Source of the DNA: Thermococcus bergensis
GTDB taxonomy: Archaea > Methanobacteriota_B > Thermococci > Thermococcales > Thermococcaceae
NCBI RefSeq assembly: GCF_020386975.1
Contig: NZ_JABFNK010000003.1
Coordinates: forward strand, 248,001-312,000
Length of the DNA stretch: 64,000 nucleotides
Direction: 5' to 3'
The notes beneath the pieces were generated by a model that ran no database searches, was not told where the DNA came from, and saw only the letters and a program-made list of their open reading frames with translations. Of this stretch, positions 1-64,000 are shown one piece after another (position 1 is the first letter of the stretch; each line of letters starts with the position of its first letter). Both the position numbers and the translations under genes were made by a program.

Positions 1-76
1 TTTCTACCACATACTCCTCTTTGTCTCCTCTCTCTTTGATGATCTTTTCAGCCATATAGTCTGCCCAATGCACCAT
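1..76 (-). CDS. lysS: Lysyl-tRNA synthetase, class I, N-terminal 25 residues (runs off window)
   Basis: The translation from the ATG at 76 begins [20 protein letters not shown], the start of archaeal class I lysyl-tRNA synthetases, which charge tRNA-Lys with a Rossmann-type catalytic core. A strong ribosome site (AGGTGAGGAG) lies just before the ATG. The rest of the gene is outside the window, so no catalytic motif can be checked. It is divergent from the membrane-protein gene at 206. Confidence 0.8.
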
Positions 77-511
77 TCTCCTCACCTGCGGGTAAGTATG
101 AGAGACACTTTTTAAGCTTTGGCCAGTGGAATTCAAAAATTACAAAAGAAATTTGGCAAAAAGTATATTAGTTTCCTCACCATTTAATTTTCTTTGGTGA
201 AATCAATGTTTCCTGAATGGTTGCTCTATGCAGGCATTGCAGCAAGCATTATTATCCTCGCGATAAGACTCACAAAAAAGCTTGGAGGGGAATATGCTTG
301 GATCAATAGAAAGATAATCCACTTCAGCATTACGCCTGCGGCAGTACTCTACTATTTTGAAAAAATTCCAAAAGAGGTCTTTGCCCCTGCAGCTTTTGCC
401 TTTGCAGTGGTTCAGTTAATATTTCATCTAAAGAAGGAAAAGCTTTCTTGGTATCAGCTGGATAAGAACTACGGAGAGGTGTTCTTTGCCTTGTCCGCTT
501 CTTTTGTGGTT

Positions 512-520
512 GCTTTTCTT
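512..520. repeat. Target-site duplication of the IS6-type element, left copy
   Basis: GCTTTTCTT occurs at 512-520 directly before the left terminal repeat and again at 1300-1308 directly after the right one. IS6-family elements usually duplicate 8 bp, so the ninth matching base may be chance. Confidence 0.85.
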
Positions 521-1299
521 GACACTGTCAGGATAAGCAGTGGGACGTTAGGTTTAAGTTTCTGATACCTCTTCAGAAAAGGGGAGAGAAATGAGGACTG
601 AAACCATTATTTACTTACTGGTTTCAGTCTTAAAAACCTTTCGCCGGAACAAAATCCCAGCAAAAAAGAAAACCAGGGCAATAAACCTGTACCTGCACGG
701 ACTAAGTTACAGACAGGTAGGAACAATCCTCGAAATCAGCCACACAACAGTCTGGGAAACAGTCCAAAAATTCGCGAAAGCAGTTTACCAGCCGAAAATC
801 CTCGCAGTCAAAAAACAGAGAAACTTCATCGCAATTGACGAGACAGTGATAAAGATCAACGGCCAGAAGAGATTTCTCTGGGCTGCAATCGACGTTGAGA
901 GCAAAGAAATCCTAGCAGTATGGATTACAAGCGTTAGGAACTGGTGGATTGCCAGGGACTTCATTCTAGTTGTTTTGAAATCCTGCGAGGGACAGCCAAT
1001 TTTCCTGGTTGACAAAGGGCCGTGGTATAAATCAGCGTTTAAATCTCTCGGGCTGGATTATCTGCATGTGACTTTCGGGCCGAGGAACTGTGTTGAGCGC
1101 TGGTTTAGGACTGTTAAAGAGAGAACAAAGCGTTTCTGGAATAACTTCAGGGCTAGAGACTGGAGGAGGGTTCACAGGTTTGTTTTTCTGTTTTCATTCT
1201 GGTATAATTTTGTTAGAATTCATTCTCGGTTTGGTGGACCGCCTGGTGATGTGACTGAATGGCTTCAGGAGGTGATACCCCAGTTATCCTGACAGTATC
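521..1299 (+). mobile_element. IS6/IS240-type insertion sequence (779 bp)
   Basis: The element has 16-bp terminal inverted repeats with one mismatch: GACACTGTCAGGATAA on the left, and on the right the complement of GATACTGTCAGGATAA. It is flanked by a direct repeat and holds one transposase gene. Size and layout match the IS6-family elements known from Pyrococcus. Intact ends, an intact transposase and a perfect target duplication mean it may still be active. Confidence 0.9.
591..1292 (+). CDS. IS6-family DDE transposase
   Basis: This is a 233-residue protein. An N-terminal helix-turn-helix (around residues 35-60, LSYRQVGTILEISHTTVWE) precedes a DDE catalytic core: the first Asp in FIAIDETVIK, the second in FLVDKGPWYK, and the Glu in NCVERWFRTVKERTKRFW. 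The length is normal for the family. The ATG at 591 has a purine-rich GGGGAGAGAA site upstream. The enzyme would cut and join the element's own ends. The reading frame is complete. Confidence 0.92.
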   Translation: MRTETIIYLLVSVLKTFRRNKIPAKKKTRAINLYLHGLSYRQVGTILEISHTTVWETVQKFAKAVYQPKILAVKKQRNFIAIDETVIKINGQKRFLWAAIDVESKEILAVWITSVRNWWIARDFILVVLKSCEGQPIFLVDKGPWYKSAFKSLGLDYLHVTFGPRNCVERWFRTVKERTKRFWNNFRARDWRRVHRFVFLFSFWYNFVRIHSRFGGPPGDVTEWLQEVIPQLS

Positions 1300-1608
1300 G
1301 CTTTTCTTCCAAGAGAGTACGCAACAGCGGTGTTGCTTGTTATGGCTATAAGTGATGGTATTACCGGTATTCTGAGATTTTATTATTTCAAAAGAAACGG
1401 GCACAATGTGAAACTCAAAAAACACTGGAGCGGCAGCTTGGGATACTTCATAACAGCTCTTTTAATAGCGTTTGCAGTTCTCCCGGAAAGCTCATACGCA
1501 ATAAAAATAGTATGGAGCGGAATACTAACACTGGCAGAGTATCAAAGGTTTCTAGACGATAACCTAGCCGTCCCCCTCGTGGCCACTTTTCTCTATCCGC
1601 TAGTTTAA

Positions 1609-2175
1609 CTATTCGGCCCATCTTACTTTGAGGCTGTCTTTTTTCACTTTAACGAACTCTTCAACCAGGGCCTTTCCGCTCTTTTCCATAAACTCCTGAA
1701 TATCAAGAATTCCAAGCTCTTCAAGCCCGATTGCATTAACGCCCTCTGGAATTCCCTTTGCCTCAACGTTTATCCCGATGTGTATCTTTATGCTAACCGG
1801 TGAAACAGTAGCTATTGAAATGCTAAGCTTCCTGCCATCAACGTAGATGTCATCCCCTTTCCGGGAGGTTTTTATGCCATATTCCCCCAGCAGCTCGCAA
1901 AGCTTTGCTATGAAGAGCTTTTGAAGAGCAGAAGCCAGGAGGACATTGGGAAAATCAAAGATTTCTATTATATAGTGAACCATGTCATCGCTTTTAATTT
2001 CCTTCTTCTGCCTGAGATCTTCAATATCAATCATTTCCTCAACTTTTACATCACATTTTCCCCTAAAGACCACAAGAGAATTCCCCAAAATCCCAAAGTT
2101 TCTGTAAGCCCAGTGACTTCTTATTGCCGAACCATCATAGTCTATACGTCTGTCTTTAATCACGAGGAGTTCCAC
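1609..2175 (-). CDS. DUF366 family protein
   Basis: This 188-residue cytosolic protein, beginning at ELLVIKDRRIDYDGSAIRS, matches the DUF366 family of Thermococcales and methanogens, whose function I do not know. The GTG at 2175 is chosen over the TTG at 2193 because GAGGTGAT sits 4 nt upstream; the start then follows the stop of the upstream phosphatase gene by 1 bp, which suggests translational coupling. No membrane segment or metal-binding cluster is visible. It ends beside the stop of the interrupted membrane gene on the other strand. Confidence 0.75.
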   Translation of the reverse strand: MELLVIKDRRIDYDGSAIRSHWAYRNFGILGNSLVVFRGKCDVKVEEMIDIEDLRQKKEIKSDDMVHYIIEIFDFPNVLLASALQKLFIAKLCELLGEYGIKTSRKGDDIYVDGRKLSISIATVSPVSIKIHIGINVEAKGIPEGVNAIGLEELGILDIQEFMEKSGKALVEEFVKVKKDSLKVRWAE

Positions 2176-2176
2176 T

Positions 2177-2653
2177 TCAATCACCTCGCTCAAGAAGTTC
2201 TCTTAATTCTTCAAATGACTTTGCATCGACCCACATCTGGATGAACTTAATATCGGGAAAGATAGTCCTAATATCATCGATATGTATAGCTCTATCGTCC
2301 ACGTAGATTATTTCTTCAAGACTGTAACCTATTGAGGTTAGTTCTTCCACGGTTCGCTTTATCATATCAGCTTTGTTGGGATGCCCTTCAATTTTTGGAA
2401 ACATGAAGTAATCCCAGAGACCAAAGCCTTCAAGAATTGGTCTAACTCTCTCTTCCAAGTTCCAGCTGGCTATCGTAAGGATAAAGCGTTCGCTGGCCCA
2501 TTCAAGGAAATCCCTAACGCCTGGAAACAGATGGAGCTCCTTCTTATAGGCATCAATTAGCATATCCCCTTGGAACTTATAAGGTGGAACGAGCTGTGAA
2601 GCATCCTCATGATCCCATAGAGTACCATCTAAATCAAGCACTAACAATTTCAA
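2177..2653 (-). CDS. Magnesium-dependent phosphatase-1 type HAD hydrolase
   Basis: The protein has about 158 residues. The HAD nucleophile motif LVLDLDGTLWDHEDAS is at the N-terminus. A threonine-containing second motif (ILTIASWN) follows, and the YVDDRAIHIDDI motif carries the acidic pair. The WDHEDAS and ASWN segments are typical of the MDP-1/Acid_PPase branch, which dephosphorylates phosphotyrosine or small sugar or protein phosphates. A TTG at 2653 preceded by GGTGGT is the best start; a GTG at 2662 is also open. It is co-transcribed with the DUF366 gene. Confidence 0.8.
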   Translation of the reverse strand: MKLLVLDLDGTLWDHEDASQLVPPYKFQGDMLIDAYKKELHLFPGVRDFLEWASERFILTIASWNLEERVRPILEGFGLWDYFMFPKIEGHPNKADMIKRTVEELTSIGYSLEEIIYVDDRAIHIDDIRTIFPDIKFIQMWVDAKSFEELRELLERGD

Positions 2654-2729
2654 TTTTACCACCAGAAAGGACTCGAGAACACAGTTTTTGAATTTATCGA
2701 TATTTCAGAAAACAGAGAAGGATTATCTT

Positions 2730-2756
2730 GAGGACCGTGCATAGGTGGATTTGGCC
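2730..2756 (-). other. 23S rRNA processing stem, 3' arm
   Basis: These 27 bp are a perfect inverted repeat of 5836-5862. The two arms bring the ends of pre-23S rRNA together. Archaeal splicing endonuclease cuts bulge-helix-bulge motifs within such stems, and endA lies in this window. Confidence 0.85.
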
Positions 2757-5835
<3,079 letters not shown>

Positions 5836-5862
5836 GGCCAAATCCACCTATGCACGGTCCTC
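5836..5862 (-). other. 23S rRNA processing stem, 5' arm
   Basis: This is the perfect 27-bp complement of 2730-2756. Pairing continues inward after a short internal loop (the CCAGCCCCC region with GGGGGCTGG), giving the bulge-helix-bulge shape cut by EndA. Confidence 0.85.
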
Positions 5863-5930
5863 ATCGTGACCCCTGTTCGGGGCCTAGGACCCTTCCACCC
5901 CGAGCGTTGCTCGGGATGTGCACCTGTTCG

Positions 5931-6007
5931 TGGTGGACCGGCCGGGATTTGAACCCGGGGCCTCCGGCTTGCAAAGCCGGCGCTCTCCCAGGCTGAGCTA
6001 CCGGCCC
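5931..6007 (-). tRNA. tRNA-Ala (anticodon TGC), CCA encoded
   Basis: The tRNA lies in the 16S-23S spacer, as in most archaea. The acceptor stem GGGCCGG/CCGGTCC contains the G3:U70 pair that identifies alanine tRNA. The anticodon loop is CTTTGCAAG, giving TGC. The T arm is CCGGG-TTCAAAT-CCCGG, the discriminator is A, and CCA is encoded in the DNA. No intron is present. Confidence 0.96.
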
Positions 6008-6014
6008 ACGAAAT

Positions 6015-6052
6015 GGCAGGCCCAACACCCCTTAAGCCCCCCGGATGGGTTT
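6015..6052 (-). other. 16S rRNA processing stem, 3' arm
   Basis: Blocks 6015-6031 and 6039-6052 are perfect complements of 7617-7633 and 7596-7609. The 7-nt unpaired segments between the blocks form the bulges of a bulge-helix-bulge cleavage site for pre-16S rRNA. Confidence 0.85.
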
Positions 6053-6060
6053 CCGGCGAT

Positions 6061-7545
<1,485 letters not shown>

Positions 7546-7595
7546 TGCTATTAGGAGTACGGCCGGTGGGACTTCCCTCAAGGGGAAGTACCATA

Positions 7596-7633
7596 AAACC
7601 CATCCGGGGTTTGGTCGGGGTGTTGGGCCTGCC
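7596..7633 (-). other. 16S rRNA processing stem, 5' arm
   Basis: This leader sequence pairs with 6015-6052 in two perfect helical blocks (17 bp and 14 bp) separated by 7-nt bulges. Cleavage here releases pre-16S rRNA. Confidence 0.85.
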
Positions 7634-8050
7634 TTACCCCCGAGGGGTCCCCTTTCGGGTTTCCTCGGGAGCGCACCTTTTGTGACCCGGGCTGGAGGGC
7701 GGGGTTCATTGTGGGTGCTTTGCACCCTGTCCCCCCGACGCCGCCGTCTTGGCGCCCGGGTTTTGTCGCGCCCTGTTCGGGCGCTCCACCCTATAGGGCG
7801 AAACCCCCCCAATGAAAAATTTTTGCAAAGCCTTGAGAGCCCATATTTTTAGCAAAGAGGCTGTTAAAATCGAGTTTCATTATCACGGATTTTAAACATT
7901 TAAATGATAAAAAATAGACGATAAAAACAACAAACTATTTCTTAGTCGATTCTTAGTTGAAACCCATATCTGGACTTCACCAAAAACCAAGCATTATACC
8001 ATGACTCAAGAGAAACCCCCAACCGAAATAAAAAGAAGGCATTAAAAACA
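7634..8050. promoter_or_regulatory. rRNA leader and promoter region, and prs downstream region
   Basis: This stretch holds no gene. From 7634 to about 7812 it is a GC-rich transcribed leader of the rRNA operon; the apparent ORFs there are not credible. A candidate BRE/TATA on the minus strand is GCAAAAATTTTTCA, about 7814-7828. The match to the TATA consensus is weak, and AT-rich alternatives lie up to about 7910. From 7830 to 8050 the DNA is AT-rich and I see nothing else. Near 8031-8036 the minus strand carries a T5 run that probably ends the prs transcript. Confidence 0.4.
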
Positions 8051-8905
8051 TTAAAGCCTCAAAATATCTTCCACAAGGCTTATTTTTGAAACTGGAGTAG
8101 GAATAGTATTTGTAACGGCAAGTTCATCAACTGCTTTGCTAACTCTCTCGATAGCTCCTTCAGCGAAGACCCCATGGGTTGCAACAACAAATATTTTTCC
8201 AGCGCCCATCTCCCGTAGTATGTTAGCGGCCTTTACCATAGTGCCTCCAGTACTTATGATGTCATCCACTATGAGCACGTTTTTCCCACTCACATCAACT
8301 TCCACCGGGGTCATCTGAACTTCAGTTGGAGAGATGCGCTTCTTCTCGAAGTAGCTGAACTCTAAATTGAGAAGCTCCGCAACAGCTTTTGCCCTCGCTA
8401 ATGCACCTTTATCGGGAGCTAAAACTAACCCTTCACCAAGCTTTTCCCTGAAGTACTCGGCTATGGCTCTGGCAGGGCTTAAGTTAACTGCCCTTCCCGG
8501 GAAGTATTCCAGAGTTTTTGGATTGTGAAGGTCAAAGACGTAAAGCTCATCGTAATAGAGACCCAGAGCCTTCATAACTGCTCTAACGCTTATCGGTTCT
8601 CCTTCTTTGGTAACTCTGTCCTGCCTTGAATAAGCCAGATATGGTACCACTGCCTTAAGATGCTCAAACCCCCTCTCTCTAAGCGCATCCCCTAGGAGGA
8701 GAAGCTCAATAAGGTGCTCATCCTGAGGATTAAAAGTAGACTGAACAACAACAGCTTCTTTTCCATCTCCAAGGACTCTGACGTACTTTTCTCCGTCGGG
8801 GAACTTCTTTATCTCAACGTCTAAAACTTCCTTGTTGTATTCGCCTGCCTTCATCTTAACTTCTTCAGCCATGTGATAAGCTCCACTTCCCAGCACTATT
8901 TTCAT
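8051..8905 (-). CDS. prs: Ribose-phosphate pyrophosphokinase
   Basis: This 284-residue enzyme makes PRPP from ribose 5-phosphate and ATP for purine, pyrimidine, histidine and tryptophan synthesis. The [16 protein letters not shown] segment and [10 protein letters not shown] (ATP and metal-binding region) are in the N-terminal half. The PRPP-binding loop [14 protein letters not shown] is near residue 205. The ATG at 8905 ([12 protein letters not shown]) is preceded by GGTGAT; in-frame codons upstream lack a site. The product feeds the purine genes at 57-64 kb. Length is normal for the short archaeal form. Confidence 0.95.
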
Positions 8906-8949
8906 CACAATCACCCCAGAGAAAATAGGTTTAGCGTTTAATACCTTTT

Positions 8950-9648
8950 TCATACCAGCAAAACTGCAATAACTCCGGCAAGAAAAATGCCATCGAAGGT
9001 GCCAGCACCGCCTATGCTGACCATTGGAGCTCCAAGATCTTTAAACTTGTCCCAATTTAACAGATCGGCCCCTATTAAAACGCCAAGTGTGCCGCTGGTA
9101 TATGCTACCAAAGGCCTGTTCGGGGCACCTATGGTAATTGCAAGGAGGGCAGCAACCAATGGAGGAACAAAAGTTGGGATTGCTATCCCCAGCCCTTTCA
9201 CAGGTCTTGAAAAGGCTTTGCTAATTATCGCTGAGATAAGAACAGCAACTACCACCCTAATCAAAAGGTCACTTTGTCCGAGAATTATGAGCCTCAATAC
9301 CTCATAGAGAACCACACTTAGGGGAACAAGAGCACCCCCAACATTAACACTGACTACTGTTTTTTGCTCACCCCAGTCAATGTAAGGAACGGGGTACGTG
9401 ATGCCAAAAAACGACACTTTGGCAACCCTTACAATCGGTCCGTAACTTCTGATCTCCTTAACCGGAATGTTGATGAAGCTTCCTATTAATGACGCCCAAA
9501 ACAGAGTAAAAGCAACTGGAAGAGGAAGCCCCAGCTTCTGAAATGCCAGCGTTATGGTACTCGCAAAGAGTATGAAAATGATTGGCAACAAGAGAATCAG
9601 AAGAATCAAGAAAGGCAAAGTCAAAGGTAGAAAAAAGTATTTCCTCAC
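8950..9648 (-). CDS. DUF1614 family membrane protein
   Basis: This 232-residue protein has about six hydrophobic segments and the conserved C-terminal [20 protein letters not shown] of DUF1614. The function is unknown; glycine-rich helical segments and charged loops are compatible with a transporter-like fold. The GTG start at 9648 overlaps the TGA stop of the ASCH gene (GTGA), so the two genes are translationally coupled. prs follows downstream on the same strand. Confidence 0.8.
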
Positions 9649-9998
9649 TCCCTGAACCCCCTGATATTAACCCATATTTGAGCACCTTTCGGCATTATAA
9701 CCTCCAAAGGCTTGTCAAATTTTACTGGGTTTTTGAAAACCCACGCATAGAGCTTCTTGCCATTTGAGTATTCCTTCAAGAACTCATATTCTGCTAAATG
9801 CTTTTCTTTATGCGCTTTTAGTTCCTCGGGTGTGAAAGGTCCCAGAACATCCACAAGTTCAGCTTTTCCTATTGCAAAGCCCTTGTTTATAATGTAAACT
9901 TCTCCCCTAATCTTGGTAGAGCTCTTCCTAATTTCCCATATTTTCTTTCCTTCTACAATCCAAGAAGCAAATGGTTCTTTGACTATTAATCCCCTCAT
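9645..9998 (-). CDS. ASCH domain protein (PUA-like RNA-binding fold)
   Basis: This 117-residue protein has the ASCH signature: an N-terminal VKEPFASWIVEGKKIWEIRK, in which W and the E-x-R-K segment form the presumed RNA or nucleotide pocket, followed by GEVYII and a GKAELVDVLGP strand. ASCH proteins are PUA-like and may bind RNA or modified nucleosides; some are amidohydrolases. It is the first gene of the short operon with DUF1614. The start is the ATG at 9998. Confidence 0.8.
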   Translation of the reverse strand: MRGLIVKEPFASWIVEGKKIWEIRKSSTKIRGEVYIINKGFAIGKAELVDVLGPFTPEELKAHKEKHLAEYEFLKEYSNGKKLYAWVFKNPVKFDKPLEVIMPKGAQIWVNIRGFRE

Positions 9999-10050
9999 AT
10001 GCCTTCAAATCGAAATAATGATAATTCCTTTATAAAACCAACGTTCGATG

Positions 10051-10063
10051 GGAAAGATTTAAG
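10051..10063 (+). promoter_or_regulatory. BRE/TATA box separated from its gene by the IS982-type insertion
   Basis: GGAAAGATTTAAG fits a Thermococcus BRE/TATA. With the IS and one target copy removed, it would lie about 52 bp upstream of the ATG at 11041, leaving room for a start site and the GGAGG ribosome site. With the IS present it is about 980 bp away. Confidence 0.55.
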
Positions 10064-10077
10064 TGTAGTTTCAATCT

Positions 10078-11011
10078 AACCCTAGTTCCCATTAGATCGT
10101 TAGAGTTATAAGCACTTAAGTCTTTTGGTTGATTGGTGGTTGTTATGAACTTTCAGCAGGAAATCCTGATCATAAAATCCGAAATCTATCCGATAATCAG
10201 CAAACACTACCCGAAAAACACTCACAGGGAAATAATCAGCCTCTACGACCTAATAACCTTCGCAATACTAGCACACTTGCACTTTAACGGAGTTTACAAG
10301 CACGCTTACAGAGTCCTAATCGAAGAAATGAAGCTGTTCCCCAAAATCAGGTACAACAAACTAACAGAACGCTTGAACAGGCACGAAAAACTCCTGCTCC
10401 TAGCGCAGGAAGAATTATTCAAAAAACACGCCAGAGAATACGTTAGAATACTGGACTCAAAGCCCATTCAGACCAAGGAGTTGGCCAGAAAAAACAGGAA
10501 GGATAAGGAGGGTTCTTCAGAAGTCATCTCTGAAAAGCCCGCAGTTGGGTTTGTTCCCTCTAAAAAAAGTTTTACTATGGGTACAAGCTGACCTGTTACT
10601 CTGATGGAAATTTGCTGGCTTTGCTGTCCGTTGATCCGGCGAATAAGCATGATGTGAGTGTTGTCAGGGAAAAGTTCTGGGTGATTGTTGAGGAGTTTTC
10701 TGGCTGTTTTCTGTTTTTGGATAAGGGTTACGTTAGTAGAGAACTTCAGGAGGAATTCCTGAAGTTTGGCGTTGTTTACACGCCGGTGAAGCGGGAGAAT
10801 CAGGTTAGTAATCTGGAGGAGAAGAAGTTTTACAAGTACTTGTCTGACTTTCGCAGGAGGATTGAGACTTTGTTTTCGAAGTTTTCTGAGTTTCTTCTGA
10901 GGCCGAGCAGGAGTGTTAGTTTGAGGGGGTTAGCTGTCAGGATTTTAGGGGCGATTCTGGCCGTGAATCTGGACAGATTATACAACTTCACAGGTGGTGG
11001 GAACTAGGGTT
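10078..11011 (+). mobile_element. IS982-type insertion sequence (about 934 bp)
   Basis: The terminal inverted repeats are AACCCTAGTTCCCA (10078-10091) and its perfect complement (10998-11011). The flanking direct repeat is TCAATCT (10071-10077 and 11012-11018), possibly 8 bp with the next A. The element carries one transposase whose frame shifts at an A7 run. The ends look intact, so insertion is recent. Confidence 0.88.
10145..11007 (+). pseudogene. IS982-family transposase, two ORFs joined by a -1 frame change at A7
   Basis: ORF 1 (10145-10591) holds the N-terminal domain and the first catalytic Asp (RILDSKPIQ). ORF 2 continues as YYGYKLTCYSDGN, then LSVDPANKHD and LDKGYVSRELQEEF and the C-terminal FYKYLSDFRRRIETLFSKF. 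The two frames join if the ribosome or RNA polymerase slips by -1 on AAAAAAA at 10562-10568, giving SKKKFYYGYK. Either it is a one-base deletion, or expression relies on slippage. The same arrangement occurs in the IS at 42.2 kb. The ATG at 10145 has GGTGGT upstream. Confidence 0.75.
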
Positions 11012-11040
11012 TCAATCTATTATTTTCGGAGGCTACGCCT

Positions 11041-11679
11041 ATGAAGATTATCTGGTATGGTCATGCGTGTTTTTGGGTTGAACTAAATGGTGTGAAAATT
11101 CTGATAGACCCCTACGAAGACGTCAACGATGATGACATAGATGGCATTGATTACATACTGGTTACTCATGAACACACAGACCACTATGGCAAAACACCCT
11201 TACTGGCAAGACTTAGAGATGCAACCGTCATAGGGCCAAAACCCGTGTACCTAATGGCAATAAGTGATGGGATAACCAAAGTAATGGAGATCGAAGGGGG
11301 ACAGGAAATAGAGCTCAAGAACGGGGTTAAAGTAAAGGCAGTATTTGTGGAGCACCCTTCAAGCCAGTACCCAGTGGGATACATCATATCCAACGGGCAA
11401 AAGACACTCTTCCATCCCGGGGATACATACTACAGTCCAGTCTTCAAGAACTTCAGGGGAGCAATAGACATCCTTTTCGTGCCAATAAGCGGAAGGTCAA
11501 CTGCGAACCCGAGGGAAGCAGCAAACATAATTGAAGTGATCCGGCCAAAAATAGTAGTACCAATGCACTACGGCGTTTACAGTGAGGGAGATGTCGAAGA
11601 GTTCATTAAAGAGCTTAGAGAGAGAAGAATATGGGTTCTGATAAAAGTCCCGGAAGTTGGAAAGCCTCTTGAGGTATAG
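11041..11679 (+). CDS. Metal-dependent hydrolase, beta-lactamase fold (UPF0173 type)
   Basis: This 212-residue protein belongs to the metallo-beta-lactamase superfamily. It has the motif THEHTDHYG (the HxHxDH metal site, near residue 43), HPGDTYYSP with the bridging Asp, and a late His in PMHYGVYS. It starts [14 protein letters not shown], typical of the UPF0173/YtkL branch. The substrate is unknown. GGAGG lies upstream of the ATG. The IS982-type element now separates it from the likely original promoter. radB follows 11 bp downstream. Confidence 0.85.
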
Positions 11680-11690
11680 CGGTGTGTCTA

Positions 11691-12392
11691 ATGCTAACCA
11701 CCGGCAGTAAAAGCTTAGACGAGCTCTTGGGCGGCGGAATAGGCAGGGGGACATTAACCCAGATATACGGCGCTTTTGCTACTGGAAAGACCACCCTAGC
11801 AATGCAGGTGGGTATTTTAAATGAAGGAAAAGTGGGTTATATAGATACTGAGGGAGGATTTTCCCCCGAGAGATTAGCCGCAATGGCCAAGGCAAGGGGG
11901 CTGGATGAGGAGAGAGTGCTCCAGAAGTTTCTCGTGTTTGAGCCTTTTGACTTCAAAGAGCAAAAGAGAACTATTTCAGGTCTCAAAAAGATCGTAAATG
12001 AAAAATTTTCTCTGATTGTTGTTGATTCAATAACCAACCACTACAGGATAGAGGAAAACAAAAGTGCACTAACTACTGACTTAGGAAAGCAACTTCAGAT
12101 TCTGCTGTGGCTTGCAAGAAAATACAACCTGGGAGTTATTGTTGTAAATCAGGTTTACCTTGACTCAAAGCATAACACTCTAAAGCCGATAGCAGAGCAC
12201 ACCTTAGGATACAAGTGCAAGGACATCCTCCGATTGGAAAAGCTAAGGGACGGCTTCAGAATTGCAGTTTTAGAAAGACACAGGTTCAGGCCGGAAGGGG
12301 GCATCGTTTATTTCAAAATAACGGATAAAGGAATAGAAGATGTGGAAAAAACTAAATCTTTTCAAAGAGCTCCTGAGTCAGTCTTACTATAG
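11691..12392 (+). CDS. radB: DNA repair and recombination protein RadB
   Basis: This 233-residue RecA/RadA paralogue lacks the N-terminal domain of RadA. Walker A is [10 protein letters not shown], the acidic motif is [13 protein letters not shown], and Walker B is FSLIVVDSI; all are in the normal order. RadB is a recombination mediator that binds DNA and interacts with Hjc and RadA. The ATG at 11691 follows GGTGT; the upstream GTG at 11682 is less likely. The last 41 bp overlap the end of the FAU-1 gene on the opposite strand. Confidence 0.92.
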
Positions 12393-13767
12393 CCTTGTAC
12401 AGCTTCTCACTTATAACGCCATCCTCGTAGTGTCTCTTAAGTTCTTCTTTGTCTATAATCTCTTTCTTTCCGTCAGGCCACTTCACGATATCAACTTCTA
12501 AGTCAACGTACCTTGCTTTGTCCGGGTATATCTCAACCGGGGTGCAGATGTTGTAGTATTCTCCCTTTAGGTTGCCATCTCTGTCATAATAGCTGTGCTT
12601 AAACCACCATTTTCCTTCCTCAATCTCAGTTATTGCGTAGTCTCCAGCTTCTATTGGTAAGTCCAGGCCGTCATAGAATTTACCGGGCTTTAGGTTTCTC
12701 CTCACCTTGAGCCTCAGGGGATTTAGAGAAACCTCGACGACTTCCCCTGGCCCTATTTTGATTATTTGACCATCTGGCTTTACGTGCTCAAATCTGAAAA
12801 GCCATCCCTGTTTTGGACCTTTGTTATTGACTACCGCCTCTAAGAAGCCTTCACTAACCTTTTTCCTCTGGGAAGGAATCTTACTTAGGATACCCTCCCC
12901 AATTTCAACAGCAAATCCAAACTCGGGATCATATGCCTTAAACTTGTGATGCCCCTCTATTGTTGGAATTACAGTGTTCCTTATGTCATCAAGCTTTGCC
13001 TTCGTTGCACCTCCGAATTCCACCTCGTAGATGTCCCTACCCTCAACTATCTGAGCAGGGGCGGAGTATTTTTCTGCCTCTTTCAGCTTTTCAGCGATCT
13101 TTGAAAGCTTTATTAGCTCATCCCGTAGGAGGTTCCAATCCTTATATGCGGCTGCCGTTCTCCACAAAACTCCCCATTCACCCAGGTCAACGCTTAATCC
13201 GAGTATCCTAAGCCTTTCCCTCTCAGATTGATCCCTTATTTTTCTGGATATTTTTACATGTCTCTGGGTTCCAACGGGTTTTGGAATAAGCACTGCGTAG
13301 TCACCGGGTATGGTTAGCAAGACGCTCAGATGTGGGAGGAGGTTGTTTTTCTTGACCTGAACAAGCACTTCATCCCCTTCAACTGCATCAGGGAACTCTT
13401 CTATTAGTAAGGTCCCAATAGCATTTCCTATGTCCACATAGACGTATCTTTCGTCCTTTTTGATAACGATTCCCTTATATATGCCGTAAAGCTGGTAAGG
13501 CATCTTTCTAAAGAAAACATCTAAAAACTTCTCCTCAAAAACTCTTTTGACTTCTTCGACTTTTTCTCCAACCAGTACCACACCATGGGAGTCTTTTTTG
13601 TCTTGAATATCTACATCGAACTCGTCGTAGACCTTTTCAATTCCCAGTCTTTCAGCGATCTTCTGGCTTGGCTGGCTTATCTTAAAGCCCTCGTCAAGGA
13701 GCAGTTTCGTCAGAGCCGTGCTGTATATCCCTCTAACCCTCACCGAAACCTCTGAGTTTGTAGACAT
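12352..13767 (-). CDS. fau-1: FAU-1 family RNA-binding protein / probable RNase E/G-like ribonuclease
   Basis: This 471-residue protein has an N-terminal region followed by an S1-like RNA-binding domain ([20 protein letters not shown], near residues 110-150), as in RNase E/G. The C-terminal part has the DUF402 fold ([19 protein letters not shown] and [20 protein letters not shown]). FAU-1 proteins bind AU-rich RNA and have been linked to 5S rRNA processing. The ATG at 13767 follows GGTGGTGA. Its start lies inside the end of the upstream gene (35-bp overlap), so the pair is co-transcribed. Confidence 0.88.
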
Positions 13768-14491
13768 ATTCACCACCTCTTTCCCGTTTTTCCACAACAC
13801 CAATGAGCGTTAATCCTTCCAGGATTTTAGCAACATGCTCTCTCTCAACACCGCTGTTATTTTCTACATTTCTCACTTCAACCCACATGAGGCCCTTTGA
13901 ATGCCAGTCTCTCAGAGCTTCCTCAACTTTATGCACCCATGACGGCCTGGTGTAGAGATAATATATGAACGAGATTAAGAGCTCAAGTTTTTTATCAAGA
14001 TTCTCTATCTTTTTTATCTTGTCAGCAATGTTAGCTGGTGGTAGTTTCCCCTCCTCACTTATAAATATAAGCCCCTCAATGTCTCCAGTTAGCTTTTGAA
14101 TTGCCCGGGTAATCGAGTAGTCATACACCCGATAAAACTGTAACAGCCTTTGGAGAGATGCGTTTATTTTGGCTTTTTCAGTAAAGCTCATTTTTGGAGT
14201 CTCGACTAAAAGAAGAAGCTCCTCCAGTAAAAACTTCATCTGATGTTCATTTTTTTGGAGCTCTTTTACGAACCCTTCAAAGTCCCCTCCCAGAAGAGAA
14301 GATGCCTTCCCTATTTGAGATGCAACATCAAATTTTTTATCAATGATACCATAAAGTTCGGACAATACCTCTCTCAACTCCCCAAAATCGCCTGATGAAG
14401 AAAGTGAATAAACGCGAAGAAAGCCTTTCTGAAACTCCTTGTGGAGAGCTTGAGCTTCTTTAACAAGGTCGCGAATTTTATTTATATCCAC
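13733..14491 (-). CDS. Hypothetical protein, helical with a C-terminal winged-helix-like end
   Basis: I do not recognise this 252-residue protein. Residues 1-180 look almost wholly alpha-helical, with heptad-like leucine spacing and no membrane segment. The last 60 residues ([21 protein letters not shown] and the following [16 protein letters not shown] strands) look like a winged helix. It starts with GTG, GGTGA 6 nt upstream. The overlap with FAU-1 suggests a shared role in RNA handling or its control, but that is inference from position. Confidence 0.6.
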
Positions 14492-14576
14492 ATTTATTCA
14501 CCCAAGAGTATATACTCCCTCATTGTTCTTTTACTTTTCGCAGCTTGTATCGTTAACATAACTGTTTACCCAAAAT

Positions 14577-14590
14577 CTTTTTTTAAAGTA
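14577..14590 (+). promoter_or_regulatory. BRE/TATA box of moaA
   Basis: The box is the T-run and TTTAAAG of CTTTTTTTAAAGTA, about 35 bp before the ATG at 14620, where a purine-rich GAGGGAAG serves as ribosome site. Confidence 0.5.
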
Positions 14591-14619
14591 GTGGTGTTTT
14601 AATTAGTAGAGGGAAGTAC

Positions 14620-15543
14620 ATGGTTTTAGTTGATCGCTTTGGAAGACCGGTGACAAACCTGAGAATTTCTCTTACAAACGAGTGCAACCTAAACTGTTTC
14701 TACTGCCATAGAGAGGGCCAAACTCTAAATTTCGAGGATATGAAGCCAGAAGAAATAGAAAGAATAGTTAGAATAGCGTCCCAGCTCGGTATAAAAAAGG
14801 TCAAGCTAACTGGTGGAGAACCCACTATTAGGAAGGACATAGTGGAAATAGTGAGAAGAATACGGCCCTACGTTGAAGACCTCTCCATGACCACAAATGG
14901 GACAACACTAAAGCTACTGGCGGAGCCCCTAAAAGAAGCCGGACTGGATAGAGTAAATATAAGCCTCGATACCCTTGATAGAGAAAAGTATAAAGCTATT
15001 ACCGGGTTTGACGTTCTTCCTCAGGTTCTAGAGGGTATTGATAAGGCTGTCAAACTCTTCCATCCGGTCAAGCTCAACATGGTTGTCATGAAAGGTCTCA
15101 ACGACGAAGAAATATGGGATATGATAGACTACGCTGCCCAGAAAAATGCTATTCTCCAGCTAATCGAAATTGAAGTGCCTAGAGAGATGGAGAACTCGTG
15201 GTTTTTCAAAAAATATTTCTATCCCCTAAAACCGCTCGAGGAAAAATTTGAGAAAATCGCTGTAGAGATAAAGGAAAGGCAGATGCACAGGAGAAAGAAG
15301 TACTTTATTCCAACGGATTACGGCATTGCGGAAGTTGAGGTCGTTAGGTCGATGCACAACACCATTTTCTGTGCAAACTGTACAAGAATAAGGCTCACCT
15401 CAACGGGCCATTTAAAGACCTGCCTCTTGAGAAGAGACGACCTTGTAGATATTATAACCCCCTTAAGGAGCGGCGCTTCCGATGAGGAACTTATTGGAAT
15501 TTTTAAAAAGGCCGTTCTCATGCGGGAGCCCTACTGGAGATAA
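14620..15543 (+). CDS. moaA: GTP 3',8-cyclase MoaA (radical SAM)
   Basis: This 307-residue enzyme makes 3',8-cyclo-GTP, the first step of molybdopterin/tungstopterin synthesis. It carries the radical SAM cluster motif CNLNCFYC (CxxxCxxC) near residue 24, the [15 protein letters not shown]-binding segment, and a second Fe-S site in the C-terminal half: [18 protein letters not shown]. Domain order and length match the archaeal enzyme. The cofactor is needed by the tungsten enzymes of this group, including the FdhA at 55-57 kb. Confidence 0.93.
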
Positions 15544-18059
<2,516 letters not shown>

Positions 18060-18069
18060 TTGGGCTCAC

Positions 18070-20370
18070 CTAATCCTTGCCGAGCAGTGTAAACTGGGCT
18101 AAGAGGGCTTCAAGTTGAATCATTTCGTTGGCCCCCTCAACAAGCCTGAAGTCGTATTCACCAATTTTATCTGCCAAGGCAACCTTTTTTGGCTCGCTTA
18201 TTGGAAGGTTAAACACCTCTTTGTGCATCTGAATCAAAACGTCTTCTCCGCTCAAACCCTGCTTTAGGAGTATCTCTCTGAGCTTGTCCCTAGCTTTGAG
18301 GAAGTTGCCCTCCAGAGCTAAAAGCATCATTTCCCTGACATCCTCCGGCCTTGCCCTGCTTGCAACCAAAAATACGTTTTCATCGGTTATCTTTGTGTCA
18401 AGAGCAGCAGCGGCCTGTAGAACGTTTATAGCCCTTCTCAGGTCGCCTTCGGCAACGTAGAGTATTGCCTGAAGACCTTCCTCAGTCAGCTCAAGCCCCT
18501 CGTTCTCGGCTATATACTTTAGTCTCTTTGCGATATCCTCATCCCTTAATGGCCTAAAGCGGAAGATAGCACATCTGGACTGTATGGGCTCGATGATCTT
18601 TGACGAATAGTTACAGGATAAGATAAATCTTACGTTGCTCGAAAACATCTCCATTGTTCTTCTTAATGCTTGCTGGGCGTCCTGGGTCAGAGCGTCCGCC
18701 TCGTCAAGAAAGATTATCTTGAAGCTCGCGCCGCCTATCGGCTTCGTTCTTGCAAACTCCTTTACTTTCTCACGAATGACGTTTATGCCGCGCTCGTCCG
18801 AGTTGTGGAGGAGAACCGGTATCTCACCAGCGAAGAACATCTCGTTGCCCGGAACACTTACATCATATACGAAGTCGTTGTACTCAACAAGCTCGACCTT
18901 TTTAACCACCAATGCGTGGAGGTCAGTGCCCGCTAACTTCTTCAGCGTTTCAAGGACTTTCTTGCCTCTGGTGTCAAGCCTTGTCTCATCCACCATTGGG
19001 AGGATTTTCTTCAGGGTCTCCTTTCTCACGCGCTTCTTGCCCTCGTAGAGCTGGTGCCTCAGTTCATAGCGCCAGTTTCCGTCTATGGCGTGCTCTATGG
19101 ACTTTAGCATCTTAACTACCGGCTCAGCTGGGAGGAGCTCTGCCTTGCTCCACTTCATGCCACCCTTCCAGATAAGCCTCGCCTCTCTGTCAAAGACGCT
19201 CGCCTCAATTCCGGAAATCCTCGCCAGCCAGACCGTGTCTATGAGCAAATCCCTTGAAACCGAGGAGATCCTTACAACTCCGCCCCACTCCCCGGTTCCG
19301 TCGCCGTCGGCGAGTCCCCTGAGGAAGGCTATCCTCTCGTGAACCGGGAACTCAAACACAAAGCCGGGAATCCTCTTGTTCTCTGCCCTCCTTCCGTTGC
19401 CATCGTAGAAGTTCTCGTCAAAGAACTTGGCCAGCTGGGTGCTCAGGAACCTGATCTGGTATGCGCTCTTCTTTGAGCGGTCAAAGCCTGAGGAGGTGTA
19501 GTTCTCGTAGAGGCTGACGCCCAGCCCCTCGGCGAACTCCCTGACGCGGTTTATCAGCTCCCTCTCGTGGCTCCCGAGGGTGTAGATGATCTGACCTGAA
19601 GTGTTCCCCTTAAAGCCAACTGCCCCCTCGGCCGCGTATAGGCCGAGCATGTAGGATAGCTCCTCACCAACCGGAAGCGCCTCAAAGGTTCTCGTTCTCG
19701 CGCTCTCCTTGATTCCATATTCTCTCATGTCTAGGACGTCGAGGAAGCCCTCCAAGTTCGCCGTGAAGCTTAGAACGATAGACCCCTCGCTCAGCTCGCT
19801 TGCCTTCACCGTTTCAAGCCCGTTCTCCGTGAGCACCATAACCGAGTGGTTGCCGGTCAGTTCAAGCTTTCCACCGCCCTCAAGGTGGACGCGAAGTATG
19901 ACCGGAACGCGGTGGCGGATTATTTTCCTAACCTTCGCCCATCTGACACGGTAGCTCTCGTCAACGGTGAGTACTTCGAGGTTCGAGGCATCTTTGTAGG
20001 AGACATCGCCGTCGCTTTCGTCGAAGTAAAGCCTGTCCAGCTCGGCAAAAGTGGTCCTGAGGATTCTTCCGTTGATTCTCACCAGTATCGGCGTGTCTTT
20101 GGAGACGGAGGCATTTAGCTCGAGGAAATTATGCCTCCAGTGCTCCCCAAATAATTCTCTAGCTAAACAGAGGGCACTCGTCGTCTTTCCCGTCCCGGGT
20201 GGGCCCGCAAATAAGAGGTGGGGCATTGAACCTGTCTTAACGTAGTGTTTTAACCTTTTCACTATGTGATCTTGCCCTACAATGTCGTCAAGCCTCTCAG
20301 GCCTATACTTTTCAACCCACGGTTTTTCGAGAATTTTAACTTCCTTAACCTCTTTTACTTCCTCAACCAT
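18070..20370 (-). CDS. rfcS: Replication factor C small subunit, with an intein
   Basis: The precursor has 766 residues. Removing the 436-residue intein leaves a 330-residue clamp-loader subunit, normal for the family. Exteins show [18 protein letters not shown], Walker [28 protein letters not shown] at the splice junction, Walker [10 protein letters not shown] and the arginine-finger motif [14 protein letters not shown]. The intein sits between Walker A and B, so the protein is inactive until spliced. The ATG at 20370 ([18 protein letters not shown]) has GGTGAT upstream; the in-frame codons further upstream have no ribosome site. Confidence 0.95.
18802..20109 (-). mobile_element. RfcS intein (436 aa) with LAGLIDADG homing endonuclease
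   Basis: The intein begins with Ser1 ([11 protein letters not shown]) and ends VLLHN, followed by Ser+1 of the extein. Block B is [12 protein letters not shown], with its His. Two dodecapeptide motifs are visible: [11 protein letters not shown] and [11 protein letters not shown]. The DNA is richer in G+C than the flanking exteins: one sampled line (19501-19560) is about 63 percent against 48 percent at 18481-18540. This indicates arrival by homing from a GC-richer relative. Confidence 0.92.
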
Positions 20371-20500
20371 TGCAATCACCTGTAATCGTGACCTAAACAC
20401 TTTATAATCACGAGAATATTTAAACTCTTTGGAATCCCAAAGAATTTCCAAACTTCATCAAAAGGAGACTGGTGTTAATCCGTTGTTTATTGAAATGTAT

Positions 20501-20516
20501 GAAAAACTTTTATAGG
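20501..20516 (+). promoter_or_regulatory. BRE/TATA box of kbl
   Basis: GAAAAACTTTTATAGG is a good BRE plus TATA match, about 35 bp upstream of the ATG at 20550. Confidence 0.65.
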
Positions 20517-20549
20517 TGAGAAATACCAATATTCTACTTGGTGGTGCCC

Positions 20550-21737
20550 ATGGCAAAGCTTGACTGGATTACCGAGGAGCTTAATGAACTTAAAGAAAAA
20601 GGCCTTTACGTCAGAATTAGAGTTCTCCAGAGTGCCCAGGGCCCCTGGGTGATTGTTGATGGGAAGAAAGTTCTAAACATGTGCTCAAACAACTATCTTG
20701 GCTTAGCAGCACATCCAAAAATTAAGGAAGCGGCTATAAGAGCTATTCTTGACTATGGCGTTGGAGCTGGAGCCGTTAGAACGATAGCCGGAACAATGGA
20801 ACTCCACGTCGAGCTTGAGGAAAAACTTGCAAAGTTCAAGAAGAGAGAAGCCGCCATTCTCTTCCAGAGCGGATATAATGCAAATCTCGGAGCTATCAGT
20901 GCTCTCATAAAGAAAGGTGAGGATGGAGTTTTTGTTAGCGAAGAACTAAACCACGCGAGCATTATCGATGGCATGAGGTTAAGCGGGGCCGAGAAAGTTA
21001 TTTACAAACACCTTGACATGGAAGACCTCAAGAAGAAGCTTGAAGAAGTGAAAGACAAGAAAAAGAAGCTTATTGTCACTGATGGTGTATTCAGCATGGA
21101 CGGTGACCTTGCCCCACTCCCGGAGATCGTCGAGCTTGCAGAGCAGTACGATGCTATGGTATACGTTGACGACGCCCACGGTGAGGGTGTTTTAGGTGAA
21201 CATGGAAGGGGTATTGTTGACCATTACAAGCTCCACGACAGAGTGGACTTTGAAATGGGAACTCTGAGCAAGGCATTTGGTGTCATTGGTGGCTACGTTG
21301 CGGGGCCGGAGGAAGCAATAGAGTACTTAAAGCAAAGGGGAAGACCATTCCTGTTCTCGTCCGCATTGAACCCGCCTGACGTTGCTGCCGCTATTGCCGC
21401 GGTTGAGATACTCCAGAAGAGTGATGAGCTCGTTAAGAAGCTCTGGGACAACACCCACTTCCTCCAGAAGGGACTAAGAGACATCGGCTACGACCTTGGC
21501 AACACCAAACATCCGATTACACCCGTAATGCTCTATGACGAAAAGCTGGCTCAGGAGTTCTCAAGAAGACTCTACGATGAATACAACATCTTCGCCCAGG
21601 CAATAGTTTATCCGACAGTCCCATTAGGCACGGCGAGAATAAGGCTTGAGCCTTCAGCGGCCCACAGCAAGGAAGACCTGCAGTACGTAATAGATGCGTT
21701 CGAAGACCTCGGAAAAAAGACGGGCTTTTTGAAGTGA
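20550..21737 (+). CDS. kbl: Glycine C-acetyltransferase (2-amino-3-ketobutyrate CoA ligase) / AONS-family enzyme
   Basis: This 395-residue PLP enzyme of the alpha-oxoamine synthase family shows [14 protein letters not shown], the glycine-rich [17 protein letters not shown], the cofactor Asp in [13 protein letters not shown], and the Schiff-base lysine in [12 protein letters not shown]. It cleaves 2-amino-3-oxobutyrate with CoA to glycine and acetyl-CoA, usually after threonine dehydrogenase. An 8-amino-7-oxononanoate synthase role cannot be excluded from sequence alone, but no biotin genes are nearby. The ATG at 20550 follows GGTGGT. Confidence 0.88.
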
Positions 21738-21768
21738 TTTTTCTAATCTTCTTTCAAATTTTTGTCGG
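21738..21768 (+). terminator. T-rich terminator of kbl
   Basis: T tracts (TTTTTC, then AAATTTTTG) follow directly after the kbl stop; archaeal RNA polymerase terminates on such tracts. Confidence 0.4.
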
Positions 21769-21814
21769 AATAAGTTAATATTGCCACAGTTAATTGAAAA
21801 AACCAAAAATAAAT

Positions 21815-22327
21815 TCAGAACTTCACCCACTCAATCTTGTAGTAAACGATATGGTTGTCCTCGTCAACAACGGCCATGATCATGTTCTTCCTCACGCCGT
21901 GGGCAACCCTAACTCTTGCCGTTATGTCGTTGGGGCTGAAGCGCAGGTTTTCCGGAACAACCCATATGAGCCACTGCGAGTGCTCCTCCATTCCCCTGCG
22001 GTACACTCTAAAATGAGAGCCGTATTTAAGGGCTGTCTTTACGGTGTAGCCCCTGTCCCTAAGGTCTTTGTAAACCAAAAACTTTAGATCAAAGTGCTCA
22101 TCTTTTTTTCTTCCAATTTCGAAAAGCTCCTGAATGCCAAGCTCTTTTTCACCGTCAAAAACTTTAATCCATCCTTTGTCCAACAGATAAGCAGCTTCAA
22201 TGAGAGAGAGGAAAAGCTTGCCGTTTACGACTTCCCCGTAATGCCTTTTGTTGTAGAGCTTGTTTATCGCACTTTCCATCATGCTGAAAACCCTATCTCC
22301 GCTGAGGTAAAATTTGAACTCACTCAA
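21815..22327 (-). CDS. endA: tRNA-splicing endonuclease EndA
   Basis: This protein of about 170 residues is the homodimer type. The catalytic Tyr lies in KYGSHFRVYRRG, the His in EEHSQWLIWVVPE, and the Lys in AHGVRKNMIMAVVDED. It cuts bulge-helix-bulge motifs in pre-tRNAs and in the pre-16S and pre-23S stems seen in this window. A TTG at 22327 overlaps the rimI stop (TTGA) and has a GGGGGG run upstream; TTG at 22342 is the other option. It is co-transcribed with rimI. Confidence 0.92.
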   Translation of the reverse strand: MSEFKFYLSGDRVFSMMESAINKLYNKRHYGEVVNGKLFLSLIEAAYLLDKGWIKVFDGEKELGIQELFEIGRKKDEHFDLKFLVYKDLRDRGYTVKTALKYGSHFRVYRRGMEEHSQWLIWVVPENLRFSPNDITARVRVAHGVRKNMIMAVVDEDNHIVYYKIEWVKF

Positions 22328-22833
22328 CTTCTGCCCCCCCAAGCGTCTGGTGTTAGAACCATGTAATAGGCATCCTCACCATCGGAGTAGTAGCCTTTTA
22401 TAATTTTCATCTTCTTAAAGCCCAGCTTTTCGTAGAGCCTAATTGCCCTCTCGTTGCTGACCCTGACTTCAAGTCCTATATACCTAGCTCCCTTCCTCAG
22501 CAGCCTGTCTATCACAACTTCCATAAGGGCCTTACCGATTCCATTTCCTCTGTAAAGCGGGTCAACGGCTATGCTCATTATATGTCCTTCCAGATCTGGT
22601 CTTAGATATCCCATTACGTATCCTACTATCCGCCCGTTGTATTCTGCAACGAGAAACGTGTCCGGATTTGCCTCCAGAAACATAAGAAACAGGCCCCTCG
22701 GGTATTGCTCCCTAAAAGACTGCCTCTCAATGCGCATAATCTCACTTAAGTCAAAAAGAGTGGCGGGTCTTATCGTAACAAGGCTTAGGGGAATTTTTCT
22801 GGGGATGGAAGTATCTCTTGAAGAGAGGCTCAT
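22324..22833 (-). CDS. rimI: Ribosomal protein alanine N-acetyltransferase (GNAT)
   Basis: This 169-residue GNAT enzyme is of the ArdI/RimI type. The acetyl-CoA loop is SIAVDPLYRGNGIGKALM (Q/RxxGxG/A) and the C-terminal strand is LEVRVSNERAIRLYEKLGF. It acetylates protein N-termini in archaea with broad specificity. The ATG at 22833 starts the gene, with AGAGAG rather than a clear GGTG upstream. The stop overlaps the endA start. Confidence 0.9.
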   Translation of the reverse strand: MSLSSRDTSIPRKIPLSLVTIRPATLFDLSEIMRIERQSFREQYPRGLFLMFLEANPDTFLVAEYNGRIVGYVMGYLRPDLEGHIMSIAVDPLYRGNGIGKALMEVVIDRLLRKGARYIGLEVRVSNERAIRLYEKLGFKKMKIIKGYYSDGEDAYYMVLTPDAWGGRS

Positions 22834-22884
22834 AGTTGAAATATTCGCCCAGTGGTTTTTAATCTTATTGATTTAAAAAGAATA

Positions 22885-24129
22885 TCAAAGAGAGATTATT
22901 ATCGGCTCAAAAGGCACCTCTATCTTCCCATCTTTGCTTTCAACCTTTCTACCTGTCAGAAGGTCTATTCCCTTAACTTCAATCTCTATCTCTCCGATTT
23001 TGCCCTCCAAGTTGAAGATTCCAACCGCATTTTTGCACTCTACAACCGCAACTCCTTCCTTTGCCAAATACACCCTTTGACTGTTGCAGTCAATTGACTT
23101 TTTAATCTCGATTAGTTTCTTGATAAAAGATGAAAACTCCTCATTCCCCTCTTCCCAGGGAATAGGGTCCTTTTCAAAGAGGCTCGGCTGCTTTTCGATG
23201 GCATACTCCTGACCTGCATATATCAGTGTAGCCCCCTTGAGCATAAACGTAAATGCCGTCCAGTTCTTTAGGCGGAGCTCATCTCTAAATATCTTTGCTG
23301 CCCTCGGCAAATCGTGGTTCTCCAGAAACCTGAGCTTAACGTAATCCGCAGGATACAGCGTATCCTGAACGTAGAGGTAGTCTACATAGCTCGATAGGGT
23401 TCTTTCTCCCTGAAGGTATCCCTCCAGCACTTCCCTCCCATCGTAGTCGTAGGTGATTTCAAATACCCGATGCATCTCAACATCCGAGTGGACTCTAAAC
23501 CCCCTCTCCCGCAGCCACCTAACAAAAGAAGGATGTACCGTCTCAGCCAGCCAAATGAGGTTGGGATTAACCTCAGCAACTTCTTTTTTGGCTGTCTCCC
23601 AGAATTCCAATGGAACAAGAGGAGCAACATCGCATCTAAACCCATCTACATACCTGGCCCAGAACTTCAAGGTCTCTATTTGATATTTCCAGAGCTCTCT
23701 GTTGGAGTAGTCAAGGTCGTAAACATCGCTCCAGTTCGGAACCTTTCTTGAAGGCTTGCCATCAACTGTATAGAACCATTCGGGGTGCTCTTCCAAAAGC
23801 TTTGAATCTCGCGAGGTGTGGTTGTATACAATGTCTATCATGACCTTAAGCCCAAGCTTATGAGCTTTCTCAACAAATTCTTTAAAATCTTCAAGCGTTC
23901 CCAGCTCAGGATTTATTGCCCGATAATCCCTTATAGCATAGGGAGAGCCAAGAGAACCCTTCCTGCCTTCTTCCCCTATTGGATATATGGGCATCAGCCA
24001 AACAAAGTCCACACCGAGGGATTTTATCCTCTCCAAATCCTCAGCTAACGCCCTTAGGGTTCCCTCTTCAGTGTGGTTTCTCGGGAAGACCTCATATATA
24101 ACGAGCCTTCTCAACTTTTTAGCCTGCAC
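22885..24129 (-). CDS. Alpha-amylase-family glycoside hydrolase (GH13), intracellular
   Basis: This protein of about 414 residues lacks a signal peptide. The GH13 motifs are all present: VMIDIVYNHTS (region I), GFRCDVA with the Asp nucleophile (region II), WLAETVHP with the Glu acid/base (region III) and FLENHD (region IV). It ends with a short beta domain. It probably acts on maltodextrins inside the cell; whether it hydrolyses or transfers is not readable. The GTG at 24129 has GGTGAT 3 nt upstream; TTG at 24141 is also open. Confidence 0.88.
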   Translation of the reverse strand: MQAKKLRRLVIYEVFPRNHTEEGTLRALAEDLERIKSLGVDFVWLMPIYPIGEEGRKGSLGSPYAIRDYRAINPELGTLEDFKEFVEKAHKLGLKVMIDIVYNHTSRDSKLLEEHPEWFYTVDGKPSRKVPNWSDVYDLDYSNRELWKYQIETLKFWARYVDGFRCDVAPLVPLEFWETAKKEVAEVNPNLIWLAETVHPSFVRWLRERGFRVHSDVEMHRVFEITYDYDGREVLEGYLQGERTLSSYVDYLYVQDTLYPADYVKLRFLENHDLPRAAKIFRDELRLKNWTAFTFMLKGATLIYAGQEYAIEKQPSLFEKDPIPWEEGNEEFSSFIKKLIEIKKSIDCNSQRVYLAKEGVAVVECKNAVGIFNLEGKIGEIEIEVKGIDLLTGRKVESKDGKIEVPFEPIIISL

Positions 24130-24208
24130 CTGTATCACCAAGAGTGATTATGCTGAGGAACTAAAATAATTTTTGGAAAAACTTAAAAAATGAGGGGAGG
24201 ATGTTAAA

Positions 24209-24271
24209 GAGAAGTGATGAGCGCTTCCGATCCTGAGGGCAGGATGATGACCGGATTCCTGTCTGATCTTC
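24209..24271 (+). ncRNA. C/D box guide sRNA (first of three)
   Basis: The order is C box GTGATGA (24214-24220), first guide, D' box CTGA (24233-24236), C' box ATGATGA (24244-24250), second guide, D box CTGA (24263-24266). The spacing is typical of Thermococcales C/D sRNAs. The second guide contains CGGATTCCTG, identical to 3401-3410 on the plus strand and therefore complementary to 23S rRNA. The D+5 rule points to the 23S G opposite 3407. The first guide has only an 8-nt match (3496-3503). Confidence 0.85.
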
Positions 24272-24304
24272 TATTTTGTGTCTTTTCTTATCCTACTACT
24301 CCGA

Positions 24305-24320
24305 AGATTAAGTTTATAAC
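24305..24320 (+). promoter_or_regulatory. BRE/TATA box of the herA operon
   Basis: AGATTAAGTTTATAAC is a good match, about 40 bp upstream of herA; GGTGGT precedes the herA ATG. Confidence 0.7.
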
Positions 24321-24356
24321 CAGCCTGGAGGTAGTTAATTAAATGAAGGTGGTACA

Positions 24357-26090
24357 ATGAAAATAGCGGAAGAGGCCGTGGGTATTGTTAAAGGTGAGGC
24401 AAGCGTTATAGGGTACGATTTTTCTGCTCATCCAGAGGTAAACTTGCAGTTTGGAGAGTTCGTTGTTGCCCAAAACAGGAATGGAGAGTGGGTTATCGGC
24501 ACAATCAGAAAGCTCCAAAACATAAATTGGCTCCTCATAAGTGGAAAAAGCACATATCAATCTCTTCAGCTTGATTTGGAGCAATACGGAGAGAGCATTG
24601 AGGACAATGAAGAAGTTATCGCTAGCGTAAGGGTGCTGGGCAAACTCAATTTTAACGGCGAGAGAATTGATGTTTTACCAAACAGAGTCCCAATCCCCAA
24701 TGGAAGAACTGTTTATAGGCTAAGCGACGAAGTCCTCAAGGCAATATACAACCCCGGAGAGGGATACATCAACGTGGGAACTCTCCTCCTAAGGGAAAAC
24801 GTGCCAATATATCTGAACGCTGACGAGCTTGTATCAAGGCATTTTGCCGTTTTGGCAGTTACCGGAGCAGGTAAGTCAAACACCGTTGCAGTGATGATAA
24901 GCCAGATCGTCGAAAAGCTCAGGGGGACGGTAGTTGTCCTAGACCCGCACGGAGATTACGTAAAGCTGAAGCTTCCAGACACTGGGAAGAAATACGTCAA
25001 GATAATAGATGCCAAAATAAGACCTGAAGAAATGGATAGTGAAGAGCTGGCAGACCTGATAGAAGTCGCAAAAAACGCCACCATACAGAGAGAATTTCTA
25101 GCTAAAGCATGGGAAACAATCAAATACGAAAATCCAAACTTGGGTGGGAGAGAACTTATCGAAAAGCTCATGGAGACGATAAACGACTGGATCAGAAATA
25201 AAGCGGCAATTTACTGGGATGAAGGAAAAAAGGACTATCTAACGGAAGAACTCAAATCAGATAGGGTAGAGACGTTAAGGGGAGTTGTTTTAAGGCTTAG
25301 GAGATTTTTGAGAAATTATGGGGGATTATTAACCAGTGAGGACTTAATATCCCAAATTGAGCCTGGAAAGGCAAACGTTATCGACCTCGGGCCCTTAGAC
25401 GAGGGCCAAATGAAAGTCGTTGTCGGAAAACTGCTCCAGGGAATATTTGAGGCAAGAGTAGACTATGAAAAAGCCAGAAAGACTCTTGAACGCATAGAAG
25501 AAGAGCTAAGAGAAAGCAGGGCTGCGAAAACATCAAAACTCGAAGAAGAAATCGAAGAGCTCAAAGAACTTATGAAGAGCATCGAAAAGAAAAGTAAAGC
25601 ACTTGCTGAGCCAATACTCATGATAGTGGAGGAGGCACACATCTTTGCCCCGCAAGGAGAACACAATGATGCCGTGAGGGTTTTGAGCAGAATTGCCAGG
25701 GAGGGAAGAAAGTTTGGAGTTGGGCTTGGAATAGTATCCCAAAGACCAAACAAACTTAATGAAGACGTCTTAAGCCAGACAAACACCAAGATAATCCTGA
25801 GGATTGTAAACCCAAGAGACCAAGAGTATGTCCTAAAGGCAAGCGAGCAGTTGAGCAACGACTTGCTAGCTGACATAGCCTCCCTCGGAAAAGGAGAGGC
25901 AGTTATAGTTGGCCAAGCAATAGCCCTTCCAGCGCTTGTTAAGATTTACAACTTCAAAGAAAAGGGCGGCGATTATGGAGGAGAGGACATAGGAGTTGTA
26001 TCAAGGTGGCGTAAAAGAGCAGAAGAAGAGAAGAGAGAGGAAGAAATTCAGCAGGCTTATGAAGATGAGGGGATAGAGTATGACCTTTAA
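24357..26090 (+). CDS. herA: DNA double-strand break repair helicase HerA
   Basis: This 577-residue hexameric DNA translocase has an N-terminal HAS beta-barrel (residues 1-150), a RecA-like core with Walker [10 protein letters not shown] (near residue 175), Walker [14 protein letters not shown], and the arginine motif [12 protein letters not shown] helical insertion of about 100 residues lies between A and B. It pairs with NurA to resect broken ends. It is the first gene of a four-gene operon with mre11, which it overlaps by 11 bp. Confidence 0.97.
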
Positions 26091-27408
26091 ATTTGCCCAC
26101 ATTGCAGATGTACATCTTGGGTTTGAGCAGTACAGACTGCCCTACAGAGCCGAGGAGTTTAGAAAAACCTTTGAGACTGCAATAAAAAAGGCAGTTGAGG
26201 AAAAAGTGGACTTTATACTTATTGCGGGAGACCTCTTTCACCGCAGCAACCCAAGCCCCCAGACAATAAAGGAAGCCATAGACATCCTTTCGATCCCAAA
26301 AGAAGAAGGAATTCCGGTTTTTGCAATTGAAGGAAACCACGACAGAACCCAAAAGAGGATTTCCGCATACAATCTTCTAGAATCCCTGGGGTTGATGTAC
26401 GTTCTCGGCTTCAGCGAGGAGAAGAAAGAAAACAAGTATCAGACCACAGAGAAAGCCAATGGAAAGCTAATCGTCAAAGGGGTCTTCGAAAAAGGGAACA
26501 AAAGCCTAGAGATTTATGGGTTGAAGTTCATGAGTGCTGCATGGTTTGAGAGAAACAAGCTGAGCGAGTACTTTAAGCCAAGCGGAGACGCTGTGCTTAT
26601 GCTCCACCAGGGGATAAAGGAAATGATGGACAGCCTGAGACTGGAAACGCAGAGGGACTACTTCGAGATAACCCTCGAAGACCTGCCAGAGGGCTTTCTT
26701 TACTACGCAATGGGGCACATACACAAAAAGTGGCAGACAAACAAAGGATTAGGTGTAGTTGCTTATCCCGGTTCATTGGAGAGGTGGGACTTTGGGGACT
26801 ACGAAATAAGATACAGGTGGAACGGAGAGACTTTTGTTCCCCAAGCCGGAGAGGACAAGGGATTTCTGATAGTTGAAGATTTCAAACCAAGGTTTGTAAA
26901 ACTCGACGTTAGGCCTTTCTACGATGTTAAAATTAAAGCTGACGAAAGGGCTGCAAGGCAGGAGCTCAAAAAGCTGAGCACAAAGATACCAAAGGAAGCT
27001 TTCTTGAGGGTGGACATTGAATGGGAGAGGCCTTTTGACGTGTCTTTTCTCCACGAAATCTTCGAAGTTGAATACCTCCACATAAGAACGAAGTTCAAAC
27101 GACCATCCTTCAGGCCAACCCAAACCACAGATCTAAGAGGGTTCTTTAATCCCCTAGAGCTCAAAATACTCGAACTTGTTGGCGAGAAGGAATTTGAAGC
27201 TTTTGAAGAAGTTATCGAGCTCTTCTTAAGAGGCTCTATACCTGAGAAAGAATCTACGCCCAACAAAGAAGAGAGAAAAGAGGAAGTTAAAGAAAAGGTT
27301 GTTATGAAACAAGAAGAGGGGGAAAAGAAGCCTGAAGAGAAGAAAATCAAGAAGATAAAAAAGCCACCAGAGAAGAAATCGGACTTATTGTCCTGGCTCA
27401 AAGGGTGA
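26080..27408 (+). CDS. mre11: DNA repair nuclease Mre11
   Basis: This 442-residue Mn-dependent nuclease shows the phosphoesterase motifs in order: [32 protein letters not shown] and GHIHKKW. The C-terminal 70 residues are a charged Lys/Glu linker ending in a short Rad50-binding helix, DLLSWLKG. With Rad50 it opens and trims double-strand breaks. The ATG lies inside the herA 3' end. Confidence 0.97.
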
Positions 27409-27414
27409 GAGGAA

Positions 27415-30069
27415 ATGAGGATTGAGAAAATAATAGTGAGAGATTTCCGCTCACATGAGTTCACAAAGGTAACGTTTACACCCGGGATAAACCTGATAAT
27501 AGGACAAAACGGTTCTGGAAAAAGTTCCCTCCTCGATGCGATACTCGTCGGGCTTTACTGGCCCACAAAGCCCAAAGACCTCAAGAAGGAAGACATCCTC
27601 AGGGTGAACGGAAAAAGCACAGAAATAACGGTATTCTTTGAAAAAGATAATGTACGATACCAGCTCCACAGGAACATAACCAGAGGTATAGCTTTCGTCA
27701 AGTATCAAGACGGTGATGAGTGGCATTATGCAACTGAAGCCGGTCAGCAGCCCGTGAGGAACTGGATGGAAAAAATGATTCCCTATGATGTATTTGTGAA
27801 TGCAATATACATAAGGCAAGGCGAAATCGACGCAATTTTAGAGAGTGATGAGAGCAGAGAAAAAGTCGTTAGAAAAGTTCTTGGGTTGGACAAATATGAA
27901 AACGCGTACAACAACCTCCTCGAAGTCAGAAAAGCTATAGACCGGAAGATTAACGCAATTGAGGAGTACCTTACAGCAATGAGGAACATTGACGAAATAA
28001 TAGAGCAAACACAAAAGAACTTGACAGAGGTAATAAAGGGAATAAACGAGATTTCCCCCAAAATCCCGAAACTGAGAGAAAATGCCGAGAGGATAAAGGA
28101 GAGACTCTACCAACTTGACGATCTTTTGGAACAGCTCAATAAAGTAAAAGAAGAGAGAAATGAACTCGAAAAGACTCTCAAAGGGGTAGCAACGAGAATA
28201 AATGCACTGCTTGAATCAATAGATGAGAGGAAAAAGAAAATAGAAGAGCTAAGGAAGAAGCTGGAAAAGCTCGAAGAAATTAAACCCCAAGCCAAGAGGT
28301 ACAAAGAGCTCGAAAAGTTCCAGAGAGAATACAGTGAAGTAAAAGCAAGAATTGAAAAAGAGCTTAAAGGCTACGAAGGAAAGCTTTCTCAGATAGAAGA
28401 AAGACTCAAAGAGCTCTTGCAGAAAGAAAAAGAGCTGAAAGAGCTTGAAGAAAAAATTGGCGGGATAGAAGAAAAGCTTGAAAGCCTGAAGCGGGCTGCA
28501 GAAGAACACGAAGAAGCCACGAGAATCAAGAAGACAATAGAGACCCTAAAGAATAGATTATCCCTTAGCGAGGAGGACATTAAAGTTCTCAAAGACGAGA
28601 TAGAAGAGGCAAAGAGAAGAAGAGACGAAATCCGCGATAGGCTGGAAAAAATTGGGGAAGAAAAAGGAAAACTCAGGAGCCTTTCTGAACAGAGAGACAA
28701 AGCAATAGCAGAACTAATGAAAGCCGAAGGAAAGTGTCCTGTCTGCGGTGCCGAGCTTACAGATGAGCACAGAGAAGAGCTTATCGCAAGCTACAGAGCA
28801 GAAATCGGCGAATACAAAGCAAAGATGAGGGAGCTCGAAGAAGAAGAAAAGAAGCTCAGAGCCGAGCTCGTAAGCATTGAAAAGACTTTGAACAAAGAAC
28901 GCATAGTGATAGAAAACGAAGGAATATTGAAACAGATAAAAGAACACGAGGAAAAACTGGCACAGTTCAACATCAACGAGCTTGAGAAAAAGGCCAAAGA
29001 GTACGAAGAACTCTCAAGGGAGAAAAACCAGCTTGAAGGCAAGCTCAAGGGGATTGTTGAAGAGCTCAAAAAGAAGCCGGTGTTCAAAAGAATGAAGATA
29101 AGCATAGAGGGCAAGATAGAAAACGCCAAAAGAGAGCTTCAGGGATATGAGAACAAACTCAAGGAACTTGGGTTTGAAAATGAGAGCGAACTTAAAGTAG
29201 AGCTCGAAAAATTGAGACCCCTCTACGAGGAGTACCTCAAACTTTTGGACGTTAAAGAAGAACTTGAGAAAGAAGAAGAACGCCTTAGCAGAGAAGAAAA
29301 AGAATTAAAGGTTCTGGAAAAGCAAAAACACAAACTTGAAGCACAGCTTTCACTGCTGGAGGAGAGAGTTGCTGAGCTCGAGAAAAAGTACAACAAAGAA
29401 GAGCACGAAAAGCTGAGAAGAGAATATGTTGAGGCAAGAGAAGCCCTAACGAAGGCAGAAACTGAGCTTGAAAACCTCGAAAAAAGAAAAGAGGAGTTGA
29501 GCAAAAACCTAGAGAGCCTCCAGAAGGAGAGGGAAAACGTTAAGAACAAGAAAAAAGAGCTTGAAGAGCTGAAAAAAGCCAGAGAAAAAGTTCAAGAGCT
29601 CAGAGAAAAGGTCAGGGTATTTAAAAACCTCCTCAAGGAAGATGCACTTGCAAAAGTTGGAGAATACGCGAGCGAAATATTTGAGGAACTAACAGAAGAG
29701 AAGTACTCTGGAATAACTGTGAAGGCAAAAGAGAACAAAGTTGTTCTTGGGGTTATATACGATGGAAAAGAAAGGGAGCTTTCATTCTTGAGCGGTGGTG
29801 AGAGAATAGCCCTCGGTCTGGCGTTTAGATTGGCTCTATCCCTCTACCTTGCGGGAGAGATTCCCCTCCTCATAATGGATGAGCCGACACCTTATCTCGA
29901 CGAGGAGAGGAGAAGAAGGCTCGTGGACATAATGGAGCGATATCTGAGGAAAATCCCCCAGGTAATAATAGTTTCGCACGACGAGGAGCTCAAGGATGCC
30001 GCAGATAGAGTGGTGAGAGTCAGGCTTGAAAACGGCACTTCGAGAGTAGAAGAAGTAGAGGTGGGATGA
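27415..30069 (+). CDS. rad50: DNA double-strand break repair ATPase Rad50
   Basis: This 884-residue SMC-like ATPase has Walker A IIGQNGSGKSSLLDA near residue 33 and long antiparallel coiled coils flanking the zinc hook CPVC near residue 442. Near the C-terminus lie the signature FLSGGERIALGLAFRLALS and Walker B LLIMDEPTPYLDEE. The length is normal. It is separated by 6 bp from mre11 and is directly followed by nurA. Confidence 0.97.
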   Translation: MRIEKIIVRDFRSHEFTKVTFTPGINLIIGQNGSGKSSLLDAILVGLYWPTKPKDLKKEDILRVNGKSTEITVFFEKDNVRYQLHRNITRGIAFVKYQDGDEWHYATEAGQQPVRNWMEKMIPYDVFVNAIYIRQGEIDAILESDESREKVVRKVLGLDKYENAYNNLLEVRKAIDRKINAIEEYLTAMRNIDEIIEQTQKNLTEVIKGINEISPKIPKLRENAERIKERLYQLDDLLEQLNKVKEERNELEKTLKGVATRINALLESIDERKKKIEELRKKLEKLEEIKPQAKRYKELEKFQREYSEVKARIEKELKGYEGKLSQIEERLKELLQKEKELKELEEKIGGIEEKLESLKRAAEEHEEATRIKKTIETLKNRLSLSEEDIKVLKDEIEEAKRRRDEIRDRLEKIGEEKGKLRSLSEQRDKAIAELMKAEGKCPVCGAELTDEHREELIASYRAEIGEYKAKMRELEEEEKKLRAELVSIEKTLNKERIVIENEGILKQIKEHEEKLAQFNINELEKKAKEYEELSREKNQLEGKLKGIVEELKKKPVFKRMKISIEGKIENAKRELQGYENKLKELGFENESELKVELEKLRPLYEEYLKLLDVKEELEKEEERLSREEKELKVLEKQKHKLEAQLSLLEERVAELEKKYNKEEHEKLRREYVEAREALTKAETELENLEKRKEELSKNLESLQKERENVKNKKKELEELKKAREKVQELREKVRVFKNLLKEDALAKVGEYASEIFEELTEEKYSGITVKAKENKVVLGVIYDGKERELSFLSGGERIALGLAFRLALSLYLAGEIPLLIMDEPTPYLDEERRRRLVDIMERYLRKIPQVIIVSHDEELKDAADRVVRVRLENGTSRVEEVEVG

Positions 30070-31392
30070 ATGTACCGCCTCATTTCCAAATATCAAGCAG
30101 ACAAAATCCTCCAGATGCTCAAAGGAGAACTCAAAGAAGTTGAAGGAGCCCTAAAGGGCAGAGTAGATTGGAGACCTCTCCCCGAAAAAAAGGAGAGCAA
30201 AGTTTATGCTGTTGATGGAAGTCAAGGAAAGGCAAGGCTGAGTGGAACAATAATTTATACAGTTGCCTCTTTTGCCTTTGGAAACGGTAAAAGTGCTCGG
30301 CTGGTCTATACAAATGCCATGACATACAACCATGGAATTTCCGACCAGATAATAAGACTTCAAATGGAGACTTTAGAAAACAAGCTCGGGGCGCTAGTAG
30401 GGAATGAGGAGCATATGATTTTGATGGACGGAACGCTCACCGGTTCATTAACAAGACCTCCCGTTTATCCCGAGAGCGTTAAAGGGATAACCACCTTAAT
30501 TCATACGTTGGGAGAAGATAAACTGGGAGAACTCATCAGGGACTTCATGGAGAGGCTCGATGAGCACTATCTCGATTTAGAAAAGCGCCTTGCTGAGGAA
30601 AGGGAGCTCTACAGTGGAGTTATACTCGCGGACGAGGTTATAGATGAATACTCAGAGTTCTACAAAGCAATGGAAGGCAAAGAGATTGTAAACTACGACG
30701 GTGCCCTAAAGAGGTTGAGGGATGCGCTAAAAGCCGAGATTCCCAGAAGTGAGATAATAAAAATGGCCGAAGAGCTGGATGAATACAGTGAGCCAAAGAC
30801 ATTAACCCTTGAAGAGGCAAGAAACACCATTCATGTTGTCCTAGGCTATCTGGAGTACCTCTACTCACTAGAGAAGCTCCTCCAAAGGGAGCTAATCTAC
30901 ATCGCAAAGAGCTTCTACAACAGGAAAATCACGTCAAAACTGGGCATAGATCTCCTTGACGTGCCGTTTATCGATGCATATCTTGTCAAAACGCATGGCG
31001 GAGAACTTCCCGGTTACTGTGTAATATACGACCCGGAAAGGGCTGAAGAAAAAAAGAAAATAGCCCACCGTCTGCCGAGGATTTTGAGGAAATACTTCCC
31101 CACCGTCCAGAGGTTCATAGAAACGGGAGTTCCCTCAGCGTATATAAGAACCATGAAGGGGGGCATCATATACCTGCTCCAATCCAACACCTCAATCAAC
31201 GATGAGCTGATAGCAAAATTGCTGTGGCACGAGAGCAACGGCTATATAAGACCGCTCCAGAGAGCCCACGAAGGGGTAAAAATTGAACAAAAAGCCTTCA
31301 GAGCTGAGCTTGAAGCCCTCATGAACTATCTGAAAAAGAAAGACAAGGAGCTGAGGGTTTTCATAAAATATGGAAGGTCTCCGCTCGAGTGA
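30070..31392 (+). CDS. nurA: DNA double-strand break repair nuclease NurA
   Basis: This 440-residue 5'-3' nuclease of RNase H-like fold has [15 protein letters not shown] near residue 46, with the first catalytic Asp, and [10 protein letters not shown] with the second. It works with HerA to produce 3' single strands for RadA. The ATG directly abuts the rad50 stop, with GAGGTGGGATGA as ribosome site, so translation is coupled. The order herA-mre11-rad50-nurA is the usual one for the group. Confidence 0.95.
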
Positions 31393-33129
31393 TCACTCAA
31401 CTCCCCTTCTAACTTTTACCGCAAGCCCCTGCTGGAATATCTTAAGTTCTTTGCCGTTTAACAGGCTTTGTCCGGTTGCCAAAAGCTCATCGTTCTTATT
31501 CACCACAAGAACTTCGTCGTATGGCCTTATAGACTCATCTGCATCAATCACAAACTTCGCAAAGACGTTCTTTCCTCTTCTTGCAAAGGGCTCCGCATCT
31601 TTATTAACAACAACCCTTTTCATTGGATAGGGGAGAAGCTTGTGCAGTCTTCTTGCTCCTTCAATTCCAAGAGTCAAAAGACCGTCTTCCGCTCTAAAAG
31701 TTGCCACGTGCTTGCCTCCAGCTTTTATCTGTCTTGGCATTCCGGTCTTTCTTGAGAGCTCGACAAAAATATCTCTAAAGGCTTCACTCGCTCCTTCGCC
31801 AAACTGATATTCAGCAACAGCCTGAACGTAAAGCTTCGCTTCCTCCTTTGAGGGCTTCTCTATTGTGAAGTCCTCCTCCCCCTCGCTCTGGGCAAACGGG
31901 AAAGTTAAGCTCAGGTATTTTGGAATTTCGCCAAAAATGGGATGGCTGATTGTCTCCGGGAACTTCCCTTTTACCCTTTCAGCTCTTTGCTTTGCCCTCA
32001 AAACTACGGGAGTTTTCATGATCTCCTCACTAACCTTGAAAAAGGCAGAGGCCTTTGTTATCGGCTCGTTCTCCTCGAGGTAGTCCTTGTATTCAAGCAG
32101 CCTTTTGTAAGCGGCAAACATTTTTGGGTGAGACCTTGAACGCTCATCAACTAGCTGCCAGAGGGTTCCCTCTTTTATTGCCTGCTTCACCCGGTTTAAC
32201 TCCTCTCTAATGACCCATAGGTTGTGAAGGGCTAGAAGCCTCGTTCTCTCTTCCTTTGGCATCTCGCGCAGCTCTTGCGGTGTATGGCGAGAACAAACAG
32301 GACACGAGCATGGGAAATACTCAAGCTCTTCAAGCCTCTTGGTTCCTTCAGGTGTCATGTAACGGTCGTCTTTAGCGTAAAGGGCGTAGCTTGCCGAATC
32401 AAAGAGGTCAATTCCCATCGCAACTGCCAGAGCAAATACCATCGGATGCCCAGCGCCGAAGAGGTGAACAGGTCTGTCCGGTCTTAGCCCAATTTTTGAG
32501 GCTATTACAACATCAACCAAATCCCTATAGCGGTAGCTCTCCATCAACGGAACAACAGCACCAATCGGATGGATCTCAAAGTTCATTTCGCTTAATTTTC
32601 TAGCGGCGTAGGTTCTCAGGTCGGGATATGTTGAGCCCTGAACGGTGGCATTCATGGGTATGCTCTTTATGCTCTCAGCCTCTTTTGCTCTCTCGAGTGT
32701 TATCTTAAGGTCCTCTTCAGCTTTCTCCCTTGGAGCATCTGGAATTGTTGGGATGTCAAGAAACGTCCCTATGTCAACGCCTATCTTGTGCTGGAACTCT
32801 ATAATCTCTCTATTGGTAACCTCTACTCCACCATATCTCATAAGTTGGAAGCTTCCGGAATCGACCTCTATTATGCCATCGTAGCCCAAAAGCCTGTGAA
32901 TACCATTTTCAAGGGCTTTCTCTCTCAGCTCTTCGTCTTTGTAAATTATGTAGGAGTTCGTGATTATAATGTCAAAGCCCATTTCTTTGAGCTCTTTAGG
33001 AGCCACTATGAGCTGCTTAGGGTTAACTACGGGCATAATAGCTGGAGTTTCGAGCTTTTTCCCGTTAACTTCAATTTTTCCTATTCTTCCCGCAGCATCT
33101 CGCGCTTTTATCTCGAATTTGAAGTCCAT
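31393..33129 (-). CDS. tgtA: tRNA-guanine(15) transglycosylase (archaeosine synthesis)
   Basis: This 578-residue enzyme exchanges G15 of tRNA for preQ0. The N-terminal catalytic domain has the VDSGSFQLM motif with the nucleophile and base region, and a zinc site in CSCPVCSRHTPQE. A middle domain follows, and the C-terminal PUA domain (RVVVNKDAEPFARRGKNVFAK onward) binds tRNA. The ATG at 33129 follows GGTGAGGA. It converges with nurA with no gap. Confidence 0.96.
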   Translation of the reverse strand: MDFKFEIKARDAAGRIGKIEVNGKKLETPAIMPVVNPKQLIVAPKELKEMGFDIIITNSYIIYKDEELREKALENGIHRLLGYDGIIEVDSGSFQLMRYGGVEVTNREIIEFQHKIGVDIGTFLDIPTIPDAPREKAEEDLKITLERAKEAESIKSIPMNATVQGSTYPDLRTYAARKLSEMNFEIHPIGAVVPLMESYRYRDLVDVVIASKIGLRPDRPVHLFGAGHPMVFALAVAMGIDLFDSASYALYAKDDRYMTPEGTKRLEELEYFPCSCPVCSRHTPQELREMPKEERTRLLALHNLWVIREELNRVKQAIKEGTLWQLVDERSRSHPKMFAAYKRLLEYKDYLEENEPITKASAFFKVSEEIMKTPVVLRAKQRAERVKGKFPETISHPIFGEIPKYLSLTFPFAQSEGEEDFTIEKPSKEEAKLYVQAVAEYQFGEGASEAFRDIFVELSRKTGMPRQIKAGGKHVATFRAEDGLLTLGIEGARRLHKLLPYPMKRVVVNKDAEPFARRGKNVFAKFVIDADESIRPYDEVLVVNKNDELLATGQSLLNGKELKIFQQGLAVKVRRGVE

Positions 33130-33180
33130 TTTCCTCACCACAGAGAATTCAGAATTTGAGTTTAAAAACCTAAGGAGACT

Positions 33181-34239
33181 TCAGCGCAAACTTTGCAAAA
33201 TTCCCAGCAGCGTCCGGAGATAGCCATAGAGGTGGAGAGAAAGATAAAACAGAGCCCAGAACCACAGAAATACTGGAAAGAGAAGGGCATTTAGGAGAGA
33301 ACCTCCCTCAACAACCGTAGGGATAAGAAGGGTAAGCACCTCATAACTTAAGAACAGCAAGAATAAATCAAAGTTTCCCTTTAAGAGCAGTGCAACCGGA
33401 ACTACTACATCGAGAAGAGCAATAAAGTCGCCCAAGATCAGGAAAAAGAGCTCTTTCTCCAGCCCTCCTCCAAGATGCTTTAAATCACCCAGAAACCATC
33501 TCCTCCTCTGCCTCCAAAGTTGTTGGAGTGTTTTTGGCATTCTCGTGTAGACCCTTGCCTTTGGGGCATAGAGAACCTTCCCAAGTTTCTTGAGCTCTTT
33601 TGTTGTTGCGTAGTCCTCAACTTCACTCTCGACAAACCCTCCAATCCGCTCCAAGGCTTCTCTTCTGAAGGCCGAGATTGGGCCGGGAGCAACACTTAGG
33701 TCTTCAAGCTCCTTAGCCCGTCTGAACATAGCAATTCTGAGATGCTCAACGTCCTGAGCTCTCTCCAAGAAAGAGCTTCCCAAGACCCTCACTTGCCCCC
33801 CAACCCCAACAACGTCCATAGAATAAAACCTCTCTACCAGAGATTTCAACGCGTTTGGCGAAAGGATAGAGTCCGCATCGGTGGTAACTATTATTTCACC
33901 CTTTGCTTTTGAGAGTCCGAAGTTAAGCGCTTTTGCCTTTCCTTCATGGGCCTTTCTAAAAACTCTCAGCCTCAGGTCTTTCAAAGAGAGGGCCCTCTCG
34001 AACGTGTCATCTTCACTGCCATCATCAATAACGATAACCTCAAAATCAGGATAATCCTGAGAGAGAGCCGACTTTATGGAGTCCACTATGTTCTCTCCCT
34101 CATTGTAGGCGGGTATCAATACGCTTACAAAAGGGGCAGAGTTTCCGGTTTTATAAGGCTTAACTAGACTAAGGAGGTAGTTAACGAAAAAATAACTATC
34201 CCAGAGGAGGATTATAGCTAAGAGCATCTCAAGCAGCAT
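33181..34239 (-). CDS. Family 2 glycosyltransferase, membrane-bound processive type
   Basis: This 352-residue protein has an N-terminal membrane helix, then a GT-A domain with VSVLIPAYNEGENI, VIDDGSEDDT and TTDADS (the DxD-like metal site). VEDYATTKELKKLG and QRRRWFLGD follow; these ED and Q/RxxRW motifs mark processive enzymes such as NodC, hyaluronan and cellulose synthases. Three or four C-terminal membrane segments follow. It probably makes or extends a surface polysaccharide; the sugar is unknown. It is a single-gene unit. Confidence 0.85.
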   Translation of the reverse strand: MLLEMLLAIILLWDSYFFVNYLLSLVKPYKTGNSAPFVSVLIPAYNEGENIVDSIKSALSQDYPDFEVIVIDDGSEDDTFERALSLKDLRLRVFRKAHEGKAKALNFGLSKAKGEIIVTTDADSILSPNALKSLVERFYSMDVVGVGGQVRVLGSSFLERAQDVEHLRIAMFRRAKELEDLSVAPGPISAFRREALERIGGFVESEVEDYATTKELKKLGKVLYAPKARVYTRMPKTLQQLWRQRRRWFLGDLKHLGGGLEKELFFLILGDFIALLDVVVPVALLLKGNFDLFLLFLSYEVLTLLIPTVVEGGSLLNALLFPVFLWFWALFYLSLHLYGYLRTLLGILQSLR

Positions 34240-34332
34240 GACCTAAATTCTACTTTTGGCTTTTAACTTTTTCAATAGCCGGGCTGTAGAAATCCATAAA
34301 AGCACTCCCCCGAAATAGAAACTGGTGGTAGT

Positions 34333-34629
34333 ATGATCATTTCAAAACCATGCACAACCATGAAGGGAATGATAGTTCAGCCCTATTCGTGGGACAAAGA
34401 GGTCACGATTGATTTAAAAAGGACTGCAGAATGCCTAAAAGATAAAGGCTACGAGGTAAAAAGCGTTATTCCCAAAATGATGGCGATAGCGGTAATAGAC
34501 GGCTACGAAACGAGCATATATCCCAGTGGAAAAATAATCATAAAAGAGCTCACCGACATCGAAGCAAGCAAGGAAATAGCAAAAAAGATAATAGAATGTG
34601 CAGGGCTGTCTGAGCTTCTTGAGGATTAA
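34333..34629 (+). CDS. Small protein resembling one half-repeat of TATA-binding protein
   Basis: This 98-residue protein starts at the ATG at 34333 with GGTGGT upstream. I do not know its family. It reads as strands followed by [20 protein letters not shown] and a final helix [14 protein letters not shown], a layout like the TBP repeat, where a PSGK strand turn and a long helix form the DNA-binding half-saddle. One half alone would have to dimerise. A different helix-grip protein is equally possible. It is convergent with lonB. Confidence 0.6.
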
Positions 34630-37600
34630 GCAAATGGCAGGGCTTCCCTGATTTTCTTTATCAGTTCATCTTTCTTTTCTGAGTCCTCGAGGGCTATCTG
34701 AAGAACTTCATCAATTCTCTCAACAGGGATTATTTCGATCTTTTCTGCCTTGTCAGGGCTTAGGAAAACGTCGTTCTCGTTTGCCTTTGGAATTATAACC
34801 TGCTTTATTCCGGCTTCAATTGCAGCTTCTATCTTTGGTGTGACTCCTCCCACGGGTAAAACCTCTCCCCTGACGCTCAGCGAACCGGTCATGGCAACAC
34901 TCTGCTTTACGGGAATTCCTTCAAGAGCTGAAATGACTGCTGTCGCAACGCTTATGCTTGCGCTGTCACCTTCAACACCTTCGTATGTTTGCAGGAACTG
35001 AACGTGAATGTCGTAGCGGCTTATGTCTTCTCCCTTGTAGCGCTTTATTATAGCTGACACGTTTTGGACGGCTTCCTTTGCTATCTCCCCAAGCTTACCT
35101 GTCACTATTATCTTACCTTCTTCTTTGCTCGCAGCAGGAGCGACCACAGCTTCAATCGGCAACACAATACCGCTCTGTTCCCCTATAACTGCAAGGCCAT
35201 TTACCCTTCCAATCTCTCCGCCCTCGGTCTTAATAACCTGGTACTCCTTCTTTCTCTCTATGTACCAATCTGCCAGCTGCTTTTCGAGTGGCTTGGCTAG
35301 CTGTAACGCCTTTAGTACGTGCTCTCTGGTAACGTATTTAGCTCCTTCCCTAACCGCTATGTCTCCAGCAGCCCTTACTACACCTCCAAGATCCCTAAGC
35401 CTCAAGGTAAGATGGCCTTTCCTGCCAGCTCTCTTCTGAGCTTCCCTAATTATCTCCTCAACGGCATCCCTGGTGAAGTGAGGTATTCTGCCGTCTTTCG
35501 CAACTTCCTGTGCAACAAAACGCACGAGCTTTCTTCTGTTTTCAATTGTATCGGGCATTGTGGTTCTCATGTATATTTCGTAACCATAACCCCTTATTCT
35601 CGAACGGAGAGCAGGATGCATCTTATCAACCGTGTCGAGGTTTCCTGCTGCAACCAAGATGAAGTCACATGGTACAGGCTCTGTTCTCACCATAGCACCG
35701 CTTGAGAGCTCGCTCTGGCCCGTTATTGGGAACTTCTTCTCCTGCATGGCAGTGAGAAGGCTTTGCTGCATCTTCAAGCTAAGGGTGGCTACCTCATCTA
35801 TGAATAGCACACCCTTGTGTGCTCTGTGAATCATTCCGGGCTCAACTCTTTCGTGGGCTGGAGTACCGAGACCTCCAGAGTTCTTAACAAATAGACCATT
35901 GGCAAGTAGATTTCCTGTCTCTGTAGTTACGTTGTAAGTAACCTCTACTTCCTCCCAGCTTTCGATGAAGTGCCTTCTCTGTCCCCTTTTAATCTTTTCA
36001 AAACGCTCCTTGAGCTCTCCAAACCTTTCGGCAAGGCTTGATTCTGGAACAGCCGCTAGGTATTTCTCGACTTCTCTAAGGAACTTTTCTCTCTTTGCTG
36101 GAGAAAGGCTTATCGGAATGAACTCAAGGAAGTTGAGTACATTGTCTACGGACTGGGACAATATAAGCCTCACCTTGTGTTTACCTCTCGCTTCATCCAC
36201 TCTGACTTTCGCTTTAATCCCAAAGAAGCTTAGATACCACGCTATTTCCTCAAAGAATGGGAGCTTCTTTTCAAGCTCATCGGTAAGCTGGACTATTTCA
36301 AGACTTCCATTGAATTTTATGCCGTCTTTGTAACGAGCAAACCTCGGTACACTACCATCGCCGCTATAGAAACCATCCATGAAGGCGAGGAAGATTGATG
36401 GCTTAAGCTTGATCCACCACGGAAGCTCAAACTTGACTTTGGTCTTATTGCCAGCTGGTGCACCAAGTGCAACAAAGAACCTTATAATTTTTCTGTCCCA
36501 TGTTCTAAAAAGAATGCTCTTCCCTCTGCTCTCACGGTTCTCTTTAATCTCGTAATCGAAATCTCCAAAGAGCTCGCCAAGTGTTTTCACAAAAAGCTCA
36601 ATGGCTTCCTTTTCGCTCGAAACAAAGCTCAAAGTATTGAGGTTTTTATCGATGCTTCCATCGCTAAAGAGAGCACCCAAAATCCTTGCTATCTTTTCGA
36701 GTCTGCTGTCTTCACTGTTTAATGGAAGTAAGTTGAGCTTTTCAAGCTCCTCTATCATTTTGAGTGAGTTTGGCTTTGCTCCCTGAGCCCACCAGCGAAG
36801 TGTACTTTCCTTGATGCCAAGCTCCTTTGCAGCTTTCTTGTAACCATTACCAGTTTTTTCGTGATACTCCTTCCAGCGGAGGTAAGCTTTGAGTTTGTCT
36901 TCCTCATTATAGGTTTTAGCAACATCAAACTTGTCGACAACTGTAATGGGTACCCTTATTATTTCGTCATCCTTGGTTATCTCTCCAGCTTCTTTAAGAC
37001 CTCTTTCCGTGTACACTTTGTGTTCAGAGGTTAATGCAAGCCAGTAATCCTTTTCAAGGTTTACTATTTTTCTAAGCTTTTGCTTTCCTTCCCTTCTATT
37101 GACATAGAGGAGCTTTACAAATCCATCCTTTGTGAGTATTTTTACGTCCTCTCCCTGAAGATCCTTATAAACCACCCTAATCTTTCCGTCCATTCCTTCT
37201 CCAGAGGGCTCTTTGAGGGCACTATCAACGAACTCCCTAAGTTTGAACACTCTTTTCTTTTTGCCTTTTTCAATTACAATGCTTTCTTCACCGCTAAAAC
37301 ATTGGAACGGGTCGTGCCTAACGTCTCCAAGCAGAGCTCCAGCATGAGCTCCAGTTGCATCAACGAATGGAGCCTTAGTTCTTCCACAATTGTCAACAAG
37401 AAGCTTTGGTACCAAAACTTGATTCCTAAGCCTCATGTTTGATAAAGCCATCAAAGACACAATAAGCACAAAGACTCCGAACAGCAGAGTTTGGGCTGAG
37501 CGGTCCAGAAGAACCGCAATCATTACCACGAAAAGCACAAAAAGCAGCAGATATGACTTTATGTTCTCTTGCTCCTTTGCCTTCTGCCTGTAGCGCTCCA

Positions 37601-37943
37601 CTATTTGTCTGCCCTGACATGCCGGAACTGTCTTTATCTTGGGCATATTTTCGTCTTCTGGATTTGGAAAGACGAGGATGTCCTCTAGATTTTCAGTTGG
37701 AAGAAGTTCCGCCATGGCTTGACCTAACATGGATTTACCTGTACCGGGCTCACCTATTAACAGCACGTGCCTTTTTTGTTTCGCTGCGGTTTTTATTACC
37801 TCAACAGCATGATCTTGACCGATAACTTGGTCTATTAACTTTTCAGGGACTTTAATTTCCTCAGTAGTCTGGAAATCCATCCCCAATTCAAGCTCTTCAC
37901 CATAGGAGGGCCCTTTTTCAACGCTGTTAATCTCCTCGCTCAA
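34626..37943 (-). CDS. lonB: Membrane-anchored ATP-dependent protease LonB, with an intein
   Basis: The precursor has 1105 residues; removing the 474-residue intein gives a 631-residue LonB. The exteins contain Walker [11 protein letters not shown], two membrane helices (about residues 125-170) inserted in the AAA domain, Walker [12 protein letters not shown], and the Ser-Lys dyad in [14 protein letters not shown] and [16 protein letters not shown]. It degrades unfolded membrane and soluble proteins. The start is a TTG with GGTGAGGT upstream. The intein splits the AAA domain at DPFQ|SGGLG, so splicing is needed for activity. Confidence 0.95.
35880..37301 (-). mobile_element. LonB intein (474 aa) with LAGLIDADG homing endonuclease
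   Basis: It starts with Cys1 ([13 protein letters not shown]) and ends NGLFVKN, followed by Ser+1. The block B histidine is in [14 protein letters not shown]. Dodecapeptide motifs are [13 protein letters not shown] and [11 protein letters not shown], and a helix-turn-helix-like insert ([20 protein letters not shown]) precedes them. The residue before the terminal Asn is Lys rather than the usual His. Base composition resembles the host gene, unlike the RfcS intein. Confidence 0.92.
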
Positions 37944-38064
37944 AATACCTCACCTCTCCCAAACTACGGTTGCTTGAGTGAGCTTATAAACTTTTTTTAA
38001 AGAAAATCGACGAGCTTAGAAAAGCTAAAATAATAGGAATCCAAAAAGATAAGGGGTGATGAAA

Positions 38065-38856
38065 ATGAAAATTGAAGATCACATAGCTTTCACGGCAAAC
38101 CACAAGAACTGGAAAGTTGGAGATAAATTGGTAATGATGGAAGACCACAAAATAGCCCACTTCCTTGCAAGTGTCTCAAATACCGTCAATCTGAAGATCC
38201 CAGAGTATCTAACAGACGTCATGGATATTGCCAGAATAAGGAATCTAGCCGAGGAGATAGGAGAGAAAGAGCCTTGGGAGGTTTTAAAAACCCTGAAATC
38301 TCCAGGAACTTCAAGAAAACTTAATCCAATAATATTCGAAGATGACAAAAAACTCAAAAAGCTCCTCCTGGATGCCGCGAAAGCGTTGCTAGCAAGGGAA
38401 GCACTCTCAAAGAAGTTCCCCGTTAGCTACCCGGAAGAGCCCATAAGGGGGCTTAGAACTACGCTCCTGTATAATGAGGATCACATAAACTTCACCGCCA
38501 AGCATGGAAGCTGGATAGTTGTGAAAAGGCTGATAATAGACGATAAAACACCAATGGCAGATGTTGCAAGAATTTTGGCGAGTATAAATGAGACAACTGT
38601 TTCAAAGATTCCTGTATATGCCGGAATAGATTTAAAAGGAATAGAAGGATGGTTTGGAGACATCAAAAAGGCTAAAAGTGATAGCGAGATAAAAGCGCTT
38701 GTAGATAAGCTCCTCACCATCCCAATAGAACAGTATGCACCGGAAGAATTCGCGGGGCATGCAAAAGTCTATGCTCTAAGGATAGCTCTGCAGAAGGTTG
38801 GGCTTTCAATTGACGTTCCGTCCAAGTCCCTAGAAAAGTATCTTGAGAAGAGTTGA
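38065..38856 (+). CDS. DUF2666 family protein with an internal duplication
   Basis: This 263-residue cytosolic protein consists of two related halves: EDHIAFTANHKNWKVGDKL near the N-terminus and EDHINFTAKHGSWIVVKRL near residue 135, each followed by a helix and a V..KIPEY/KIPVY segment. The function is unknown. The ATG at 38065 is preceded by GGGGTGAT. A C/D sRNA lies directly downstream and may share its transcript. Confidence 0.75.
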   Translation: MKIEDHIAFTANHKNWKVGDKLVMMEDHKIAHFLASVSNTVNLKIPEYLTDVMDIARIRNLAEEIGEKEPWEVLKTLKSPGTSRKLNPIIFEDDKKLKKLLLDAAKALLAREALSKKFPVSYPEEPIRGLRTTLLYNEDHINFTAKHGSWIVVKRLIIDDKTPMADVARILASINETTVSKIPVYAGIDLKGIEGWFGDIKKAKSDSEIKALVDKLLTIPIEQYAPEEFAGHAKVYALRIALQKVGLSIDVPSKSLEKYLEKS

Positions 38857-38864
38857 AAAGAGGA

Positions 38865-38927
38865 TAAGATGATGAGGCCGAGGACACCCGAGGAGCCCGA
38901 TGAGGACTCTTCGCTTCGCTGATTCTT
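38865..38927 (+). ncRNA. C/D box guide sRNA (second of three)
   Basis: C box ATGATGA (38869-38875); D' is probably the variant CCGA (38888-38891); C' is the degenerate CGATGAG (38898-38904); D box CTGA (38919-38922). The second guide contains TCTTCGCTTC, identical to 3645-3654 and so complementary to 23S rRNA; the D+5 rule points to the G opposite 3651. No convincing target is seen for the first guide. Confidence 0.75.
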
Positions 38928-38988
38928 AATTCTTTTTTCCGAAAAGTTTTTAATAACAATTCCATAATAAAATTCGGAGGTGATTGCA

Positions 38989-39384
38989 ATGGTGAAGAGG
39001 AATGTGATCTATACCGAGAACGCTCCGAAGCCAATAGGGCCATACAGCCAGGCAATCTTGGTTGAAAACCCGGATAAGATACTCTTCATTTCAGGACAGA
39101 TTCCAATAAACCCAGAAACAGGGGAACTCGTTAAAGGAGACATAAGAGAGCAGGCAAGGCAAGCAATAGAGAACCTGATAGCAGTTCTAGAAGCCGCAGG
39201 GGCGACAGTTGATGATGTTGTAAAGGTCAACGTTTATTTGGATGACATAAACGACTTCGAAGAGTTCAATAAAGTGTATGAAGAATACTTCGGGCATTCA
39301 AAGCCAGCTAGGGCAGTGGTGCAGGTAGGAAAGCTTCCAAAGGGAGTCAAGGTAGAGATAGAAGCAATAGCAATCTTTGAGTGA
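38989..39384 (+). CDS. ridA: RidA family enamine/imine deaminase
   Basis: This 131-residue trimeric protein of the YjgF/YER057c/UK114 family has the substrate-binding arginine in [18 protein letters not shown] and the [14 protein letters not shown] segment. It hydrolyses reactive enamines formed by PLP enzymes such as threonine dehydratase. The ATG at 38989 has GGAGGTGAT upstream, and a TATA (AAAAGTTTTTAATAAC) lies near 38942. Typical length. Confidence 0.94.
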
Positions 39385-39421
39385 TTCGTTAGATTTTTAT
39401 CTTTCTGTATCTTAGTTTTTT

Positions 39422-39772
39422 ATGATGCTTATGTACAAGGGACTTGGCATAATCTTCGGTTTTCTCTTCATTGGAGAGCTCTTGAGCGAAGCATTTAATC
39501 TTCCAATACCCGGGAACGTCATCGGAATGATTTTGCTAACTTTTGCACTTTTATTCAACGTTGTAGAGCTGAAAGACGTTGAAAAAGAAGCAGAGTTCTT
39601 CATAAAGAATATGAGCGTGATGTTTATCCCACCAGGAGTTGGAGTCATAACATATTGGGGGCTCATAAAAAGCCAGGCAGTCCCGATTTTTGGGGCCTTG
39701 GTGATAAGCTTTGCTCTTACGTTGATTTTAACGGCGAAGTTTGTTGAACTCCTAAGAGGTGGCGAAAAATGA
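39422..39772 (+). CDS. LrgA/CidA family membrane protein
   Basis: This 116-residue protein has four predicted helices. The holin-like motif IGELLSEAFNLPIPGNVIGM and the MFIPPGVGVITYWGL segment are typical of LrgA/CidA, now linked in bacteria to pyruvate transport with LrgB. The ATG has no ribosome site and lies about 25-30 bp after a TATA-like GATTTTTATC (39390-39399), so the message is probably leaderless. The lrgB start overlaps its stop by 4 bp. Confidence 0.85.
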   Translation: MMLMYKGLGIIFGFLFIGELLSEAFNLPIPGNVIGMILLTFALLFNVVELKDVEKEAEFFIKNMSVMFIPPGVGVITYWGLIKSQAVPIFGALVISFALTLILTAKFVELLRGGEK

Positions 39773-40443
39773 ACTCCCTCGGAATTTTTCTAACGATTGC
39801 AGTTTTCTACTTATTTTCAAAGATTTATGAAAAGAAAAGAGCCTTCTACTTAAATCCTGTCATGCTTTCTATAATCGCAATAGCGTTCATCCTACATCTG
39901 ACAGGGATTAGCTACGAGACTTATATGGAGAGTGCCAAGATTATAAGCTACCTTTTAAGCCCGGCAGTTGTTAGCCTTGCAGTCCCCCTCTATAAGCAGA
40001 GAGGAATAATAAAGGAGTATTCAAAGGAGATATTCGCGGGAATAGTCTTTGGTGGGACGCTAGCAATCCTAAGCGCATTTTACGTTGCAAAGATTTTTGG
40101 TGGTAGCGAGAGCGTTCTTCTAAGCATGGCCCCTAAGAGCATTACAACGGCAATAGCCATAGGGGTTAGTGAGAAGATAGGAGGCATACCACCTTTAACG
40201 GCAGTTTTAGTCATACTAACGGGAATACTAGGAAATGCCATTGGAGTTGAGATGCTAGATGCTTTCAAAATAAAGGACCGGGTTGCGAGAGGGCTTGCAA
40301 TGGGAGTTACTTCTCACGGCCTAGGAACCGCAAGGATAATACTGGTTGATGAGCTTTCTGGGGCAGTCAGTGGTCTTGCAATGGCACTAAACGGTGTTTT
40401 CACGTCCTTAATCCTTCCCTATCTCCTCAAGCTCCTCCAGTAA
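39769..40443 (+). CDS. LrgB family membrane protein
   Basis: This 224-residue protein has about seven hydrophobic segments and the conserved MAPKSITTAIAIGVSEKIGG, TGILGNAIG and VTSHGLGTARI motifs of LrgB/PlsH. It partners LrgA, with its start overlapping that gene's stop (ATGA). The last 36 bp overlap the end of the Tfx gene on the other strand. Confidence 0.88.
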   Translation: MNSLGIFLTIAVFYLFSKIYEKKRAFYLNPVMLSIIAIAFILHLTGISYETYMESAKIISYLLSPAVVSLAVPLYKQRGIIKEYSKEIFAGIVFGGTLAILSAFYVAKIFGGSESVLLSMAPKSITTAIAIGVSEKIGGIPPLTAVLVILTGILGNAIGVEMLDAFKIKDRVARGLAMGVTSHGLGTARIILVDELSGAVSGLAMALNGVFTSLILPYLLKLLQ

Positions 40444-40842
40444 GTGCTCGCTCACCTTAAGCTTATCGCGGGTGTCCAAAAACAGAACAAAGTTCTTCTT
40501 TGCTATTCTCTCCTCTATCGGAGCGTTTTCAACGAGGAAGGCTATAATTTCTGGAGTTGTGTAGGGAACCTTTACCCCAACTTCATCGGCTTTCTCGAAA
40601 AGCCTGTCTGGGACCTTAAAAATGTCTTCTCCTTTTTTGACTTCAATGGCGACCTTGGAATTTATCTGCTCCCACAGCAGAAGGGTGTTTTTAGCCTTTT
40701 CAATTTTTTCCAGTGCGCGCTTTTCTAAAATACTCACATTTGCCCTGCTTGTGCCCAGAATTTCAGCTATCTCACTCTGTTTTAGCCCCTTAGCCCTTAG
40801 ACGAAGTATTCTGATCTGCTGTTCCGTGAGGAAGGTCTTCAT
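40408..40842 (-). CDS. Tfx family transcriptional regulator
   Basis: This 144-residue protein starts MKTFLTEQQIRILRLRAKGLKQSEIAEILGT (motif given in part), a helix-turn-helix like sigma-70 region 4, followed by the Tfx C-terminal domain (VPYTTPEIIAFLVENAPIEERI). Tfx of methanogens binds downstream of the fmdE promoter; targets here are unknown. The ATG at 40842 has GGTG upstream. It is convergent with lrgB. Confidence 0.87.
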   Translation of the reverse strand: MKTFLTEQQIRILRLRAKGLKQSEIAEILGTSRANVSILEKRALEKIEKAKNTLLLWEQINSKVAIEVKKGEDIFKVPDRLFEKADEVGVKVPYTTPEIIAFLVENAPIEERIAKKNFVLFLDTRDKLKVSEHLLEELEEIGKD

Positions 40843-40890
40843 TTTAAACACCATAGTTTAACTTGATTTCAGAGGTTAAAAGGTTTTTGA

Positions 40891-41937
40891 CTACTTCCTC
40901 GCCAGGATAAGCTCTATCTTAAGATCATCCCCCTCAGTTTCAGCATTGACCCAGAAAAAGCGGTAATCCCGCAAATCTGCCAAGATTTCTGGGGTGTCTT
41001 TTATGCTGGAGTAGATATAGTCCACAAACTGCTCGTGGAACTCCGGACTGTAATACATGGCAAAATTAGGGAGAGTTATAGTCCACTTCTTCCCAGAAGA
41101 ATACCCGATAAGCTTTCCGGATTTAAGGTTCTCGTCTTTCTTTAGATTTGGAAACTCACTCTCTATTTTTTCTACGACTTCCCGTGTCAGCCTTACGACA
41201 TCGAAGTGCGTGAAAACGTAGTCTTCGCTCAGGAAGTCCGATGAGTAGAGCACCGCAAGCTTCTCAACATCTGCTCCCCCGCTCCATCGAACCCGATAAA
41301 GGGTCGCATTTGAAATTGCCTTCCCTTCAACTTTCTTCCAGTGGAGGTAGTAGCTCCCCAAATCCATAACGGGAGGTTTCTGATCCAGAACAAAGAACTT
41401 CCCGCCAATCTTCGCTAAAGCTGCTGTATGGCCTACCTCACTGTTTTCAAAATTTATTTCAAGGGCATAAGCCTCAGTGTAGTTCATTGCAAACAGTAGG
41501 GCAATTGTTAAAACTGTATAATCCGTGCATATCCCCTTTCCAAGGGTCACGGTCTCTGAGGGGCTTTGGATTTTTGAGCCACCGGTTATTTCCACTCTTC
41601 CCGTCAGATATGTTGTTATTTTTGCAGGTGAAAGGGATGCTTTCTCAAAATCATACCTTATGTTGTCTTCTTCCCATTCAAGAATTTTCCAGACGTCTTC
41701 CCTTATGTCTCCCTCTTGTAATTCGTCCGCAATTGGAAGAAGCGTCTCCACTTCTTCCGGAGTTATCAGGCATTCTATGGCGGAATCCAAGAAGTAGTAA
41801 CTTTCCTCTCCACACGCCTCTAAGGGAGTTGAGGGTATTTCAGATTCTATTGAAGGAGAGTATAATCTAGGAGAAGAGATGCACCCACCAACCACGGAAA
41901 GAAGAATCAATGCTATCAGGGTCATTTTTGACTTCAT
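40891..41937 (-). CDS. Transglutaminase-like lipoprotein
   Basis: This 348-residue protein begins MKSKMTLIALILLSVVGGC, a signal peptide with a lipobox-like VVGGC. A papain-like transglutaminase core follows, with Cys in GKGICTDYTV, His in SEVGHTAALAKI and Asp in FFVLDQKPP. The long upstream extension of the frame runs through tRNA-Tyr and is not coding, so the ATG at 41937 is used. Probably an envelope peptidase or amidase; the substrate is unknown. Confidence 0.78.
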   Translation of the reverse strand: MKSKMTLIALILLSVVGGCISSPRLYSPSIESEIPSTPLEACGEESYYFLDSAIECLITPEEVETLLPIADELQEGDIREDVWKILEWEEDNIRYDFEKASLSPAKITTYLTGRVEITGGSKIQSPSETVTLGKGICTDYTVLTIALLFAMNYTEAYALEINFENSEVGHTAALAKIGGKFFVLDQKPPVMDLGSYYLHWKKVEGKAISNATLYRVRWSGGADVEKLAVLYSSDFLSEDYVFTHFDVVRLTREVVEKIESEFPNLKKDENLKSGKLIGYSSGKKWTITLPNFAMYYSPEFHEQFVDYIYSSIKDTPEILADLRDYRFFWVNAETEGDDLKIELILARK

Positions 41938-42076
41938 AATACCAGAAATGAAATTGTCATTTATACGTTTTCTGCTTGGAGTACCAAGAAAGCAATTGAA
42001 TACTCCTTCAGGAGTTGAAGGCCACAAGAACTGAAGTTTCGGAATTAAGGACTCCAAAAACGTCAAAAACTTTTGG

Positions 42077-42154
42077 TGGTCCCGCGGGCCGGATTTGAAC
42101 CGGCGACCTGCGGATCTACAGTCCGCCGCCACTCCCAGGCTAGGCTACCGCGGG
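42077..42154 (-). tRNA. tRNA-Tyr (anticodon GTA), CCA encoded
   Basis: The acceptor stem CCCGCGG/CCGCGGG starts with the C1:G72 pair characteristic of archaeal tRNA-Tyr. The anticodon stem-loop is GCGGA-CTGTAGA-TCCGC, giving GTA, and the T arm is GCCGG-TTCAAAT-CCGGC. The discriminator A is followed by an encoded CCA and then a second CCA. No intron. Confidence 0.95.
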
Positions 42155-42191
42155 ACCCTACAGCCCAGCCCTCAATCACTACTCATCTCGA

Positions 42192-42208
42192 AGTGGTTTA
42201 TAAATCTT
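42192..42208 (-). promoter_or_regulatory. BRE/TATA box of tRNA-Tyr
   Basis: On the minus strand GAAAGATTTATAAACC lies about 40 bp upstream of the tRNA. The IS target duplication begins a few bases upstream, so the promoter itself is intact. Confidence 0.7.
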
Positions 42209-42219
42209 TCTGTGGTGCT

Positions 42220-43088
42220 GGGCGTGTTTAGTTTCACCCCCTGTTATTTAAACAGTATTTGACTCTGAGGAGGATTTTCAGACCATAACACATTACCCCA
42301 AGCAGGATTCGGGTTACAGTAGTCTTTTTCAGAAAACAGGGGATCCTACTGCCAAACCACGTTGTAAACGCACCCCAGAACCCCTCATGAGGATTCCTAT
42401 GCCTGTACTCTTCTTCAGAAAACACTCTATCTCTCCTCTTACTACCAAAACCACCTGGAGGGTTCTTAGTTTTCTTAACAATCGGCCGATAACCCTTTTC
42501 CACCACAGTGTTCAGAACTTTCTTTGAATCATAAGCCCCATCAGCATAAAAATTCCCAGAACCCTCCGGCAGGAGTTCAATCAGCTCGTTCTCAGAAGTT
42601 GTGATCCTCACAGCAACCGGATACAGTAAACCCGGCAGGATTCTCGTTATTGCCTGAACTTCTATCCTGCCCTTTTTTTATTTGTGATAATGGTTGAGTC
42701 TGCTTGAGTGCTGGCGTAGGGTAATTTCTGGAGTTTTTTCAGGAGGTGGTTTGTCAGTTCTTCGAGGTTCAGCTTTTTCTCCCAGTTGTGGAGGGTTGAG
42801 TAGTGAATGTTTGCTCCGAAGAATTTTCTGCCGTAGTGCTGGGCGTCTCTGAGGGGTAGGTTGTAGTATTGTTTAAAGAGGAGTATTGCCAGTATTGTTT
42901 TTACTGGAAATTTTTTGGATTTTGGCAGGTTCTTCAGCTTTCCTTCTGATTCGAAGTCTGCTAAAACGTCAAGAATTGTGAATGCCACGCTTTCAGGGTC
43001 TTTGAGTCTGTGATCCCATCTGGGGATCACGGCAACCACCTGAAAGAATTCGGCAAAAACCCTAATAAAGGTTACTATAAACACGCCC
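42220..43088 (-). mobile_element. Insertion sequence with DDE transposase (about 869 bp, IS5/IS4-like)
   Basis: Terminal inverted repeats of at least 11 bp (GGGCGTGTTTA at 42220-42230, complement at 43078-43088) are flanked by the direct repeat CTGTGGTGCT (42210-42219 and 43089-43098). It holds one transposase split at a T7/A7 run. The ends are intact. I cannot name the IS group with certainty. Confidence 0.82.
42234..43030 (-). pseudogene. DDE transposase, two ORFs joined by a -1 frame change at A7
   Basis: The first ORF runs from the GTG at 43030 (AGGTGG upstream) to a stop after TNKKRAG, with the first catalytic Asp in TQADSTIITNKK. The second frame continues KGRIEVQAITRILPGLLYPV, then FYADGAYDSKKV with the second Asp, and RHRNPHEGFWGAF with the Glu. 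The frames join by -1 slippage on A7 (complement of 42673-42679), exactly as in the IS982-type gene at 10.1 kb. A one-base deletion is the simpler alternative. Confidence 0.75.
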
Positions 43089-43190
43089 CTGTGGTGCTCA
43101 GGCAACCGAGTGTTAATCACCGTTCATCCAGTGCCGGTTTCATCATAGCATAGCATAAGTTTATAAGCGACTTCCCTTGAAAATCTTTCG

Positions 43191-43811
43191 ATGAACATGA
43201 TAAGTGAAGTTCTCAGCTCTGCACTGCTTATGATAATCATGATAGACCCAAGCGACAAAATACTCCTGGTTAGCCTGCTTAGGGAAGACTTCCACATAGA
43301 GGACATAAAACAGCTGATAATAAGAGCCAACCTCATAGGGTTCTTCCTTCTGATTCTCTTCGCCCTGGCTGGAAAGATAATACTGCAAGATATATTCCAC
43401 ATAGATTTGAACGCCCTCAGAGTAGCAGGCGGTTTTGTGCTCTTCAAAATAGGTCTTGAAGCTCTCGAAGGCGGTGGTATGGTAACGCTCAAAAAGGAGA
43501 AGAATATTTTAGCCTTAGCAGCCGTACCTGTTGCCACGCCCTTAATAGCTGGTCCGGCAGCAATCACAACCGCAATAACACTAACAGCAGAATACGGCAT
43601 AGAGGTCTCTGCTCTGGCAATCGTAATAGCTATATTAACCACTGCTCTTATCATGATAATAACCCTCTACGCCGTCGAAAACGTAAGCAAAACAACGCTT
43701 GGCGTGTTTATCAGAATAATTGGTCTCTTTACAATGGCCATTGGAGCCCAGATGATGGTGGAAGGCGTTGGAGGAATATTCCTAAAGCTCATGGCATCAA
43801 CAACTTTTTAA
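43191..43811 (+). CDS. MarC family membrane protein
   Basis: This 206-residue protein has six predicted helices and the MarC features [31 protein letters not shown] and [19 protein letters not shown]. Function is unknown; a role in multiple antibiotic resistance was withdrawn for the bacterial namesake. TATA-like ATAAGTTTATAAGC lies about 25 bp before the ATG and no ribosome site is visible, so translation may be leaderless. Confidence 0.88.
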
Positions 43812-43844
43812 CTCTCTATTCTTTCAATCTGGTAGGTGAGAGAG

Positions 43845-45149
43845 ATGGACAGAATTCAGCGAGTTAAGGGAACAAGAGATCTGCTTCCCGAGGATATGGC
43901 AAAGAGAAGATACGTGTTTGAGAAAATAAGGGAAGTTTTCGAAGCTTATGGGTTTAAGGAGATACTCACACCAACTTTCGAGTACACAAAGCTCTTCGAG
44001 TTGCGGAGCGGGGAAGAGGTTGTTGAGCAGTTATACGCTTTTGAAGACAAAGGTGGAAGAAACATCGCCCTCAGACCTGATTTGACTTCAAGCGTTGCGA
44101 GACTTTTTGTGAACTATTTCCAAACCGCACCGAAGCCAATAAGATGGTATTACATAGCGAACATGTTCCGCTACGAGGAGCCGCAGAGTGGAAGGCTGAG
44201 AGAGTTCTGGCAAGCGGGAGTTGAGCTTATAGGCTCTCCAAACATAGAGGCTGATGCCGAGGTTATCGCACTTTTCATAGAAAGCTACCTCAACACAGGC
44301 TTGAGAGAATTCACAGTCAACATTGGGGACAGAGTCATTTTGGATGAGTTTGCGAAGATGCTCGGCGTGGAAGACGATATCGGGCTCATGAGGCTGATAG
44401 ACAAAAAAGACAAGATGAGCAGAGAGGACTTCACAAAGAGCCTAAGAGAGTTTGGGCTCGGTGAAGAAGAGATAGAAAAGGTCTTCGCCCTAATAGAACT
44501 GAAGGGCAAGCCCGATGATGTTTTACCAAAAGCGTACGAGCTTTTCGAAAGTGAAACTGCAAGAGAAGAACTGAAGAAGATTGAAGAGCTTTTTGAACTG
44601 CTGAAAGCCTATGGCGTTGAGAACTACGCATTGGTAGATTTCGGAATAGCCAGAGGGTTTGACTACTACACCAGCATAGTCTTTGAGGCAATAGCTCCAA
44701 ATGACCTTGGTATCGGATCGATAGGCGGCGGGGGAAGATACGACAACCTTATAGAGGTCTTCGGAGGAAAGCCAACCCCCGCAACGGGTTTTGCAATTGG
44801 TATAGAAAGGCTAATCCCAATCTTGGAGAGCAAAGGACTTCTGCCAGAGCTTAAAGTTGGAAGTGACGTCTTCATTGTGTACATAGGAAATGAGCTTGAG
44901 ATAAAGAAAAAAGCCATAGAGATAACCCAGATGCTGAGAAAGGCAAAGATTAAGGCAGAATATGATATTCAAAGAAGAAAACTAAGCAAGGCGCTTGACT
45001 ACGCCAACAGCATAGGCGCGAGAGTTGTGGTGATTCTCGGAAAGAGAGACCTAGCCGAGGGGAATGTCACAATAAGAAACATGGAAAGCGGAGAGCAAAT
45101 AACGATCCCAATAGAAAAGACCGTGGAAGAAGTGAAAAAGATGCTGTGA
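43845..45149 (+). CDS. hisS: Histidyl-tRNA synthetase
   Basis: This 434-residue class II synthetase shows motif 1 around YGFKEILTPTFEY, motif 2 NMFRYEEPQSGRLREFWQAG, the histidine-binding segment ARGFDYYTSIVFEA, motif 3 TGFAIGIERLIPIL, and a C-terminal anticodon-binding domain. The ATG at 43845 has TAGGTGAGAG upstream. Its TGA stop is inside the C box of the C/D sRNA that follows. Confidence 0.96.
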   Translation: MDRIQRVKGTRDLLPEDMAKRRYVFEKIREVFEAYGFKEILTPTFEYTKLFELRSGEEVVEQLYAFEDKGGRNIALRPDLTSSVARLFVNYFQTAPKPIRWYYIANMFRYEEPQSGRLREFWQAGVELIGSPNIEADAEVIALFIESYLNTGLREFTVNIGDRVILDEFAKMLGVEDDIGLMRLIDKKDKMSREDFTKSLREFGLGEEEIEKVFALIELKGKPDDVLPKAYELFESETAREELKKIEELFELLKAYGVENYALVDFGIARGFDYYTSIVFEAIAPNDLGIGSIGGGGRYDNLIEVFGGKPTPATGFAIGIERLIPILESKGLLPELKVGSDVFIVYIGNELEIKKKAIEITQMLRKAKIKAEYDIQRRKLSKALDYANSIGARVVVILGKRDLAEGNVTIRNMESGEQITIPIEKTVEEVKKML

Positions 45150-45199
45150 TGAGCAAACCCGTCGCTGAAGGGTGATGAAAGGATCGACTAGCTGAACTT
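45142..45199 (+). ncRNA. C/D box guide sRNA (third of three), overlapping the hisS stop codon
   Basis: C box GTGATGA (45146-45152), guide, D' CTGA (45165-45168), C' GTGATGA (45172-45178), guide, D CTGA (45192-45195): all four boxes are canonical. The first guide contains CAAACCCGTC, identical to 2858-2867 and thus complementary to 23S rRNA, pointing to the G opposite 2864. The second guide has only a 7-nt match. The sRNA is probably processed from the hisS transcript; T tracts follow at 45197-45230. Confidence 0.87.
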
Positions 45200-45304
45200 T
45201 TTCTTTACCTCAAATTTGTTTTTCTTTCTCTCAAGACGCCATTTTTCTATTGCTCGAACAAAGGGGCACCTTGCCCTCCAGTAATTAAGGAGCTTCCTCA
45301 GCAT
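45188..45304 (-). CDS. Small basic protein (38 aa), hypothetical
   Basis: The frame runs from the ATG at 45304 to the TAG at 45188-45190 and encodes a very basic peptide that starts MLRKLLNYWRARCPFVRA and ends EVKKKFS. GGTGAT lies 5 nt before the ATG, and a TATA-like TTTAAACTTTTATCG lies near 45335-45350, so it has its own signals. Its 3' end is antisense to the end of the C/D sRNA. I know no family for it; an RNA-binding or ribosome-associated role would suit the charge but is speculation. Confidence 0.55.
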   Translation of the reverse strand: MLRKLLNYWRARCPFVRAIEKWRLERKKNKFEVKKKFS

Positions 45305-45363
45305 TTCGGATCACCAACAAAAGTTCCCGATAAAAGTTTAAAAGAAATTTTATGAAATAAAAT

Positions 45364-45711
45364 TCAAAAATTGTCTTCGAGCACCTTTCTCATAAGCTCG
45401 ATCTCTTCTCTCAGCTCTTCAAGGACTTCTTCTCCGGTTTTGGTTATCTCATAGTACCTCCTCACCCGCCCTCCAACTTCCATCCATTCTCCCTTTATCA
45501 GGTTATACCTCTCAAGGGTCCTGAGGATTCCGTAGAGAGTGCTCTCACTTGGCACAAATTTTCCCCCACTGATGTTTTCAAGGGCTTTTCTTAAGGCATA
45601 ACCGTGAGTTTTCTCTTTTTTTAAAAAAGAAAGGACTAAATAAGCGTATATTCCCGCCCTAATTTCTTTTCTGAATTTCTCCAATGCCTTTTTCTTGTGG
45701 TCACCAAACAA
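45364..45711 (-). CDS. PadR family transcriptional regulator
   Basis: This 115-residue winged-helix protein matches PadR: YAYLVLSFLKKEKTHGYALRK, the recognition region FVPSESTLYGILRTLERYNLI and the wing GGRVRRYYEITKTGEEVL, then a short dimerisation helix. The TTG start at 45711 overlaps the end of the upstream membrane protease gene by 11 bp. It probably binds the inverted repeat at 46809-46829 and represses its own operon. Confidence 0.85.
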   Translation of the reverse strand: MFGDHKKKALEKFRKEIRAGIYAYLVLSFLKKEKTHGYALRKALENISGGKFVPSESTLYGILRTLERYNLIKGEWMEVGGRVRRYYEITKTGEEVLEELREEIELMRKVLEDNF

Positions 45712-46798
45712 TCCTGTCTTCCTCCCTCTCCTCCTTCACTTTGGGCAAGCCATAGCGGAGCAAGAGCACTGAGACAGTCAAGAGGAGCACATAGATCACA
45801 GCCAAAACCACTGGTGATGGCTTGAACTGGTAATATGCAGCAAAGGTGTCTATTATGCCGTGAGCAACGCTCAAAGCCAGCAGGGCTTTCTTCCCAAAGC
45901 CGTTCTTGTAGGAGTAAGCCAAAACCACGGTTGTTCCGGCATGGAACAGAGTGGCCAAGTAGCGTTCGAGCATGGAAACGAGAGCATTAGTGAGACTTGG
46001 AGTCACCCCACCCAATGCAATAAGCTGAATCGCCTGTAAAGCAGGAACAAGGATCGCTTCACCAAGCCCAAAGCCAATACCAATGAAAAGGGCCTCGTTA
46101 AGATACTTGCCTTTTGAAAGCCCATATTTCAGACTCTCTTGGAAAAATCCAGCAACAAAACCAAGCCACACTGCCGCAAAAACTACGAAGATTGTTCCCC
46201 TGGCAACTATCTCCGAGTTTGATCTTATACCAACTGCCAAGAAGGGTGCATTCTGTATTAGAGGTTGAATGCCAAGTGTTATTGCAACCAGTATGATGCC
46301 CAAAATTATCTCCGCGACACCTATTTTCTTAAATCCAAGCATGTAAAATGTCAGCAATGCTAAAAAGCCTCCCAGGACCGGGAAGAATAGTGCAACTCCT
46401 AACGGAATACCTGCTTCTTTTGAATTTACTGCATCAATCCATATGCCGGAGAGCTTGTATTCCCCGTTGACCTCTTTAAACACCAACCTTATGGTGACAT
46501 TTGCTCTCTCAAATTCAAAGTTATAATAACCAAGTATGAACTCTCCTGTTTTCCCCTCTTTAACAAAGCTGTAGCCTTTAAACTCCCCATATTTTGATAT
46601 AAGATCGTTCCTGAAAGCGTTAAATTGATTTTCGTCAAAGGCTCTTTTCATTTCCTCATCCAGATAGGGCCGCAAAACGTAATAATCACCCGTTTTAAGG
46701 GCGTTGAATGTGGCCTCAGCAACATAGTCATAGGGCCTTTCCGCTAGGGCGAACGTGCTAAGAAAAACAATTATCAGCAAGAGTCCGAGCTTTCTCAT
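45701..46798 (-). CDS. DUF3887 plus YhfC-type intramembrane metalloprotease
   Basis: This 365-residue protein has a signal peptide (MRKLGLLLIIVFLSTFALA), an extracellular DUF3887-like domain (about residues 20-130), then seven or so membrane helices with GFFQESLKYGL (acidic pair region), ATLFHAGTTVVLAYS and LSVAHGIIDTFAAYY, whose Glu and His residues fit the YhfC/CAAX-protease metal site. It may cleave membrane peptides. The ATG at 46798 has GGTGGTGA upstream. It forms an operon with the PadR gene. Confidence 0.75.
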   Translation of the reverse strand: MRKLGLLLIIVFLSTFALAERPYDYVAEATFNALKTGDYYVLRPYLDEEMKRAFDENQFNAFRNDLISKYGEFKGYSFVKEGKTGEFILGYYNFEFERANVTIRLVFKEVNGEYKLSGIWIDAVNSKEAGIPLGVALFFPVLGGFLALLTFYMLGFKKIGVAEIILGIILVAITLGIQPLIQNAPFLAVGIRSNSEIVARGTIFVVFAAVWLGFVAGFFQESLKYGLSKGKYLNEALFIGIGFGLGEAILVPALQAIQLIALGGVTPSLTNALVSMLERYLATLFHAGTTVVLAYSYKNGFGKKALLALSVAHGIIDTFAAYYQFKPSPVVLAVIYVLLLTVSVLLLRYGLPKVKEEREEDRIVW

Positions 46799-46808
46799 TT
46801 TCACCACC

Positions 46809-46829
46809 ATACCTCGAAGTTCGAAGTAT
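46809..46829. promoter_or_regulatory. Inverted repeat, probable PadR operator
   Basis: Half-sites ATACCTCGAA and TTCGAAGTAT flank a central G with one mismatch. On the minus strand it lies about 25 bp after a TATA-like CTTTTAAAGATTTGG (46843-46855), at the expected start of transcription of the protease-padR operon, a usual place for a repressor site. Confidence 0.6.
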
Positions 46830-46882
46830 TGTTGGAGCCAAATCTTTAAAAGAATTTTGTTTTTGAAGGAATTGGTGAGCCT

Positions 46883-47920
46883 ATGTACGAACTTCACGAG
46901 AGAGAAGTTTTGGAGAAGCTGAGAGAGCTGAATGCGAAGAGAGTTTTGATTCAAACTCCTGAGGGCCTCAAGAAAGAGGCACAGTTTTTGGCAGAGTTTC
47001 TTGAAGAAAACGGCATAGAGAGCCTGATAAGCGGTGAGGTTAATTATGGCGCCTGCGATCCGGCAGATAAAGAAGCCAAAATGCTCGGGTGTGATGCCCT
47101 AATCCACCTCGGTCACTCATACATGGTGCTTAACCTCGAAGTTCCGACGATTTTCATTCCCGCCTTTGCAAAGGTAGAGGTGATTGAAGCGTTATCAAAA
47201 AACATATCTGAGATAAGAAAGCTTGGGAAGAGAATAGCCCTTGTTACGACGGTTCAGCACATAAAGGATTTGCAAAAGGCGAAAGAATTCCTTGAAAATG
47301 AAGGATTTGAGGTAAAAGTTGGTAAAGGAGATGGAAGGGTTTCCTTCCCGGGCCAGGTTTTGGGGTGCAATTTCTCTGCAGCAAAAGTGGAAGCCGATGG
47401 AGTTCTCTTTATTGGAGCAGGCTACTTCCACCCCATTGGCGTTGCTTTAGCCACAAAAAAGCCAACTTTAGCTATAAACCCGTACAGCGGCGATGCGATA
47501 TGGATGGATAAAGAGGCAGAGCGGCTCATCAGGAAGCGCTGGGCACAGATAGCCAAGGCATACGATGCGGAGAAGTTTGGAGTAATAACAAGTACCAAGA
47601 AAGGCCAGCTGAGACTTGGAGAGGCCAGAAAAATCGCGAAGCTGCTGAGAGAACGTGGAAAAAAGGCCCAACTGATAGTTATGAACCACATAAGCTACCC
47701 AGCTCTGGAAGGCTTTGACTTTGACGCTTACGTTGTGGTCGCCTGCCCGAGGGTGCCGATAGACGATGTTGATAACTGGAGAAAGCCAGTGCTTACTCCA
47801 AGAGAGCTTGAGATTCTGCTCGGGCTGAGAGAAGACTATGAGTTCGATGAAATATTCGGGGGCAAACGGGATCAGGACGAACCCATTGGAATAAGCCTCA
47901 AGCTTCCAAAGTCTTTATAA
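46883..47920 (+). CDS. dph2: Diphthamide biosynthesis enzyme Dph2
   Basis: This 345-residue enzyme has the three cysteines that bind its 4Fe-4S cluster: in NYGACDPADKEA, QVLGCNFSAAKV and VVVACPRVPIDD, one in each domain. It transfers the 3-amino-3-carboxypropyl group of SAM to a histidine of EF-2, the first step of diphthamide. The ATG at 46883 has GGTGAG upstream. Divergent from the protease-padR operon. Confidence 0.95.
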   Translation: MYELHEREVLEKLRELNAKRVLIQTPEGLKKEAQFLAEFLEENGIESLISGEVNYGACDPADKEAKMLGCDALIHLGHSYMVLNLEVPTIFIPAFAKVEVIEALSKNISEIRKLGKRIALVTTVQHIKDLQKAKEFLENEGFEVKVGKGDGRVSFPGQVLGCNFSAAKVEADGVLFIGAGYFHPIGVALATKKPTLAINPYSGDAIWMDKEAERLIRKRWAQIAKAYDAEKFGVITSTKKGQLRLGEARKIAKLLRERGKKAQLIVMNHISYPALEGFDFDAYVVVACPRVPIDDVDNWRKPVLTPRELEILLGLREDYEFDEIFGGKRDQDEPIGISLKLPKSL

Positions 47921-47942
47921 GCCCCATTTCCAATTCCCTATC

Positions 47943-48317
47943 ATGCAGAATGTTGATGTTATCATCTATACCCTCCTTGTGCTTCTATACTACCTCTTCC
48001 TGAAAACAGCATTAGATGTTTTCACGTACAAGGAAATGAAAAGCTATTCGATTCTAGCAATCTCCGTTGTGGGTGTAGGAATTTCTCTTGGAATAGACCT
48101 CTTTCTTGGGGTTTTGGTACTTTTTGCGGTTTTAAAAATGCTGAAACTGAATTTAAAAGAAGCTCTCGTTGTGGCGTTCACAGCGGAGTTCGGATTTCTC
48201 TTAGGGGTGATTGTGGTAATGTTTATATTGACCACAGCAGGGACAATGTTCGGTATAGAGGGCCTTGAGTTCAACATGACTTGGGAAGAGCTTCTCCAGT
48301 ATATTGCAAGCCCGTAG
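47943..48317 (+). CDS. Small membrane protein, hypothetical
   Basis: I do not recognise this 124-residue protein. Three or four hydrophobic segments make up most of it. No motif is evident beyond a conserved-looking KEMKSYSILAISVVGVG loop. There is no ribosome site; a TATA-like CTTTATAAGCC within the end of dph2 lies about 25 bp before the ATG, suggesting a leaderless message. The methyltransferase gene follows closely. Confidence 0.6.
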   Translation: MQNVDVIIYTLLVLLYYLFLKTALDVFTYKEMKSYSILAISVVGVGISLGIDLFLGVLVLFAVLKMLKLNLKEALVVAFTAEFGFLLGVIVVMFILTTAGTMFGIEGLEFNMTWEELLQYIASP

Positions 48318-48325
48318 GTGATAGA

Positions 48326-48934
48326 ATGAAGAAAAAACACCTCGCAATTATCCTCTCGAAGTTGAAGGGTTTTGAAGAACCTAAACCAGAGCTTGAGCAG
48401 TATAGAACTCCCGGTGACGTTGCCGCGGAGCTTTTGTGGTTAGCCCATTCCATGGGAGACATCGAGGGAAAAATCATAGCCGATCTTGGAGCCGGGACCG
48501 GGGTTTTAAGCATTGGAGCAAGCCTGATGGGGGCTAAAAAGGTTTATGCAGTCGAAAAAGACAAAAAAGCCCTTGAGATAGCGATGGAAAATGCAAAAAC
48601 ACTGAACATTACCAACATAGAGTTTGTGAATGCACCGGTAGAGGACTTCAACGTGAAAGTTGATACTGTGATAATGAACCCTCCCTTTGGAAGTCAAAAC
48701 CCAAAAGCGGATAGACCTTTCCTTCTCAAGGCTTTTGACGTCAGCGATGTTGTTTATTCCATCCACCTCGCCAAGGAAGAAGTTAGGAAGTTTATTGAAG
48801 CTTTTGTTAAAGACAACGGCTTCAAAATTACCCACCGCCTAACCTTGCCCTTTGAAATCCCGGCCCAGTTTTTCTTCCACCGAAAAAGGCTTGAGAGGAT
48901 TTTGGTAGACATTTACAGATTTGAGAGGGATTGA
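48326..48934 (+). CDS. METTL5-like N6-adenine RNA methyltransferase
   Basis: This 202-residue class I methyltransferase has SAM motif I IADLGAGTGVLSIGA, the acidic AVEKDKKALEIA, and the catalytic NPPFGSQNPKADRPF, the NPPF signature of N6-adenine enzymes. The FGSQ and the C-terminal QFFFHRKR segments place it near METTL5, which methylates 18S rRNA in eukaryotes. The ATG at 48326 has GGTGAT upstream; it overlaps no other start and is followed by the RsmB-like gene after 1 bp. Confidence 0.85.
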   Translation: MKKKHLAIILSKLKGFEEPKPELEQYRTPGDVAAELLWLAHSMGDIEGKIIADLGAGTGVLSIGASLMGAKKVYAVEKDKKALEIAMENAKTLNITNIEFVNAPVEDFNVKVDTVIMNPPFGSQNPKADRPFLLKAFDVSDVVYSIHLAKEEVRKFIEAFVKDNGFKITHRLTLPFEIPAQFFFHRKRLERILVDIYRFERD

Positions 48935-48935
48935 T

Positions 48936-50267
48936 ATGGGTAAGCTAAAGCTAAGCGACAGACAGCTCTACGCCCTGATAGAGGCCCTTAAGCTTGGGGA
49001 AGAAGTAAAACCCAGCCAGCAGGCAAAAAGAAAAGCATTTGCAAAGTATAAGATAGAAGGCTGGGAAAACTCCAAGCTAACGGGGATATTTTACTCTATC
49101 CAGAGGCGTCTGGGTTTAATAGATGAAATAATTGAAGAGCTTGTGGGGGTTTCTCCACTCATCCTCGACCCATGGCTGAGGGCAACTCTAAGGGTAGCCG
49201 TAGAAGTCGCTATCTTCAGAGACCCGAACGAGAAAACCCTTCAGCACCTCAAGGGGCTGGCTCAGTTCCTCTCGAAGAGGACTCATCCCTACGTGGGCTA
49301 TTACTACTATGAACTTTTTCCAAGGATCATTAACTATATTCCAAAGCTCGACACGGAGGAAAAAAGACTCAAGTGGGAGTACCTCTTTCCGGAATGGTTC
49401 ATAGCGAGGATGAAAGTGTTGCTTGGAGAAGAAGCCGAAGAACTCCTAAAGGCGCTAAACGAAACCCTTCCAACGAGCATAAGGGTAAATCGCCTTAAAG
49501 TGAGCGTTGAAGAGGTTGAGAACTATCTGAAAAAGAAGGGAATCCGCTTTGAGAGGAGCAAGAGAGTTGAAACCGTAATCAGAATTCTCGATCCCTTTAA
49601 CCCGGAGTGGCTCTTCAACAAAGGCTATGCCATAGCGCAGGAGGAAGCTTCTGCCGTTGCACTTCTTATTCTCTCTCCAAAGCCCGGGGAGACAGTGGTG
49701 GATTTAGCAGCAGCTCCCGGAGGGAAAACTACCCACATGGCAGAGCTCATGGAGAACAAGGGTAGAATCTATGCCTTCGATGTGGACAAAGCCAGAATAA
49801 AGCGCATGGAAGAAGTCCTGAGGAGGACAGGAGTAAAGATTGCAGAGGTTATCAAAGCCGATGGAAGAAAAGCACCAGAAATTCTTGGCGAGGGAATCGC
49901 CGATAAAGTGATGCTCGATGCACCATGCACCAGTGACGGAACGATAGCAAAGAACCCGGAACTGAGGTGGCGCCTCCGGGAGAAGAACATCCCCAAAGTA
50001 GTAACCCTTCAGAAAGAACTTATCGAGAGCGCATGGAAGCTCCTGAAGCCGGGCGGAAGGTTGCTATACTCAACCTGCTCCATGCTTCCAGAGGAAAACG
50101 AGGAAGTCGTGAGGTGGTTCCTTGAAAGGCATCCAGATGCTAAGTTAATTCCTCTAAGGGGCCCTTACGATGAGGGCTTTCTCGAAGGGACGATGAGGGC
50201 CTGGCCCCACAGGCACAAAACCATAGGGTTCTTCTATGCGCTGATTGAAAAGGAAAAGAAGCACTAG
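48936..50267 (+). CDS. RsmB/NOP family RNA (cytosine-5) methyltransferase
   Basis: This 443-residue protein has an N-terminal NusB-like helical domain (residues 1-150), then a methyltransferase core with VVDLAAAPGGKTTHMAELM, AFDVDKARIKRM, the two catalytic cysteine motifs DAPCTSDGTI and STCSMLPEENE, and a C-terminal HRHKTIGFFYALIEK. It makes m5C in tRNA or rRNA. The ATG at 48936 has GAGGG upstream and directly follows the METTL5-like gene. Confidence 0.9.
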   Translation: MGKLKLSDRQLYALIEALKLGEEVKPSQQAKRKAFAKYKIEGWENSKLTGIFYSIQRRLGLIDEIIEELVGVSPLILDPWLRATLRVAVEVAIFRDPNEKTLQHLKGLAQFLSKRTHPYVGYYYYELFPRIINYIPKLDTEEKRLKWEYLFPEWFIARMKVLLGEEAEELLKALNETLPTSIRVNRLKVSVEEVENYLKKKGIRFERSKRVETVIRILDPFNPEWLFNKGYAIAQEEASAVALLILSPKPGETVVDLAAAPGGKTTHMAELMENKGRIYAFDVDKARIKRMEEVLRRTGVKIAEVIKADGRKAPEILGEGIADKVMLDAPCTSDGTIAKNPELRWRLREKNIPKVVTLQKELIESAWKLLKPGGRLLYSTCSMLPEENEEVVRWFLERHPDAKLIPLRGPYDEGFLEGTMRAWPHRHKTIGFFYALIEKEKKH

Positions 50268-51343
50268 CCTTCTTTCTCCACCTTTACCCTCAGCTCCTCC
50301 GCGAACCAGTTCACCCTCTGCGGGAACGGTATTTCTATGCCCTCCCTATCGAGGGCTTCCTTAACTTTCTGGACTATCTGCGTCCTAACGTCAAACCACT
50401 TCTCAGTCGGCGCCCACGCTCTCACGGCTATGTTAACGCTGTTGTCTCCGAGGTTGTCTACAAAGACCGCCGGTTCTGGCTCTGCTAAAACGTAGGGCAT
50501 CTCCTCAAGGGTCTTCTTGATGACGTCTATGGCTCTCTGGGCGTCCTCCTTGTAGGCTATTCCTACGATTATGTCCACTCTTCTGGCTGGATATTTTTGT
50601 AGGTTCTTTATATCGCTGTTGAAGAGCTTTTCGTTTGGAATTCTGACCAGAAGACCATCCCATGTCCGTATCCTTGTGGAAAAAATTCTAATATCGTGAA
50701 CAATTCCAGAGTAGCCTGCCACCTCTACCGGGTCACCTATTTTAAGGGGCTTATCAAAGTACATGAAGATGCCCGAGATGAAGTTTGAGACAACAGTCTG
50801 CGAAGCAAAACCAAGGACGATACCCGTTATTCCGGCAGCAGCTAATAGTGTGCTCAGCTTCCCGCTAAATCCAGCGATATTGAGGGCAAGGAAGAAAGCG
50901 AGTGTAACTATGGTATAATAGAAGAGCTTCGCTTTGAGCTGAACCTCTGGAAGCTTCTGCTTCGAAGATCGCATTATGATGTAGTCCTTTGACTTTTTGG
51001 CGAAGATATAAGAGAAGTAAAACACAAGAAATGCCGCGATGAGATTGCTCAGCTTAGTACCCGCAACCGGGATGGAGAGAACTCCAAGAGCATCAAAGGC
51101 ATAAACAAGAGCTATAACCACTATTAGATTATAGAGCGTCGATGCAGTGTCCTCGTTAACTATCCAGACGTACTTGGTACTCCTTGAGAAATTAAGAAGA
51201 TACTTCCTAAGGAGCTTTGCCATAATAACTCCAACCACAAGGACTAAAACTGCTTTTACAACAGCGCCCAAAGTTAGGGCGAGGAAGACCCGCTCTCCGA
51301 GTATGCCTTGTTCCCAGAGGGAAGTTGTGTTTACTGTGCTCAT
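50264..51343 (-). CDS. Small-conductance mechanosensitive channel (MscS family)
   Basis: This 359-residue channel has an N-terminal helix, further membrane segments, the pore-lining TM3 region (GKLSTLLAAAGITGIVLGFASQ, seen in part), the beta domain ISGIFMYFDKPLKIGDPVEVAGYSG (partial) with RIRTWDGLLVRIPN, and the C-terminal alpha/beta vestibule. It opens on membrane tension to release solutes. The ATG at 51343 follows GGTGGTGAGA and overlaps the DUF432 stop region. Confidence 0.92.
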   Translation of the reverse strand: MSTVNTTSLWEQGILGERVFLALTLGAVVKAVLVLVVGVIMAKLLRKYLLNFSRSTKYVWIVNEDTASTLYNLIVVIALVYAFDALGVLSIPVAGTKLSNLIAAFLVFYFSYIFAKKSKDYIIMRSSKQKLPEVQLKAKLFYYTIVTLAFFLALNIAGFSGKLSTLLAAAGITGIVLGFASQTVVSNFISGIFMYFDKPLKIGDPVEVAGYSGIVHDIRIFSTRIRTWDGLLVRIPNEKLFNSDIKNLQKYPARRVDIIVGIAYKEDAQRAIDVIKKTLEEMPYVLAEPEPAVFVDNLGDNSVNIAVRAWAPTEKWFDVRTQIVQKVKEALDREGIEIPFPQRVNWFAEELRVKVEKEG

Positions 51344-51345
51344 TC

Positions 51346-51987
51346 TCACCACCTCATTAGGAAGTTTGGCAGAGATAACCCCTGTCCAACTCCGGATAGC
51401 CCTTCTTTTGGTGGCCTTCCTGTGTTGTTAATCTCAGGATTGTGGTTTTTGAGCGTGACAACTACAAGGGGATAGTAGGCTTTTCTGCTCTCATAGTACA
51501 TCGAGGTTCCCCGTATTGGAACTACAATCCTCTCTAAAGACTTCCACTCAGGCGAGGGGTTAGAGATTATAAGCTTTGCAATTCCCATTGCGTCTGGCTC
51601 TTTCGTGTAAAAGGAACTAACGTGATAGCGGCAGACTACACCAGCTTCCAACGTACCATACAGAGCATACTTCTCTTTTCCGACTATGAAATGGTCTACG
51701 CTTAAGTCACCAACCTTAACATCAATTTCCACCGGGGCCTCAACAAACCCCATTATTGAATCTCGAGGAGGTATCACAACGGGTTCTCTGAACCTCACCA
51801 TGAGAAGCCTCACACCGTAGCCGAGGGCTGGAGAAGGGAGAACTTTAAGCTTTTCTCCGTTGTTTTTGATGAGCTTCTCTACATCATCCCGCCTATACCG
51901 GATTACCCCTTCTTTTTCCTCAAGAAGGTGGATTTTTTTATCGCCAACCTTGATGAACTGGGTCTTTAGCTCATATTCCCCAAACAT
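51346..51987 (-). CDS. DUF432 family protein
   Basis: This 213-residue soluble protein, mostly beta-strand (DUF432), has RFREPVVIPPRDSIMGFVEAP as its clearest block. Function unknown. It sits directly upstream of mscS in one operon, and DUF432 genes are often found with mechanosensitive channels, so a regulatory or assembly role is a fair guess. Start ATG at 51987. Confidence 0.78.
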   Translation of the reverse strand: MFGEYELKTQFIKVGDKKIHLLEEKEGVIRYRRDDVEKLIKNNGEKLKVLPSPALGYGVRLLMVRFREPVVIPPRDSIMGFVEAPVEIDVKVGDLSVDHFIVGKEKYALYGTLEAGVVCRYHVSSFYTKEPDAMGIAKLIISNPSPEWKSLERIVVPIRGTSMYYESRKAYYPLVVVTLKNHNPEINNTGRPPKEGLSGVGQGLSLPNFLMRW

Positions 51988-52062
51988 GGAAAAGAATAGG
52001 AAAGAAAAGATATAAACTTTGCCTTATTTGGATTTTCCCAAAGCTATCCAATGTCCAAAAAG

Positions 52063-52731
52063 CTAAAGTCTTAACAATTCTGGATTTTTTAAAACGTCAA
52101 TAAAGGATAAGTACTTCAACCCTTTCTTCTCGGCTATCATTTGGGGCAAATCCACTACAAAGGGGACTTTTTCGATTATGCCTATATCTGAACTGACCAC
52201 AACCTCAAAAGCTTTCAAATCATGATCCGGAGCCTTAGATAACTTGACTTTTCCGGGAATGCTATGTTCCTCTAAAAGTTCTCTAGTAAGCCCGGCAACC
52301 TTACCGCTTTTGCTCACTGGTGCATCATAGAAGAACCGGACTTCATTTAAGCCCAGAGTTCTTAGAAAGTCAACTAGAAGAGCCAGCGTTTGAGGAGTTC
52401 TTGGGCTTATTTTGTACCCTCCTTGGTGCTTGAGATCCCTTAAAAGTCCATCCTCGCACAGAATGGCTTTTCCCTCAAGAAGAGACTCGAGAGTTATCAA
52501 CACGTTGAAACCATCAACCCCAAGAACTTTTCCTTCCAAATCCTCTGGCTGGAGAAGCTTAGCTTTTCTTTCTCCAATTTCTCCATCCGAAAAGACGCAT
52601 CTGAATAAAAAGTGCCTCTCCTTTTGGGAGAGCCTGTAATGGTTGGCAACAAACTCGAGGGCATACTTCTTTCTGTAACCCCTGTTCAGGAGGTATTTTA
52701 AATCATCATAAGCTAAAAGGAGAGAAGACAT
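52063..52731 (-). CDS. DUF434 family protein
   Basis: This 222-residue protein shows the DUF434 N-terminal block (AYDDLKYLLNRGYRKKYALEF) and a second part (GKVLGVDGFNVLITLESLLEG and VRFFYDAPVSKSGKVAG) with conserved acidic residues that look PIN/NYN-nuclease-like. Function unknown. The ATG at 52731 overlaps the stop of the HD-domain gene (TGATG) and has GGTGGT upstream, so the two are coupled. Confidence 0.78.
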   Translation of the reverse strand: MSSLLLAYDDLKYLLNRGYRKKYALEFVANHYRLSQKERHFLFRCVFSDGEIGERKAKLLQPEDLEGKVLGVDGFNVLITLESLLEGKAILCEDGLLRDLKHQGGYKISPRTPQTLALLVDFLRTLGLNEVRFFYDAPVSKSGKVAGLTRELLEEHSIPGKVKLSKAPDHDLKAFEVVVSSDIGIIEKVPFVVDLPQMIAEKKGLKYLSFIDVLKNPELLRL

Positions 52732-53501
52732 CAAACCACCTTTTCCAAGGTCTCTTCTCCTGCGTGTATCCTAATTTTAACTTTCCCGCTCAAGAGGGAG
52801 CTCCTAACTTTCTTTGTGAGTATCTCGTCAACCTGAAAAATTCCGGCAAGGTGCTTCATCCACACCTCCACAAGGATAGGGGTGTCTTCGTCGCCTTCCT
52901 TTATTTCAACTCTGTCAATGGCTAGGGCCGAAACAGCGTGGATGTCAACCTTATCTTTTTTATATGCAAGTCTGCTTCTCCCTTCTTCCATATCACAGCC
53001 ATCCGCTATCGTTACACAGCTCCCCTCAATAGTGGTGCAGGGAACAGCCTCGTCGTGAGTGTAAATAGCGTTCAGAGTTAATGCCTTCAAAAGCAGCCAA
53101 TCTTTTTTCTCAAATCTCTTGGTAAGCTCATCTATTATAGGCTCGGCAAGAAGAACACTGAACTGGTAGTGCTTATCCCTGTGGATCATATTTCCGATAT
53201 CATGAAAGAGAGCCCCAAAAGAGACTATGAACTTACTCCACTCAAAGGGCTTGCCCAGCTTTTCAGCCGTTGTTTCGATTCCGAATTTTTTAAGAAGTTT
53301 AAGAACCTCCAAAGCCCGCCTTGTGGTCAGGAGAACGTGTATCGCACCGTGGTCATTAAACCGATAAACATTAAGAACTATGTAGTTCGTTGTGTCAAAA
53401 TAGTACCTATACTTCCGGTAAGTGTCTTCATAGAGGGCGTAAAGTTCGTCATTCTCCAGAAGCTCCTTTATTTCACTCAAAAGCTGCTCCTCAGTATACA
53501 T
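52731..53501 (-). CDS. HD domain phosphohydrolase
   Basis: This 256-residue protein has an HD metal site: NDHGAIHVLLTTRRALE near residue 50 (first His), GALFHDIGNMIHRDKHYQF (HD pair), and YTHDEAV with a later His. It probably hydrolyses a phosphate ester or nucleotide; the substrate is unknown. It starts at the ATG at 53501 with GGGAGGTGA upstream, and is coupled to the DUF434 gene. Confidence 0.83.
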   Translation of the reverse strand: MYTEEQLLSEIKELLENDELYALYEDTYRKYRYYFDTTNYIVLNVYRFNDHGAIHVLLTTRRALEVLKLLKKFGIETTAEKLGKPFEWSKFIVSFGALFHDIGNMIHRDKHYQFSVLLAEPIIDELTKRFEKKDWLLLKALTLNAIYTHDEAVPCTTIEGSCVTIADGCDMEEGRSRLAYKKDKVDIHAVSALAIDRVEIKEGDEDTPILVEVWMKHLAGIFQVDEILTKKVRSSLLSGKVKIRIHAGEETLEKVV

Positions 53502-53581
53502 TTTTTCACCTCCCGCTATAGAAGGGATTTGTTGAATTTAAATGTTGTTAAAAAGAGAGGTTTGGTCTGGAGCCCATGGTA

Positions 53582-53657
53582 TGGTAGCCCCGCGGGGATT
53601 CGAACCCCGGTCGCGGGATCCAGAGTCCCGCATGCTTGGCCGCTACACCACGGGGCT
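53582..53657 (-). tRNA. tRNA-Gln (anticodon CTG), CCA encoded
   Basis: Acceptor stem AGCCCCG/CGGGGCT, anticodon stem-loop CGGGA-CTCTGGA-TCCCG giving CTG, T arm CGGGG-TTCGAAT-CCCCG, discriminator A and encoded CCA. On the minus strand a strong TATA (AAGATTTATAAATACC, about 53682-53697) lies 25-40 bp upstream. Confidence 0.95.
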
Positions 53658-53681
53658 ATGCCCGATGTTAAATTAAGCGAG

Positions 53682-53697
53682 GTATTTATAAATCTTA
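53682..53697 (-). promoter_or_regulatory. BRE/TATA box of tRNA-Gln
   Basis: AAGATTTATAAATACC on the minus strand matches the strong tRNA promoter consensus and resembles that of tRNA-Tyr in this window. Confidence 0.75.
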
Positions 53698-53714
53698 CCT
53701 TTTTCTTTTGAAAG

Positions 53715-55162
53715 CCTCGCCCTTCAGGGCGGGGATGCAGTAATCGAGAAACCGGCCAGAGAGCAGGAAAGCAAAAGAATGTTTTTAAACCAAAAACGTG
53801 TGAATTAATAACGAGAAGCAATGAAAAGAACCGTAACGCTCAAACTCCAACCCTCAAAAGAGCAGGAGAAAAGCCTCTTCGAGTTAGCCAATACTGGAGC
53901 AAAAGTCTGGAACGAGGTCAATTTCCTCCGGAGGCAACTCTTCTTCGACCACCAGCCCGTAGACTTCAACAAGACTGAAAAAGAGGTTTATGAGAAGTAC
54001 AAGAAGGAGATTGGCTCCGCAACAGTCCAGCAAATTTGCAGGAAGAACGCCGAGGCGTGGAGGAGCTTCTTCTCCCTCGCAAGGAAGAAAAAAGACAGAG
54101 AACTCCCCAAGTGGATGAGACCAAAACCACCAAGCTACTTGAAAGATGACGGGAAGAGGAAACCCTTGATTGTCCTCAGGAACGACCAGTATAAAATTGA
54201 GGGGAACAAACTAATCCTCAAAGGGCTTGGAAAGTTCAAAAGGCTGGAAGTCCAGTTCAAGGGGAGAATTCACGTTAAGGGCAAACAGGGGCGGTTGGAA
54301 ATCATCTACGATGAATCAAGACGCAAGTGGTACGCTCACGTGAGCTACACGGTTGAAAAACGGCTGACTGGAAACGAGTGGGTGGAAGTTCCAAGAAGAC
54401 CAAAGGGCGACCTTTCAGCCGGAATTGACCTCGGAGTGAACAACTTAATGGCTGTTTATGTTGAGACCGGGGAAAGTTTTCTCGTTAATGGAAGACCCCT
54501 CAAGAGCATCGCCTTCTACTGGCAAAAAAGGATTGCTGAGTATCAATCAAAGCTCAACAAGTCCGGCTACAAGACAAGCAGGAAACTGAAAAGAATGTAT
54601 CAAAAGGCCAAACTACAGGCGAGGCACTACATTAATACTGCAGTCAGGCAGATTGTTGAAGGGCTTTACGAAATGGGCGTCTCTACGATTGTAGTTGGTT
54701 ATCCAAAGGGCATTGCGAGAAATTCTGAATGGGGTGAAAAGCAGAACTTCATCCTCTCCCACGTCTGGCGGTTCAATACAGTGATTCAGCGTCTCAAGGA
54801 AGTTGCTGAAGAGTATGGTATTGAAGTTGAGCTTGTTGATGAGGCTTTCACTTCACAAACTTGCCCCGTCTGCGGGAAGCCCCATAAAGGGGCCCGTTTC
54901 GTCCGTGGTCTTTACAAGTGTCCCGCAGAGGGGCTCGTTTTTAACGCAGACCTCGTTGGGGCGTTCAATATCCTAAAGAAAGTTGTGAAAACGATAACCC
55001 CGAGCCTTTCTGCTCTTGCAGGAGGTAGGGGTAATGGGGGGAAGACCCTCCCCGAGGGGTCGAAGACCCGCTTTAACTTGGGTCTAAATGAGACCCCTCA
55101 AACCTTTCCGCCGTTGGCGAGGGGTTAACTCGTTGGAACCCTCGCCCTTCACGGCGGGAGGA
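53715..55162 (+). mobile_element. IS200/IS605-type element with only tnpB
   Basis: Left and right ends carry related hairpins: CCTCGCCCTTCAGGGCGGGG (53715-53734) and a similar CCTCGCCCTTCACGGCGGG-type hairpin (55139-55162), as expected of IS605-type ends recognised by TnpA. No tnpA is present, so the element would need a TnpA in trans. The region 55000-55165, covering the tnpB 3' end and right end, is where the guide (omega) RNA would be made. Exact boundaries are not defined. Confidence 0.75.
53821..55128 (+). CDS. tnpB: TnpB, RNA-guided endonuclease of an IS605-type element
   Basis: This 435-residue protein has an N-terminal helical/wedge region (KRTVTLKLQPSKEQEKSL), then a RuvC nuclease with Asp in SAGIDLGVNNLMAVYVE, Glu in VELVDEAFTSQTCP and Asp in FNADLVGAFNIL. 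The zinc ribbon has CPVC, but the second pair reads CPAE, so one ligand Cys is missing. All three catalytic acids are present and the frame is intact. TnpB cuts DNA next to a motif guided by RNA from the element's right end. Confidence 0.92.
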   Translation: MKRTVTLKLQPSKEQEKSLFELANTGAKVWNEVNFLRRQLFFDHQPVDFNKTEKEVYEKYKKEIGSATVQQICRKNAEAWRSFFSLARKKKDRELPKWMRPKPPSYLKDDGKRKPLIVLRNDQYKIEGNKLILKGLGKFKRLEVQFKGRIHVKGKQGRLEIIYDESRRKWYAHVSYTVEKRLTGNEWVEVPRRPKGDLSAGIDLGVNNLMAVYVETGESFLVNGRPLKSIAFYWQKRIAEYQSKLNKSGYKTSRKLKRMYQKAKLQARHYINTAVRQIVEGLYEMGVSTIVVGYPKGIARNSEWGEKQNFILSHVWRFNTVIQRLKEVAEEYGIEVELVDEAFTSQTCPVCGKPHKGARFVRGLYKCPAEGLVFNADLVGAFNILKKVVKTITPSLSALAGGRGNGGKTLPEGSKTRFNLGLNETPQTFPPLARG

Positions 55163-55284
55163 GGTCAGCCATTTAATGGCTTTTCAGCCAAAAGACTTGG
55201 AGAAATCATTCTGTTATCATTTACGTGTCAATTTTTTATAGAAATATTTTTATTTTTGCCATTTAAATGTACATAGGTGATAAG

Positions 55285-57294
55285 GTGAAAGTCGTGTGTC
55301 CTTACTGCGGTTTTGGATGCAAGCTCATCATTGATTCTCAGACACTAACAGTTAGGCCCTATAAAGGAGAGCCAAATAAAGGAAGAATATGTCCCAAAGG
55401 TCTCTACGCTATGGAATTCGCTCTCTCAAAGGATAGGATCAAAAAGCCTCTGAAACGAGAAAAAAATGTCTTAAAACCTGTAACTTGGGGGTAAGCCATG
55501 GAGGAAATATCTCACAAGCTCCTTGAGATAAGAGAGTTTTATGGTCCCGATGCTGTTGCTTTTATAGCCTCCTCAAAGACTAGCAATGAGGAGAACTATC
55601 TTCTTCAAAAAATAGCGAGACTTTTTGGCACAAATAACATCGATAACTGTGCAAGGGTTTGTCATGAAGCCAGTGTGCATGCCCTTAAAATAACTCTCGG
55701 CACGGGAACTCAAACCAATCCCTATGAAGACCTAGAAAATTTTGGAGCGATACTCATCTGGGGCTACAATCCCGCGGAGAGCCATCCGGTGGTCTTGGAG
55801 TACATAGGGAACGCTAAGAAAAAAGGTGCAAAAATAATCGTCGTTGACGTTCGAGAGACCATCACAATGAATTTTGCCGATTACAAGCTCTTGATAAAAC
55901 CTGGAACAGACATAGTACTCGCCAATGCCATGATGCACGTTATAATCCAAGAGGAACTTTACAATGAAGAATTCATCAGAAAGAGAACCACCGGATTTTC
56001 GGAGGTTAGAATGGCCACTATGAAATACACTCCTGAATACGCAGAAAGAGTTACTGGAATTCCTGCCCCCCTTATACGAGAAGTTGCAAGAGAGTTTGCC
56101 CTAGCAGGTAGTGGAGCAATTATGTGGGGGATGGGACTGACACAGCACGTTTCCGGAGTTGAAAACGTTCTAGCAATAATAGACCTTGCTCTCCTCTTAG
56201 GTTACATAGGTGAGAGAGGGGGCTTATATCCAATGCGGGGGCAAAATAACGTCCAAGGAGCAGCATACATGGGGGCTCTTAGCGAGTTCTTGCCCGGTTA
56301 TGTCCCACTCGATGATGAAAAGTTCAGAAAAAGAGTTGCTTCGCTTTGGGGGGTTGATGACCTCCCCACCAGAAGGGGGTTTTATCTAACGGAACTCTGG
56401 GATGCAATTGAAAGAGGGGATTTAATGGCTCTTTACATTGTTGGAGAGAATCCAGCCGTTAGTGAAGCCAACTTTGCTAAAGTCAGAAAAGCCCTTAGAA
56501 AATTGGACTTGCTGGTTGTTCAGGATTTGTTCATGACACAAACAGCCCGCTATGCTCATTATCTCCTCCCTGCCTCAAGTTTCTGTGAAAAGGAAGGATC
56601 CTATATGAACAGTGAACGTAGAATTCAATGGAGCGAGAGGGTCTTTGAGCCCCTGAACGATTCCAAGCCAGATTGGGAGATATTGACCATGTTGGGAAAA
56701 GCCCTTGGGTTGCCGGGCTTTGATTATTCAAATGTAGAAGAAATAACAGTAGAGTACTTTCGTCTATTTCCAGAACTGGAGGAAAAAAGTGTAGAGGAGC
56801 TCAAGAATTCTGATGGGATCTTTCTTCCAAAAAAGAGGCTTCACACTTGGGAATTCACAACTCCAAATGGAAAAGCCAGATTCATGGCAGTTGAACAAGT
56901 CCCACCATGGGAAAGTACTGACGAAGAATACCCATTCGCATTGACCACCGTTAGAGTTATGAATCACTATAACACGGGGGAGATGACGCTGAGGAGTCCT
57001 TCCTTGGTTAAGTTCATGAAAGAACCAGCTGCCACAATAAATAAAGAAGACGCAAAAAAACTCGATATAAAGAGCGGCGACCTCGTAGAGATTGAAACAA
57101 GACGTGGAAAGATTCGAATGAAGGTGGAAATTGGGAAAGTGCCTCAAGGAGTAGTAGCAATTCCCTTCCATTTCAAAGCCAACAGAATCACCAACAATGC
57201 CCTCAACAAAGCAGGAACCTCAGAATTTAAGTTTTCAGCTGCAAGAATAAGAAAATTCAAAAGCGAAAGGCCCACTCAGGATAATTACCCGTAA
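55285..57294 (+). pseudogene. fdhA: Formate dehydrogenase alpha subunit, split by an in-frame TAA
   Basis: Residues up to 55491 hold the N-terminal 4Fe-4S domain (VVCPYCGFGCKL plus ICPKG). A TAA at 55492-55494 then stops the frame, which resumes without shift at an ATG (55498) and encodes the molybdopterin/tungstopterin domains: NCARVCHEASVH with the active-site Cys, MWGMGLTQH, GGLYPMRGQNNVQG and the C-terminal ALTTVRVMNHYNTGEMT domain. The stop falls within the TWDEA-like segment expected of the family. Either the gene is inactive, or it makes two polypeptides, the second from its own ATG after GGGGGTAA. GTG at 55285 has GGTGAT upstream; ATG at 55267 could start a leaderless form. Confidence 0.8.
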
Positions 57295-58588
57295 GGCATG
57301 CCATGCAGAGATCTTTTATTCCTACAGCTTTTTTTAGGCCCTCAACAGTAAGATAAGATAAACTATCTGCCCCGATTACTCTTCTAACCTTTTCAATACT
57401 TCCAAAAGCTGCTATCAACTCATGTCTGGTTGGAATGTCTATTCCCATGTAGCAAGGATGTTTTATTGGAGGGGAGGCTATTCTTACATGCACTTCTTTT
57501 GCACCGGCCTTTCTTAACATCGCTACTATCCTTTTCATTGTAGTGCCCCTCACTATGGAATCGTCCACAAGAACAACGCGCTTTCCATCGATAACATCTC
57601 TAACGGGAGAGAGCTTGAGCTTTACTTTTAACTCCCTGTAGAACTGGCCGGGCATTATAAAAGTCCTCCCAATATAACGGTTCTTTATCAAACCCTCAGC
57701 ATATGGAATTCCACTCACCTGAGAAAAGCCCAATGCAGCCGCTCTTCCAGAATCTGGCACTGGAATGACAACATCAGCACTTGCGGGGCTCTCACGTGCA
57801 AGTTCCTGCCCCATCTTAACCCTCGCTTTATAAACGCTCACTCCATCAAGAACACTATCCGGCCTCGCAAAGTATATGTACTCAAAAACACAGTGGTAAT
57901 GACTCTCGTTAGCTAAAACTTTACTCTCGACATCCTCAGAAATCAAAAACACCTCTCCCGGGGTTACATCTCTAATTTCATTCACAAAAAGCCTCAACGC
58001 AGAATCTTCAGAAGCAAAATAGTGGCCCTCCCCTACCCCATAGCTTAGGGGCCTAAAACCGAGGGGATCTCTGGCAACCAGTATCTTTCCATCAAAAAGA
58101 AAAGCCACGGAGTAAGCCCCTTTAACCTCATTAAAAACTGCTTTCATGGCTTCGAATTCGTCACCAGTTTCCTTCAGGTGCCAGAGAAAAGATATCCCCA
58201 AAAGCTCCGAATCAACGGAATGTCTAAACTTTACCCCCCTCTTTTCATATTCCTCCTTCAAAGGTATGAAATTCGTGAGAGTCCCATTGTGTGCCACAGC
58301 TATTTCTTTTCCACAACAAGAAGTTTGTAAGGGCTGAGCCTCATTAAGAGAACCTGATGTTGAGTAGCGAACATGAGCTATGGCAACGTTTGACCTAAGC
58401 CTCGCAAGCTCACTGCCCCGAAAAACCTCTGAAACCAATCCTCTACCAGATAGGGTTCTTATTTTATGTTTCCATACGCTTATTCCAGCACTCTCCTGGC
58501 CCCTATGCTGAAGAGCCATGAGTGCGTAGTACGCTTTTTTAGAGGCGTTCTCTGCCTTGGCTGCAAAGATTCCGCATTTTTCTCTCAT
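57257..58588 (-). CDS. purF: Amidophosphoribosyltransferase
   Basis: This 443-residue Ntn-hydrolase converts PRPP and glutamine to phosphoribosylamine, the first purine step. The N-terminus MREKCGIF places the catalytic Cys at residue 5, so a short propeptide must be removed. [13 protein letters not shown] and the PRPP loop [13 protein letters not shown] (near residue 350) are present, and cysteines near the C-terminus ([12 protein letters not shown]) suggest an Fe-S-type enzyme. The ATG at 58588 follows GGGGGAA. Its 3' end overlaps fdhA by 38 bp. Confidence 0.95.
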
Positions 58589-58686
58589 AACATTCCCCCG
58601 CGAATTCTTGACTTTTAAATGTTAATTGATCACAAATATTCCATTGTAATTTACCACTCTTAACTTAAAAACTTTGCCCAGATATT

Positions 58687-58704
58687 AACATAAAAATGAT
58701 AAAA
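58687..58704. promoter_or_regulatory. Shared 18-bp pur element upstream of purC
   Basis: AACATAAAAATGATAAAA lies directly upstream of the purC TATA (AAAACTTAAATA, about 58705-58716) and is identical to the sequence upstream of purM (61256-61273, minus strand). The same position relative to two purine promoters suggests an activator site or extended BRE. Confidence 0.55.
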
Positions 58705-58749
58705 TAAAACTTAAATACTCCTCAATTTTACATGAATATGGTGATAAAA

Positions 58750-59439
58750 ATGGAAGTTTATGAAGGAAAAGCAAAGAAAATGATCCCCTTGGATGATAGA
58801 AAGATGATAATGGAGTTCAAAGATGATGCCACAGCTTTTAACGGAGAAAAAAAGGCACAATTCAAGGGCAAAGGATGGCTTAACGCTCAAATAAGCGCTC
58901 TACTCTTCAAGATCCTGGAAGAAAAGGGCATTAAAAGCCATTTCATTGGTATTGCTGGCGACAACAAGCTTATCGTAGAAAAGCTTCAAATGTTTCCCGT
59001 CGAAGTTGTTGTTAGGAATGTGGTTGCAGGGAGCTTGAAAAAGAGACTTCCCTTAGAAGAGGGAACTGAACTTCCAGAACCTATAGTAGAGCTTTACTAC
59101 AAAGACGATGCCCTTGGAGACCCAATGATAAATTATTACCACGCAAAGACTCTTGGTATAGATGAAAAAGAGATTAAAGAGATGGAAAAGATAGCACTCA
59201 AAGTTAACGAGATTTTACAAGAATATTTCAAAGAAAGAGGAATTTTATTGGTAGATTTTAAGCTCGAATTTGGTAAAAACGAGAAAGGCGAGATAATCCT
59301 TGCAGACGAGATAAGTCCAGATACCTGCCGCTTCTGGGATGCAAAGACAAAAGAAAGTTTAGATAAGGATGTGTTCCGTTTTAACAAGGGAGATCTAATC
59401 TCGGCTTATGAAGAACTCTACAAGCGCCTTACCTCCTGA
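58750..59439 (+). CDS. purC: Phosphoribosylaminoimidazole-succinocarboxamide synthase
   Basis: This 229-residue enzyme condenses CAIR with aspartate. Motifs: YEGKAKKMI, DDATAFNGEKKAQFKGKG, VEVVVRNVVAGSLKKR and ILADEISPDTCRFWD. Length and order are standard. The ATG at 58750 has GGTGAT upstream; the ATG at 58732 is less likely. Divergent from purF, sharing a 160-bp intergenic region. Confidence 0.95.
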   Translation: MEVYEGKAKKMIPLDDRKMIMEFKDDATAFNGEKKAQFKGKGWLNAQISALLFKILEEKGIKSHFIGIAGDNKLIVEKLQMFPVEVVVRNVVAGSLKKRLPLEEGTELPEPIVELYYKDDALGDPMINYYHAKTLGIDEKEIKEMEKIALKVNEILQEYFKERGILLVDFKLEFGKNEKGEIILADEISPDTCRFWDAKTKESLDKDVFRFNKGDLISAYEELYKRLTS

Positions 59440-59511
59440 ACTTTTTCTTCATTTTCCACTTTTTAGTCAGAACTAGGGAGCTAAGCTTCTATTAACAAAA
59501 AGAAAAAGTAC

Positions 59512-60075
59512 TCAAATAGAGTTACGATAAATCTCCACTGTATCGGAATCGTCATAGATTTCCTGCGGTGCAACGCCCCAGAAATATTCGAGCGAAAATC
59601 CTGGGTGTGCATCTATATCAATTCCCACAACTTTGTATGCTGCCCATACAAGTTCGGAACAGTAGTAGCTGGGTCCATAAACCTGCTTAGTCCAGAGTGC
59701 AAAATCATAAGGTTTTCCAAGCTGTGCAAGAGCGAATCTAACAGCCCGCTTCTTTTGAGCTTTTGAGGCTGAAACCCTTAGTATTGCAACATCATCGTAT
59801 CTTGCCATGTAATCTGAAAGCTTTGTTATTCTGACTCCGGTGAACCACGCCTCAACAACGAACCATTCTCCATCTTTTACATAAGCTACCATAGAATTGT
59901 GAGTCCAATATCCCGGAATTAACGGGTCACTATCTGGGCTATGGCCAATCAATATATCCCCAACCTCTATGTCAGTAGGCATTGGATGTTCATAGCTCCC
60001 ATTCCCTCCAAATGCAAGAGCTGAACCAGACATAGTAACAAAAACAAATAGTACAAAAAGAACCTGTACTTTCAT
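59512..60075 (-). CDS. Secreted YiiX/NlpC-P60-like cysteine hydrolase
   Basis: This 187-residue protein has a signal peptide (MKVQVLFVLFVFVTMSGSALA). The permuted papain-like core shows GDILIGHSP, His in YWTHNSMVAYV, the FALAQLGKPYDF segment and the catalytic Cys in YYCSELVWAAYKVVG. Enzymes of this fold cleave peptides or amide/ester bonds in the envelope. Its position inside the purine cluster looks incidental. Start ATG at 60075 with AAGGAGG a few bases upstream. Confidence 0.8.
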   Translation of the reverse strand: MKVQVLFVLFVFVTMSGSALAFGGNGSYEHPMPTDIEVGDILIGHSPDSDPLIPGYWTHNSMVAYVKDGEWFVVEAWFTGVRITKLSDYMARYDDVAILRVSASKAQKKRAVRFALAQLGKPYDFALWTKQVYGPSYYCSELVWAAYKVVGIDIDAHPGFSLEYFWGVAPQEIYDDSDTVEIYRNSI

Positions 60076-60211
60076 GCCTATACCTCCTTAAATTATGTCA
60101 TTAGATTTTTGAATTCAAACAATAAAAATCTTTGTATTATCCAGAAAAAATATTGAAAAATAGCAAGCAATTTGCAAAAAGTTATTGTAAAATGGAAACA
60201 GGACACTAGAA
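60076..60211. other. Intergenic, no feature seen
   Basis: This is AT-rich DNA between the secreted hydrolase promoter and the purM 3' end. I see no RNA gene, repeat or coding frame here. Confidence 0.4.
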
Positions 60212-61216
60212 CTAAATCCTTATATTATAGTTCTCCACCCTTATTCCGGGTTCTTCTGTTACAACTCCAAACTCAAAGCTCTCAAAGTGCTTGTTCAAAA
60301 CATTCAATGCTGCACCCTTCTCTTCTTGGGAAACAACTACCACCATGCCTACGCCCATGTTAAATACCCTAAACATCTCCTCCAGCGGAACACCATTTTC
60401 ATAGATCAATTTAAAAATCCCGCTGATTGGTGGCATTTCAAGAGAAAAACCATGATTAGTGAGGCGCTTGAGGTTTAATAACCCCCCACCGGTGATGTGG
60501 GCTAATCCATGAACTTCCACTTCCCCCAAAAGTTCCAAAATTGGTTTAACATATATCCTCGTGGGTTCAAGTAGATACTCCCAAATCTTTTTGCCTTCAA
60601 ATTCATATTCAAGTCCGTACTTAGGTATTAGGAGTTTTCTTGCAAGGGTCAGCCCATTAGAATGAATTCCTGAGCTTGAGATACCTATCACCGCATCCCC
60701 CGGCTTTATTTCCTTTCCGTTTATCACTTTATTTTTCTCGGCAACACCGATAGCCGTACCGGCAAGGTCAAAGCCGTTTACTAGCTCCGGCAAGACTGCG
60801 GTTTCGCCACCAACTATAGCTATTCCGCTCTGCTTGGCTCCTTCGTAAAGACCCTTCGCTATCTCCTGAAAAACCTCATCATTTGGCTCCTTAACTGCGA
60901 GATAATCCACCAAAGCAACGGGTTCCGCTCCAAGGCATATTAAATCATTCACATTCATCGCTACCATGTCGATCCCAATGGTATCATATTTCCCAACTGC
61001 CTCTGCAACTAAGGTTTTGGTTCCCACTCCATCCGTTGTCATCGCAAGGTAAAAGTCTCCAAAGTCCATCAACGCAGCGTAGTGTCCTATATCCTCCTTA
61101 GGTTCGCCTAGTTTTCCCTTCCTGAACTCAAAAGTCGCTTTTGCAAGAGAGATTATTCCTTTTAGAGCCCGTTGAGTCTTTTCATCGTCAACACCAGCCT
61201 GCGCATAGGTCAACAT
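60212..61216 (-). CDS. purM: Phosphoribosylformylglycinamidine cyclo-ligase
   Basis: This 334-residue enzyme closes the imidazole ring to make AIR. Motifs: [62 protein letters not shown] and [12 protein letters not shown]. The ATG at 61216 follows GGTGAT; the in-frame upstream codons do not. Divergent from purT; the shared 18-bp pur element is upstream of its TATA. Confidence 0.95.
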
Positions 61217-61255
61217 GATTATCACCGGAAGGTATTTGGGGGAAGGATTTAAAAG

Positions 61256-61273
61256 TTTTATCATTTTTATGTT
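61256..61273. promoter_or_regulatory. Shared 18-bp pur element upstream of purM
   Basis: On the minus strand AACATAAAAATGATAAAA abuts the purM TATA (CTTTTAAATCC) and matches 58687-58704 base for base. A looser version, AACATACAAACG, lies near 61303-61314 before purT. Confidence 0.55.
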
Positions 61274-61336
61274 CAAAAACTCTTAAATATTCCCAAAGTT
61301 TTAACATACAAACGTCAATAAATTTAGGTGATACCC

Positions 61337-62626
61337 ATGATAAGCATTAGAGATGAAATTGGAACACCCCTAACTGATTCTGCTGTTAAAATTCTCCTTC
61401 TCGGAAGCGGTGAGCTTGGAAAGGAAATAGCCATAGAGGCCCAAAGATTAGGAGTCGAGGTCATCGCGGTTGACCGATACCCAAACGCTCCCGCCATGCA
61501 GGTAGCCCATAAGAGCTACGTTGGGAATATGAGAGACAAGGACTTCCTATGGAGCATCGTGGAGAGGGAAAAGCCAGATGCAATAATTCCGGAGATAGAA
61601 GCAATAAACCTCGATGCCCTCTTTGAATTTGAGAAAGAAGGATACTTTGTCGTTCCAAACGCAAAGGCGACATGGATAGCCATGCATAGAGAAAGGACTC
61701 GCGAGACCCTTGCAAAGGAAGCTAAGGTTCCAACCTCCCGTTACGCATACGCCGAAACGCTGGATGAGCTCTACGAAGCTTGCGAGAAGATAGGCTACCC
61801 CTGTCACACCAAGGCTATAATGAGTTCCAGCGGGAAGGGATCGTACTTCGTTAAAGGGCCAGAAGATATTCCTAAGGCATGGGAAGTTGCAAAGAAAAAA
61901 GCCAGGGGAAGTGCTGATAAGATTATTGTTGAAGAGCATATAGACTTCGATATCGAAATCACGGAATTGGCTGTGAGGCACTTCGATGAAAATGGGAAGA
62001 TAGTTACTACTTTTCCAGCTCCTGTGGGGCATTACCAGATCGATGGGGATTACCACTCAAGCTGGCAACCCGCTGAGATAAGTGAAAAGGCCGAGCGTGA
62101 GGTGTATAGAATAGCCAAGCGCATAACAGATGTTCTCGGAGGTCTCGGAATATTCGGCGTGGAGATGTTTGTCAAAGGGGACAAGGTATGGGCCAACGAA
62201 GTTTCCCCAAGACCTCATGACACCGGAATGGTAACCATGGCTTCCCATCCCACAGGATTTTCCGAGTTTGGGCTTCACGTTAGAGCTGTGTTGGGGCTCC
62301 CAATTCCGGCCATTGAGGAAAACGGCACCAGAAAGTTACCCGTCTTAACCCCCGCGGCTACACATGTTATCCTAGCCAATCAAGAAGGCTACGCTCCAAG
62401 GTTTAGAGGGATATTCAAGGCTTTGAGCATCCCAAACACAACCATAAGACTCTTCGGAAAGCCCGAAGCGTACAAAGGGAGAAGACTGGGTGTCGCACTA
62501 GCCTGGGATAAGGATGTACAGGAAGCGAAGAGGAAAGCAGAGATGGTTGCCCACATGACCGAGCTTAGGACGAGAAGTGGAGAATGGCAGGATCAGGAAT
62601 ATGAAAAAAGGAAACATCTGCTTTAG
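61337..62626 (+). CDS. purT: Formate-dependent phosphoribosylglycinamide formyltransferase
   Basis: This 429-residue ATP-grasp enzyme makes formyl-GAR from GAR, formate and ATP, the route used where folate is absent. Motifs: LLLGSGELGKEIAIEAQRLG, EIEAINLDALFEFE, AIMSSSGKGSYFV, VEEHIDFDIEITELAVRH and NEVSPRPHDTGMVTM. The ATG at 61337 has GGTGAT upstream. Formate links it to the neighbouring fdhA. Confidence 0.96.
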   Translation: MISIRDEIGTPLTDSAVKILLLGSGELGKEIAIEAQRLGVEVIAVDRYPNAPAMQVAHKSYVGNMRDKDFLWSIVEREKPDAIIPEIEAINLDALFEFEKEGYFVVPNAKATWIAMHRERTRETLAKEAKVPTSRYAYAETLDELYEACEKIGYPCHTKAIMSSSGKGSYFVKGPEDIPKAWEVAKKKARGSADKIIVEEHIDFDIEITELAVRHFDENGKIVTTFPAPVGHYQIDGDYHSSWQPAEISEKAEREVYRIAKRITDVLGGLGIFGVEMFVKGDKVWANEVSPRPHDTGMVTMASHPTGFSEFGLHVRAVLGLPIPAIEENGTRKLPVLTPAATHVILANQEGYAPRFRGIFKALSIPNTTIRLFGKPEAYKGRRLGVALAWDKDVQEAKRKAEMVAHMTELRTRSGEWQDQEYEKRKHLL

Positions 62627-62653
62627 GCCCTTTAATTTTTAATGAGAATATTA

Positions 62654-62800
62654 GGCCTTCATTTTCTCCCTGTACTCTTCAAGCTTTCTCCTCAAGCTTT
62701 CATCTTTCAATGCTAGGATTTCTATCGCTAGCAATGCCGCGTTCTTTCCGTTATCAATTCCAACCGCAGCAACCGGCACGCCAGGAGGCATCTCGAGCTC
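62654..62800 (-). pseudogene. purE: purE 3' fragment
   Basis: On the minus strand this encodes [20 protein letters not shown], then [20 protein letters not shown] and YREKMKA before a TAA, the C-terminus of N5-CAIR mutase/AIR carboxylase. Homology ends abruptly upstream of MPPG: the expected LDALLSIVQ-like residues are replaced by unrelated [10 protein letters not shown]. The rest of the enzyme is missing. A complete purE may lie beyond purK, outside the window. Confidence 0.75.
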
Positions 62801-63070
62801 TCCGCTGAAATTAGACGGAGGCACACAGCATGCAAAAAGTATCCTACAGGAACTAACTTCTGGTTATGGGTCGAAAAGAAAGGTGAGGAAGTCATAGCTT
62901 CAGTCTACAGGAGAGCGAATTACGTAATAAAAACTAAAAGCAGGTTTACAGAAGAGGGAATTAGGAGGAAACTCTTAGTGTTGAAGACTCCTAATATTTG
63001 TGGGAATATCCCCGTATTTGAATTAAGATGGTGGGGAAGAGAAGTTATTGACAAATTTTTGTCAAATATT
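62801..63070 (+). pseudogene. Unidentified C-terminal ORF fragment beside the purE remnant
   Basis: On the plus strand an open frame without a start codon, about 62801-63106, reads [19 protein letters not shown], then ANYVIKTKSRFTEEGIRRKL and VFELRWWGREVIDKFLSN, ending KLRKCM. It looks like the end of a real protein, rich in Lys and Arg, that I do not recognise. It abuts the purE fragment and ends just before purK, so this interval is probably a rearrangement junction. The last part (63070-63112) also carries the purK promoter (ACTATTTAAACT, about 63079-63090). Confidence 0.45.
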
Positions 63071-63112
63071 TTCAAAAAACTATTTAAACTACGCAAATGT
63101 ATGTAAAAATCG

Positions 63113-64000
63113 ATGAGGGCAATGATTGGAATCCTCGGCGGGGGACAGCTAGCTAAAATGATGGCTCAAGAAGCAAAAAAGTTAGGATTTAAAGTAGCTA
63201 TTCTTGATCCCCAAGAAGAACCAGCCGCAAAAGGAGTTTCCGACTATCATATAGTTGGAAGCTTTAAAGACGAGAACGCAATAAGAAAGCTAGCAGAAAT
63301 TTCAGATGTTGTTACCTACGACATAGAACATGTGAACGTCAAAACCCTAAAAGAGTTAGAAGATGAGGGATTTGAAATTCACCCCTCTCCAAGAGTGCTT
63401 GAGGTCATTCAGGATAAGCTACTTCAAATGGAAGTTATGAAAAAAGCGGGAATTCCAGTGCCTAAATTTGTTAAAGCAGATAAAGAAGAAATAATTGAGA
63501 AGGCTCTAAAATTTGGCTTTCCGCTAGTTCAGAAAACTAGGAGAGAAGGATACGACGGAAAAGGGGTAAGGATAATAAGAAGCGAGAATGAGTTAGATAA
63601 GTTAATTCTTGAAGATTCAATGTTGCAGGAGTTTGTAAAAATAGAGAAGGAAATTGCAGTAATGGTTGCTAGAGATTTGGAAGGAAATGTTGCCGCATAT
63701 CCAGTTGTTGAAATGTATTTTAATGAAGCAAACATCTTAGATACCCTCATAGCTCCAGCAAGGATAAGCGAAGACCTAGCTGAGAAAGCACAAAAGATAG
63801 CAGTAAAAGCCGTTGAAGCCCTTGATGGGGTAGGTATTTTTGGAGTTGAAATGTTCCTTACTCCTGATGGAAAAATATATTTGAATGAAATAGCTCCGAG
63901 ACCTCACAACTCTGGGCACTACACGATAGAGGCTTGCCTAACAAGTCAGTTTGAGCAGCATATAAGGGCAATAGTAGAACTCCCACTTGGAAGCCCTGAA
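63113..64000 (+). CDS. purK: N5-carboxyaminoimidazole ribonucleotide synthase, N-terminal 296 residues (runs off window)
   Basis: This ATP-grasp enzyme carboxylates AIR with ATP and bicarbonate. The frame shows MIGILGGGQLAKMMAQEAKK, a VTYDIEHVNVKTLKEL segment, PLVQKTRREGYDGKGVRI, VKIEKEIAVMVARDLEGN and LNEIAPRPHNSGHYTIEAC, typical of PurK; it is open to the last base. It starts at the ATG at 63113 (MRAMIG), about 25 bp after a TATA and without a ribosome site, or at the ATG at 63122. The partner purE is expected nearby. Confidence 0.93.
   Translation, partial: MRAMIGILGGGQLAKMMAQEAKKLGFKVAILDPQEEPAAKGVSDYHIVGSFKDENAIRKLAEISDVVTYDIEHVNVKTLKELEDEGFEIHPSPRVLEVIQDKLLQMEVMKKAGIPVPKFVKADKEEIIEKALKFGFPLVQKTRREGYDGKGVRIIRSENELDKLILEDSMLQEFVKIEKEIAVMVARDLEGNVAAYPVVEMYFNEANILDTLIAPARISEDLAEKAQKIAVKAVEALDGVGIFGVEMFLTPDGKIYLNEIAPRPHNSGHYTIEACLTSQFEQHIRAIVELPLGSPE

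What the first reader, a model, noticed from the sequence alone, without database searches (positions are those of the whole stretch)
45142..45199. C/D sRNA whose C box contains the hisS stop codon
The TGA of hisS (45147-45149) lies within the C box GTGATGA, and all four boxes are canonical. The sRNA can only be made from the mRNA or from an internal promoter, so its release would cut the hisS message at its stop codon. The first guide matches 23S at 2858-2867.
Basis: partly seen in the sequence, partly recalled or inferred. Interest (0 to 1): 0.5.

Follow-up and report, generated by a model that had tools for sequence, protein, structure and literature searches.

The report
Guide RNA overlapping hisS stop codon
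A small RNA that guides chemical marking of the ribosome shares the stop codon of the neighbouring hisS gene, an arrangement already known in archaea, and comparison with relatives suggests that one of its two guides aims at a different ribosomal site in this genus.

Summary
A C/D box sRNA with four canonical boxes lies at 45142-45199, and the hisS TGA is inside its C box. The motif is absent from 60 shuffles of the window, and a model of the family matches 67 of 94 Thermococcales genomes. Stop codons in box C are a described class (review passages credit Tripp 2017).

The hisS link is not needed for the sRNA. All 16 g1 and g5 copies parsed share it; the 39 other parsed copies (g3, g4) do not, and 35 of those lie convergent to a GMP synthase subunit A-like gene. 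I read it as a housekeeping 23S guide, probably released from the hisS 3' end, not a hisS regulator.

Two additions. The D guide fits 23S U1472 in most copies. In g1, guide positions 2 and 11 are C in 10 of 10, which weakens the 1517 duplex and perfects the 2947 one, in the hairpin after helix 98, which is excised in P. furiosus. A genus-specific target is plausible but unproven, its direction is unrooted, and expression is inferred throughout.

The parts
45142..45199 (+). C/D box methylation-guide sRNA (approximate ends)
   Evidence: R1 model match 45143-45199; ends not mapped
45146..45152 (+). box C, GTGATGA
   Evidence: TGATGA invariant in the 15 aligned copies
45147..45149 (+). TGA stop codon of hisS, inside box C
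   Evidence: same place in 16 of 16 g1 and g5 copies parsed
45153..45164 (+). D' guide GCAAACCCGTCG; 10 pairs to 23S with n+5 G2947, 8 pairs with n+5 G1517
45165..45168 (+). box D', CTGA
45172..45178 (+). box C', GTGATGA
45179..45191 (+). D guide AAGGATCGACTAG; 12-nt duplex to 23S, n+5 U1472
45192..45195 (+). box D, CTGA, followed by a T-rich tract (possible archaeal terminator, inferred)
43836..45149 (+). hisS, histidine--tRNA ligase, whose end overlaps the sRNA 5' end
45188..45304 (-). convergent 38-aa ORF, TAG stop (45188-45190) inside the D guide; GGTGAT upstream resembles a ribosome-binding site (recalled)
   Evidence: no Pfam or NCBIfam match
2858..2867 (-). 23S site paired by the D' guide (our 23S nt 2944-2953), hairpin after helix 98, taken as H99
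4288..4297 (-). alternative D' target, 23S nt 1514-1523, n+5 G1517 (8 pairs with this genome's guide, 10 in most relatives)
4331..4343 (-). D target, 23S nt 1468-1480, n+5 U1472
2885..2925 (-). 41-nt segment equal in length and border bases to helix 98 excised in P. furiosus

Best explanation
It is a housekeeping C/D box sRNA that guides 2'-O-methylation of 23S rRNA. Shown by sequence: the four boxes, the overlap with the hisS stop codon, conservation of boxes and guides across the order, and pairing to 23S. Inferred: it is transcribed as the 3' tail of hisS mRNA, bound by L7Ae at the C/D and C'/D' motifs, trimmed out and assembled with Nop5 and fibrillarin. The D guide directs methylation of U1472; the D' guide directs it at G2947 or G1517 in this genus and at G1517 in g3/g4. 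The hisS overlap exists because UGA is built into box C, so a gene end can be shared cheaply; it is not a control device.
For: Four-box motif in none of 60 shuffles. Model R1 matches 67 of 94 genomes, 60 of 74 good ones. The D guide pairs (Watson-Crick or G-U) over positions 2-11 with the U1472 site in 48 of 55 parsed copies, through variants TCG, CTG and CCG that all pair; that site reads the same in 21 of 21 genomes. The same sRNA occurs in different contexts with its guides kept: at the hisS stop in 10 g1 + 6 g5 copies, convergent to a GMP synthase subunit A-like ORF in 35 of the 39 other parsed copies (two of the 35 tested by profile), with no hisS match in those 39 loci, about 1.5 kb each side. 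Literature: 25% of archaeal C/D genes carry an upstream stop codon, almost half of those in box C, and only 20% show a TATA-like motif (passages of PMC7994747 citing Tripp 2017).
Against: No expression data for this organism; ends not mapped. The Rfam score is below gathering. 27 of 94 genomes, 14 of them good, give no match; the search used strict filters. Seven of 55 D guides have a mismatch in positions 2-11. Position 1 of the D' guide is unpaired at both sites in the genomes compared. The overlap is kept in 16 of 16 copies of two genera, which a regulatory reading would also predict.
Confidence: 0.8

Rival explanations
1. Regulatory overlap: L7Ae binding or release of the sRNA cuts or stabilises the hisS message at its stop codon and so links HisS level to sRNP supply.
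For: Stop in box C in 16 of 16 g1 and g5 copies parsed. L7Ae represses its own mRNA through a k-turn in the leader in Sulfolobus and binds k-turns in other mRNAs (passages of PMC5539422).
Against: The family lives away from hisS in g3/g4. 3' overlaps had neutral or slightly negative reporter effects (passages). The passages seen describe k-turns in leaders and coding sequence, none at a stop codon.
Confidence: 0.1
2. The D' guide still acts at G1517 in this genus as in g3/g4, and the 10-pair match at 2947 is a by-product of two drifting guide positions.
For: The 1517 core ACGGGTT is in 21 of 21 genomes read, and 8 central pairs remain in 6 of the 7 g1 genomes compared there. Drift of two edge positions by transitions is cheap. 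3 of 150 shuffled guides find a 10-pair run by chance. Position 11 also varies outside g1 (T 33, A 10, G 1, C 1 of 45).
Against: Position 2 is C in 10 of 10 g1 and T in 45 of 45 others; position 11 is C in 10 of 10 g1 while its neighbour, position 12, varies. Predicted duplex for the window guide: -11.6 at 1517, -18.3 kcal/mol at 2947. Weakening this: G078 has a mismatch at position 4 and G082 a G-U at position 5 at 2947.
Confidence: 0.4
3. The sRNA has its own promoter inside the hisS 3' end.
For: ATAGAAAA at 45111-45118 sits 23 nt before 45142, the TATA distance, with 6 of 8 matches; g5 hisS copies have ATTGAAAA, 7 of 8, in 6 of 6.
Against: The best match falls to 5 of 8 in 5 of 10 g1 copies. 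Review passages give only 20% of archaeal C/D genes a TATA-like motif. No shuffle control was run for this scan.
Confidence: 0.2
4. Chance boxes or a dead copy.
For: Below the Rfam gathering score.
Against: Motif in none of 60 shuffles, order-wide conservation, guides paired to rRNA.
Confidence: 0.02

Closest known systems
Archaeal C/D box sRNA genes overlapping the 3' end of an ORF with the stop codon in box C (Tripp 2017, as told in passages of PMC7994747)
   Same: stop codon UGA inside box C, no clear own promoter, two guides with rRNA matches
   Different: nothing in this arrangement; here an antisense ORF also ends inside the same sRNA, itself a kind of overlap reported in T. kodakarensis
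Rfam RF00095 snoPyro_CD and the sR families
   Same: box layout, length, 36-bit similarity
   Different: guide sequences differ; no gathering-level match to any Rfam family at this place
sR5 (RF01304)
   Same: in another Thermococcales genome (L041) sR5 lies just after the hisS stop, 11 nt between
   Different: different guides; does not overlap the stop codon

Membership tests
Archaeal C/D box methylation-guide sRNA | boxes C, D', C', D in order, with guides of about 12 nt | tested here: met
Archaeal C/D box methylation-guide sRNA | guide complementarity to rRNA covering the fifth base upstream of D or D' | tested here: met
   two candidate sites for D'
Archaeal C/D box methylation-guide sRNA | expressed ~50-60 nt RNA bound by L7Ae, Nop5, fibrillarin | not testable with these tools
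   no RNA or protein-binding data
Archaeal C/D box methylation-guide sRNA | target base 2'-O-methylated | not testable with these tools
Stop-codon-overlapping C/D sRNA gene (Tripp 2017 class) | stop codon of the upstream ORF within the sRNA | tested here: met
RF00095 snoPyro_CD | score at or above the gathering score of 45 bits | tested here: not met
   36.0 bits
mRNA-regulating k-turn bound by L7Ae | L7Ae binding changes expression of the host mRNA | not testable with these tools
   none

The most novel reading that the evidence does not exclude
The D' guide of one conserved sRNA family has different targets in sister genera: 23S G1517 in g3/g4, and G2947 in g1 (Pyrococcus by inference), in the hairpin after helix 98, 21 nt from the new 5' end that helix-98 excision leaves on the circularly permuted 23S. 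g5 guides can pair with both, so a dual-target guide may have been resolved two ways: g3/g4 lack the second site because that stem is flipped, and g1 has two guide bases that favour it. In g1 the sRNA would then act on this hairpin's folding beside the helix-98 cut and link methylation to 23S permutation.
Probability: 0.35. Interest if true: 0.6.

Novelty: new member of a known kind. Interest (0 to 1): 0.33.

Why it matters
The overlap itself adds one well-conserved example to a described class. The comparison adds more: one sRNA gene seen in several gene neighbourhoods with its guides kept, ORFs on both strands ending inside it, and a clean two-base guide difference that predicts a genus-specific methylation site, which deposited P. 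furiosus data could test directly.

Tried and rejected
A TATA scan (consensus taken from passages of PMC6640164) to decide between mRNA-derived and own promoter: inconclusive. Best scores out of 8 in the 39 copies away from hisS: 8 once, 7 four times, 6 in 21, 5 in nine, 4 in four; in the 16 hisS copies: 7 in six (all g5), 6 in five, 5 in five.

Another guide to G1517 in the 13 g1 genomes, by exact pattern: one match (G080, L223) with no C box visible before it; a guide with any base changed would be missed. Guides fitting the flipped site, in 94 genomes: matches in 25, all g4; the reversed control pattern matched in 12 genomes; the matches were not examined for C/D boxes.

Rooting. The 23S tree (21 genomes, unrooted) groups g5 with g3 (support 0.996) and splits g5 (0.412), while the hisS tree of 16 sequences puts the g5 loci with the g6 locus and the g2 locus with g1. 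So I do not claim which guide state or which gene neighbourhood is older. T at both guide positions is the commoner state, and the degenerate g6 copy also has T at both, but neither roots the tree.

The named hisS search gave 79 loci, mostly bacterial; I read the 3' ends of 20 of the 22 rows titled Thermococci, Thermococcus or Thermococcaceae.

Papers. Two look-ups by DOI meant for Lui 2018 and Tripp 2017 (DOIs recalled) found nothing held; Tripp is cited only through review passages. Ten paper searches (open-licence papers only, listings seen) showed no title or abstract on this sRNA, its hisS link or its guide difference; full texts were opened only where cited. Gaspin 2000 (46 Pyrococcus sRNAs) was not opened and may list it.

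Dropped rows: 67 genomes matched; I read 59; the 8 not read as family copies (G002, G035, G047, G052, G053, G064, G088, G093) had only weak or partial matches, except that a G093 match was looked at. Of 59, four (G022, G027, G031, G030) did not fit the guide pattern and are outside the 55. Second, weaker matches in a genome were not counted. In one search, 29 of 30 loci showed the 2947 site; G053 did not.

Full report
Where it is. The window lies in a Thermococcales genome (G000, five contigs). I call its genus (g1) Pyrococcus by inference only: Rfam families named for Pyrococcus match (Pab19; snoPyro_CD below threshold), and the 41-nt segment before the D' target has the length and border bases reported for helix 98 in P. 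furiosus.

Boxes C, D', C' and D stand at 45146-45152, 45165-45168, 45172-45178 and 45192-45195, and the hisS TGA (45147-45149) is inside box C. A strict four-box pattern occurs once in the window and in none of 60 dinucleotide shuffles. Rfam gives only a sub-threshold match to snoPyro_CD, 36.0 bits against 45.

The family. A sequence-only model from 15 copies matches 67 of 94 Thermococcales genomes at E 0.001 or better: 9 of 9 in g3, and 10 of 13 in g1 (the other 3 are 61 to 79% complete). Some of the 67 rest on weak partial matches that may be other sRNAs. I read the best match in 59 genomes; 55 fitted the guide pattern: 10 g1, 6 g5, 9 g3, 30 g4.

Context. In the 10 g1 and 6 g5 copies the hisS stop is the first TGA of box C, 16 of 16. 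In the other 39 copies no hisS is found within the loci, about 1.5 kb each side, and 35 lie convergent to an ORF ending like GMP synthase subunit A (two tested by profile). In 8 of these 39 an upstream ORF, OsmC-like in the one tested, reads through box C and its stop begins 7 nt after the start of TGATGA. In 20 of 55 an antisense ORF stops on the TAG opposite CTA in CTA(G/A)CTGA: the 38-aa ORF in five g1 genomes, the GMP synthase-like ORF in 13, a TauE-like protein in one (tested), and a 66-aa ORF in one that may be spurious. So genes on both strands end inside this RNA, and it does so with different genes. In three g5 genomes looked at, a + strand ORF starts 5 to 10 nt after box D. Locus L037 has hisS and the antisense ORF with no sRNA between them; whether that genome has the sRNA elsewhere was not tested. 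In g6 a degenerate copy stands by the antisense ORF; hisS is not in that locus (read by eye).

Guides. The D guide pairs (Watson-Crick or G-U) over positions 2-11 with 23S around U1472 in 48 of 55 copies; that site reads the same in 21 of 21 genomes compared. For the D' guide I compared 21 genomes with both sRNA and 23S (7 g1, 3 g5, 5 g3, 6 g4). The G1517 site, 45 nt from U1472, is identical in 20 of 21; G004 has one base changed. Outside g1, 9 of 14 guides give 10 Watson-Crick pairs there, three give 9 plus one G-U (G013, G012, G018), and two have a mismatch (G004 at position 10, G023 at position 11). In g1, position 2 is C in 10 of 10 (T in 45 of 45 others) and position 11 is C in 10 of 10 (others: T 33, A 10, G 1, C 1), while position 12 varies. 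The g1 guide then pairs over 10 Watson-Crick bases with the site of G2947 in 8 of 10 genomes; G078 has a mismatch at position 4 and G082 a G-U at position 5. In g5 the same site allows 8 pairs plus two G-U. In the g3/g4 genomes read the hairpin stem is flipped (CGGG...CCCG for CCCG...CGGG in the g4 loci) and the guide cannot pair through positions 5 and 6. Two g2 genomes have the g1-type site. Predicted duplex energies in kcal/mol: window guide -11.6 (1517) and -18.3 (2947); g5 guide -14.2 and -16.5; g3/g4 guide -15.8 at 1517. By this measure g5 already leans slightly to 2947, so the contrast is sharpest between g1 and g3/g4. Which state is older is not settled, because the two trees disagree and neither is rooted.

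Where G2947 is. It is nucleotide 21 after the 41-nt helix-98 segment, in the next hairpin, which I take to be H99. In P. furiosus that helix is excised and the 23S is circularly permuted, so this stretch lies near the new 5' end of the molecule (PMC7758197: abstract, sections 10 and 13, and part 1 of 2 of section 14 read). Any link between the guide and this processing is my inference.

How it most likely works. A guide sRNA released from the 3' end of the hisS transcript directs methylation at U1472 and at G2947 or G1517. Release from the message is inferred from the overlap and the lack of a strong TATA box, and the scan for the latter is weak. That the overlap controls hisS is not supported: the family is kept elsewhere without it, and review passages report neutral or slightly negative effects of 3' overlaps on a reporter (PMC7994747, passages). 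I had no expression data.

Known or new. Stop codons in box C are a described class. T. [quoted passage not shown] The genus-specific guide difference was in none of the titles and abstracts listed by ten searches; older Pyrococcus lists were not readable. It rests on sequence alone.

Noticed in passing
window 45188-45304 (-): 38-aa ORF with GGTGAT upstream, open in 8 of 10 g1 genomes (in-frame stop in G074 and G082); DNA matches in g2, g5 and g6; no Pfam or NCBIfam match.
   Followed up: partly
L041:3013-3066: sR5 (RF01304, 52.2 bits) starts 11 nt past the hisS stop in another Thermococcales genome, so the hisS 3' end hosts different C/D sRNAs.
   Followed up: partly
window 38865-38924 (+): sR45 starts 8 nt past the end of a 266-aa ORF.
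   Followed up: no
window 42234-43120 (-): Two adjacent ORFs that look like pieces of one transposase, beside tRNA-Tyr; read by eye, not searched.
   Followed up: no
window 7681-7784 (-): H/ACA RNA Pab19 upstream of the 16S gene, on the same strand.
   Followed up: no
L124, L128 and L131, after box D: In three g5 genomes a 98-109 aa ORF rich in hydrophobic residues starts 5-10 nt after box D; no Pfam match for the one tested.
   Followed up: partly
G093 C5:62089-62120 (L023): Degenerate copy of the sRNA with a broken box C beside the antisense ORF in g6; read by eye.
   Followed up: partly
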